NCBI RefSeq assembly: GCF_000001735.4
Contig: NC_003076.8
Coordinates: 17,983,835-18,047,834 of the forward strand
DNA: 64,000 nucleotides
Reading direction: 5' to 3'
From: Arabidopsis thaliana
Taxonomy: Eukaryota > Streptophyta > Magnoliopsida > Brassicales > Brassicaceae
Made by a program: the position numbers and the translations under genes. A model generated the notes under the pieces. The model saw nothing but the letters and a program-made list of their open reading frames with translations, had not been told where the DNA came from and did no database searches. Positions 1-64,000 of this stretch are shown piece by piece. Positions within the stretch are counted from its first letter, which is position 1. The number at the start of each line of letters is the position of its first letter.

Positions 1-543
1 TCCTCTAGTCTTTTGTTACATCAAACTCTAAGCTTTCACCCAAATGAATTTGGTCTTGATTTTCCTCTGGATTGGTATTTGTTTGGCAATAAAGTTTCAA
101 CTCAAACCAAAATACTTATCAAAATATCTTGCAATGTCAAAGATATTTGATAAGCTTCATAACTATCTTAACCGGATCACGTGGCATAACCATCTTCGGT
201 TCCTCAACTTTACCCTTTCATAATCTTTGTCACTTAAGTAGTAACATAACAGCGTTCTTTTGAATGCTTTCTATATAGTGATGTTGTTCATTATTCCCTA
301 TCCCAAAAAAAAACTTATATGCAAGGACTTATTTAATGTTATATTTACATTTGTTTAGCTATAGTATATTTTTACATTCAACCAAAATAAAAATTCGGAT
401 CCTGATATATGAACTTCAAAGATAGTGGCTTAAGATCACGAACCTCAGATTCAAATTTGTAAGGAGCTATGAAAATATTAACCTTAGATCGGATCTGAAA
501 ATCCTGAACTATTTTATGTCACCATACTTAGTAAGAAACTAAT

Positions 544-678
544 GGTCAATTAACAACAAACTAAAAGGATTAATATTTGTATACGTAATTCTTTGTTTTT
601 ATAAGACAAGAGGGTCAACTTGTTAAAGGGTAATGATCAGTGAGTATTATTGACTAGTGAAGAAAACTAAAAAGTCAA
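544..678 (+). promoter_or_regulatory. W-box cluster upstream of the SCOOP peptide gene
   Basis: Four TTGAC[C/T] cores lie in 135 bp: GGTCAA at 544-549, GGTCAA at 613-618, TTGACT at 650-655 and AGTCAA at 673-678, about 110-240 bp before the start codon at 787. WRKY transcription factors bind this core, and clusters are common in promoters of defence-induced genes. An A/T-rich TATA-like stretch lies near 744-752. The motifs are seen directly. Their use in immune induction of this gene is inference. Confidence 0.45.
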
Positions 679-786
679 CTTGGTATTATTAGGTTTTGGT
701 TTGTTTCATTTTTTCGTGGAACGTTCCCTCCACCTGCATGTACATAAATATGAGTCTAAACTCGAGAAAAAAATAAAGATCGAGAA

Positions 787-1471
787 ATGAGAAATACAAT
801 TTCCTCAAAAATGGGTCAAGTTCTAATTGTGCTTCTTCTCCTCTGCACCGTCCTTTGCCGTACCGAGTCAGCTCTTCCTTCGGGTCAACATTCAGTCCTA
901 CTAACCGGTTTGTGATTCCATATATTCATAATATTCATGCACACGTTTGTATATTTATTAGTTGATTGATAAGATCCATGAATCATATGGTCTAATTACA
1001 TGGAATATATATATAGGATGTATTTAGGACTTGTTAAAACATTTTAAAGCTGTATTTGTGCTTATGATAATTAGGTTCTCACATATATAGAAAGTTAGAG
1101 AAAACCTAAACTGATACATGAGTACATGTACCAATCCATTCATTGTTAATTGCGTATCAATTAAAAACCTATGAACTGTATAATAGTTACTTTCATAATA
1201 CTTTTTGTTTGGTATGAAACATATACATATATAAAAATTCGATTTATATGTTTTGTTAATTTCTCAATAGTGTAATGTATATGTGTTAATAAATACGACA
1301 AGTAATCTTATTAATTTACAACGTCTAACTATCTTAAATATAATAAAAAACGAAGGAAGGAGATTGATGGGTTCGGGCGCTTCGGGACCAGTAAGATCAT
1401 CGCAGAGTAGCCAAGCTGGTGGACGTTTTAATGATGCTGATCCTATCGCCATAGATTACGGAAAATATTAA
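787..1471 (+). CDS. PROSCOOP12: PROSCOOP12 secreted phytocytokine precursor
   Basis: Two exons, 787-907 and 1356-1471 (GT at 908, AG at 1354-1355), encode 78 residues. Residues 10-28 form a hydrophobic secretion signal (QVLIVLLLLCTVLC), followed by a short variable region, a dibasic RRLM at 42-45 that could be a processing site, and the peptide PVRSSQSSQAGGR at residues 52-64. I recognise this as SCOOP12, with the family's paired serines (S-x-S) at 56 and 58. SCOOP peptides are Brassicaceae signalling peptides perceived at the cell surface by the LRR kinase MIK2, and they trigger immune outputs and affect root growth. A naive reading of exon 2 alone gives a 62-residue ORF lacking the signal peptide, so both exons are needed. 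Locus recalled: At5g44585. The splice choice is supported by the exact 78-residue product. Confidence 0.93.
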
Positions 1472-1988
1472 ATTTCTTTTTGATTTCAGTTTTTCCAAAT
1501 TTAATGATGTTTTAATCGTTTTCTGCTGCTTTTTCATCAGTTTACAGTCAACTGTTACGTGATATTTCCCTTGTTTGAAGTCATGAAATTTCTTGTATCG
1601 TGATCTATATTATATATTTTGTGTTTTTGTTTGTTTTCATTGTTAGAACATATTTATTTCCTTAAAACATGGAAACGTAATCTATATTTGGAAAAACTAA
1701 TGTCATACGATTTTTTAGCCAAGGGAACAGAACCATCGATATATGGACAAATTAATGGTGCTCCTCTCTAATTTCGCCATCATCTCTTCCTAATTTCCAA
1801 TTTTTGGTTTAAGAAATGTATTTTTTTGTATTTTAGCTATCGGCCATTACAAGTCCAGTTTTTTTTTACATTTTGATAAAAAGAAAAAACAAATCCAGTT
1901 TTTAAAGTCTCAGTGATGTACGTGTTTTCAGATATATATATATATATCACATATGGGATTGTTGAGATGGTGGGGTTTTTAATGGAGG

Positions 1989-2188
1989 ATCGAGAAGGAC
2001 GATCTAAACCAAGATGGAACGGTCGAGATGACTAACCGATATTATAGAAATAGCGAAGATATGATTATAGAAGAATCAACCATCTTTTGGTTTCTTCTTG
2101 ATTTTTCTATAATCATATCTTCATTATTTTCATAATATTGGTTAATCATCTCGACCGTTCGAACTTTGTTTAGGTCGATCTTCTCGAT
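1989..2188. repeat. 200-bp near-perfect inverted repeat (foldback)
   Basis: The left arm begins ATCGAGAAGGACGATCTAAAC at 1989 and is mirrored by GTTTAGGTCGATCTTCTCGAT ending at 2188. Pairing continues through GAACGGTCGAGATGA and its complement near 2145-2162 and through AGATATGATTATAGAA and its complement near 2100-2120. The arms are about 95 bp each with a loop of only about 10-20 nt. No coding potential is visible. It could be a MITE-type foldback element or a young MIRNA/siRNA hairpin. The sequence alone does not decide. Confidence 0.75.
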
Positions 2189-2322
2189 TTCCCAATAATT
2201 TTCTAGTTCATTATTTTGGATGTGGTGGTTGGGAAGATAAAAAGAGGAAACAAAAGATTTGTGAAAAGCGGAACAAAGATTAGAAAATAAGAAATGATTA
2301 GAGTCATTTCAATATCCAGTGA

Positions 2323-2502
2323 GCAAAAACTCTACCGAAATTGAAGGAATTGAGGAGTTTTGAAGAGGAAGAAGTAGTGGCGGGTGATGAAATGGCAATT
2401 GATGGAGAGGAGGAATTAGGGCTTCTTGGTGAATTTGGGGGAAATTTTGAGAGTGAAGAGAGTGTTTATGTCATTGAAGAAGGCGAGGAGGCAAAAAACT
2501 GA
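2323..2502 (+). other. Acidic open frame, possible exon or gene remnant
   Basis: Sixty codons are open from just after a CCAG that could be a splice acceptor (2316-2319) to TGA at 2500-2502. The frame has a first ATG at 2392 and a strongly acidic product with runs such as FEEEEVV and IDGEEELGLLGEFGG. Its composition looks more protein-like than the surrounding spacer. I do not recognise a family, and I see no upstream exon that clearly joins to it. It may be a decayed exon or chance. Confidence 0.2.
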
Positions 2503-3735
2503 AATGAAAGGTTCTTATTTAGTTTATCCGTTGCAATGTGTGCCAATCTTTTTTTCTAATTTATTATTAAACTGTATAAACTTTTTTTTTGTTTATTTTC
2601 TGTACAACAAACCGAAGAAACATAAAATAAATAGTTAGTATCTTATATGCGTATATAAAATCTAACCGTCTCACAGACAGGTTAGTTAACTATGCTTTGT
2701 CTTTACTTATAGATTTGCATACGTTGCAGTTGGTTCGAATGGATGTTGCAACGATATTACATGATGATATTGTTGGACAATCGCGTCTTAGACTAGTTCC
2801 GATGTAATTGTTTTTTTTTTGTTTTTGCTTTAATAAACACATCTCCTTGTCACTCACAAAAAAAGAAATATGAAGAAACATGGGACAAGATAATTGAAAC
2901 TATCGAAATTGGTTTGCCTATAATTTTGTTTTAAAACAATAATGCAGATAATGTGTACCAGGATACAAACACTGTGTTTAAGAAACACGGTAGATGATAA
3001 ATTCTAGTGTTGTTTAATCGAAATTTATGTGGTATATTCGTTTACAACCTAAAATAAATTTAACTGTAAGTAACTAAGTATAATAATATTATAGATGAAA
3101 TTAAATTTATTTAAATCATATCAAACAAAATATGGATGTTTGTAATCATGTATATGAAATTAATATTTATAAATAAATTTATGTGATGTAGTTATAAATT
3201 GGATGTTAATTTTAATTTATAAGTTCTATTTGTATTGTAGTTCAAGGTTGGAAAACAAAATGTCTATTTGAATGATTAATATATACTGTATGTTCCGTGG
3301 CCATTCAGTTGCTTACGTGTAGCCTTAGAGACCAACACAAATATCTCTTATTGGAGAGAACAAATCGTGTCGTTTCTAAGCACTCGTTAAATCTATTAAA
3401 AACACACACAAAGTCCACAAGTCAATTAGTCAAATTCAATCCACGTGTGGTTTGAACACTGATATTTTATTTACCAAATTTGGCTTATAGTTTCAGGTTA
3501 TGTTATATGCCGTTTCAGGATAAGTTTTGGACCGGTCCGTTTGTCAGAGACTTGAACACAAAATTTGACATTCCAGAATCAAAAACAGTGCCGTTTGTAC
3601 GATCAATAAACGGCAAGACACTTACCGTTGCAAATAGTCAATCTTGCTTTTTGAGCTAAAGACTGTAATCTGAAGAAAGGATAAGACTTTGGACACAGAG
3701 AACACAAAGAGATCACTGAAAAGAAGAAAAAAAAA
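2503..3735. other. Spacer and promoter of the first spermidine-synthase-like gene
   Basis: I see no supported gene here. The first part is AT-rich with poly-T runs. The last 400 bp (from about 3340) resembles the sequence upstream of the neighbouring duplicate gene at 5800-6032: both share AGAGAACAAATC, a nearby GTCGTTTCT, and a downstream AAACGGCA...CTTACCGTTGCAA block. The tandem duplication therefore included the promoter. Confidence 0.6.
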
Positions 3736-5393
3736 ATGGCAGCTTTGAGTTCTTCCATGACCATCTCATATCTACATTCACTTTCTTGCAACAAAAGTTG
3801 CTTGCTTACATCTCAATTTTCAAAACCCTTGTTTATAAACCAAACTCAGAAGAAACTCAGATTCTCGATTTCCTTTTGCCTCAAGCAAAACGAATCTGGT
3901 ATTGAACAAGTCGAAGAAGAAGAAGAAGAAGAATTTACCGTTGTGACGGCCGTAAAAAGCAGATACAATGAGATTGTTATAGTGGATACTTTTGCTTCTA
4001 GATATCTTCTTCTTGATTCCACTAGTGAGAATTTTTAAAACCCTAATTCCTCTGTTTTTGATATTAGATCCTCTGTTTATAACCTAAGTTTCTCATTATG
4101 TAGGGAATGTGCATAGTGTTATCAATAAAGGAGGCCAGAATTGGACTGGAGCTTATTGGGTATGTTACATTTTTACATCATCATAAAGTTGCAAAAATCA
4201 TAGCTTGAGTTGTTTCTCTGTTGATAGGTAAATGTTGTTATTGTGTTTAATTTTGAATCCTATCAACATTTTTGTTTGAAGGACGAGTCTGCGTGTTTGC
4301 CGCCTATTATCCCTAATGGTCCCATTGCAATCTACGGCTTGGTGAGAAACTACGTGGTGAATCTTATACCGATTGTCTGAGAAGTACATGAACATAGGCA
4401 TGCAATGAGTCAATGATGTGTTTAAATTTTTGTTCATGTGTTTGTTAGGGTGGTGGAACAGCTGCAAGATTGATTCTTGAGTTGTGGCCTTCAACGGAGC
4501 TTGAAGGTTGGGAAATCGATGAAATTGTAAGTAAACTATCGGATTTTCTTGCGGCATTACGTTTGCATATTGGAAAATCTTGAGTTCACTTGTGATTTTC
4601 TTTTATGAACAGTAGTTGATTGAGAAAGCAAGAGACTATCTCGGGCTGTCTGAGCTAGAGATACCGACATCAAAAGGCGGTAGACTTTGTATTCATGTAG
4701 ATGATGCTCTCTCTCCTTGTCAAGATGATTCAAAAAGATATGCTGGTGAGATTTACAGGTTAATGTATGTTGCTTATTCCTTTGTTCTTTTATGAATTCT
4801 TGAATTCTTATGTCGATATTTTAGGGATCATCGTTGATTTGTTCGCGGATGGAAAAGTGCTTGATCAGCTGCAAGAGGTACTTTAATTTGTTATGGTGTT
4901 AGTATTATATAGTCAACTTTGTGACACCGAGTATTTTGAATTCGAGTATGTACAGATTCCAATGTGGCTAGAACTGGCTAGTAGGTTAATGCCTAACGGT
5001 CGCCTTATGGTGAATTGTGCGGGAATCGAAACAGAAGTAAAGAATGGAAAACCAGAGTTGGTGTTAGATGATTTGGCTTGGATGTTGAATTCTACTGTCA
5101 AGATCTTATCAGAAGCATTTCCTGGACAAGTAAGTAACACATTTCATCTTCATATCCTTTTGTTAACTACGCGTTTAAGATAAAAAGAAAAACATCGCGA
5201 TTATTTATTGTTGCAGGTTAGTTGGAAGAGAACACCAGATTCAGAAGGTCTCAACTTTGTGGCATTAACAGGAGGCTTACCTGATCTTAGTGACTGGTCT
5301 AGTAAGGTTCCAGTCCGTTTAAGCGAATCAGTGAAGCTATGGAAGCTTTGCGAGACGGTCCCTTTGCAACTCGGTGCTTTGAATGCATCTTAA
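3736..5393 (+). CDS. Spermidine-synthase-like SAM-binding protein, plastid-type (copy 1)
   Basis: Eight exons (3736-4024, 4104-4159, 4282-4341, 4449-4526, 4616-4745, 4825-4877, 4956-5129, 5217-5393) give 338 residues. The N-terminus is Ser-rich, basic and poor in acidic residues for about 50 residues, as in a chloroplast transit peptide. It is followed by a run of seven glutamates, then the Rossmann-type methyltransferase/spermidine-synthase fold. Visible motifs are YGLGGGTAARL (nucleotide-binding glycine loop), GWEIDEI (acidic residue that would contact the cofactor ribose), HVDDALSP and IIVDLFADG. The true aminopropyltransferase substrate motifs are not obvious, so polyamine synthesis should not be assumed. 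The next gene is a tandem duplicate with identical intron positions. The acceptor before LIEKAR is CAGTAG, since the earlier CAG would introduce a stop. Recalled locus At5g44590. Confidence 0.88.
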
Positions 5394-6032
5394 CATCAAG
5401 AGTTTTGCCAAAAGATTTGATCAGAAACTCACATGTGGATAGTGAAAGTTGTGTATGATTTGTTTTGCCAATTGAGTACAGAGATACACAAAAGGACAAA
5501 AAGAAGGTACATATGAATTTCACATTTGAACTTAAGAATTTTTAAATCCAAAATTCGATTATCATAAAATTTTGAATTTATACAAGAAACCTTTTATGAT
5601 ACTATGTTATATATATGTTACTATTAGTCAGACAAATGTTTTGAACAATTTCTTGGTTCAGACCGATATTAGACAATTGTTTGACAATTTAACCACTTGA
5701 CGAAACTTGATATGTTGCTCGAACTCTAATACATTGTCCGCAGGTTAAAATCTAGTTTCTTACTAAAAAGCATTTTGATCGATATTGTTGGCAACAAAGG
5801 ATCTTATTCAAGAGAACAAATCACGTCGTTTCTTCTAAACTCGTTTGAGCTGTTAAAACGTCACCAAAGTTTTGACTTTCTATATACACAAATCGTGCCG
5901 TTTTCACAGTCAATAAACGGCATTACACTTACCGTTGCAAGAAGTCAATTTTGCTGATGAGACTGTAAAACTGAAGGAAGAAGAAAGGATAAGACATTAA
6001 ACGCAAAGAGATCACTGAAACAAACCAAAAAA

Positions 6033-7685
6033 ATGGCAGCTTTGTGTTCTCATTTGACCATCTCATCTCTACATTCACTTTCTCGATACGAAAATTGCTT
6101 CCTTTCATCCCAATTTTCAAAACCCTTGTTCCTAAACCAATCTCAGAACAAACCCAGATTCTCAATTTCATTTTGTCTCAAGCAAAGTAATCATGACGAG
6201 AGGCAAATTCAACAAGACTCTGCCAAAGAAGAAGAAGAAGAAGAAGAAGAGTATTGGGTTGTTACAGCAGTAAGAAGCAGATACAATGAGATTGTTATAG
6301 TGGATACTGCTTCTTCCAGATATCTTCTCCTTGATTCAACTAGTGAGACTTCTTATAACCCTAATTCCTCTGTTTTGGATTAGGGTTTTTGTACTATTCT
6401 ATCCTCTGATTTTTTTAAAACCTTGCTATGTAGAGAATGTGCATAGTGTTATCAATAAAGGAGGCCAAAATTGGACTGGATCTTATTGGGTATGTTAGAC
6501 TTTCTTGCATCAATCTTTTGTTAATGACATTGCTGCAGAAAAAATCATATCTTTGGTTGTTTCTATTTTCAAAAATTGTGGTTTTGTCACAGATAACGTA
6601 AGATTGTGCTTAATTTTGAATCATATCAACAAATTTGTTGCAGGATGAGTTTGCGAGTTTGCCGCCTATTATCCCTAATGGTCCCGTTGCAATCTACGGC
6701 TTGGTGAGAAACTACGCGATGAATCTTGTACCGATTTGATATCCATTGTCTGAGATGTGTTGTGTTGTTGTTTCTTAGGGTGGTGGAACAGCTGCAAGAT
6801 TGATGCTTGAGTTGTGGCCTACAATGCAGCTGGAAGGTTGGGAAATTGATGAAATTGTATGTAAGAAGAAGCTATCTTGACTGACCCGATTAAGATTTTG
6901 CCGCGTTTCGTTGGAATCTTGAGTTCACTGTGATTATGGAACAGTAGTTGATTGAGAAAGCAAGAGACTATCTCGGGTTGTCTGAGCTAGAGAAACCGAC
7001 ATCGAAAGGCGGTAGACTTTGTGTTCATGTAGATGATGCTCTCTCTCCTTCTCAAGATGTTTCAGGAAGATATGCTGGTGAGATTTCAATATCAATATCA
7101 ATATATGTTTGCCTATTCTGGTTCTTATTCTGAGCTCTTATGTCTATTTAGGGATCATTGTTGATTTGTTTGCTGATGGGAAGGTCTTAGATCAGCTGCA
7201 AGAGGTACTTTACATGGTTATGATTGTTAGTATTATTAGTCACATATCGACACTTTACCTGTTGATGTATTGATTTCGATTTTCTTTAGGTCCCGATTTG
7301 GTTAGAGCTGGCTAGTAGGCTAATGCCTAACGGTCGCATTATGGTGAACTGTGCGGGAATCGAAACAGAACTTCAGAATGGAAAGCCTCAGTTGTTGTTA
7401 GATGACTCAGCCGGGATGTTGAATTCCACCGTCAAGATCTTGTCAGAAGCATTTCCTGGACAAGTAAGTAACACATTTCATCTTCATCTTTTGGTTAATC
7501 ACTTGTTTGAATAAAAAGATTAAACTTCGTTTTCGTGGTTGCAGGTTTGCTGGAAGAGAACACCAGATTCGGAAGGTCTCAACTTTCTTGCCTTAACCGG
7601 AGGCTTACCTGATCTTAGTGACTGGTCTAGTAAGGTTCCAGTTCGTTTTTGTGAAGTAGTGAAGCAATGGAAGCTTTGTGAGTGA
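6033..7685 (+). CDS. Spermidine-synthase-like SAM-binding protein, plastid-type (copy 2)
   Basis: Eight exons (6033-6342, 6434-6489, 6644-6703, 6779-6856, 6948-7077, 7152-7204, 7290-7463, 7545-7685) give 333 residues. Every internal exon has the same length as in copy 1 (56, 60, 78, 130, 53 and 174 nt), so this is a direct tandem duplicate. It has the same transit-like N-terminus, a glutamate run of eight, the glycine loop YGLGGGTAARL, and the EIDEI, VDDALSP and VDLFADG motifs. It ends early at KLCE followed by TGA at 7683-7685, where copy 1 continues for about 11 more residues (TVPLQLGALNAS). Family members are annotated as SAM-dependent methyltransferase superfamily proteins; the substrate is unknown. 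Recalled locus At5g44600. Confidence 0.88.
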
Positions 7686-9883
7686 GTACACAAAGTAGCT
7701 GAAGTTTTTTTTTTTTGGTCATTTTTCATTAATCGTAATAAATAATTAATCAATTTAAATGAAATTAACAATGTGATTTTTCCTTTTTTATTTAGTGTTT
7801 TTTTTCTCCTAGATTTTTTGGTTTCACATATTATTCATGTTTATGGATATTAGCATCATTTAATGATTTTATTATAATAAAACGGATATTTAAAGTTTTT
7901 ATGAATCATCCATTATTCTTTTTTTAAATCCATCTTTCATATCTCAAATGTTTAAAATATTTGAATTTTATAGAAGAAAACTTTAATGATGTTATGTTAT
8001 GTATATATAAAAAAAAGTTTTTATCAGTTTCTACTTGTACTTTATTTTTAAACCTAAAAACAATCTTTAAATAATTTTAACCTTTGAAATTTATTTTGTT
8101 TTAATAACCAAGGGTTAGAAAATTCAATTATCAACTACAACACACCAATTGTTAAGCCACCAGAAGAAAGTGATGACTTTGGTAGCCCATGACAAAGCAG
8201 AAAAAAACAGTCACTACTACTACCACTACAACGGTCATGGTTGCCACTAATCTAAGGCCGTACACATCCATATTTACATTCCAAAGAATTCTCTGCAAAA
8301 CCGTTTTTAACGCTCTCAGTACAAGATTTAGACACTTGTCACTTTATCATAAAATGGTAGAATCTATAAATACAAAATATACAATGAATGTGTAACTTGA
8401 AGGTTAGGAAATAAAAATATATATGATTTTCAACCATCTTCTTCAACATTTCTTTCAAACTTTTCTTCAACTCTTATAGTCTTATAACACTCACATCAAC
8501 TAGTAGAACTACGAGTGTCGAGTTCTTTTTTTAAGAAATTATTAGTATAATTTTTTAAAATATTCTCATCCTATTAAAAAAGAAAAGATTCATATATCCG
8601 GCTAATATAATTCATAGATAAAAATGATATTTTTCAGAAAAAAAAAGAACAAATTTGGGTCAACATCAGCGTCACAAAAAATAGAAACGTCATGTTTAAT
8701 AGATAGTACTAGCAAAAGCCTATATATTCAAACAACATTGTCTAATTTCTCATATTAGAAGGACTAAAATAACGCCTTTCACTTAATTTACGGATATAGA
8801 TAGATGATACTAATTAATCTTTATAATTTTACCGAACCTATTCTATTATTTCATCTTAATTTTGTTTTACTCAATTAAAAATCTGAATATAAATCACATC
8901 AAACATCACAAAAAAAAAGATATACGCACTTTAAATTTTATTTAACTAGGTCGTTGTTCACACCAAAAAAACAATACAAAGAGAGTAGATTATGTATGTG
9001 TCTTGGTCATTTTAGTTTGTGTAATTGCACAACATATTAGTTCAAAGATATAATTTTCAAGGTGCGATTTAGTCATAGCTAATTTGTTGGTTCTGCATCC
9101 GGTTATCTACTTATCTCTACATTTGATCTCGATCGGTTTAACCTAATTTATATTGAACTAAAATGGATTGAATTAGTCAATAGTCAAAACGATGACCTTG
9201 AAGGCTTGAACCTATGAATACACTTAAGATAAGTCGAATCCAACAATATTGAAAAATACTTTACTCTTAATAATCTTATCATGGAAGAATACGCAGCTAA
9301 TGTCTTAAGAGAGGAAACGAAGTTCCAGTGGAGCAGAAGAGTGCGTACCACGTCATTTGATTAAAATAATAATAATACAAATTGGTTACATATAACTGCA
9401 TCCTACTCCTATTTTCGTTCTTGCTTGCACGTATTGAATAGTATAGCATAAATATATGTTACCTTAATATCGCAACGACTTGATCAATTCAATCCATAGA
9501 TAAGGCTGACTGCTTTTAAAATTGTATTTCCATTAAATTTATGTTTCGTAGTATAGTTTTTTAAATTTTTATATCTAATGTATAAACATAAAAACTATAT
9601 ATATATCATTAAGATAAAAAAATTCAAAAAAGTCAGAAAAACTGAACAATAAAAACAATTATTTAGGAACATAAATTATTTTTTAGTATGTAAAACTGAA
9701 TTTAAAGATTGATAAATAGAATTTAGAAATGGAGGATTTGGATCATAAGAATATATAATTCAAGCAAGCAAATTAATTTATAGAGGAAATTCACATGGAT
9801 AATAAGACAAATAAACAAAGAAAATAAATTATCCACACAAAGACAATCAATATTTTTTTAGAAAAATGTACCATGAAGAAAAT
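7686..9883. other. AT-rich spacer, no gene seen
   Basis: About 2.2 kb of AT-rich sequence with poly-A/T tracts. Short frames such as the one at 8189-8395 (Thr-rich, from an ACT trinucleotide run) lack any recognisable domain. The last 100 bp will include the 3' UTR of the minus-strand gene that ends at 9884. Confidence 0.6.
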
Positions 9884-10390
9884 TCAAGCCTTTTGTGGCG
9901 CAGCCGCCGGAGTTTCCGGAGCCTTGGCCGGAGTTTCAACCACCGGAGTTTCGGGAGCCTTAGTCGAAGGAGTTTCAGCCACCGGAACAGCGGCAACAAC
10001 TTCTTTTTTCTCCTCCTCCACAGGTTTCTTCTCTTCCACGGCAGGCTTCTTCTCCTCTTCCACAGCTGGCTTCTTCTCTTCCACCGGCGCCGTCTTCTTC
10101 TCCTCTTCTACGGCTGGCTTCTTCTCCTCCGCAGCTGCGAGGACCGGAACCTCCACCGGTTTAGCCTCTTCTTTCTTCTCTTCAACTATTTCTATCTCTT
10201 TCTCGCCGGTTGCAATTATTTCCTCCGGTTTAGTTTCTCCTTCCTTGGCCGGTTCTTCGGTTTTCACGACGACCTCCTCCACGACTTCCACCTCTCGTGG
10301 CTTCTCCTCCTCAACAACTTCCTTTTTTGCTGGACTCTTCTCGAACAATTTCTTCATCCTTGGAACAACCTTCGACTTCCAATAACCCAT
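9884..10390 (-). CDS. PCAP2: Plasma-membrane cation-binding protein 2 / microtubule-associated protein 18
   Basis: A single coding exon encodes 168 residues. It starts MGYWKSKVVPRMKKLF: Gly2 fits N-myristoylation, and the Lys-rich first 23 residues are the known phosphoinositide, calmodulin and microtubule-binding region of this family. The rest is a low-complexity Lys/Glu/Val/Pro chain with repeated VEEEKKPA-like units (about residues 92-132). PCaP2/MAP18 binds Ca2+, PtdInsPs, microtubules and actin at the plasma membrane and acts in root-hair and pollen-tube growth. A 5' UTR intron is visible: donor CAG|GTAAAA at 10770/10769 and acceptor GGCAG at 10407, with a TATA-like CTATAATA near 10866-10873. 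Two plus-strand frames of 170-179 codons across it are antisense shadows of the repeat. Recalled locus At5g44610. Confidence 0.95.
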   Translation of the reverse strand: MGYWKSKVVPRMKKLFEKSPAKKEVVEEEKPREVEVVEEVVVKTEEPAKEGETKPEEIIATGEKEIEIVEEKKEEAKPVEVPVLAAAEEKKPAVEEEKKTAPVEEKKPAVEEEKKPAVEEKKPVEEEKKEVVAAVPVAETPSTKAPETPVVETPAKAPETPAAAPQKA

Positions 10391-10873
10391 CTTTTAAAAA
10401 ATTAACCTGCCACCAAAAGTAAAAAACATTATTAGAAGTTTTCTATATATATGGTTCGCGGTAATTTTACATAAACATAACGAAAACAAACGATCTTAAC
10501 TCTTAACCTAAAAGACTAAAAACAAGGCAGGATCATCGATGAACCTTCGTTTTTATACATATAAATACATCTACCTATATAGACTATAGATTATAAATTA
10601 TAACATAAATTTAATCACAAGCCTTTGTCTTTTTTAATTTATACGTGTTATGTAGAATCTCTAGAATCACAAGAATATCAAGCAAACCCAATAACGAGCA
10701 GAACAACAAAAAAACGAATTCTAACCTCTAAATTATCTAAAACGAACTTGTTATGATGAAGTTTTTTACCTGAGGCTCTTATTCGTATGGAATAGACTTT
10801 GTTTTTCTTAATTTTCTCACTAATTACTTTTTATGTCTCTCTGATTTTTAAGAATCCCCTTCTCGTATTATAG

Positions 10874-11998
10874 AGGAGATTAGCTTCTAATCACCATGGT
10901 TTTCAACTAAATTACGTTACTACCCTTTTCTTTTATCGTCGTTGTCTATCTTTTTCCCGCTGCCGCCAGAACAGATTCTGTTGGCTGGTTAAGGAAGTCC
11001 GGTTCACATTAGTAAACCCGAAATAGTTACATGAAATTGAAATCAATAAATGTTTTTCTCTCTAATATAATACTTTATTGTCATCTATTGAGTAGTTTTG
11101 TTAGGAAAAAAACCGGAGTCTTGCATAATTTGTGATTTTTGAAATTTCGGTTTTCTTAAAATACCGGTTCAGGTTCTAAGAAAGGACAGCGTTGAAAAAG
11201 GATGATAAGGGTAGATACGTAATTTAAGAAGGAAATTGCCAGCTGGCACAACAGTTGGCAAATATAGAATATACCCCTTTCTTATCTTATATTAAAAGGT
11301 ATATTAATCTGTTTAACTAACATTTGTTTATATCTAATTGAATTAGAAATATCTAAAACAATTAACAGTTATTTTAAAATTTTGGTCAACTGATTAGCTG
11401 TTATCTAAAATTCGTGTCTTAATCTTGATTTTTAGCAATTAAAATGACATCAAATATAGGAGATGAGTATCCAATACACTCTGGCTATTTAAAGGAAATC
11501 AAACTGATTATAGATTTTTTTTTTTGTATAAAAAATTTGTTTTGCAAGACAGACATCCCACCCTCGATATCTAAGGATCATAAAAATATGAAATCTTCGT
11601 CACAACATGGTTTACACTCCTCTTTATGTATAAACAAATTCTAATTGTAGTTTGATTAAAAATAACAAAATTGAACAAACACTAAATTATTTTAGAGATT
11701 CACAATTCATTTCCACATAATAAAAATTTAACTTCTCTATTTGAAAAGCATCCAAAATTTATACAATAAGAAAAAAACTCAAATCATATGCAGAACTAAG
11801 TATCAGAAGACAAGAAAAAAAATTGTTATCACAAGTTTCACTAACTAGTAACTGGTGAATTAATTTATGCAAGTGATTCAGTTACCTATAAATAGTAGTT
11901 ACTAGGTATATAATAACTAATCAAATTTATTGGGGAATATTTTTTTTTTTTTGAATTTTGTGAATTATATAACGGTAAATATGGGCCATGAGGATGAT
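10874..11998. other. AT-rich spacer upstream of PCAP2
   Basis: Promoter-side spacer of the minus-strand gene. It contains several CCGG-bearing segments near 11000-11200 and long AT tracts. No coding sequence or recognisable element is visible; the 66-codon frame at 11444-11644 has no domain and a T-run inside it. Confidence 0.5.
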
Positions 11999-12044
11999 AA
12001 GATGGAAGAAACCCATGTGCATCATCATGGGTTTCTTCCATCTT
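11999..12044. repeat. Perfect 19-bp stem hairpin
   Basis: AAGATGGAAGAAACCCATG at 11999-12017 is followed by an 8-nt loop and its exact reverse complement at 12026-12044. It is GC-richer than the surroundings and has no T-run behind it that would suggest a Pol III terminator. It may be a small foldback insertion or the tip of a larger decayed hairpin; no function is visible. Confidence 0.8.
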
Positions 12045-12176
12045 CTGCTTGTCGTCGATGATTAGTAGTCGTGTTCTTCTGATGTTGGTTTGATTAAATG
12101 GAATTTGAGAGAATTTTATAATAAATAATAAAACCTTTTTAAAATTCTTGTAAAATCAGCTAAACAGTTTATTATC

Positions 12177-12343
12177 TTATAATTTAATAAATTGAATATC
12201 TATACATTATCATATATTTCACATATTATATTTTGCATAATTAAGTAATAATAAGTAAATAATATCTAAAAATAATTATCTTTACTTAATTATTCAAATA
12301 TAATATGTGATAATGTAAAGAAATTCAATTTATTAAATTATAA
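12177..12343. repeat. AT-rich MITE-like inverted repeat
   Basis: TTATAATTTAATA at 12177-12189 is mirrored at 12331-12343. The arms (about 65-70 bp) stay complementary with a few mismatches through ATTGAATATCTATACATTAT, CACATATTATATTT and TAATTAAGTAA around a roughly 30-nt centre. It has no coding capacity. Size and structure fit a miniature inverted-repeat element, but target-site duplications are ambiguous in this A/T-rich setting. Confidence 0.6.
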
Positions 12344-13050
12344 TATATACAAAAAGTAGTAATAAAAATTGTTAATTAAATTTTTTAATTAATTTTGTTT
12401 TTTGAAAATATTAATCTAAGCCCTTGAGCAGGTCCGGAAATTCGTTGGGTTTAGCGAGGCATGCTTGGACATAGGTTTTTTTGTCAGGAGTCCATAAAAA
12501 TAAATGCCCAACGCAGACATTTGTGATGATAGATATGGTGGAGAGGAGTTGAGTCACTCGTGTCTTTTCTTTTAAACCTTAGCGTTGTGCAGAAGTTAAG
12601 AGCTGACAACCAATACAATCTCCAGATGCTCAAAAAACGTTACTAGGTTGTGATTTGGATGATAAAGTTGTATGAACGTTACCAGGTTCTGCTTAAGTAA
12701 ACGATTTAATTAAAATCTCTTAATATCTTTGTTTTTATGTTGCATTTCATGTAAAACAAGATTTTTTTTGTGAATAAGTTATGCATTCATACAAATGCAG
12801 CCATGGCATGTTCTATTTGTTGGTCGATAATTGAGTTTCAGACGTTTTCGAATTGTAAGAGTCGCAAGTAAAGACACAATTCATTGTGTTGTAGTTTTTT
12901 TTTTTTTTTCTATACAAATCAGTTTTGTCGTGATGAAAATAACAAGTTTCAGTTAAATGAAAGTTCATATTTTGGTTTCTTTTCTTCTTTAAAACAGAAG
13001 CGATAATTTTTAACTTTTACTCTGTTTATTCCTTCTCTTACTCCTATTTT

Positions 13051-13067
13051 TAACATGGTATCAGAGC
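13051..13067 (+). mobile_element. Ty1/Copia LTR end plus initiator-Met tRNA primer-binding site (relic)
   Basis: TAACA at 13051-13055 is followed directly by TGGTATCAGAGC (13056-13067). That is the classic junction of a Copia LTR terminus (..CA) and the primer-binding site complementary to the 3' end of initiator tRNA-Met. Upstream T-rich sequence from roughly 12.7 kb could be the rest of a 5' LTR, but I could not place its 5' TG end. No gag-pol frame follows, so this is a truncated remnant. Confidence 0.6.
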
Positions 13068-13215
13068 TTGTATTGATCGTGGAGAATGTCTAAGATAAAC
13101 GCGAATAAGAAAAAGTCTCATGCGAGAAGAAGAGAAAGATGGTGACAACATATCAACGGTGAGAAACCGAAAAATTAACTTGGAAGCAAAGAACATTATC
13201 AGTCCATTGACATCG

Positions 13216-13355
13216 AAGAACTTTATATGACATTTTTTCCAATTAAGGGTGCTTGTATTCCAGCTTTTAATATGCTTGTCGTTTGCTACTCCATCACTTA
13301 ATGAACCTCTGTGGCCAAATGTAACAATAATTTTCATCAAACACCGTCTAGGGTT
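13216..13355 (-). pseudogene. Duplicated fragment of MCM6 (intron 10/exon 11 boundary)
   Basis: Plus-strand text from about 13245, TGCTTGTATTCCAGCTTTTA... through AATAATTTTCATCAAACAC at 13323-13342, aligns to 24270-24372 of the MCM6 gene in the same orientation. Reading the minus strand, it carries the end of MCM6 intron 10 and the start of exon 11 (the [11 protein letters not shown] region), with substitutions and small changes that break the frame. The presence of intron sequence shows it was copied from DNA or unspliced RNA rather than from mature mRNA. The left edge (13216-13243) is weaker. It lies between the Copia relic and the LINE relic. Confidence 0.75.
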
Positions 13356-13487
13356 AAACTAAGTTTCCTAAATTACGATAGAGTAGAGATTTTTTTTATT
13401 GAATCTAATGTTAAATTATATTCAAAAAAAAAATAAACGTTTATACATACAAATGTAAAAATTTATCTTAAAAACATTTAAAGAACT

Positions 13488-13967
13488 CTATGGTGTTCTT
13501 CTTGACCCAAACCACATTTGTATCTCATTAGTGTACTTCTCTCGAGCTTCTCTTCGTATTGTACTCAAACGGTTTCTAATATTTTTGTCGATTAACTTGA
13601 TAAGCCTCTCCGCATTTGATGGCTCCTCGCCATGTCTTCTACCATTCATTTCCCTCCATATCGAGTGAACTGAGTTCTGAAGAACATATCCAGGGATAAA
13701 ACTCTGTGGTGTCGAAGTCTTTTCTTGCAAGCATCAACATAATATATTGCCATCTTTCCGAATATTTGTCCAGCCATTCGAAACTTTGAGAAAACACATT
13801 GAAAGAAGAGATGCTCCCTTGTCACTATAGAGTATAGATACAAATGGAAACAATGGGTTTTCACGTGATAAAGATATTGTACGCCTTTTATTATAATCAT
13901 ACAAGATACAACACATGAATGAATTTTTTTTTTGTGCAACACATGAGTTATGGAGATTTTTATTCAC
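13488..13967 (-). mobile_element. LINE (non-LTR retrotransposon) 3'-end remnant, frameshifted
   Basis: Two overlapping minus-strand frames together give the typical C-terminus of plant LINE reverse transcriptases. In one frame, TREHLFFQCVFS corresponds to the zf-RVT block (usual form S-R-D-H-L-F-F-x-C). It is followed across a frameshift by YVLQNSVHSIWREMNGRRHG and then LIKLIDKNIRNRLSTIRRE and YTNEIQMWFGSR, the conserved tail of this family. The remnant starts just beyond the 3' end of the P450 gene and has no 5' part, as expected for a truncated, decayed insertion. Confidence 0.7.
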
Positions 13968-14073
13968 GTAATAAAGTCATTGACTCATTGAACGGCTTTT
14001 ATTAAATCATACAAGACACACAAATAAGCTCGAATTGTAGAACATTCAGTTCCTTTGTGTTGAACTTAAGACC

Positions 14074-15705
14074 CTAGAGATAAAGATTTGGATCGGACAA
14101 CCTTAGAACGGGCGTGGCAACAAGTGGATTCTTTAGCTCCAACACGATCCCAAACTTCTCCTCGACCTCCACTCTCTCTCCTTGCGGAATTTTCCAATCA
14201 AAAGAATGCAAAAACGTAGCGAGATTGTAAAGAACAACCCTCTCGCCCATAGCCATTCCCACGCATATCCTACGACCAGACCCAAACGGTAGATAATTGA
14301 AGTCATTTCCTTTGAAGTCATAAGACATATCCAGAAACCTGTCGGGATCAAACTTCAGTGGATTCTCCCATACATTCGGGTTCCTATGGATTGCCCACGC
14401 GTTGATGAAAATCTTTGAATCTTTAGGGATGGTGAAGCCGCCCACCACGGTGGTTTGTGACGGGCGCCGAGGAACAAGGAGTGGAGCAACCGTGTGAAGC
14501 CTTAGAGTTTCTTTCATAATGGCGAGAATGTATGGAAGTTTAGAGATGTGAGATTCTTCCACAACTTTTTCTTTTCCCACAACTTTGTCAACCTCTTGTT
14601 GAGCTCTCTTCATGATATCGGGGTTGTGTAATAGCTCGGCCATCGCGAATTCTATTACGTGCAGTGATGTGTCTGTACCACCGAGCACCATGTCCTAGAA
14701 AAATACAAAAACAGCCATATATAACAAATCTATTTGCGTTACGAGGGACAATTATTTTTAACTTACCATGAGTACGGCCTTGACATCGTTCATGGTCAAC
14801 TTCGTCTTTTCAGCTTCTTCATCCTTGACTTTCAACAAGACGTCTAGAAAATCCACAGCTCTCCCGTCACTACTGTCCCTATCCATCCCCAACCGTTGGT
14901 TAATGATCCGGTCGAACATCTGATCCATTCTTTGAGCCGGTCTTCGCATACGCTTAGCCAAACCCTGAAGATCAAACCGGCTCAATACCGGGAAAAAGTC
15001 GGAGATATTGGGCACTAGCAGGAGGTCGTTCATCTCTCTAATCACCTCTAAGAACTCGGCTCCAACAACCTCCCTCTCTTCTTCCTTAACCGTTGTTCCC
15101 CATAGCATCTGCGTCACAACATTCAACATCATCAAGAATATTTGTTCTCCCAGGTTAACTGGTGAACCGACCCGAGCCTGGTCCGCCAAATACCGGACGG
15201 TTTGCCGAGTCTCTCGGCGACGGAGGTCAGTGGAGGAATCCAACATGGCGTTTCTCAGTATCCTATTAACACATAGCTTCCTCAGCATCCGCCACTTTGG
15301 TCCATACGGCGACCAAATGATCTCCGTACCACCATACGTGTTAACAGGGCCCACAGCAGGGACATCGTGGTTCGCGAAGATGATGTCATTCGTTTTGAGA
15401 ATCTCTTGCGCTACTTCAGAAGAGGTGACCACGATTGTGAGCTTGGCCCCGAGCCAGAGTTTGAAAATGGGACCGTGCTTTTTAGCCAGCCCTTGGAAGT
15501 AGGTGTGAAGCTCCGGTTGGAGGAATGGAAGGTTTCCGATAATGGGAAGGCCCCAAGGTCCCGGCGGCAACGGTGGAGACCGCCGTTTGCATTTGGCGTA
15601 GAGCCAAAGACACCAACAAAGAGTTGATATAACTATCACAGTTAAACCATAGTCAAGTTGGTCCTTGCGACTTCGGTTTCTAAAGAGACTGGAAATGTCT
15701 GTCAT
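14074..15705 (-). CDS. CYP706A3: Cytochrome P450 CYP706A3, terpene oxidase
   Basis: Two exons (15705-14767 and 14694-14074) encode 519 residues. An N-terminal membrane anchor (about residues 18-38) is followed by the proline-rich hinge PPLPPGPWGLP. The I-helix oxygen-activation motif GGTDTS lies just after the intron at about 318-323. The K-helix ETLR is at 375-378, FDPDRF near 428-433, and the haem loop FGSGRRICVG has its thiolate at Cys457. All P450 hallmarks are intact. CYP706A3 is an ER enzyme that oxidises a broad set of mono- and sesquiterpenes in flowers, including products of the terpene synthase TPS11. TPS11 is the next intact gene, divergently oriented, so the two form a small pathway neighbourhood. 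Recalled locus At5g44620. Confidence 0.95.
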
Positions 15706-16051
15706 TTTTTTTCATAGATTTGATGTAGAGAACTGAGGAGCGGTTTTGATCTTCTTTTATAATTGGTGAATTTTATTATTCTCTCCATTTAATGAGCGGT
15801 GTTGTTTTGTATTTTTAATACAGTTTACAAAAATTAATCTTGTGTTTATCTTTATTATATCAACTCAATATAACTAGAAATAGATATTTACATATTTTTC
15901 TTAGTGTATGTGAAACATGTTATATTAATATTCAAAAACGTATAGTTTTGCTATGTTCAATGACAAGAATTGTTTTTCCCTGTTTTTAATCTGATGTTTA
16001 GCTACCACTTGGTTTCTTGGGAGGACACAAATATGTGTGAGGAACTTTATA

Positions 16052-16070
16052 TACTACAAGAAAACATATC
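16052..16070. mobile_element. CACTA-type terminal sequence (possible relic)
   Basis: TACTACAAGAAAACATATC at 16052-16070 differs only in its first base from CACTACAAGAAAA, the usual terminus of plant CACTA (En/Spm) elements. I found no matching inverted end nearby and no transposase, so at most this is one surviving end in the spacer between CYP706A3 and TPS11. Confidence 0.3.
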
Positions 16071-16489
16071 GAATTTTGACCAATTTTTTGACTAAACATT
16101 TATCATCTTAATTTTTTTTTTATAATTAAGTTGAAACTCGTGCGCCGAGGTTTGGAGAATTCTCGTGTTTGTGTGTCTATCACGTTTGTTCAGTTTCACC
16201 AATGATATAATACGCACTTAGTCACAAAGGAGATATGTATGCATATGCATACTCATAGTTGTTCATAAGCTATCATATATGGAACACGAGAATGATTATC
16301 TAGAGTATTGAGGAACCATAATGTGTTACAAAGTAAACCAGTTCAACTAGAATGCAAGAATTAAAAGTGTCCCACACACAAACACACATGTGTCTATAAC
16401 TTTGTATATGGTTCTATTGAATGGTCTTACTATTCCACTCATCTGACAAAGGTAAGACGACAGCTCATGAGCTTAACATAGTAACATAT

Positions 16490-17525
16490 CTAGTACAGTC
16501 ACGGACTCATCACCAAAAGAAAAAGAAAGCAACAAGATATTATAGTTGGGTCTGGGACTATCAATAGAGTTTCCCTTTCTAAGACTACTATAGCTAATAA
16601 TGAAAAAGTGAAGAGACTAGACAAGATGTACCAAGTAATTGGGCTAGTTGCGTGTCAGACTCCCTCCTAAAAGAGTGAGATGACTGCTCCCTGAATTTGA
16701 GGCTTCTTGAGAGAGATTGCCTATTAATCTTAAGGGAAAATTTACAAAAAAAAGATTATCCTAGGAGACTATGGATCTTGGCCCGAAACTTCATTAAACA
16801 GAAAATTAAACAACTAGAGAAGAGGTTGTTTAACAAATGGTATATACTAAGCTTTTGGTCACAAAAAAGACAATTATGCATATATAATTATATATCCATA
16901 CATACAAAACAGTAGGACAGCCACAGAGATTAAAATAGCTACCTAACATCTATCAATAGAGTCTCATGGACTCTTCAAAAACGTAAAAGAAAGCAACAAA
17001 GCTTTAATACTTGGGTCTAGGACGAACAATGGAGCTTCGCTTCATAAGAGTTCTTACGTTAAATAGATGAAGCAATTAGACGAGAGGCTTAAAGAGGTTA
17101 TTTCATAAATGGTATAGTATACCTAATATCTGGTATACTCACGGACCTTCACACACACAAAAAAAAGAAGCAACAAGCTTTGATAATTGGGTCTAGAGGG
17201 CCAACAATGGAGCTTCGCTTTGTAAGATTTCTTACGTTAAATAGATGAAGAAACTAGACGATAAGCTTATAAATAGGTTATTCCACAAATGGTATTCTAC
17301 CTAATATCTGATATAGTCACGGACTCTTCACACATGCACCAACAAAAAAGAAAAAATAAGAAAGCAACAAGACTTGCTAATGGGGTCTAAGGCCTACAAT
17401 GGAGCTTCGCTTTGTAAGAGTTATTTTGTTAAATAGATGAAGAAACTAGACAAGACGCTTAAAGAGGTTGTTTCAAAAATGGTATATTACCTAACATTTA
17501 GTATAGTCACGGACTCTTCACAAAA
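16490..17525. repeat. Tandem array, period about 175-195 bp
   Basis: The motif (T)CACGGACTCTTCAC recurs at about 16499, 16965, 17140, 17319 and 17509, and GGGTCT at 16548, 17013, 17189 and 17383. Each unit carries in order: AAGAAAGCAACAAG, GGGTCTAGG, ACAATGGAGCTTCGCTT, TAAATAGATGAAG, ACTAGACGA, AGGTTATTTCA, AAATGGTAT and ACCTAATATC. Three units are well conserved; one or two to the left are degenerate, and the 16548 to 17013 interval holds a damaged double unit. It is not the 178-bp centromeric satellite by its sequence. It lies in the shared upstream region of CYP706A3 and TPS11. Confidence 0.85.
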
Positions 17526-18172
17526 TTTATAATTTCTCTATTTCACTAATTAAGCACATCACTTTGGTTATAGGTATAACAAAAGAGAAGGGTTATGTTA
17601 AAGAGCAATTAAGAAACCTGGAAATGGGTTCAGGGACCATAAACAGTAAATCCCCATAAGGAATTTAATAAAAATGGTAGAAGCAAAATTCAATAAAAGA
17701 ACAGTAAATGCTAAAGATAGACTTTGAATTTCTTCATTTGTAAAAATGTACTTCCCTTTATAAAGGTGCATGGATTCTCTTTTTTTTTACCATATTCGAT
17801 TTCTCCTTTTTACTATTTATCAAAGTCTTCTTAAAAATTTGGAAGTAATGGAGACAAATCATTCCCTCAAACAAAAAAAGTTAACGAGTGTTGTTGTGTA
17901 ACAAATCCACCTGTGACCGAGGATACATATGACTGATGAGCTAATATTAGTTGAAACAATTTTTCTTTTCTTTTTTACCAATTGGAAACAATTTAATATA
18001 TATGGTATGAATTACTTATACTCTTAATTTCTCTATTTCAGGGAATATAAGAAAAAGAGATTGATAAGATCTTTGATACGCTACCGGGAATAATATTGAA
18101 CAAAATGCTATCAACCAAATAAGACATATAACTACATAAGCAAATCATACAATTTGGAAAGTGTTTTTAGTT

Positions 18173-18325
18173 TCATTTTAAATCATTGTAAAATAGCATA
18201 ATTGTAGCATGATTATCGTGAAAATCCAAGTTGAGGCCATATTTCAAGTGCGGTCCCGCCAAAACCCTATTGACCTTAATCATGGCATCTTCTACACCAA
18301 ACTCGTATTGTTTATCTTTCTCCAT
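18173..18325 (-). other. 50-codon ORF with protein-like composition, unassigned
   Basis: The minus-strand ATG at 18325-18323 opens 50 codons to TGA at 18175-18173, including YEFGVEDAMIKVNRVLAG and LKYGLNLDFHDNHATIMLF. The same frame is open for ten more codons before the ATG. A second frame before that (with SYLENQLRLH) looks coding too, preceded by a possible CAG acceptor near 18393. Codon and amino-acid use look more like a gene than the AT-rich spacer around it. I cannot name the family; it may be the last exon of a decayed gene between CYP706A3 and TPS11. Confidence 0.35.
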
Positions 18326-19445
18326 GTCTATTTCACTCTTTTCAATGTAACCTAAGTTGATTTTCTAAGTATGAAACATCAATTACATCCTGCACAAGGT
18401 GGGTGAAAACTAGGACATGCAAACAGGGTGTAGACGAGTAGTTCCTAGTTTTTATCACTTTTCTAATTGCACTCTGAAACTAGATTCTCCTTCTATCTTT
18501 AATCTCTCCTGAATTTCTTCTTATCTCATGCATGTCTTCTTCTATTTATTTTTTATTTTTTTAAATTTGTCGACAATTTCTATTTCTTTTTATTATTATT
18601 TTTTGTATGAATCGTTTCTAACCTCTTTCACTCAGCACTTAATTAGAAATCTGAATTAAAGATCAATATACCATGGGTTCAACAATTGAATGAATAAAAT
18701 TTTAGAAACTAAGATCGAAAATTATATTCAAAGTGCTAAGAGTAATCATTATTTTGTGTTTATATTCTGGTTTCTACTTTTATGTTCCTATTTTTTCTTC
18801 TCATTATTATATTTTTTTGGTTTAACACTTTTTCTTTTTTCCAACTCATGTTAACAAATTAAGCTACAAAAAAAAATATGTTGTAATGGGAAACAAAATA
18901 AAAAAGAATTATGTTATGCGAAAAAAAAAATATGCGGCAACAAAATTTTGGCTTGTTTTAGGTATCAAATAAATTTGGACCGGCACTGTTTGCGAGCGTA
19001 GAAGAAACTGTTCACACATACTAAAGTAATGGTTGACAAGATCAGTTTCAGAGTTGACGATAAGAAATCAACTAGGTTAACAAAATGTAATGAAATCAGA
19101 ACATGGAAATCTGAACGTGGCAGATAAATATACATATTCAAACTCTTTTCTGTTAATTTGCGCAGAAATGCAAATTCAATTGCTAAGCCTATGCGGCCTT
19201 TACAACGAATCAGTTAAAATAATCAAAGTAAATCAAATAATCTAATGATGATATATCGTGTTTACAGGTTTATATGGAGGAAAATATAGTGATATGATAA
19301 TCCTCATTTAAATCATTATATAGTGAAGATACTACTTACACACGTAACCTCCTCGATCGTCTTTTCCGATTGAAGTGGTACAGAATCCTATATATATGAC
19401 TACCTTCTTGCAAGTTTTCCACCAACACCACATCTCTCTCTATCT

Positions 19446-21782
19446 ATGGAAGCATTAGGAAACTTTGATTACGAAAGCTACACCAATTTTACAAAATTGC
19501 CATCCTCCCAATGGGGTGATCAGTTCCTCAAGTTTTCCATTGCTGATTCGGTGAGCCCATTTATATCTTTCCGACTATCTTTTAACAATCAATGCACATT
19601 TGTGTATTCCTTATACGTACGTTAGATGGCTATATAAAGATCTTTGACTTGTATCAACTTCCAGGATTTTGATGTCCTTGAAAGAGAGATTGAAGTACTA
19701 AAGCCTAAAGTAAGAGAGAACATATTCGTGTCGTCTTCCACAGACAAAGACGCGATGAAAAAGACAATTCTTTCTATTCATTTTCTGGACAGTCTTGGTC
19801 TCTCTTATCATTTTGAGAAGGAAATCGAAGAGAGCCTAAAACATGCTTTCGAGAAGATAGAAGATTTGATCGCTGATGAAAATAAATTGCACACAATCTC
19901 CACCATCTTCCGAGTTTTCAGGACATACGGTTACTACATGTCTTCGGGTAAGAATTTTTAAAACATATACATGTTGTCCGGTAAGTAATATTTTATATGA
20001 GTTCTTATAGTCTTATTGTATCGAATTTTCAAATTCTATTTCCATGTAGATGTTTTCAAGATATTCAAAGGAGACGATGGTAAATTCAAGGAAAGTTTAA
20101 TAGAAGATGTCAAGGGTATGCTAAGCTTCTACGAAGCAGTGCACTTTGGGACAACGACAGATCATATATTGGATGAAGCTTTAAGCTTCACATTGAACCA
20201 CTTGGAGTCACTAGCTACAGGTCGTAGAGCGAGCCCACCACATATTTCAAAGCTTATACAAAATGCTCTTCACATACCTCAGCACCGAAACATCCAAGCG
20301 TTGGTTGCAAGGGAGTATATCTCGTTCTATGAACACGAAGAGGACCACGACGAAACACTTCTCAAGCTAGCTAAGCTCAATTTCAAGTTCTTGCAGCTTC
20401 ATTACTTCCAAGAATTAAAAACCATCACAATGTATATGTCATTGATCTAGTTTTCTTCAAGATAGCTAGGGTTCTTTCTGACTGCATATTCTTAATCTTT
20501 TACATATTTTGGTAGGTGGTGGACGAAATTAGACCATACATCAAACCTTCCACCAAACTTCAGAGAGAGAACTGTAGAGACATGGTTTGCAGCATTGATG
20601 ATGTACTTCGAGCCACAATTTTCACTTGGGAGAATTATGTCGGCTAAGTTATACTTAGTAATAACATTTCTAGACGACGCTTGCGATACTTATGGTTCAA
20701 TTTCTGAAGTTGAAAGCCTGGCCGATTGTTTGGAAAGGTACCTTAACTATATCTATTGCAATGATTGAATCACACTAAACAATTAAATATGAGTGGAGTG
20801 TTTGATAACCAATTTTTTGTGATATATGAACAGATGGGATCCAGATTACATGGAAAATCTTCAAGGTCACATGAAGACTGCCTTCAAATTTGTGATGTAT
20901 CTTTTTAAAGAGTATGAAGAAATACTAAGGTCACAAGGAAGATCCTTTGTGTTGGAGAAAATGATAGAAGAGGTGATTACTTAAAAAAATTATTATTCAT
21001 GGGATGGTAATAACTTGTAACATGTTTAATTTTTTTTGGTAAGCAGTTCAAGATTATTGCTAGGAAAAACCTCGAACTTGTCAAATGGGCACGTGGAGGT
21101 CATGTTCCTAGCTTTGATGAGTATATAGAGTCTGGTGGAGCCGAGATTGGTACATATGCAACCATAGCATGTTCCATCATGGGACTTGGAGAGATTGGTA
21201 AGAAGGAAGCTTTTGAGTGGCTAATATCTAGACCAAAGCTCGTTCGGATTTTAGGTGCAAAGACCCGTCTCATGGATGACATAGCCGACTTTGAGGTACT
21301 AGTTTTCAGTATGTTTGGTTTTTTTATTGCTTAAAATTTGACATTATATATAAGAATACTATACCAATTAGGCCATGAAATTTCAAACAATGTGGCGCAT
21401 AAATTTTATAAAATATATGGACTGTTTTAGTCAATTTCATAATTCTCTTCGCATAGATTATGTTGAAAGTTTTGGTATAAATCATCAGGAGGACATGGAA
21501 AAAGGTTACACTGCAAATGCACTCAACTATTACATGAACGAACACGGAGTTACAAAAGAAGAAGCCAGTAGAGAACTTGAAAAGATGAATGGAGATATGA
21601 ACAAGATCGTAAACGAAGAATGCTTGAAGATAACTACCATGCCACGCCGAATTCTTATGCAATCCGTCAATTATGCACGTTCATTGGATGTTCTCTATAC
21701 CGCGGATGATGTTTACAACCACCGCGAAGGAAAACTCAAAGAGTATATGAGGCTTTTGCTCGTAGATCCTATACTTCTTTAG
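19446..21782 (+). CDS. TPS11: Sesquiterpene synthase TPS11 (barbatene synthase type)
   Basis: Seven exons (19446-19550, 19665-19947, 20050-20431, 20516-20737, 20834-20972, 21047-21295, 21489-21782) give 557 residues, the usual size for a cytosolic TPS-a sesquiterpene synthase without a plastid transit peptide. The alpha-domain DDxxD Mg-binding motif is DDACD at residues 310-314. The second metal site follows in [16 protein letters not shown] (exon 6/7 junction). Exon sizes match the standard seven-exon plan of the family. TPS11 converts farnesyl diphosphate mainly to barbatene and thujopsene-type sesquiterpenes in flowers. The exon 3/4 junction splits the codon in ITMWWTK. Neighbouring CYP706A3 oxidises the products. 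Recalled locus At5g44630; the symbol rests on position and overall resemblance. Confidence 0.93.
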
Positions 21783-22288
21783 GACTTGGGATGCATCATG
21801 TTTGTTACTTTCTAATTTTTTATGTGATTGTGTTATGTGATTTACCGTTTTCAATCTCGGACATACAAATTGTGTTATGTGATTTACGGTTCTATTTGAT
21901 TATCATGGTTGTGTGTTTATTTTATTACTACAATAAAATGTTTATGTGTTTGATTCTCATACATATATGACTTTTTGTCTTAATATTAAAAATATGTTGA
22001 ATTAGTATGGAGAAGGCTATTTATTTATTATTATTTTTTGGTAGAAGGAGAAGGCTATTTAATTAATCAAACATAACGTAGTATTTTCTTATAATAAATC
22101 ACAGGGGAATTGTTAAAAAATGTCCATTTCTCAATACCACTTTAAAAACTTTCTCAAAACAATACCTCTAAAAATGATAAATGATTTGGGCTAAAATGGA
22201 GACTTTATTTCTTGTTTTTATTGAATCTTAGACATCTGTCATTTAGACAAAAAAAAAAAAAGACATCTTTCATAATATCTAGCCAATT

Positions 22289-22435
22289 GGCAGCTTGAAG
22301 ATTACCGCATTTATGCTTAACCGGTTCATCAATTTCGGACGCGTATTAGATGTTTACTATGCAGAAGATGATGCCTTCAAACACCACAAACGAAACTTCA
22401 AGATTATATCCATAGATCACATACACTGTGTATGA
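22289..22435 (+). pseudogene. Relic of a second terpene synthase (end of last exon)
   Basis: A 48-codon frame ending in TGA at 22433-22435 contains SLKITAFMLNRFINFGRVLD, then VYYAEDDAFKHHK. It aligns with the C-terminal end of TPS11 ([20 protein letters not shown], then [18 protein letters not shown]). The conserved spacing L-K-I-T ... R-x-L-D-V-x-Y-x-x-x-D-D-x-x-x-H is retained. The upstream part of the exon and the catalytic domain are absent. The relic sits 0.5 kb after TPS11 and 160 bp from the stop of MCM6 on the other strand. Confidence 0.75.
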
Positions 22436-22596
22436 TACACATTAAAGAGTTTAGTGATTTGGGAATATCATTTTTTTTCCTTTTTGGGTTTCGATGAAGT
22501 TTACAGAAAATTATAATCCAACAAAATTAGTTCACAATGATGAAAGATTTAAGGCTTCTACTTATGAGTTCTACAAATGTCTTACACTTAATCACA

Positions 22597-26708
<4,112 letters not shown>

Positions 26709-26767
26709 TTTTCAAATTCTACCTCACTCGAAATTTTCCTCTTCACTACCAAAAACTGTTTGCGACA

Positions 26768-26935
26768 AAAACCCTAAAATCGTTTGAACGGAAAACAAAA
26801 CCTTTCTCCACTATGGGCAAAGAAATGGCGAGCTTGTTGTGGCGGGAGTTTTAGGTGGGGTCCTCTAACATTTTCCCGCTAAAAAGTATAGCGATACGTG
26901 AATTGGGCCTAAACTTTGGGCTTATATATTGGGCT
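26768..26935 (-). promoter_or_regulatory. E2F, telo-box and site II motifs upstream of MCM6
   Basis: A perfect E2F consensus TTTCCCGC lies at 26872-26879, with a related GGCGGGAG at 26841-26848. AAACCCTAA (telo box) is at 26768-26776. Three site II elements TGGGC[C/T] are at 26904-26909, 26917-26922 and 26930-26935. All lie within about 230 bp of the MCM6 start codon. This combination is the established signature of S-phase/proliferation genes in Arabidopsis and fits the product. Confidence 0.7.
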
Positions 26936-27311
26936 TATAATTTGGACCTTTAAAATGGACCTTTTCAAATATATATTTGATCAAGACAACCATGCTTATT
27001 CTAAACTCTAAAGATAATCGATTCTGGTTATTAAGAAAATCGATAGAACAAAAAAAAGAAAACGAACCTTCACGAATGTTTTGCTATTTTTTCTTCATTA
27101 GAAATACAACTTGATAAGATCATTTGAATGTTCTGTTTACTAATTATGAACAAGTAAAACTTAAAAGATTTGTTGTTATACTATCTCTATCTTATACTTC
27201 TCTATTTATAGATTAACATAACAAATTGCCATAACAATTCTCTTGCCTATATAATTCTGAGCTCTATTCATCTTTTCACAACAAACCAAGTTTCAACAAT
27301 CAATCATAAAA

Positions 27312-28835
27312 ATGAGAACTAAATATTTTTCTTTGCTAGTGTTTATTATTGTCTTGGCTTCTAATGAAGTTATAGCCAAGAAACACTCTTCAACACCTAA
27401 ATTAAGAAGAAGTGATTTTCCAAAAGATTTTATTTTTGGAGCTGCAACGTCAGCTTACCAAGTCGAAGGAGCTGCTCATGAAGATGGTAGAGGTCCAAGT
27501 ATTTGGGATACATTCTCTGAAAAATATCCGGAGAAGATAAAAGATGGTACCAATGGATCTATTGCAAGTGATTCTTACCATCTTTACAAGGAAGATGTGG
27601 GTTTACTACATCAAATTGGTTTCGGTGCCTATAGATTCTCTATCTCGTGGTCGAGGATCTTGCCACGTGGGAATCTAAAAGGAGGTATCAACCAAGCTGG
27701 TATTGACTATTACAACAACTTGATCAATGAGCTTTTGTCTAAAGGAATTAAGCCATTCGCCACCATTTTTCATTGGGACACACCGCAAAGCCTTGAAGAT
27801 GCTTACGGAGGATTCTTTGGCGCGGAGATTGTGAATGACTTCCGCGATTATGCGGATATTTGCTTCAAGAATTTTGGAGATCGAGTGAAGCATTGGATGA
27901 CATTGAACGAACCATTAACAGTTGTGCAACAAGGATATGTTGCTGGTGTAATGGCTCCTGGAAGGTGTTCAAAATTCACAAACCCTAATTGCACCGCGGG
28001 AAATGGAGCTACCGAGCCTTATATTGTTGGTCACAACCTCATTCTTGCTCATGGAGAAGCAGTCAAAGTATATAGAGAAAAATATAAGGCATCTCAAAAA
28101 GGTCAAGTTGGTATCGCTTTGAACGCGGGTTGGAACTTGCCTTATACCGAATCAGCTGAAGATAGATTAGCTGCGGCACGAGCCATGGCCTTCACATTCG
28201 ACTATTTCATGGAGCCGCTTGTAACCGGTAAATATCCGGTTGACATGGTCAACAACGTAAAAGACGGTCGCTTACCTACATTTACTGCAAAACAATCTAA
28301 GATGTTGAAAGGATCATATGATTTCATTGGCATCAATTATTACTCATCTTCTTACGCTAAGGATGTTCCTTGCTCAAGCGAAAACGTTACATTATTCTCT
28401 GATCCTTGTGCTAGCGTCACAGGTGAAAGAGAAGGAGTGCCTATCGGTCCAAAGGCAGCATCAGATTGGCTTTTGATATATCCAAAAGGAATTCGTGATC
28501 TCCTTCTCTATGCAAAATACAAGTTCAAGGATCCTGTCATGTATATAACAGAGAATGGTAGAGATGAAGCTAGTACCGGTAAAATCGACCTTAAAGATAG
28601 TGAGAGGATCGATTACTACGCTCAACATTTGAAGATGGTTCAAGACGCTATATCAATTGGAGCCAATGTTAAAGGATTCTTTGCGTGGTCTTTGCTAGAT
28701 AATTTTGAATGGGCAACGGGCTACTCAGTCCGATTTGGACTAGTTTACGTGGATTTCAACGATGGACGTAAGAGATATCCAAAGAAATCGGCAAAATGGT
28801 TCAGAAAGTTATTGAGCGAAAAGAAAAGGAATTGA
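27312..28835 (+). CDS. BGLU13: GH1 beta-glucosidase (BGLU13), intronless
   Basis: One uninterrupted frame of 507 residues. The N-terminus (residues 1-22, [17 protein letters not shown]) is a signal peptide. [15 protein letters not shown] near 40-54 is the conserved GH1 start. The acid/base glutamate is E200 in TLNEP and the nucleophile is E414 in [15 protein letters not shown] near 456-464 is the aglycone-side motif. The catalytic machinery is intact, so a secreted or vacuolar retaining beta-glucosidase acting on plant glycosides is expected; the substrate is unknown. Most Arabidopsis GH1 genes carry about 12 introns and this one has none. It ends KKRN and has no obvious ER-retention signal. 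Recalled locus At5g44640. Confidence 0.92.
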
Positions 28836-29561
28836 TGAAACATGCATCATTACATTATATTAACCAACTAGGTTAATATATGCACGATGTGTAGTTTGTT
28901 TGAGTAACAATTTATCGTTCTGTTATAAATATTGTTTGGTTATCAAACTTGAATACTAAAATAGTGATTCAAATGTAAAAATTTTGTGGACACTATATTA
29001 AATGAAACATTTCCAATATTTCAAGTTTCAGTATTCTAGAATTGATAAATTAATTGTACTTTAAGAATCAAATATTTAAACAAATAGTTGATGAAATAAC
29101 ACTCTATATTGAATATTATATTAAAATAATTAAAATTATTAGTTTTTTTTGAGATATTAAAATCATGAATGCAAAATATAAAAGTTATATTATTTATTAT
29201 TTTTGATTTCATAAAATGAGTATGTATTCTTTTAGAGATAAAAGAAAAAAAGAAAAAAATTGGCAAGTTCGATGCAAAACCCCTTAAATATGGGGAATCC
29301 TAAATATGGAAAACACAATAGTAATTTTATAGTATTATCCAAGTAGCAGTTGTTCGGAGGCTATCTACATGTCTCAGCCACTCGTATTATTCTCCAATCT
29401 ATAAAAATTCAAATTTTCAATCTCCCTTTCTTAAGATTAAAAGTGGCAAAGTTGAGATTTTGATCGTCTTCTTCCTCTGGAAATTTCAATCGAAACTATA
29501 TCTTCAGAGATGCAGAATCTGTGAAATTGTAGAAACGAATTTCACATTTTTTTTTGAAGAA
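28836..29561. other. AT-rich spacer and 5' UTR of Y3IP1
   Basis: Very AT-rich spacer with no coding signal. From about 29400 the sequence becomes the leader of the next gene. An in-frame upstream extension from 29460 uses no ATG that improves the transit peptide, so it is not taken as the start. Confidence 0.5.
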
Positions 29562-31458
29562 ATGACGACGCAGATATTTCAGTTGCCGTTAAAGTACTGT
29601 GCTTCGAGTTTTTCTTCCACCGGCCAACGGAATTACGGTGCTTCTTCTTCGCCGTCTCCGATTGTAATTTGTAAGAGTAATGGAATTTCCGATGGTCTTT
29701 GGGTGAAGCGGAGGAAGAACAATCGGAGATTTGGTAGTTTAATAGTTAAGCAGGAGAAAGGAGACGTGACGGAGATTCGAGTTCCGGTTCCGTTAACTTT
29801 GGAGCAACAAGAGAAGGAGAAACAAAATCGAGATGATGAAGAAGATGAAATCGATGAAGGAGATGTAGATCCTGAAGATCTCAAATACGTCAATGAAATC
29901 AAACGGGTTCGTGATTCCTTTGGCTGAGTGAAATTGTAGATAGTTGAATCAGATTGTACTGAAGTATTTTGTGTGTGTTTAGGTAATTGAGCTTCTTAGG
30001 AGGAATAGAGATATGATCTTCAGTGAGGTAAGCTACATTTTCATGGTTCTGTGTTGGTTTTTAGTATTGGTTTTGATTAAGCCCGAGCTTTGTGTGTGTT
30101 TGCATATTATAGGTTAAGTTGACTATTATGATTGAGGATCCAAGGGAACTGGAAAGAAGGAGGCTTCTTGGAATAGAAGATGCAGATACTCCAAGCAGAG
30201 ATGATTTGGCTGAAGCCTTGGAACAGGTGATATATATTATTATCTTGAGTCTGCCATTACCTTAATAGTAAACTTAAGTGTGTTGTGTGACTGGTACATG
30301 AGCCATATAGACATCAGTTTTCTGCTGAGGGTGAAAATGAACTCATATATGGCTCAAGGAGGGTCTACAGAATGCTGTTGTAAATCAGTTGGTTACTGTT
30401 GAGTAAGAGTGTTGTACAGCTTATTACAGTCTTTACATGGAAACACTGCTCAACCAACCTTTTGTTGAGTTGCTTTCATACTTAGATCTGTCACATATCT
30501 GGTTTCAAGTAACATTGTGATGGCTAGTCTAATATATAAGCTAAGTATGCAAAACTGTTCCAAGGCGTAACTGTGCTTGTGATAGAAATCTCACTTGACA
30601 ACACCAAGTTGAGCAGTTTGCTCTTTGTAGCGACATGGGGTTATTAAGTGGCATTAGTATGAAGATCCTTAAAAATGAATTGATTGCTTTACACAGGTAA
30701 ATGATGGGAAAATCCCTAAAGATCGTGCAACTCTTCGGATGCTGCATGAGGAAATGATCCGTTGGCCAAATTTAGAGGTACCTCTTCTTTGTACCTCACA
30801 ATTGTTTTTTGTTGCCTATTGGTGGGACTGATAGGAAGAAACTGCCTTAGGCAATATAAATCTATAATGACATCTCTCCTTAGGCAATTTAAATCCATAA
30901 TCCGTAATGGTTCCTATTGATGCTAGAAACTATAATGGAAGAGATCTCTTTTCTTTTGTGTAACTCTGGTGACGGCTATATACATTTAGTTAGTTAGCTA
31001 AGCAGAACTCTGTTTTAAAGCCCTATCTTAACACCTTATCTTATTTATCTTATAAGGTTGAGGTTTCAAAGAAGCAACGAGGAAAGTCAATGTACGCTAA
31101 ATCCACAGACACTGGAATAGATCCAAAAGAAGCAGCCAAGAGACTCAACGTCGAATGGGATTCAGCTGCTGCAATTGAAGAAGTCGATGTCGATGATGAA
31201 CAAGGAGTAGTAACCAAAGTCGCGGTTTGTTCCCATATCACTCTCAAACACTTTCACAGCTTTGACCTGGAAATCGTTATTCTTTCACAACATTTTAAGC
31301 GTTCCGTATTTGACTTTTTGAAATCTGATTGATATTTCTCCTGCCTTTTGTTCTTAATCCGTTTGCAGGGCTATGGAGCGTTGTACTTCGTCTCAGCTTT
31401 ACCAGTTATCATTGGTATCTCTGTTGTATTAATTTTGTTTTACAATTCCCTACAGTAG
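29562..31458 (+). CDS. Y3IP1: Chloroplast Ycf3-interacting protein 1 / CEST
   Basis: Six exons (29562-29906, 29983-30027, 30113-30226, 30697-30777, 31057-31224, 31369-31458) give 280 residues. The start chosen is ATG 29562 because it heads a Ser-rich, basic chloroplast transit-like sequence (MTTQIFQLPLKYCASSFSS). The middle is acidic and helical (EEDEIDEGDVDPEDL, then VIELLRRNRDMIFSEVKL). A single C-terminal membrane span, ALYFVSALPVIIGISVVLIL, ends a few residues before the stop. The protein is known as a thylakoid protein that works with Ycf3 in photosystem I assembly, and it was also described as a chloroplast stress-tolerance protein (CEST). Recalled locus At5g44650; recognition is by overall sequence and position. 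Confidence 0.85.
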
Positions 31459-31975
31459 AGTCAAATCCATTTAGTTGTTATACACACCACCACCAATGAC
31501 CCATCATTGATGTTTTGTAACTTAAGAACATGAAATGAGTTTTTCAATTATTTAATCATCTTCTTCCTTATACAACGGCTTGTGGTCTGCACAAATTCCA
31601 GGTAAAGTACTCCAAAACCTTCGGTAATATTAAAATAAATGTGGTTCGTGCGAGCATATCTATCATGATCAGATCCTGTCTCAATCTTGGGCATAGTCTC
31701 ATGTCAACGATGTTAAATATTTTAAAGCTTATATTATTTGTTTATGTTTATAGTAATAAAGTCAATAACCTTTGGCTGAGACTAATACGCAGGAAACGAA
31801 AAAAAAGCTGGACGTGCATATCATGACTCAGTGTAGCTACCTTAAGCCACCAAACGTGCGGTCCATGCTTACTCTCTGTGGCTCTGTATAAGTATTCATC
31901 TTCTCTTTAGCACTAAGACTTAGCCATTTGTCAATTTCTCTTCTTACAGATCGAGATTTCAGGTCGGAAAATAAA

Positions 31976-33247
31976 ATGGTGGCTGCAGTACTTATGCCAA
32001 CTATTAGTTTCAGAGACGAAAGTGCTCGCGAGGATTGGCAAGTTCTAAGCAGAAACGATTCAAAGAAGAAGATTCTAGTCAAGCAAACGAGTATGATGCA
32101 ATCCGAGAGAGAGATATCGATGGATCCGAAATCAATCAGGTCGTTGTCTATGTCGGGTTCGTTGAGAAGGAACGATAGCTTCGATATGGTTCGTTTACCG
32201 GCAATGTCACCTCCTAGAGACTTAGATTCGCCTATGCCTCTTCCTTTGCAGCCAGTGCAGACTACTGGTTCTCCTAAACAACGTTCAGGTCTCATGCGGG
32301 CGCTCAGAAACAGGGAACAAGACAGCCTCCCAAACTCTCCTAAACAACGTTCAGGTCTCATGCGGGCGTTCAGAAACAAGGACCAAGACAGCCTTCCAAA
32401 CTCAACCACTGGTTCTCCTAAACAACGTTCAGGTCTCATGCGGGCCCTCAGAAACAAGGAACAAGACAGCCTCCCAAACTCAACCACTGGTTCTCCAAAA
32501 CAACGTTCAGGTCTCATGCGGGCCCTCAGAAACAAGGAACAAGACTCGTCTTCGGCGTCGTACAAGAGAAGCAAATCTTGTGGGTCTACTAGCAAGACAC
32601 TCTCTCATAAGAGCAGCGGAATCAGAAACTCTTTCTTCATTAAAACCGATTCGAACAAGAGCATCAGCAATAATAGTACATTAGAAGACAGATTCAAATG
32701 CAACGCTCTGTGTTTATTCCTCCCCGGTTTCAGTAAAGGAAAACCGATCAGATCATCACAGAAAGACGATTCTTCTTCCTTCACCCGAACCACCACGATG
32801 ACGAGATCATCATCCTCTACCATTACCGTTTCAAGAACAGTCTCCGTCAGAGAATCCACCACCACTACCACAGTGATCTCCGCTCGAGCTTCAATGGAGA
32901 AATTCGATTGCGGCTCATATACTTCGGAATCCTGCGGAGAGGAAGGAGGAAATCACTTCTTTGACTTACCGTCCGAGCTAATCAAAAGTGGTTCAGGTGA
33001 TAACGACCATGACGAACCGGTTTCAGCGGCTTTCGTGTTCGACAAGGAACCTGTTGAGAAAGAGATCAAAGGTGTTTTAAAGGTTTCTGGTTCGAAAAAC
33101 AGAAAAGCAATGGAGTCTCCTTCACTGCGTCAGGTTCGATTCTCCACATCATCGCCGGTTTCATACCCGACGTCTCCGGCGATCTCTCCACGGTTATTAG
33201 AAGCCACCAAGAATTTTAATGCTTTCTTGGAAGCTCAAGCCGTTTAA
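31976..33247 (+). CDS. Plant-specific basic Ser-rich protein with tandem repeats, function unknown
   Basis: A single exon encodes 423 residues from ATG 31976 (MVAAVLMPTISF). The frame is open further upstream but without an ATG. Residues about 99-190 hold four near-identical units with core SPKQRSGLMRALRNKEQDSL, separated by NSTTG linkers. The rest is Ser/Thr-rich and basic (KRSKSCGSTSK, then TRTTTMTRSSSS), with a cysteine-containing CNALCLFLPGF segment and a conserved-looking C-terminal end (LRQVRFSTSSP, then LLEATKNFNAFLEAQAV). No catalytic domain, signal peptide or membrane span is evident. Low-complexity Ser/Arg stretches suggest phosphorylation targets, but that is inference. I recall the locus as At5g44660, an uncharacterised protein. 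Confidence 0.85.
   Translation: MVAAVLMPTISFRDESAREDWQVLSRNDSKKKILVKQTSMMQSEREISMDPKSIRSLSMSGSLRRNDSFDMVRLPAMSPPRDLDSPMPLPLQPVQTTGSPKQRSGLMRALRNREQDSLPNSPKQRSGLMRAFRNKDQDSLPNSTTGSPKQRSGLMRALRNKEQDSLPNSTTGSPKQRSGLMRALRNKEQDSSSASYKRSKSCGSTSKTLSHKSSGIRNSFFIKTDSNKSISNNSTLEDRFKCNALCLFLPGFSKGKPIRSSQKDDSSSFTRTTTMTRSSSSTITVSRTVSVRESTTTTTVISARASMEKFDCGSYTSESCGEEGGNHFFDLPSELIKSGSGDNDHDEPVSAAFVFDKEPVEKEIKGVLKVSGSKNRKAMESPSLRQVRFSTSSPVSYPTSPAISPRLLEATKNFNAFLEAQAV
32267..32560 (+). repeat. In-frame coding tandem repeat (4 units of 66-78 bp)
   Basis: AAACAACGTTCAGGTCTCATGC recurs with starts at 32276, 32342, 32420 and 32498, giving spacings of 66, 78 and 78 bp. The first spacing lacks the 12-bp CAACCACTGGTT-type linker. 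The units are nearly identical at the nucleotide level, so the expansion is recent, and all spacings are multiples of three. Confidence 0.9.
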
Positions 33248-35374
33248 ATGATGGACTCTTAACTACAATATAAAATATAAGCTGTAATATACCAAAGTCT
33301 TGCTAAATATTTTTCTTTGGGAAATTAATATCGTTTTTCACCTCCGAGAAAACTAACATTTTTACTCCATATTGTTGATATACTTTTCAATAATGGATGT
33401 GGTACACTTTTCTAGTTTGATTTAGTTCTCGATTGGTTTAAGTAAAGTTTCTTTGTAATTTGTAAAAGTAAACGTTAAAGACAAATAAATTTTCTTTTAC
33501 CATTTGCGCTTTAAACTAAACGCAAATGCAAAGTATTCTAGATCTTAGCCAGGACCGGACTTATAAAGATCAGTTTCAAACTAAGTTCAAATCTCATTAG
33601 GTTTGGGTCTTGCTAGTTGCTAGGAATCTGGCCATCCTACAAAGACACATGTTTGGCCATCCTAGTTTGGTCCTACCTTGCAACGGTGTATCTATGTGCA
33701 ATGGTTTTTAAATTGGTCCCAAATTTAGAACTCTAAACTAGAGATGCACGATTTATATAGGAGTACAAGAGAGTCAAAGATAATAAGTACATATTAATAC
33801 AAATCTTTCAAGAAATATATTTTGCCTTAATTATATTAATACAAGAAATAGATTTTGTCTATTAACTTTTTCTTTCCAATTTATAGAAAACTCGTTGAAA
33901 TAGCTTGGTTGCTTTCTTTAGTGGACGACGAATAACAATTTAATAGAACCAAAATTAAACTAGTGGTTTAAATGGAAACTGTAGATTTGCAGAGAATATC
34001 ACAGCTGCAAAGATCATGTAGTTTCGACTAGTTCTATTAAATGTTGTCTCCGACAAAATTGATAAGCATATTAAATGATTTAAGTCCGTCCATTACAACA
34101 ATCATTATGGGCAAAATTCAATCACCTTACAAAATTACTAAATTTGTGAGTCGATCGATATTAATGTAAGGGAAGTAATGGTAGGGTTCGTGAATGTGCT
34201 AGAAATTGTTTTTACGTACCTTGTTTGCATTAGAATTAAATGCTGAACCGTCGGTGTACATTCCCTATTTATCAATCTCTTGTTTCTATTTTTATTTTTA
34301 TCATTAACTTTGAGATTAATTTCATAATTTGTTAAATGATTAGATGAATAAGTGTTGTCGGTATTAGGAGATTTGTTGATTGGGAATAATGTGTATGATT
34401 GTTGAGCATTTGGCACCAATGAGGACTTTCCAGCGTTTGCGACAATTAACAACCACGAAACTTGGAAGGACACTTTTTTCTGGGGTCTACACTAACACTT
34501 GTGAATTTTATAAAAACAAATTAAAAACAAAATAACCTTTCTCTTTTAGTAATAGTTATAAGAAAATTTTGTAAACAAAACAAGATACTTTACTAGAGTT
34601 TAGCTAAATTGTAAACTGGAAAATAAAATTTGTTAATGATAATTTATGGAACAACTATTAGCAAATGAAAGCAAAAAAAAAATTTATTTGCAGAGCTAAT
34701 TTGTTAAATGGAAAGATAAATTTAGAGCTAATTTGGTAAATGTAAATACAAATTTATTAAAGATAATTTATGAAATACTACTTTTAGTAAATGATAAAAA
34801 AATCTTAAAATAATATGGAAGTGAAATCTATCCGCTATTTTATTAACGTTGCAATTTTGCAAAAATAGAGTTTTATACAGAAATGGGTTATGTGTTTACA
34901 TGTTTGATAAAAGAAAAAAGTATTTTTTTTAAAGTAGTTGTGTTTACTAAATTTTTTAAAATGAAATACTAAACGATTTTCACAATTTCCATATGAAACA
35001 AATATGATCATTGTGCATTGCAAATATTCGAGTATTTACTATTTAGTGACTCAATTATGAGAAAGAAAATGTGGAAACTTTTAATTAACACGACAAAGAT
35101 CCATGGAAGACCACAACAACTTTCACTAATTTATATAAAGCACTTTTCCATAAATAACGGAAAAAATTATAAAGCCCATAAAAAAGATGCTTATATACCA
35201 AGAATCTGAGCTGTATGATGATCTCTATGTACGAACCCATTTTATAATACAATAAAAGAATATACTAAACAAAAAACCATGAAAATTGTTACATTCGCCT
35301 AAATAATACTCTAAAAGATTTACGTTACAACGCATAATGATGATAACATGTCTTTAACCATTCTTCTCCTGCCT
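33248..35374. other. AT-rich spacer with weak short repeats
   Basis: No supported gene. From about 34610 to 34800 a diverged direct repeat carries GCTAATTTGTTAAATG / GCTAATTTGGTAAATG and twice AAAGATAATTTATGAAA-like text. The 111-codon minus frame at 34138-34473 has no recognisable domain. Confidence 0.5.
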
Positions 35375-37432
35375 TCATTGTCTCGTCCTAAGCAAGCGAT
35401 CTCCAATCGTCCTAATCTCAAACGTCTTCACCGCGAGACCAATATCACGCATTGTGGTATCAAGCACGTAAGGATTGTTCTCATGAACGATACGGGTACC
35501 GTTATAAAGATGACGACAAGGCTCACGACGCTGCGAGATTGAACCATGGTAGTGAAAATAGCGTATTTTCCCTTCCGCTCTGTGATACGTCTTCCCTTGT
35601 AGATGCTGAGACATGTGAACCCCTGTCGCAAATACGTTCCGCGGTTGAACCGCATACTTCCTATCCCGTCGTGGTACTTTCTTCACATCTCTATACGCCA
35701 ATTTCTCAAATCCCCATTTCCTGAAAAACAACACACAATCACATATCAATCATCCAAGAACAAAGATCCACCTAAATAGTAAACATCACAGTTAAAAAAC
35801 CCTACAGGCCTACATAGTCGCATTTAGAATGTAAACACATACATACCCATCAATGTCTAGCTAATTCTGAACTATATCTGGTAACTTTGGAACCTAAAAT
35901 CTAGAAACTTTGAAACAAGTAACCTCAGGACCTAAAGACACAATCCTAGAGACACTGATTCAAATTTACATTGACAATTACACAAACCCATCAACATCAA
36001 ATCCAACCCAATCTCGAATTGGTTTACATAAAAATAGAAATCTAAAAAAGCTAGAATCTTTGAAAACAACTCTCACCCACATGGACCAAGCACTGAAACA
36101 CACTAATGACAAAAGTGTACAAAAAAAAAAGCTCTTTTTACATGTAAATGAATCAGATTCTAAATGCTTAAACCAAATCTATGATTAATCAAATAAAAAC
36201 CCAAACTTTGAAATTTACCTGTAAGTCCTCGCCGGACCATCACCGTCGTAACAAAGCTGACTACTCATAGGCATCTGTTCAATAGTAAACTGAGAATATT
36301 CCTCCAAAGATACCATCACCGACGAAATCGAACTCTTCGCCGGAACATAAATAAACTCATCAACATCGAAGAAAAACATCCACTTCGCCATGAATCTATA
36401 CCTATGCAAACAATCATTCACCACCATGAATTGATTATGATAATAACCATCAAATCTCTCTTGTTCTCTAATATCATGAACAGTAACTCTCCCAAGCTCT
36501 ATCCATGGCTTTAAAACCTCAAACACTTCCTCTGTAATCCCTCCGGCGTCATGTAGAACAAAATGAGATCTTTCACCGAAGAACCTTACATGGTAAGCGA
36601 TCCATTCTCTGATTCTCTGTGGTGATAAGTTGCCGTAGAGAGAAGATCCACAATAGAGATAATCGTACTTCTCTCGCCGGCGGAGATTGGATTCGTAGAG
36701 AGCAAAATCGACGGTGTTTGGAGTTTCGGTGAGTACCGGAATTGAATCGGTGATGTTCCGGTCTGTATCTCCGGTGGTTGCGTGGAGGAGAAGAGTACCT
36801 CCGGTGTTTTTAGGGTTTATCACGGTGTTTGACGGAAAAGTACAGTTTACGACGACGGTTGTGTAAACTCTACCGTAACCCCAATCGGTTAAGATTTTGG
36901 TACCGTCGGTTAAAATCCGGTTATCGGATTGGTTTAGTGGAATCCATTCGCAACGGTAAGTGGGATGAGAGTAAACGTGAAGTGGTTTAGATGATAAACC
37001 GATAACGGCGAATGTGTTAACGCCGCCTCTGTAAGCGTTCATTAACACGAAGTTATAAGCTGCCCAGCCGTAACCAGTAAACGTCCGTTTAATAACGCCG
37101 TTATTTAACACCTTCTCTTCAGTTAACGGCTGTTTCGTAACGCCGTTATCCAACACCGGCTTCTCAGTTAACTTGACAGCGTTATCTAAGACTGGCTTTT
37201 CGACGACGGTGGTGAAGTTGACGGAGGTGGAGTTTACGGCGATGCGTGAGATGCAGAAACGGAGTTCGGAAGCGGAGATGGAGAAAGAAGAAGGTAGAAA
37301 AGGGAGGAGAGTAGCTAAAGTGCAGAGAACGAGTAACGCCATTAGAGCTAGCTTAAGCTCGGCGGAGAAGTTCCATAAGAAACAGATGAGGAGGTTTTTG
37401 TCTTTAGTGTTTTGGTCTCTCTCTTTAGCCAT
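35375..37432 (-). CDS. GALS2: Galactan beta-1,4-galactosyltransferase GALS2 (GT92)
   Basis: Two exons (37432-36219 and 35720-35375) give 519 residues. A short cytosolic tail is followed by a type II membrane anchor (about 25-47, LKLALMALLVLCTLATLLPF), a stem region, and a GT92 (DUF23) domain. The metal-binding DxD is DVD at 356-358 within FFFDVDEFIYV. Further conserved segments are WIAYHVRFFGERSHFVLHDA and, after the intron, KYAVQPRNVFATGVH and RYFHYHGSIS. GALS enzymes extend beta-1,4-galactan side chains of rhamnogalacturonan I in the Golgi. The stem (residues about 78-116) contains three related units, EKPVLDNAV, EKPVLDNGV and EKVLNNGV. Recalled locus At5g44670. Confidence 0.92.
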
Positions 37433-39581
37433 CTTTTGAGTTCTTCTTCACTGATTGAAGAAGACGAATCGAAGAATCGTATGAACTATGAAGCAGAGGG
37501 AAAGTGAAGCGACAGAGGGAAGAGAGAGAGAAGAAAAAATTTGGAGAATTTAACAGTAATGAAGATTGAAGAGTCTCATTTTATAATTTTTAATTTTATG
37601 AATACGTAAATTAAAAAACACTTTTTTGTGTTTACTAGTATAATCATAAAAAATTAGGTAAATATGTAGTTGTGTTGTAATATCATAAAATTAAAAATAA
37701 ATTGCACAGTTTGTTCAAATTTTCCTTCAAATATTATATACATTTTACATATTATTAATTAGTAATATATTTTTGTAACAAAAATTATTCATGTGAATTT
37801 ATTGTTCAGAAATGAAAATTATAAATAGAGACTCTTTGTTGCTGTTAGAATTCTCCATTTATATATATATGCCATTATTAGAAACTAATTTATTTTATTC
37901 ATTTTTCTTGTCATTTTTCGATTAATATTGAAAAGCTTCAAAGATAATTCTATTGAAGAAACTATATTTAATTTGTTCGAAGAAAACTATACATGTGCTA
38001 AACAGCATGTTATGTATTTATAAAGAGAATAAAAGTAATTTATTAAGCAGCCAAAATGAGTTGGATTGAGAGAGAATAAAAAGGTTTTAGCTTTTTTTAT
38101 AACTAATTTTGTCGTCTTTTCTTTTATGTTACGCTATTTACAAAATCGGTCCTCTAACTTCTCCAATTTCAACTAACAGCCTTATAATTTAGTCATCGAA
38201 CTTTTATGCAATTTAGTAAGAATTTAATTTATAACTCACTGGTTTTTCTCGTGTAACATTGAATCATGTTTTTTTGTTGTTGTTGCAGATTACTGTTTTA
38301 AAGTCACGAGAAAAAATACACAGAAAATAGTGAATTTTAATAATATAATAACTAGAGAAAAAGAAAAGAGTCTGACGATTAGAAGACTTTTAAAACGACT
38401 CATGCTTTTTTGTTTCCTTTACCGACGCATGGGATTTCGCTCTCTGCCAAAATATTATAACACGTCATCACCTACTAACATGTGTACGACACGTGTCAGC
38501 TTTGTGACCTGCCATGTAAATTTATCATTCTCTTTCAACGATGCTTTCTATTTTTTTACTTTTAGCTTAGAAGCATAGCAAACGGTCGAAAAAAGCAGGC
38601 TACTGTTTTCAGAATCTAGAAGACTCATCATTATCCTTTACGTATAAAATAAATAAAATTTAGATGAACATTTATTTACTTTCGTCCCGTCATTTTTTAT
38701 TTTTTTTACAGATCCGGTAGAAAAGTTATTAACTATTTCAATCTCAAACTAGAATACTTGTTGGGCTTGTATTTTGTAAAACTTTTGGTTTAGGCTTGTA
38801 ATTATGTTTCATTTGAGCTTGTTTTAACAACTAAAAAAGATAGTCACTTAATAAACCGGTATTATTATCATATGAATATTTGTCAAAATCGCTTACTTTA
38901 GTTATGGTCACGAACAAGATTAGCTTCCGAAACATCTTACAATTTGTTTGTTTTTCACTTAAATTTTAAGGTGTTTAGATATAAACATATGATAAATTAT
39001 CTAATTTTTTTTATATCTTCAAGTTACGACCATTTTCATTTTTTGTAATAACTTATGAATAACATAACAATTTTGGAGAAAAAAAAAACTAAATTAAATC
39101 ATTTAAGGACAAATTAGGGAGGAAGACTATGCATAAGTTTAGTGGAGCATATTAAGGGTGTGATTGGAAAGACCTCTTAGCGCAAAAGTAAGAGAGAGTA
39201 AAAGATTATTTTTCTGAGCTTTCACCAATAAAAAAAAAAAAGAGGAGAAAACAAATATTCATCTACTTTACACCAAAATTAAGAAAAAGTAGAGTAAATC
39301 TTTCCACTAAAAATACTAGAGTAAAATTGTTTACGCCCAAATACACTTTTTCTTTCCTCTACTTTTTTCATTCTATTTACTCTATTCCCCCACTAAAAAT
39401 CCTAAGTGTTTTGATGATTTTGGTGTCATTTTCGAGAGAGTAGAAAAGAAAAATTCTTATCGAATTGACAACTATAAAGAGACTCACTTAAGCCAGGTTT
39501 ACAAGCATTTTATTTCTCTTCAAGGTGAAGACGATGTTGTGGAAGTGTTGGAAACTATGATGCAATGGCTTTGAATGATAC
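37433..39581. other. AT-rich spacer upstream of GALS2
   Basis: Promoter side of GALS2 and AT-rich spacer. Between about 39160 and 39400 there is a block with purine-rich text (AAGAGAGAGTAAAAG) and the opposite strand's equivalent (CTTTCCTCTACTTTTTT), including AAAAAGTAGAG and CTCTACTTTTT as short inverted copies. It could be a decayed foldback element, but its ends are not definable. No gene is seen. Confidence 0.4.
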
Positions 39582-39687
39582 TCTTAAGGCCCAATACTCA
39601 TATAAGTTAGGCCCTAATGATGAGATAAGTATTATAATTCATTTTTTCTTACTAAGGTCTAACTGATGTAAATAATGGGCCTTAAGA
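39582..39687. repeat. 106-bp foldback with perfect 12-bp terminal inverted repeats
   Basis: TCTTAAGGCCCA at 39582-39593 and TGGGCCTTAAGA at 39676-39687 are exact inverted copies. Complementarity resumes inside (CATATAAGTTAGGCCCTA against TAAGGTCTAACTGATG). The arms are about 38 bp around an AT-rich centre. It may be a tiny MITE; GGCCCA is also a TCP-type site II core, so the ends could be a palindromic regulatory site instead. Confidence 0.6.
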
Positions 39688-40626
39688 TCCTTGCCAGTTG
39701 CCACCTTTGGAGTTTCGATTATTCGACAACCAACTAAAAAATAGACAGCACATGCAATCCATAACCAAATCATTTTTTCTATTTTATCTACCAGATTGTT
39801 TCGAAAAGCGTAAAATGTGGTTTAAAAATGTGTCCGATATACCCTCCGTAATCGGATTAGATCTCCAATGATTAATGTTGATTTTAACTTAACTTTATGG
39901 ATATATAAATGATGAAATACGTAATTATGTGTCATGATCATTATCCCCCATGACTTGAGTGTTTTTCTTTAAAAGAATGCCATCATGCAATTTGCATATA
40001 TTTCATTCAAGACGATCTTTATTAGGGTTCAAATGGACATATCGAACAATGCATGATCCAAATCCGATGCGAATGAGATCGATCGGTTTTATTTCTAGCG
40101 CAAAAATACCATCGGAAAGCTTTAATATGAAAACTAAGAATTGCATCATTTTGTAACTAACAAACAAAGCTTCTTAATTTACATGAATTTCTTCCAACTC
40201 AAAAGCTAAATTTTTTTTGTTATCAACTAAAAAAAAAGAACATAAAAAAAAGTTCCATTGATTATCTACCACATGACATTGCTTCCCAACTTTAGCACAT
40301 GCTCTGTGGGATCTCTCTTCTTTACATTATTCCCCATATCCCACAAACTATTTAACCTCAAAAACACATTAAACAAAAATAAATAAACACACACACATAT
40401 ATTAAATTTAAAGCAGAATCACAAACACAGACACAAAAAGCTTTTGTACAAATATCAATACCTAAAGTTAGGACCTCAAACCTAAATATCACATGGTAGA
40501 TATAGTACTACAATGTTGACAAAAAGAAAAGCTATAGTACTAAAATAATAACACAAAATATTATTTATTTACATATAAATTAAAGCCAATGTGACTACAA
40601 CAACAATTACAACATGATCCTTTTGC

Positions 40627-42134
40627 CTATAAAGCCGCCATGGCCGTACACTCGAGATGCCTCGGACATGTGATCAAGTGGTCGTTGGTTAAACCGGCGG
40701 CTTGCATTAACGAATGTATAACCGTCGGACCAACGAATCTAAACCCACGACGAACCATGTCTTTGCTTATAGTCTCCGATTTCGATGTCTTAACCGGTAT
40801 CTTTTGGCATGATGTGTATTTTGTGGTGACCGGTTTGTGTTTCATAAACCCCCAAATGTATTTGTTGAATGACCCCAAATCTCTTTTCACCTGTAAAACA
40901 AATCTCAGATAATTTTACTTTCAACAATTATAAGATAAAGTTGACACTATAAGTATATGTAAATTGTGTGATAACAAAACTAAAATATACCTTGAGAATT
41001 TGTTTAGCGTTGTCAACAACTGCAAGGACTTGGCTAAGGTTAATGCCATAGTCGTTGACTATTGATTGTATCTTCTTCTCGTTGAAGTCTGCGACCAACT
41101 CTGCTTCGAAACCAGAGAAAGCCTCTCTGTGAAACCAAAGGTTACTGATTATAAGACCAAAATGTTTTACCAATACAGTAAAAATTTTGGGGGGATCTTG
41201 AAATTTCTTACCTAAAAGTGTTTCTTCTCTTTAAAACCGAAGTCCAATCTGATCCGACCTGAGCTCCGGTTAACACCAGAAGCTCAAATAGTAGACTGAA
41301 AAAAGATTTGAACATTACTCATAATTAGTTTCAATTCTTATAAAAATTGGTTTTATTTATCAAGAAATGAAAATTTTATTTACTTGTCATCATGAACTGG
41401 AACTCCCCATTCTTTGTCATGGTAAGCGACATATATTGGATCTGTGGAAACAAGTTAAGGTTTTGGACCCAGTTAACTAAAGTTGACTTGTAAGAGAAGG
41501 AAATTTGGTTTTCTTGCTTGACAAGTAACTTTTACAGACCTGAACTTGTAGTGATGAAACTGCATCTCTTCTTCTTCTCATGCTCAACATTTAAGTTCTT
41601 TTCATTCGATTTTACGGATTTGATTCTACCGTAATGAGAAATTTTCTTCTTTCTCTCTTCTTGTTTCATTGCAACCTCTTCTCTTCTGGCAGCTGCTATA
41701 CTTCCAGGCTGCTTTTGAACAATCACCATAGGCATAACCTCTTTGTAGCCACCATCACTGTTCTCTGGTGATATCACTGGTTTCGATTTTGTAGAGCTAG
41801 ACCTAAGAAGTTCCTTGCAAGAACCGGCCGGTTTTCTTAAGGATTTTGTGTTGGGAGACAAAGGAGGAGAGATTAGAGAAATTGGTCTTGGTGAGGGTAT
41901 CTTTGATGCAATTGGATTCAAAGGCTTAGGAGGCGATTTTTTTAGTGAGTTACGTCGGTCTAATGTCGGAACTTGGTTCGACTTCGGTTGAAGAACCGGA
42001 CGGCCGTTGATCTGAGAAATGTTTTCTTGGGTCAGATTTTTTAATTTTGAGGAACACATTTTTTTTTTTCTGTCTAGCTTTGTGTTCTTGAAGGATGATG
42101 ATAAATGAGATGAAACAAAGTTGAGATCTCTCAA
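40627..42134 (-). CDS. TAG-type DNA-3-methyladenine glycosylase family protein
   Basis: Five exons (from 42134 or 42059 to 41540, 41441-41384, 41295-41212, 41126-40991, 40890-40627) give 378 residues, or 353 if translation starts at the internal MCSSKL at 42059. The internal start is likelier because the preceding 25 residues look like leader and a run of A precedes it. The N-terminal half is basic, Ser/Pro-rich and probably nuclear-targeted. The rest is the methyladenine glycosylase I fold: YVAYHDKEWGVPVHDD, LLFELLVLTGAQVGSDW, then FRFVGPTVIHSLMQAAGL with a late His/Cys (HLITCPRHLEC). Family members excise alkylated adenine in base excision repair. Activity of this plant copy is inference. 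Recalled locus At5g44680. Confidence 0.88.
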
Positions 42135-45100
42135 AGGGTTTTTATATGTGGGAAAAGAGGATGATGTATTGTGGGGTAGTAATTGGTGCTAGTGGGCAAC
42201 TTATATTTATTACATGCACACTAATTAAGGTTTTTGATACAAGAGTCTTGGATTGTGTTTAATGAAGTTTTATAGGTTTTAATTAGGGTTTTTAATTAAT
42301 TAAGGTTTGGAGTGACAGGGAAGTTGGTTTCTTTAAGAACATGGTGGGGTGAGATATGTAATGCAATTCCAGAATAGCCTATGGCTTAGGGAAGTGCTAT
42401 CTTGGGTCACCATTGTAGGACAAGGACACCACATTCTTTTCTTTTTTTAAATACCTTTTTCCATAGCATTTCGTATCTAACCGCTTGATATTATCTTATC
42501 TTTACAGAAGAATTTGAGATATATTGCTACAATTGTTTTTGATGATCTGAAAATTTTGGACCTAGGTCTATACATTTTTGAGAATCAGGATCAGCTTTTA
42601 AATAACTAAATGGGTGTCGACTCGTGTATTTTGTTTAGGTGCATACGTTTTCGGCTTACATGGATTCAACCGTTAGCCCAATACCATGTAGATAAAAGAC
42701 ATTACCTTAATTTTCTTAATTCCGTTGTATGAAACAGTTTTGAAAGACTTTCCTTAATTTTCAAATAGTTCTTCAACCTTTCTAAGCAATTTACCTAAAC
42801 AAGTTATAATTTGGTATTTTAGGAATTTTTGTCGTCTTCTTCTTAGTTTTTTTTTGGTCTTTATCAAGAACTTATGGTTTATGCTAAATACACATCTTAA
42901 GCTATGAAATAATGGATATTGGCATTAGCAATTTGTCAGCTAGGAGAAGAAGAGTCCTTCTCTCACTTTTGCCATTACTATTAATATTGCAAGTGCTGAG
43001 TTATTTTAATTTTGAGAGAGACCTTTCATTTAAGATCCAGCTTGCCAATTTGCTTCACAATCAAATCTTTTTATTTATATTTATATTTATTACACCAAAC
43101 AATATTCATCGACAAGAAAAATATTTGCTGCGTGTGATTAAATACAGTAAATTCTGCCAATCCAAGAGTATTTCCGTTATAATAAAAATGAAACAAGTTT
43201 GAAAAAGAATCACAAATTATTTTTTCATAAAATTATGTAGCTAAGTATCTCTATAATTTTAAAGTATAGACCAAATCATCCCTATGTTTTCAAGTAAAAT
43301 AATCATTTTATTAACTAATTAAAGAAAACACTCCATTCGTTTCGAATCAATTATCGATTTAAGTTTATGAAAAATGCCGATTTCGTATTTAATGTATAAT
43401 TTGATATAAATACATAATTTAACCTCGAGTTTAAGTTAATAAAATAATATAATATCAAAAATAACTTTTAAAGGACACAATAAAAATTATATATATATTA
43501 ATTTATATGAAAATAAGGATACTTTTGGTGAAACAGAGAGAATGTATCAATTAACATTTAAGAAAAATGTTTTTTTTGCGATTGTCATTAAGTTACAAGA
43601 CCATATGACAAATACTTATCTAGAATAAGAAACTAGTACAATACCGAAATGATAGTAGTACATATAAATGAGAGAAAGAAAAAGATCAACATACGAATAT
43701 AAATATGAAATTGGTCCCAAGATTCAAGCTGTGTAACAATGGACCATTTTCCAGCTTTTTTTTGTGGAATCTCATCTTTTAGCTAAGTAAAGCTTACATT
43801 TAAGCCTTTATCTACATATATGGTCCTTCAAAATTATATAATAATTAAAAACTTTAAGGATAAACGCGAAACACATATTGAGAAAAAAAAGAAAAACAGG
43901 ATCTGATTCATACAATTTAATAAATACACTATTGTTTTTTTGTCAACAAAACAATTATAAAATTTTAGAGAAGTAAACCAAATTTTCATGCTTAAAAATT
44001 TAGAGAGGTAATATTGCAACTTCCGCTAAAATATTTAAGCAAGTAGACAAAACACTAATTATATACTCAAGCATATATCTTCCACAAAACTTAACACTAG
44101 TTAATGTCTTAATTCGAAATCCTCATAATAATTATTGGGACAAATTAGCGAAACACATCACATGAATAAACAAATTAATTGGTTATTTAAGAAATTAAGT
44201 GGTCTAGAAAAAGGTAATCATTTAAAAGTAAGCTAAAGCTTTGTAGGATGACAACCGAACAACCAAAGTCTCTTCAAACGTCAACTCTTTCTTCTTCTTC
44301 TTCTTCTTAATAGACCGAAATCTCCTTTAATAATCATTAATCAAAGGATATGAAATATGTTTGATGTTTTATAAGAAGATAAAAATATTACAAAAAGGTA
44401 GAGAAAAAAAGAAGAAAATGAAAATGATGGGATGTGATTCTTTAAATGGAATCACGAGGAGGAGACATCCCATGTGTTGATGAATAAACCACATAAAATA
44501 AATTTTTGTGACTTGATTTAACATTTAACAAAAATATTAAACTTTTCTTAAGGCTTTTCATTTTCTTTTAAACGAGCTTTAAATAGTTTATTGTTTCTCT
44601 TTTCCTTTCTGCGGCCAAACAACTTTTGTTGCTCTTATACTTATATCATGGTGTTTTTTCCAATATATTGATAAATGATAATGATACTTATAGACATGTA
44701 TGTATGATTGTACATTATAACCTAAATTGTAGAAAGATGTAAAGAGGACTTTCATGTCATGTGGCTGGTCTGGTTTTGGTTTATGAATGAGTCTATAAAC
44801 CACGTTTTTTTTAATGATAATTCTCAATTACTAAGCCTATATATTTCAGTAATACTATAATTAATTGTTGATAATATACATAGTGATCCGATCCCATGAA
44901 AACTGTAACTATTATTTATTTTTAGCATATTACAGCTTAGATCTATATAAATTGGTGCGTACATTTAGTTAACCAGTTAAATTAATCATACTTTATATTA
45001 TGTGATTTCATACGTTGATAGTACCGTTTAATAATTTTGACCTAAGTTGCCATATAAGTACACATATATATACACTTAAATATAGCTGTTATTACTAATG

Positions 45101-45690
45101 AGTAATTTCCCATGGACTACTGATAACTTTATTTTCGGTTCACTCTTAAAATTTAAATTGTTTTCAATTTGTGTTTTTTTCATATGATTATATAAAATAA
45201 TTATGTATATTGTTTCATGAATTTAGATATTAGTGGTTATGATATATTATATGTTAGCATTATCGATATATTGTATTCCAAATCTAAATCCGTATAATGG
45301 ACAGAAAAAAAAAATTATAGGATATATTAAGTAGGACGAAAGAAACTGTTCAAAAGATATGTCCAACCAATGTTGGGCAATCTAAAAACTTTGTCTTTAG
45401 CCAATTTATATCTGTAGTCGTTACAAAGGGTCCCTTAATTATTTGAATACTATATCATTTTCATGTTTTTTCCTGGAACGATTTTAGCCAACACATTAAA
45501 TTTGATTATATAAAATCATCAATTTTAAAAAAAAACATATTTACAAATTACAATCTTATTATATATACATGTATAATTTTATAACATATAAAAGAAAAAC
45601 TTTTTACTTTAGCATATATGATCAGAGTGTTTCACCTTGCCAAATTAAATTTCTGAAATAGGTAAAGTTTTTTCTTGTCTTTCTTGTGCC
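42135..45690. other. Long AT-rich spacer, no gene seen
   Basis: About 3.5 kb of low-GC sequence with homopolymer tracts and a TTC trinucleotide run near 44290. A 96-codon plus-strand frame at 42912-43202 starts with a hydrophobic stretch (LLSLLPLLLILQVLSYF) but continues into clearly non-coding AT sequence. I see no domain, intron signals or relative. Confidence 0.5.
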
Positions 45691-48459
45691 CTAAGAATCA
45701 AGAAATGCCCTCACAACATCTACAATTGGAGCCATGCAGATCGGACATTTCATATTACTCCATTGAAGCTCATGAGCACATTTCAGACAAGTGCACATAT
45801 GTCCACACCTGCGAAACAAAACTGCAATTTTATGATCTCGTTTGCGATTTAACCGCAATCGCTTTCTAGACTTTACAAGCAGACATTGGTACCTGTATAG
45901 AAGCGAGTCTATAGGCATCTCAAAGCAAATAGAACAATTTCTTTCTAGTGAATCTGAAAGAGAGTTTGAGATAGTTCATAGTTACAAGCACATCATCAAT
46001 ATACGATTCTACATGGTTTTTTTTAACTGAATCAACAATAGTTTATAATGTTTACTCACCAGAAAGTGATTCGAATTCCAAGGATTTCTGGAAATCAACA
46101 CAAGATTTTACCAAACTTTGTAGTTCAAGAATATCTCTTTGAAGCTGTTTGATTTGTTGTTTGAGATCACATATCATCTGTGTTTCCTGTGTTAACCATA
46201 AACTGTTACTTCATTAACACGTAACCCTATTGACCTAAGAAAAAACATAGCAAAACAGAGACAATCTCATAGAGTAGGTATTCTCATGAGCCTTAGGGTT
46301 AAAAGAAATTGGCTAAAACCATCACTTACAGTTTCTGGTTCAAGGATTAACTTTTTTGTTTCATTTTCTTCTACGTTCCCTTGGTACCTTTCTGAACACT
46401 CAACCAAAGTCTCCTCGTTACCTTCTTCTTCTTCTACAAGATTGCTTCCTATTTCTGACCTCTTTTGCACGCATGAGATCATGATTTTATCAATCTTTTC
46501 CCGAAAATCACCTTCGAGGAAGCTAGAAACGGTCCTCCTACACAAGCAATCACGTCCTTAAAATATCGAAATGTTATAAAGCTAATCTTAAGAAAATAAG
46601 AATTGATCAGATAACATACCACTTGATCAAGTTCCACATATCGCCTTTCTCGGAAATATTGTTCATAACCTCGAGCACCCGTTGTTTCTTGAGATCTTCC
46701 CAATAACTTCTTGGCCGCGAGATATCACTAATCCAATCATAATACATAATCTCTCTATTGCAATCTTCATTTTCTTCATTTTCTGTTTCATTTTCATCCC
46801 AAGCATTTAGAAATATTGGTGATTCAAGAATTAGAAACAATGTTTCCGCTGCTTGTTGCTTCTCGGCTTTTGATGTTTCTTCATCGTTTTGTGAAGATTT
46901 TTCCTCTTTACCACTCTCTCTAAATACTTGTCTTGCAGTTTCTTCATCCTTTTCTCTATCCAAACAAACCACTGATGTCACTTCTTGAGGGTTGCTTCTA
47001 TATTCCTCAATCTCCATGGATTTACCTTCTTCTTTCTTTCGCCTTTCTTCGTTTCTCCCTTCAGTCTTCACATCAATGACTCTTCTTGCATCTTTTCCCT
47101 CGTCTTTAGCTTTCCCCATAGTTCTTCTCCTATTAGCTCTCTCCTTAGAATCCCAAAGATACACCTTCTCTACAAAACTCGATGAGAACTTGTTCGTTTC
47201 TTCTCCTTCCTTCACAGTAACTTTCCTCAACCCTTCTCCTTCTTCTGTAGCTTTCCGCTCAATTTCAGGTTTCTTTGAACCGTTCTCATTGCTTGCAGCA
47301 TCATTAAAGACGGGTTTATTGGCAATTTCCGGCTTATCAGCCGCGGCCTGATTCTCCCTTGTGTTACTTTTCTCCATTGTTTCTTGCAAAACACTCTTCA
47401 CCCTAAAATATACTACTCCAGACAAATTTTTTGTTTCTACTGCGCTATTCAAATTGCTCCGAAATCCCTTCTTAGTATTAGCCATATATCTATTCCTGCA
47501 TTTTGATTCAACTGATGAAAATCAATATACTTTGGTTTAATACTCTTCTACAAGACTACAAGTTCAAAAATAACTGAAGAAAAATATTTCCTATATCAAT
47601 AGCCTGATCATACCTAGATCCTCGTGAAAACCGGTTTACATCTGATTTCGACCGATATCTTTCTTGAATCACAATGCACCTTTCCAAACTTCGGATCATA
47701 AGCATATACTAAACAATAAGGAAGTAGTCAATTTTTATGTAACATCATCTAAAGTGTAATCTATTAAATTACAAGTTGAGGGTAAAATAAAAGTACCTGA
47801 AGACGCCCACAACCGCGAGGCGAGAACTTTGAAACCGCGTAGCGACCACCGAGCAATTCAAGCTCATTTTCTCGGTCACGCAAAATCATCTTACAAACAT
47901 CTTCACTTGCTTGCCGTCCTCTTATCCTAGGAGTACTACAACTAGCCAGCTCAAGAAAACATCTTCCTTCTCCATCATTCTCATAAGAATTTGAAACATT
48001 ATTCATATCTGATTGAGGAAACCAATCTATTTCTTCACCACTGCTTTCGTTGCTTTTTCTCGCCTCGTCGTTGAGAAAGTCGGAGAGACTTGATTCAGAA
48101 CTCGTCCTGCTATCGAGTAGCGATTGACTTAGACTCGAACTTGACTGCTGCGACCGAGCTTCCCAAATCTGAACCAGAGAAGAAGCTCCCATGCTGACAC
48201 CATTTCTTGACGAGGTCTCAGGTTGACCAGGAATATAAAATGGATTGGAATTGGTCTCTAGTGGATAAGAAGAAGGAATCTGCAAAGATTCCCCTGTTTC
48301 AAAAACAGGGGATCTTGAAGAACATTCAATAACCTCTTTACGCTTCCCATCTTCGTTACTTCCAGAATCATCGATAGGCAAAACACGAAAGCTGTTGTAA
48401 CGATCTCTGACAAAAACTTTGAGATTCTTTTTTTTCTTGTTACCATCCCTCGAAGCCAT
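45691..48459 (-). CDS. RING-finger protein, putative E3 ubiquitin ligase
   Basis: Seven exons (48459-47797, 47708-47614, 47495-46620, 46537-46330, 46186-46060, 45953-45893, 45808-45691) join in frame to 715 residues. The N-terminal two thirds is Ser-, Lys- and Glu-rich with little order, including a long Lys/Glu/Arg stretch in exon 3. A helical Gln/Leu-rich segment (ICDLKQQIKQLQRDILEL, exon 5) precedes a C-terminal C3HC4 RING: CSIC, then CGHMCTCLKC, then CPIC, with the stop 15 residues later. Two introns fall within or beside the RING (one after LLYR). RING proteins of this build usually act as E3 ligases with an extended coiled region. The target is unknown. Recalled locus At5g44690. Confidence 0.88.
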
Positions 48460-49214
48460 TTTCTAAATAAAAAAATAAAGATCAAAACAAACCCTATGCT
48501 TTGTTTTTAAACTTGCTTTGTTTTGTTACACTCAAGAATAAGGAAGGAGAGAAACTATAATCGCAAACGACTACAAAAAAAATGATTTTGCTTTCTACAG
48601 ACGCTCAGAACAAAAAAAAAATTGAGTAGAACATGGGAAAAAAAAAGATTATAACAGAGAAATTGATAAAATCGAATAATAATTGTTATGTTTTTCCTGT
48701 TCTTTAGTCCTCTGTTTCTCGAAAAACTTTTGGATATTAAGATAACAGAAATTTACTTTCTGAAAACTTGAAACAGAAGAACAAAACAGAGGACTATCAA
48801 AGAGGCAAGAACAGGGTAAGAAGAAATATATCTAGAGAAGAAGCTGAGTCTTTAGGACTTGCTCTCACTGGATATTTTTATATAAGAAAATAAAACTGTG
48901 TATACTTGGTAAGATTTATGTATTTTTATTGTATTTTTATAATGAGATTTTCTATGTTAAAATATTGTACACTATCTAAATACTAAAGACTGGGTACATA
49001 ATTATATGAACGAATAGTACTTAATCTCTAAATTAAGCAATAGTAGTTTTTTCTTTGTTAATAGTCTCAAGAATCATAAGAAAGCAATACATACTTGATT
49101 ACGTTATTTATCACAAAATGATACTACGCAAATAATGCATCAATCTACTCAACCAAAACAGAGTTTTCAAAAAAAAGATATATTCCGAGTTTACTTAGCT
49201 TCACGTCTCGAAAA
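48460..49214. other. Promoter of the RING gene and 3' region of GSO2
   Basis: About 750 bp between two minus-strand genes. It holds the leader of the RING gene (up to about 48600, A-rich) and the GSO2 3' UTR side. No separate gene or structured element is seen. Confidence 0.5.
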
Positions 49215-52200
49215 TCATTTATCGGTATCAGTTTGCATCTCCCTGTAACTGGCAGCTCTATTGTTGAAGACATTAAGAAGATATTCACTAGCTTGTCTTG
49301 AAGAAGGTCTCTCTTGAGGATAACTTTTTGTGCACTGAAGTGCTATTTCAAGAACCTGATAAGCTGCTTCTTCTTCGCAAGGTAACAGCGATTTAAGCTC
49401 TGAATCAATCAGCTTCTCTCTTGCTTCAGAACCCGGAGGTGTATCAAGAACTGTCTCTACCCATCTCACCATATCCGTCTCTTCATCAAACATTGCTTCG
49501 GTTGGCATTTTACCAGTCACAATCTCCATCAACACTATCCCCATACTGTAAACATCGCTCTTCTCAGTCGCCTTCAACGAGTACGCATACTCTGCGAAAA
49601 AAGAACGGTATCCAACACGTTAGGTTTAATAGTCGAATCGTAGTTAAGAAACCCGAGAAAGACATGTATGTACCGTACCTGGCGCGATGTAGCCATAAGA
49701 GCCTGCAAACATAGTGTTTGATTCTGTGTTGGTGTCATAATTCCCGGTTAGGATCTTGGCGAGTCCGAAATCTCCTAAATGTGCTTCTATGTTGGAATCA
49801 AGAAGCACATTACTAGACTTAATATCGCGATGAACAATCGGAGGAACACAGTCATAATGAAGATACTCCACTCCTTGAGCCAACCCAAGTGCTATTTTCA
49901 ATCTTGTTTCCCAACCAAGAACCTCCTTTTTCTTCGTATTCTCGTTGGCATGAAGCCAATCCCAAACGCTTCCATTCGCCATATACTCGTAGATCAACAG
50001 ATTCAAACCATCTGCTTTACTGCTACAATAACCCATTAGCTTAACCAAATGTCTATGTCTGATTGTTCCAAGTGTCTTAACTTCTCTGTTAAAGCTCTTG
50101 TTTGACATCAAATCATCTTTCCAAAGAATCTTCTTCACAGCTATCGTCTCGCCGTTCTTTAACTCCGCTTTGTAAACTTTTCCTGACCCTCCTGATCCAA
50201 TCATGAACTCTTCGTTAAGGTAATGTGTAGCTTCCATTATGTCATCCCACTTTATATCTGACTTTGCACCTCCATTACTAAATAGAGGAGCTTGTGAAGA
50301 AGAAGAGTTCGATGAAAATGCGCTGTTTCCGCCTCGCACTTTCTTGAAAAGATCATGGTTTTGCTTGAAGAAGAGGATGATAACAAGTACCATCAAAGCA
50401 ATCGCTGCTAATGATGAAATCGCAGAGATTATAACCACTGTTTTCGGACTAAGACTTCGTTGATTCTTTGATCCAGCTCTGTTGCAATGACTAAGAGGGC
50501 TTCCACAAAGACCTGCATTGCCTACAAACGCATCAGCTTGCCATCTAGAGAACTGTTTCTTTAACTTTCCCTCAAGGTTGTTGTAAGAGAGGTTAAGATA
50601 TCCCAAGCTTTTCATGTCACCGATTTGGCCAGGAACTTCTCCTACAAGCTGATTGTGAGACAGATCAAGAGATTCAAGCTTAGGTAACGTCGAAATCGTA
50701 GACGGTATACGTCCGGTAAAGTTGTTGTAGCTGAGATCTAAAGCACTTTGAAGATCTTGCAGCTGTCCAATCTCAACAGGAATCTCTCCGGTTAAAGCGT
50801 TTCTCGATAACCGAAGCTCGAAAAGCTTGCTCAGTTTCCCTATTGTAGAAGGCAGAGGACCTGAAAGCTGATTCTCTTCGAGGTTCAACGCATTGAGAGC
50901 TTGCAAGTTACCAATCTCTTGCGGGATCGAGCCGTTGAGTGAGTTACCATCAAGAAATAGCGTAAGAATATTGGTTAAGCTGAAAATCTCAGTAGGGAGA
51001 GACCCAACAAACTTATTAGAAGAAAGCTTTAGCTCTCCCAACAATGGAAGCTTTCCAAGCCATGTAGGTATCACCCCTGAAAGATAGTTATTGTTGAGAT
51101 CAATGTGTGTCAGCTTCTTGCACAAACCGAGCTCCACCGGTATGATTCCTGAGAGAGAGTTTCTTGAAATATCCAATAAAGAAAGCTCACTGATCTTCCC
51201 AAATGTCCGAGGGATTCTTCCTGTGAACTGATTCTTCCCCAGCCTTAACCGATCAAGATTCGTAGACTTACCTAGCTCAAGAGGTATATCTCCCTCAAAT
51301 CCGTTTTCCGTGACATCAAACGAGAGATACGAGCTTGAACCGCACAATGGACTTATCGAACCATTGAACTTGTTGCTTGAAAAATTGATTCTTGTGAGGT
51401 TCTTGAGGTTGATAAGTGAATCCGGAAGATTTCCTTGAAGAGAATTGTTGTAGATCATAAACAGTTCTAATGCCGTTAAGAACCCGAACGAGGAAGGAAT
51501 TGAACCCGAGAGCTGGTTATCCGCTAAATCGATAACCGTCATTTGATGACAGTTACCTAAACTGGCGGGAATGTTACCTACAAGCTCGTTCTCTCTCAAG
51601 TGAAGACGAGTAAGATCTTTCAATCTTCCAATTGAAGAAGGAATCTCTCCACTTAAACGATTCCCGTACCAATCAATCTCCTGCAGTCTCGTGCAATTCC
51701 CAATCTCAACCGGCATTTCACCCGAAAACCGATTCTCATACAGATACATAATCTCCAATTTACCAAGAAATCCGATTTCTTTAGGTACCTTGCCTTCCAA
51801 GTTATTGTGATAGAGAGTAAACTCTTGTAGATTCGTGAGGTTTGATATTGATGAAGATAACGTACCCTCCAAGCTATTGTTGTTAAGATAAAGATTCGTG
51901 AGTTCGACGAGCTGAAACAACGAATCCGGGATTTGACCTGTAAGCGTATTGTTCGACAAATCAAGCAATTTTAATGACTGACAGTTGCTGATTTCCGCTG
52001 GAATTTCGCCGGAAAGCTGAGTTTCAGACAGAAACAGTTGCTTCAAGCTTGTGTTGTTAGAACATATAGTCTTTGGTAACGAACCAGAGAGACGATTTTT
52101 CGCTAATACCAAGAACTCAAGCTGATTCATTCTCCAGAACTCTTCGTGTATCACTCCGGTGAGATTATTAGAAGACAAATCAAGTGTTTGAAGATTCGCT

Positions 52201-53060
52201 AATTCTGTTAATCTCTTTGGAATCAAACCCTGTAACTGATTACCAATCAAATTAAGGTATTGGATACTAACCAAATCACCGAGTTGACTCGGTATCTCAC
52301 CGGAGAAACTGTTATCTCCCAAATTCAGCGTCTGGAGGTTCTTAAGTCGATTCAGCTCCGCCGGTAACGAACCGTTGAGACGATTAAACGCCGCGGCAAA
52401 CAAAGCGAGGCTGGTGCAGTTTCCGATTTCCGCCGGAATCGGTCCTTCGAGTTCGTTGTCTTGTAGTATCAAAGTCTGGAGCTGAACGAGTCTACCGAAT
52501 CGACTCGGTATAAGACCGGTGAGTCTACACGAAGCCAAAGCAAGCATCTGGAGGTTGACGAGGTTCCCAAACGTCTCCGGGATTGTTCCGTTGAGTTCGT
52601 TGTCTCCGAGTTTTAACGATTTGAGATTCACAAGTGAGCCGAGTTGACTCGGTATATCGCCACTGAGTAGGTTAGAGAAGAGATGCAACGATTCCAATGA
52701 AGAGGAGAGGTTAGAGAGAGTCGTTGGGATGGGACCGACAAGACGGTTCGAAGACAAATCGATGTGGATTAGGTTGTTAAACCGGCCGATCGAAGGAGAA
52801 ATTGAACCGGTTAAACCTAAACCGGAGAGATTTAAACCGATGATTTCACGACCACCGCATGTGACGCCGGTCCAGTTGCAGTAACTGGGACTACCGGAAT
52901 TCCAATCTCGGAGAACGTCTTCTTCTTTTGGGTTTGTGATAAAAGAGTTCTTCAGTTCGAGAAGAGTTTGAAGATCGTCTCTTTGACCCGGTTGACCCGA
53001 ACCCAACCCGGATGAGAAACAGAGGAAAAACAGAGCAAGAAGAACAGAGTTTTGCTGCAT
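49215..53060 (-). CDS. GSO2: LRR receptor kinase GASSHO2
   Basis: Two exons (53060-49679 and 49591-49215) encode 1252 residues. A signal peptide (MQQNSVLLALFFLCFSSGLG) and a capping region with NWNSGSPSYCNWTGVTC-type cysteines precede about 30 leucine-rich repeats of the LxxLxxLxLxxNxLxGxIP type. A membrane span (about 880-900, VVIISAISSLAAIALMVLVI) and a Ser/Thr kinase domain follow. The kinase has ETIAVKK (ATP lysine), HRD with Asp1079 and DFG with Asp1097, so it is catalytically complete. The intron splits the activation segment right after GYIAP, as in close relatives. GSO2 acts with GSO1/SGN3 in embryonic cuticle integrity and seedling epidermis, perceiving sulfated peptides of the CIF/TWS1 class. 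Recalled locus At5g44700. Confidence 0.97.
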
Positions 53061-56000
53061 TTTTTTTCTTCTTCTTCTTCTTCAAGAAACAAGAGATCTG
53101 TGAGAGTAATAGTGAATGAAAGAAGCTTCTTCGAGTTCTTGTGGTAGTGAGACGACTAATGTTGGAAACATAGAGAATTTAAGACAACTGTTTGGTTTTG
53201 GATGAAGTAAGACGATTGGTTATAAGAACGGTGCATGGGGACTATCTCTGTATCTCTGTTCTGTATACGCGTCTAAGTATGTGTGTTTGGGTTTGATGTG
53301 GTAAGTAGGAGGAGAAGTAAATGCAGAGGATAAAGTTTTGGGATCGGCTATAAAGGCTAGAACTATATATAGAGTGTTTTTTTTTATATATATATCTCTT
53401 CTGTTTTCGGATCTTTCATTGAGAAGGAGAGTAATGAGAAAGAGAAGAAGAAGGTCAAAGAGGGTCAGAGAAGAGACATTGGAAAATGCAATTGCAAGTG
53501 TCCATTTATGTTGCGGCTATGCCAATGTGTATTTATGTTCTTTTCTAGTACTAGTACTTAAATTGTTTTGGATTTTAGTTTTGTAAAAAAAGTTTAGATT
53601 CTTCCTAATAATCTCTTTCGAACCAGAGACCTAAACAAATATTTTTTTAAGCCGTTGCTAATGATCGAAATATGGATTTTAAAACCTTTTTTGATGGGTC
53701 GATATCGCATCGGTTGATTTACTTATACCAAGATAATATGCGGAACTCGGAATGGGTTATATGCTACTTTGCGATATTTTATGAAGCCTATAGGTTTTCG
53801 AAATAACAATTTATGTATTTTGTATGTTAAGTGATCAATTTCTTAAAATAGTTTAATGATTTTTTATTTCATTCAATAAAAATTTGTGAATTTTGTGATC
53901 TTGTAGATTCGATGAATTTGCCTCCAATCCATAAATTTTATTGGTTGAAACTTGAAATACAGTAAAAATATTGTGCAGTCTTTCAATTTGTCCTTTTTTC
54001 AACCCTTGTCTCTCTATTTGTTTACAGAAGTTCAGTTTGATGAGAGTCTAAGTCGTGTAAGTAATGGTAATGAGAAAAGAGATTTATGACAATGAGATAA
54101 ATAAGTTATATGATAATGGTTTACATATATAAATTGATATGGCTTTGACCTTGGCCAAGCAAAGAGAGTGGTTGAGATGAGAGACGATGACTTGGTTGAA
54201 TGACATTTCTTTAATTTCTGCTTTTGTTGTGAAGTGTGTTAGTTTCTCATTACTTAAGTCCTTTCATCAAAAAAGAGGGCAGTTGTATTTCTGTTTTTAG
54301 ATTTATAGAAAATTTCACACACAAATATATGGGTGGAATTAATATGTTAAATATTACATATATATTGTTGAGTATATATGATAAGCTAAATATTTATCAT
54401 ATTTGATAAACTTTAAAGAGGGTAAATTTCATAGCAAATTAAGCAAGGAGTCTAAATTTTTTAGATTGACAAAATAGTCCAACATATAAAGAATAGATTT
54501 TAAAATGTTGAACCCTAAAATCTAAACAAAATGCTCTTATATTTCCTCAAATTTACATGTAACCTATCTTTTAAATTTATATTATCTTTAAAAAGAAAAT
54601 TGCTCAATCATCCCTATAAATAATTGCTAGGTCAAAGGCATTCTCTCATCCATATTTTTTGTCATCACCCCAAACTCGGCAACATATTGGTTAGTTCTAA
54701 TTTGATTCTCTTTGATATTTTCCCGATTAATAAATAAAAGATTTTGTAGATGTCATCTTTGAAACAAAGGCCGAAGTATTCTAGCTGCTGAAGTTGAATC
54801 ACACCGTGTTCATACACTCTATAGAAATTCAATTGACTCTACCATCTATATACTACCATGAAAGAGACAACAATGGATTACAAATGCTTTTATTTTCCTT
54901 TTACTTAAATGATAAATACAGAATATTTTGAATTCTTGATCATAGTTTAACAGTTGATGTAATCATGAGCGGATCTAGAGTTATATTTTTACTGGATGCA
55001 TATAATTTCTTTTCGAAATAGATCGGAGACATTTAAAAGAGCTTACATTATTTTATTTTATCTGTTTTGTTTATAATTAGACAGGACATGTGGTACACTG
55101 GTATTTATGTTCATCTTAGAGCTCCTCAAGATCACGAGTTCGATTTTAACTTTTAAGAGTAGATTAGACTAGTTTAACTTCTTCTTATCTACGATCCAAA
55201 AACTAATGAATCCTTGTTAAAGTCCAAGGCTTCTTGATTAAAAAACAAAATGTCTTCTTTAACAATATTTTAGTTATATATACGAGTCAATTTTCTAGTA
55301 AGAAATCGTATTACCCGTTAGTCTAAAATCGATTAATTTAAGTATCAATTGATGTGAAGATGGTGATACGTCGTATTCATTATGGTTTATTTGTGTGAAA
55401 TGTTAAAGTGTACAAGTCTTATCTTATGGAAAAACATTCTCCTTTTGTATAAATGTGATGTTATTCCTGAAATATGATCAGTCTCAATTTGCATAGTTAA
55501 TTAATCGTCTTATTAGCTTGTGGTTGTGCCTATTAATGAAACCCAATTGCTAACAATTCATCTTCTTTCTTCTTTTGGCTCCTACTGACCAAACTTACCC
55601 ACATATAAAACTATAGGTAATCAATCTATCTCAAAGCATTGGGCCCTTTGACTACTTTCAACGTGTATATCTAAATGTTCTAAAACTTATCAATGAAGCA
55701 AAACGTTCCACAATTTTACATATTTGAAATAAATCGGTTTTTCAAATGAAAATACTTAATGTTTTTTTGGGATTTATACTCAAACTAAGCATCGCTAAGC
55801 CAATATATATAGACTAATAATTTTTAAGAAAATGACAAACATATATTTACTAAAAAGTTATTTCTCAAAACTAATTAACATATTTTCATAATATTCTTTT
55901 ATTCTTTTATTGTAGTACATTGACAGCGTTTTAAATATTAGTACTGACAACTTGGAGATTCTTTAAAAATCTAAAGAATTTGTTTGGCAAATTAGTCATT

Positions 56001-56121
56001 TCCGGAGAATATTTTTTTTTCTTTGACTAAAATATATACTTTATATTCAAGATTTTAACCAGATATACAAAAAGTTAGGATCAAAGACAATCATTCTAGA
56101 TCAACCACATTAAGTATTACA
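53061..56121. other. GSO2 promoter and AT-rich spacer
   Basis: The first 30 bp after the start codon carry a TTC trinucleotide run (53066-53084) in the GSO2 leader. The rest is AT-rich spacer. Short frames such as 53338-53586 (Arg-rich from GAGAAG repeats) have no domain. One candidate tRNA-derived element is listed separately. Confidence 0.5.
55091..55146 (+). repeat. Possible tRNA-derived SINE head (A and B boxes)
   Basis: TGGTACACTGG at 55091-55101 matches the Pol III A-box consensus TRGYNNANNGG exactly. GTTCGATTT at 55138-55146 matches the B box GWTCRANNC except for its last base. The 36-bp gap between them is close to tRNA spacing. The flanks do not fold as a tRNA. This suggests a decayed tRNA-derived SINE; its ends, tail and target duplication are not evident. 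Confidence 0.35.
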
Positions 56122-56290
56122 CTAAGCAATACTACTTTCTTTCTCAAAAAGATGTTTCAGCCAAAAAGGAAACCCGATTGCTACATACGATTGGCGGCGA
56201 TCCTCCATTGTCACGCTCTTGGCAATAAGATGAGCTCCAAGATTAGAGCTTCTTATTTCACCACACAATCTCTGGAGAATGTTCTAAATG
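56122..56290 (-). pseudogene. RNase H-like C-terminal remnant (retroelement-derived)
   Basis: The minus strand reads RSSNLGAHLIAKSVTMEDRR, then QSYVAIGFPFWLKHLFEKES, and stops with TAG at 56124-56122. The pattern R-x-S-N-x-x-A-H-L-I-A-K plus Y-V-A-x-G-x-P-x-W-L is the end of the RNase H-like domain found in plant LINE-derived proteins. The upstream catalytic acidic residues are missing or out of frame, so this is a fragment. Confidence 0.5.
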
Positions 56291-56641
56291 AGATAATTTT
56301 TGTGGACGTTGTGCAAATATCACACATGACAAAAAAAATAAAAATTGGTATAATCGTATGAATGATCTTTCAAACTGTCTTTTATTCGAAAGATGATTGT
56401 ATATGTGGATAGATGTCAACACACCAACAAACATTTTGATCCTATCTGTATAGCGAACAAAATATTTGTGAGAATATTGAACCAAGTCTTAACAATGGGA
56501 AGATTCATATCTTAGAGATCAGTGCAAAATTTGAGGGATCAAAAGATTAACGTCAAGTGTGTCATCAGACGAACTCCTACTTTTATGATACCCATAATCT
56601 TTCAATCTGTTCCGATTTAAAAATTTTAAATGTAATTACTG

Positions 56642-56763
56642 ATTGTTTGTAATTGATAATAAAAAAAAACTATTTCATATTTTCAATTTCTAACATTATT
56701 GTTTATTGTTTGTAATTAATAAAAGAAAAAAACATTTAATAGTTTTTCATTTTTGACATTATA
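56642..56763. repeat. Two-unit direct repeat, period 63 bp
   Basis: ATTGTTTGTAATTGATAATA... at 56642 and ATTGTTTGTAATTAATAAAA... at 56705 are similar over about 60 bp, each ending in a TTTC/T...ACATTAT motif. It is a small AT-rich tandem duplication about 190 bp before the tRNA gene. Confidence 0.6.
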
Positions 56764-56953
56764 CTTTCTTCAAATCTAAAACTACCAACGATGATATTTA
56801 TATTTTATTAATCCATTTATTCTTTGATATTTTCAAAAATGTCCATTAATGTTTTCATTGTTACTATTACTAAGTAATAAATAATATAAATAAACACTGA
56901 CAAACTGAAGTTACAGACTATAAATAATTTACCATACTAAATGTAACATCAAA

Positions 56954-57027
56954 GCTTTCATAGCTCAGTTGGTTAGAGCACCCGTTTAGTAAGCGGGAGG
57001 TCTTGAGTTCAACTCTCAATGAAAGCA
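56954..57027 (+). tRNA. tRNA-Thr (AGT anticodon)
   Basis: A 74-nt cloverleaf. Acceptor stem GCTTTCA (56954-56960) pairs with TGAAAGC (57020-57026), discriminator A at 57027. The A-box region is TAGCTCAGTTGG. The anticodon arm CCCGT-TTAGTAA-GCGGG has a seven-base loop with AGT. The T-arm is GAGTTCAACTC. There is no intron, CCA is not encoded, and a T run follows at 57028-57031 as a Pol III stop. The anticodon identifies threonine. Confidence 0.95.
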
Positions 57028-57786
57028 TTTTTCTCCTTCTTCTTTTTTATTGAACCCATACCCTCGAAAGCTTTTTCTTTTGTTATTTTTTGAAGTCTAT
57101 TTCTCTTTTCACTGTCTCTCGCAATCTCCGACTCTCTCCTTCTTATTTCGTCGCCGTCGCTACTCTTTCTCGTCGGTAAGTTCCCCTCTGTCATTTCCTT
57201 CTTCTCCAACATCTAATCTTATTGTCGATTGTGTAAATTGCTATGTTTTCCAGTTATTTACTCGGGCACGAAACATGTTCGATGAAATGTCTCAAAGAGT
57301 ATTTTTTTAGACTCATAACGAAACTGCTTATCTCTTTGCTTTTGTTCGTGATTTTGTATTGCGGTTCTAACGTTAATATGAACTGGGTTAGCTTTCAAAT
57401 TGTAAAAAAAGTTTACCAGATTCGTCTGGATCTAATGCTCATGTTTTAGTTTTGGAATAAAAAATGTCCAGTCTTTAGAAACTATTGTTAAGGAAACGGA
57501 ACCTAGTTTTGGAGAATCGTTAGTTAGAGTTGATCGCATTGACATAGCAACCTTAATTTTATGGTCTCATAGTTTGCAGATTCTCGTATTTCAGAAGCTA
57601 CTGTATTTCAACATCAAAGTTTGTACCTTTCTATGATGCATTTACCATTTTGGCTTTGAAGAAGATATATCTGAATTTTGATTGAAATGTTTACGTTTTT
57701 TTGTTAAATCTATCAGACTATAATGAGTGATTTTGTTTCATTGTGTTGCTTACGTTAAGGTGGTATAGTGTCAACTTTCAAGGAAG

Positions 57787-58488
57787 ATGGCTAGTGGTAG
57801 CCTGAAGAGCCTTATATCTTCAGCAGTGGGTCGAGGTGTGACCGAAGCAAGAGCAAGGATTTTCGGACATATGCTTAACCCAACGGGACAGAGATCTCCT
57901 CATAAGATATTAAGGAAGAAGCTTATTGGTGATAAGGTTGCAGAATGGTATCCATACGACATCAAGAATGAGGATCCCAATGTCTTGGCTAGAGAAGAAA
58001 AAGAGTACTTTCCTAAACCTCTCTTTTCTTGTTTACTTTCCAATTGATTGCTTTGTTTATCATAGAAAACTCTTTGAGTGGGATTGAGCTGGAACATGTT
58101 TCCACAAGCTTTTTAGTTCAATTGCTATTTGGGGGTTAGTATCCAAAATCCTAGACATGAGAAAGAAACTAGATGTAGATTGTATGAGCCTTCTTGTGAT
58201 TTGTGGAGCTTACGCAGAGTCATGTTCTTTGGTTTCTGGTGTAAAATGCAACATAGTCACGAACTAATCTTATTTGGCAAGGATAGTACTGTCTTTGAAA
58301 TTCACTTACACTTGGTTTTATATTCACTGCTTATGTTATCATTGTTTTCTCTCTGTTGAGAGGCATTTTAACTTAAGTTTGGGTGTTGTTGTTGTAGGCG
58401 GATATCGAAGCTTGAGATGTTGAAACGTCGTGACAAAGGACCACCAAAGAAGGGTCATGGAAAACGTGCTGCGAAGCGTAACAAGTAG
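57787..58488 (+). CDS. Mitochondrial small ribosomal subunit protein mS33 (S27-like)
   Basis: Two exons (57787-58004 and 58398-58488) give 102 residues. The start MASGSLKSLISSAVGRGVTEARARIFGHMLNP and the basic end PPKKGHGKRAAKRNK match the mS33/Rsm27 family in size and character. It would be part of the mitoribosome small subunit, with the N-terminus serving in import. Retaining the intron would give a wrong C-terminus (YFPKPLFSC). A leader intron starting near 57176 (CGTCG|GTAAGTT) is also likely. Recalled locus At5g44710. Confidence 0.88.
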
Positions 58489-59251
58489 AAGTAATAACCA
58501 TAGCTACAAAAAATTCTCTGCACTCTTAGAGTCAAACTCTTCTGGTTGAATCAGATAGAACTTATAAGTGAAAATTTCTCCTACTTAAAACTGAATTGGT
58601 TTCCAATGATGTTACTATGTTGAGACATAGTTGAAAGCTATTTGCTTCCCTTTTGACTAAAAATGTCAATGGCTTTTGTTTCTCTTCTCTTACTCTTTTA
58701 GTCTTTAGAGTTTTTTGAGATTAATATTGGTGAGATGTTTGTACTTTTTTGATCTAGTTTTTCTTATCTCGTGATAGATTTCAAATCCTCTTTGTCAGTC
58801 TTTGATGTTGGATTGAAAGTGAATTTATAGATTTTTACCTTTTCGAATTTAAATATTAAGGTGACTAAATACTGAAGTGGTAGGTCGGCCATTCTAATTC
58901 TGAGTACTAGTTCAACTATTCTGAGGTGGTAGGTCGACCATTCTAATACTGAAATGGAACGTGTCACTTGTTACTTGTTCTTATTGAGAATTGATTTTTT
59001 ACAGGGATCCTAATTACCACGGATTTACTTGAATGAGTTTAGTCCATCAAAAAGTTGAAAAAGAACCAAATATTAAAAGATGGTTGGTGTAACCTGTCTG
59101 CTTATATAATCCACGTGTGAAAAATGCATAAAACTCAAACGACAACATTTTGAAAACGATGGCAAATTCTTGAATGATTCTTCTTTTTATGTTCCCTTTT
59201 TACTAAAGCTAAAAGGATTCATTAGCAAGTGTTTGTGAAAGGGAGAGAGAA
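58489..59251. other. Spacer between mS33 and the MOSC gene
   Basis: 3' UTR of the mS33 gene, then spacer. A short direct duplication occurs near 58878-58950 (GTGGTAGGTCG[G/A]CCATTCTAAT.CTGA). No gene is seen. Confidence 0.5.
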
Positions 59252-61441
59252 ATGGAGGAAGGTCTAAAGATTCAATCTTTGGTCATTTATCCGATCAAAT
59301 CTTGCCGTGGAATCTCTGTTCCTCAGGCTACCGTTACTCATACTGGTAAAAACTAAGAACAATCTTCTTCTTCTTCTTCTACTCCTCTTAGTTTGACTTC
59401 TGAGAATTGAAAAAAGGTCCTTTTAAAAAAATTGGTATGAGAAAGATTCCCTTTTGATCATTCTTGATTTTCTGAGATTTTGATTATAAGATATGGGTTT
59501 TGTTTGATTTAGGGAAAGTCAACAAATTTTCCGAGAAAGTGAACAAATTGTCTCAGAAATTGCTATTAATAGGGTAAAATGAGAGTGAACACTTAAAGTC
59601 TCCACTTTTATGTTGGCATGAACATTTAGATTTTTCACTCTCATTGTTACGGGATCGATGATACTAGAAAGGGTCTTGCTTTATTAGTTTATTGGTTGGA
59701 AAATGAACAAATTATCTGGAAATTGTTCTTGTTTGATTGGATGGAAAGTGAACAATTTCTGGGAAGATGATATTATTTGGGTATAATGAGAGTGACCACT
59801 AAAGTTTTTCTCTTTTTTTTTTTGTTGGCATGAAGACTACAGTTTCACTCTCATTTCTGTTTCTTTATATGTTAAGGGTTCGAAGATAGCAGAAAAGGGT
59901 CTTGTTTGATTGATAGAATTGTGAACAAAGTTTCCGAGAAAGTGAACACAATGCTAATATATAGGGCTAAATTTTGATAAGAAACGGGAGAGTTTCATGT
60001 GTGTTAAAATTAAGATGGTGGAATGTTTGACTATGAAGTTGTCTTGGTGTTTGATCTAATGGATAATTCCATGGGTTTAATCTATGGAAACTGATGTAGG
60101 TTTTCAGTGGGACCGGTATTGGTTAGTTGTTAACTATAAAGGAAGAGCATACACTCAAAGAGTTGAGCCAACCCTTGCTCTTGTTGAATCGGAGTTGCCT
60201 AAGGAAGCCTTCTTGGAAGATTGGGAGCCAACAAATGACTCATTGTTGGGTAAATTTCTGGCTTAACTACGAGAATTGTCTCTGAATCGAGACTTCAATT
60301 TACGTTCTTGATTATTCATTTTGCAGTGATAAGAGCTCCTGGTATGAGTCCGTTAAAGATACCGTTGACTAGGCCAAGCTCGGTAGCAGAAGGTGTGTCG
60401 ATGTGGGAATGGTCTGGCTCTGCTTTTGATGAAGGAGAAGAAGCTGCGAAATGGTTTTCAGATTATCTTGGAAAACAAAGCCGTTTGGTTCGGTTTAATA
60501 AAGGTTTCAGTTTACTTTCTTTTGAATCTTTTGATTTGCAACAAATCTTAATGCACCGAGTTGATCAAGTTATTTGTCTACAGATACTGAAACTAGACCT
60601 TCACCTCCTGAGTTTGCAGCGGGTTACTCTACAACATTCATGGATATGTTTCCGTTTTTGGTTGCATCTCAGGTGAGCCAATATCTATATTTCCGATATC
60701 GGTTAATGTGAATAGGCATTTCCGCATTTGATCTTCTTTTTGTTTTTGGTTGTTAGGGTTCTTTAGACCATTTGAATACCCTTCTGCCAGAACCGGTGCC
60801 TATAAACCGTTTTAGACCCAAGTAAGCGATATCAATCATCTCGAGGTCTTATTATTACCTTCAATGATGGTTGTTTTGTTCATAATCTGTGGTTTGTTGT
60901 TTCTCTCTAGCATTCTTGTTGATAATTGTGATCCTTTCGGTGAAGATCTTTGGGATGAAATCAAAATAAACGATTTAGTCTTCCAAGGAGTTAGGCTATG
61001 TAGCCGCTGCAAGGTGATGATTATCTGAATATGACGTGAAAGTAATGTAACACTCAGATTCTCAAGTCGAGCTTTTAACCATTTTGTTCTTTCAGGTACC
61101 AACTGTGAATCAAGAAACCGGGGTTATGGGTAAAGCAGAACCAACTGAAACTCTGATGAAATTCAGATCAGACAATGTCTTAATGCCTGACAAGAAACCG
61201 CGTGGAAAGGTTAGCTATATAAGCTCTAGTCTGGTTTTCAGAAGAGACTTGTTGGATTGATTATGATGCTAAACCTATTCAATATATTGATTTCGGTTTA
61301 TGACAGGTTTTCTTTGGCAAGGAGATGGTTTGGAATTGGAACTTAACCAACACTGAAGGCGAAGGAAAGAAAACAATCAAAGTTGGTGATACCATCTCAG
61401 TCATAAGGAAGATCCCTTCCAGAGCTGAAGCAGCTGTTTAA
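59252..61441 (+). CDS. MOSC-domain amidoxime-reducing component (mARC type)
   Basis: Eight exons (59252-59345, 60100-60249, 60327-60503, 60584-60672, 60757-60821, 60911-61013, 61096-61209, 61307-61441) give 308 residues. The N-terminal MOSC_N beta-barrel begins IQSLVIYPIKSCRGI. The MOSC domain contains RPSPPEFAAGYSTTFMDMFPF, RFRPKNILVD and LCSRCKVPTVNQETG, where Cys225 is the expected molybdenum ligand. mARC proteins bind the sulfurase-type molybdenum cofactor and, with cytochrome b5 and its reductase, reduce N-hydroxylated compounds and can act in nitrite/NO chemistry. No cysteine-desulfurase domain is present, so it is not a full Moco sulfurase. Recalled locus At5g44720. Confidence 0.92.
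59505..59975. repeat. Tandem duplication inside intron 1 of the MOSC gene
   Basis: AAAGGGTCTTG recurs at 59668 and 59894 (226 bp apart). ATGAGAGTGA, GTTGGCATGAA, TTTCACTCTCATT and GAAAGTGAACA recur in the same order, with a third partial copy at 59930-59955. The block fills much of the 754-bp first intron and has no effect on the reading frame. Confidence 0.75.
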
Positions 61442-61753
61442 GTCAATACATAAACATGTTGCTTCTTCTTCTTCTGTTGTGTTGTGTTGTGTTGTTATCT
61501 CTAACTAAAGTAAAGAGAACTACTTTCTTGTTCATGTTAATTCCAAACTTGTTGAAAGTATGATTTTGTTTGGTTTTGATTGATCTTAAGCCTTGAAAAC
61601 ATGAGGATTTCGTCGAAACTTCTTGTAAGTTTTGATTGATCTTAAGCCTGCACCTTACTGTGATAGTAACCAAAGAAGCCGTTGAAACTTATTTTACTCA
61701 AATGTGCAATACTACAATACATTAGATTTCATACTTAAAGAGAGGTCTGCATT

Positions 61754-62685
61754 TTAACATTTCAACTTATCAGACTCCAAAAGTTGTTGAACAGCAACCA
61801 AATCTGGAAGCACAATGGCTCCAGCTTCTATCCAGTCTTTAGCAGCTTCCGTCTTAAACCTATCAACCAACAAAGCATGCATCCCAATACTCTTTGCTGG
61901 AACATAATCTTTGCGCATGCTGTCTCCAATATGCAAAACCTCTTCAGGCGCAATATTATTCCCGGCTCTCTCTAGCGCGAGCGTAAAAATCCTCGGATCT
62001 GGTTTCTCTATCCCTTCAATTCCAGAGAATACACCAAAATCCCACTCTGCCTGAAAAGAGTCAAATGGCAAATTGAGTAAAGTTTAAAGAACCTAAGAAC
62101 CACACACAGTCACAATGAGTCACTCTTCACTACCTTGCTCAAACCGAAGGAAGGTAAAATAACTTCTTGATATCGGTATTCCGCATTGCTAACAAGTCCG
62201 ACTATAAGACCTTTCCTGCGTGCCCATCTTAAAAACGGTTGAGAATCTTGAAACACAGAGTAAGGTGCAGCAGAACCAAACGTCGAATAGATTCTCCTAA
62301 ATATCTTCTCAAATGTCTCCTCATCATACTCATATCCTGCCTAATCAATGACCCACCATAACATCAAAGTAAGTAACACACATACACCTAATATCGAAGA
62401 AGATAAAATAAAACCAAATACCTTGACAAATGAATCTCTCACACAAGTTTTCCACCAAACAATGTTTGGCATTTTGGCATGGAAACCGAAACAAGGATAC
62501 TTTTGTGCCATATCTGTATAAGCTAGTTTAAAACCTTCATGAACTCGTTTATAATCAGGACAAGGCAAACCAATGGCTTTAGCAGCCATACAATAGTAAT
62601 CACCAAGCTCTCCTTTGTAAGCTATAAGTGTACCAGTAACATCTACTGTTATACACCGTAGTTTCGATAAAAGCGACACCGCCAT
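61754..62685 (-). CDS. HAD-superfamily protein (HDHD3-like) with altered motif I
   Basis: Three exons (62685-62422, 62340-62134, 62050-61754) give 255 residues. Motif I is VDVTGTL with nucleophile Asp15, but the second aspartate of DxDGT is replaced by Thr17. Motif II is GLVSNAE. The motif III lysine lies in IEKPDPRIF. Motif IV is HIGDSMRKDY with its acidic pair. The cap between motifs I and II is the helical type seen in HDHD3 / REG-2-like proteins. A 5' UTR intron (about 62999 to 62707) precedes the chosen ATG. The longer frame beginning MQIL reads through that acceptor and is not used. The substrate is unknown. Recalled locus At5g44730. Confidence 0.9.
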
Positions 62686-64000
62686 TTCAAATCCTTTCAC
62701 CAAAATCTGCACAAATACACGAAACTGAGCTCAAATAGGCTAATTTCTGCAGAAAAGAAATGAAATTTACAGAGAAAAAACTGATTCGATTTCAGGGTTT
62801 TTGCTAAAAAGTGGTGATTGATTAACCCAAGAAACAATAAATGATGGAATCTAGGCAAAGTATCAATTTTTCAGCAGTTGAGTCATATATCAATGTAGGG
62901 TCACAAATAAAAAAAAGATAGCTTTTTTTCGCAGGAAACAAGGTAAAAAGTATGGAAATTTGGAAGAACCCGTGAAGGAGAGAGAGAGATTTGAAGTACC
63001 CAGAAGCTAAGAATCGAGGAAAATATCTAAATGAAAGAAATCGCCATTGTTTGTTTCTTCTTATCTTGTGTTTGCTTTAAGACAACAGTAAAATGAGAGA
63101 TCACGAAGAAGACTGTCTTTGTGTTTTTATATATAGAGACGAAATCGAATACAGTAGATGCGTGTGTACGTGTGGATTATTGCGCACACAGACAAATTTT
63201 AGGCAGCTAATAGAAATTATAATCTTGGTGTTAGATAGATTTCTTGAGAAATCGGACACTCTTAATTAAGCTTTTAAAGGTAAATTAATTGCAATTTTGG
63301 AGAGCAAGTTCGAGGGTATTTAGGGTATTTTACACACAGGAGGAACAATAATAAAAAGTAAACCCATTGGATGGCATGACAGTGGCCTGCAGTATTGTCC
63401 TAACCCCAAAAACGGTTTCAGGTTTTCGAATTTTGTGTTTTCTTTTTTACCGTTTTTACGCTCAAAATGAAGTAAAAATGTTTTGATAGCAAACAAACTT
63501 ATGGTAGTTCAACCTTACCAAAAAAAAAAATCCTCCTTACCAAAAAAAAAACTTATGTTAGGTCAATTAATATTAGAGAATTCTATTCTAGAAAGTAGGA
63601 TGAAAAATAAGTTAGTTAAGAAAAAAGTCATATTTAGGCGAAGTTGTAATTAACATTTCGATTGATTTGACTTTTGAAAATAAAATGTAATCGTTTGATA
63701 TAGAATTGATCCAAAAAGAACTCATACTAGAGAAACTAGAGCAATTAGGTAGGATGTTTGAATATTTCATGAGATTCCGTGGTTGAGCAAAGATATACAA
63801 ACTTCTGATAAACCTTCTATCACTTCTTCACATGTTTACCAAAAAAAAAAAAAAACCCTTCTATCACTGTGCATACCATAAAAAACAAGAGGTCTCGATG
63901 GATTTTAAAGACGATATATATATATTTAGTTTTTCTATTGCTCAAAAATGACATTTTTAATAGGATTTAAGCATAATATATCTGTAGTACTCAAGATACA
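62686..64000. other. Leader/promoter of the HAD gene and AT-rich spacer
   Basis: Contains the 5' UTR intron and first exon of the HAD gene (to about 63050), then AT-rich spacer with A-tracts at 63518-63550 and 63840-63855. No gene is seen to the window end. Confidence 0.5.

Follow-up and report, generated by a model that had tools for sequence, protein, structure and literature searches.

Positions 787 to 1471 of the window (the whole 64,000-nucleotide stretch of Arabidopsis thaliana DNA that was analyzed, which a genome search places at C5:17983835-18047834) are, with near certainty, PROSCOOP12 (AT5G44585), whose transcript is spliced from 907 to 1356 to encode a 78-residue apoplastic precursor that is cut by SBT3.5 and carries a MIK2-binding peptide, in the layout that is the norm for its family. 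This gene was described by Gully et al. 2019 (PMC6382344) with the peptide PVRSSQSSQAGGR, whose letters are identical to those in the window. The same paper reports a family of 14 genes, each with two or three exons, arranged in tandem on chromosomes 1 and 5, all of them with a SIGNALP-positive signal peptide. The typical layout of the family has been given as exon 1 for the signal peptide and exon 2 for the SCOOP motif (PMC9784617). The SCOOP family has also been counted at 50 members in Arabidopsis and described as restricted to Brassicales (PMC11331138); our own single-protein searches of the genome reached few relatives, and the figure of 50 is the published one rather than a recount.

The initial annotation had recognized here a two-exon SCOOP12 precursor with its signal peptide in an exon of its own, and the gene, junction, secretion signal, dibasic site and peptide all match the published PROSCOOP12. 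Its implication that the finding was new is not supported, since the gene, the two-exon layout and the chromosome-5 cluster are all already in print (PMC6382344, PMC9784617). SCOOP12 is the best-characterized SCOOP, so that the window teaches nothing new about this gene. The value of the case is mainly as a check, in that a reader without tools spliced the 78-residue precursor correctly from raw sequence. The features are as follows.

787..907, + strand: PROSCOOP12 coding exon 1, 40 codons and one base, with a predicted N-terminal signal peptide; it has paralogous first exons.
787..873, + strand: predicted signal peptide, residues 1-29, its end placed by a TESA-LP stretch common to some paralogs.
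908..1355, + strand: phase-1 GT-AG intron of 448 bp, with the same phase in neighboring paralogs (phase 1 being a condition of the scan that found them).
1356..1471, + strand: PROSCOOP12 coding exon 2 including the stop codon, in agreement with the published numbering of R42-R43, L44 to residue 78, and Met45-Gly46.
1358..1369, + strand: RRLM, residues 42-45, subtilase processing site by its sequence, with cuts reported in PMC13082318 and PMC8448819.
1388..1426, + strand: the SxS-bearing SCOOP12 peptide PVRSSQSSQAGGR, at residues 52-64; the same letters stand in PMC6382344.
1427..1468, + strand: C-terminal tail FNDADPIAIDYGKY, the 14 residues that follow the 13-mer in the sequence.

When 787-907 is joined to 1356-1471, the product is 237 nt long and encodes 78 amino acids with a single terminal stop, as had been proposed, and the published numbering agrees; the precursor reads MRNTISSKMGQVLIVLLLLCTVLCRTESALPSGQHSVLLTGRRLMGSGASGPVRSSQSSQAGGRFNDADPIAIDYGKY. 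The secretion signal was originally placed 450 bp upstream, and it does lie in a separate upstream exon, at an exact distance of 448 bp. The intron is poor in G+C (25%, versus 45% and 47% for the exons). Unspliced, the ATG reading frame at 787 is 42 amino acids long and strongly hydrophobic at its start. A transcript keeping the intron would give a protein that stops after 42 residues, and use of donor 907 with an acceptor at 1360 or 1363 would shift the frame. The model of the gene printed by our scan takes the internal ATG at 811 as its first codon and is 70 aa long; we place the start at 787 because of the published residue numbering.

To the choice of junction we applied a list of all GT-AG joins with donors in 787-1000, acceptors in 1001-1400, an intron of at least about 60 bases, SSQSSQAGGR in frame and no inner stop. 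Twenty joins fall under this description and two of them give 78 residues, yet G-R-R at residues 41-43 arises only from 907/1356, where T40 and G41 straddle the junction; the other 78-residue join has a leucine at position 42. The published R42-R43 and the published TGRRLM/GSGASG numbering therefore fit just one of the 20 joins, and this provides independent support for the junction. A PROSCOOP12 coding sequence of 237 bp is also on record (PMC8448819, 2021). It was amplified from a construct built from genomic DNA, and the figure may for that reason rest on annotation. It is very improbable that another splice form is the main product, whether from donor 911 and acceptor 1360 (78 aa, with L42) or from 907 and 1392 (66 aa, without RRLM). 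Both of these are open frames with GT-AG ends, and the acceptor at 1356 is A-rich and devoid of a T-rich tract, a feature that usually precedes acceptors in plants. Nevertheless, both clash with the published numbering, and G-R-R/K is retained behind the intron in the paralogs that were aligned, although R-R/K was itself a scan condition.

The 907/1356 model is accompanied by several observations on the first exon. A published CRISPR line is frameshifted in PROSCOOP12 exon 1, and the guide RNA given for it (PMC6382344) maps to 806-825, within our exon 1, with one mismatch. Comparison of exon 1 with that of the nearest paralog yields dN of 0.32-0.33 and dS of 1.3-1.9 over 39 codons, values that one would expect if the exon codes for protein and is constrained. 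A Pfam search with the precursor returned no match, and two matches to solved structures (E 0.4 and 1.6) are not significant and were set aside as chance; such absences are unsurprising for a protein so short.

Within the precursor, the predicted signal peptide has a hydrophobic core with a mean hydropathy of 3.37 over 10 residues, as calculated for the model that starts at the internal ATG at 811. The RRLM at residues 42-45 matches the RxLx/RxxL subtilase pattern of many SCOOP members. Accounts of the exact cut differ. A 2026 review (PMC13082318), citing Yang et al. 2023, states that SBT3.5 cuts PROSCOOP12 at TGRRLM/GSGASG, between Met45 and Gly46. PMC8448819 places the cut after R43, describes a mass-spectrometry fragment that runs from L44 to residue 78 with the tail still on, and reports that changing R42-R43 to alanine removes one processed band; its authors caution that a site obtained with plant extracts might not fully mirror the situation in vivo. 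A second 2026 review (PMC13157962) likewise has the cut at RRLM, with a remark that its entry for SCOOP12 is not precisely mapped. The claim of a dibasic site before the peptide is thus correct insofar as R42-R43 is present, but the published RRLM site lies 8 or 6 residues ahead of the 13-mer and is not adjacent to it. The 13-mer PVRSSQSSQAGGR combines SxS with a C-terminal end rich in Gly, as is characteristic of PROSCOOP members.

The tail raises a separate matter. Because FNDADPIAIDYGKY contains Asp residues and an Asp-Tyr pair, one could imagine that it holds a processing or modification signal that times the release of active SCOOP12, although we regard this as unlikely. Such a signal might be a subtilase cut that depends on aspartate, or else tyrosine sulfation; Asp-Tyr pairs are linked to the latter. 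Among five aligned paralog second exons, the tail is 3-6 residues long in four. The fifth reads 14 residues to its stop, its row having been trimmed to two for the alignment, and hence a long tail is not clearly unique to PROSCOOP12.

A path from gene to immune response can be given from these parts and from published work. The transcript is spliced at 907/1356 to give the 78-residue precursor, which the signal peptide would send to the apoplast and which SBT3.5 is reported to cut at RRLM. Further trimming would leave an active peptide around PVRSSQSSQAGGR, with presumptive native ends; the peptide is reported to bind the receptor kinase MIK2 and recruit BAK1/SERK4, leading to immune and root-growth responses. 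In published work, a precursor-GFP fusion has been localized to the plasma membrane and the apoplast, and the same reports describe that BAK1/SERK4 is brought in and that the SxS serines are essential (PMC8448819; PMC7846792; PMC6382344). Synthetic SCOOP12 binds MIK2 with a Kd of 3.18 uM by ITC, with co-migration with BAK1 (PMC8448819), and a MIK2-BAK1 complex has been described (PMC7846792). PROSCOOP12 affects defense and root growth as well as leaf senescence and the performance of herbivores (PMC6382344; PMC8984487; PMC11630628). A picture with a single ligand is too simple, however: a proscoop12 mutant does not phenocopy mik2 in ROS production or root skewing, and the authors of that comparison therefore argue that other SCOOPs act on MIK2 (PMC7846792).

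Relatives had been predicted beyond the left edge of the window, and they are there, in the known chromosome-5 cluster. PROSCOOP10, recognized by an exact match to its published peptide GDIFTGPSGSGHGGGRTPAP, starts at C5:17979327, which is 4.5 kb left of the window. The next gene starts at C5:17980867, 3.0 kb beyond the left edge of the window. Since it contains two SCOOP-type exons and stands between PROSCOOP10 and PROSCOOP12, we take it to be PROSCOOP11. Paralogous exon pairs occur on the same strand at distances of 3.0 kb to about 32 kb from that edge, which corresponds to membership in the chromosome-5 tandem cluster, and the two nearest share the layout and intron phase of PROSCOOP12 (phase 1 again being a scan condition).

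Similarity among these genes is distributed unevenly. Seven other first exons can be aligned with that of PROSCOOP12, at 33-65% identity and with rows trimmed at the presumed junction, and a genome search found the PROSCOOP12 exon homologous to paralog first exons with E values of 3.2e-7 and 6.8e-4. The second exon is weakly alike in one-to-one comparisons: in a 113.8-kb stretch, the four GRR-type matches to exon 2 that lie beyond the left edge of the window have a best E of 0.098, and blastn gave no significant DNA match of exon 2 among the matches listed. The second exons share an initial G-R, the S-x-S and a pair of glycines, with G-R-R/K after the intron kept in the aligned paralogs (R-R/K being a scan condition); both SxS serines and two glycines are invariant in the six aligned second exons, one row of which is shortened.

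PROSCOOP12 is without the middle exon of its two nearest paralogs. We looked for a decayed copy within the intron at 908-1355, and the result was not convincing after eight comparisons: 4 of 300 randomized introns score as high as the real one against the middle exon of the nearest paralog, and 109 of 300 do so against that of PROSCOOP10. Loss of a third exon in PROSCOOP12 is possible.

The search for further exon pairs in flanking DNA, as the initial annotation had suggested, located same-strand pairs in 49.8 kb of DNA beyond the left edge. A strict scan called for a start of hydrophobic character, a donor in phase 1, R-R/K directly behind the acceptor, and S-x-S with G-G or G-R no more than a few residues after it, whereas a loose scan accepted S-x-S without the Gly requirement. 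The strict scan finds a single place in the window, with the acceptor at 1356, none on the minus strand of the window, and seven acceptors in the left 49.8 kb. It recovers PROSCOOP12 by design, because the pattern was set after the family had been seen. One of its acceptors in the left stretch, at 17964981, belongs to a proline-rich protein unlike a SCOOP and was rejected. The loose scan gives 13 acceptors in the left 49.8 kb and four places in the window; those at 37294, 37303 and 42940 were rejected, because their starts are only weakly hydrophobic (2.15-2.21) and they lack both a Gly-rich end and any likeness to the family.

These scans bear on whether the 13-mer merely happens to sit beside an unrelated signal-peptide-like reading frame. 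Small reading frames are common in an AT-rich 64-kb window, and the four loose-scan places exceed what randomized windows produce (mean 0.65, maximum 2). However, the strict scan found nothing in 40 Markov-randomized windows (one strand each), exon 1 is homologous to the first exons of the paralogs, and the published PROSCOOP12 has the same parts (PMC6382344, PMC8448819). A chance pairing is already refuted by the published gene and the paralogous exon pairs, and we give it a vanishingly small probability relative to a genuine two-exon PROSCOOP12.

Other features were seen nearby and elsewhere in the genome. About 0.5 kb downstream of PROSCOOP12, at 1979-2198 of the window, lies an inverted repeat with 101-nt arms that are 83% complementary and 18 nt apart. 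It could be a young hairpin locus; a genome search found no other copy among the matches listed, the second match being its own opposite strand. To the right of PROSCOOP12, reading frames at 3736-4038 and 6033-6383 have similar starts (MAALSS... and MAALCS...) and are seemingly a tandem duplicate pair, for which a Pfam search gave no match above the curated cut-off. On the minus strand of a different contig, at C4:10991820-10992155 (L012), there is a SCOOP-like exon pair with a signal-peptide-like reading frame ending in ...SLPRAG and GRRMRSYQTNGEIDAGPSFSGRGGGRIP downstream, which is possibly a published SCOOP member outside both clusters.

Compared with PROSCOOP12 (AT5G44585) as published, the gene in the window has the identical peptide, the family exon structure, the place in the chromosome-5 cluster and the numbering, and is the same gene; the sole difference found against the published description is one base in the guide RNA. 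PROSCOOP10 (AT5G44580) resembles it in having a signal-peptide exon followed by SCOOP-motif exons, a phase-1 intron and GRKRM/GRKLM after the intron, but differs in its third exon and two peptides (PMC9784617), whereas in PROSCOOP12 there are two exons with a single SCOOP motif. CLE, IDA, PIP and CEP are other secreted, post-translationally modified peptides with which the family has been compared (PMC6382344). Their motif is different (PMC7846792), whereas SCOOPs contain SxS and are perceived through MIK2.
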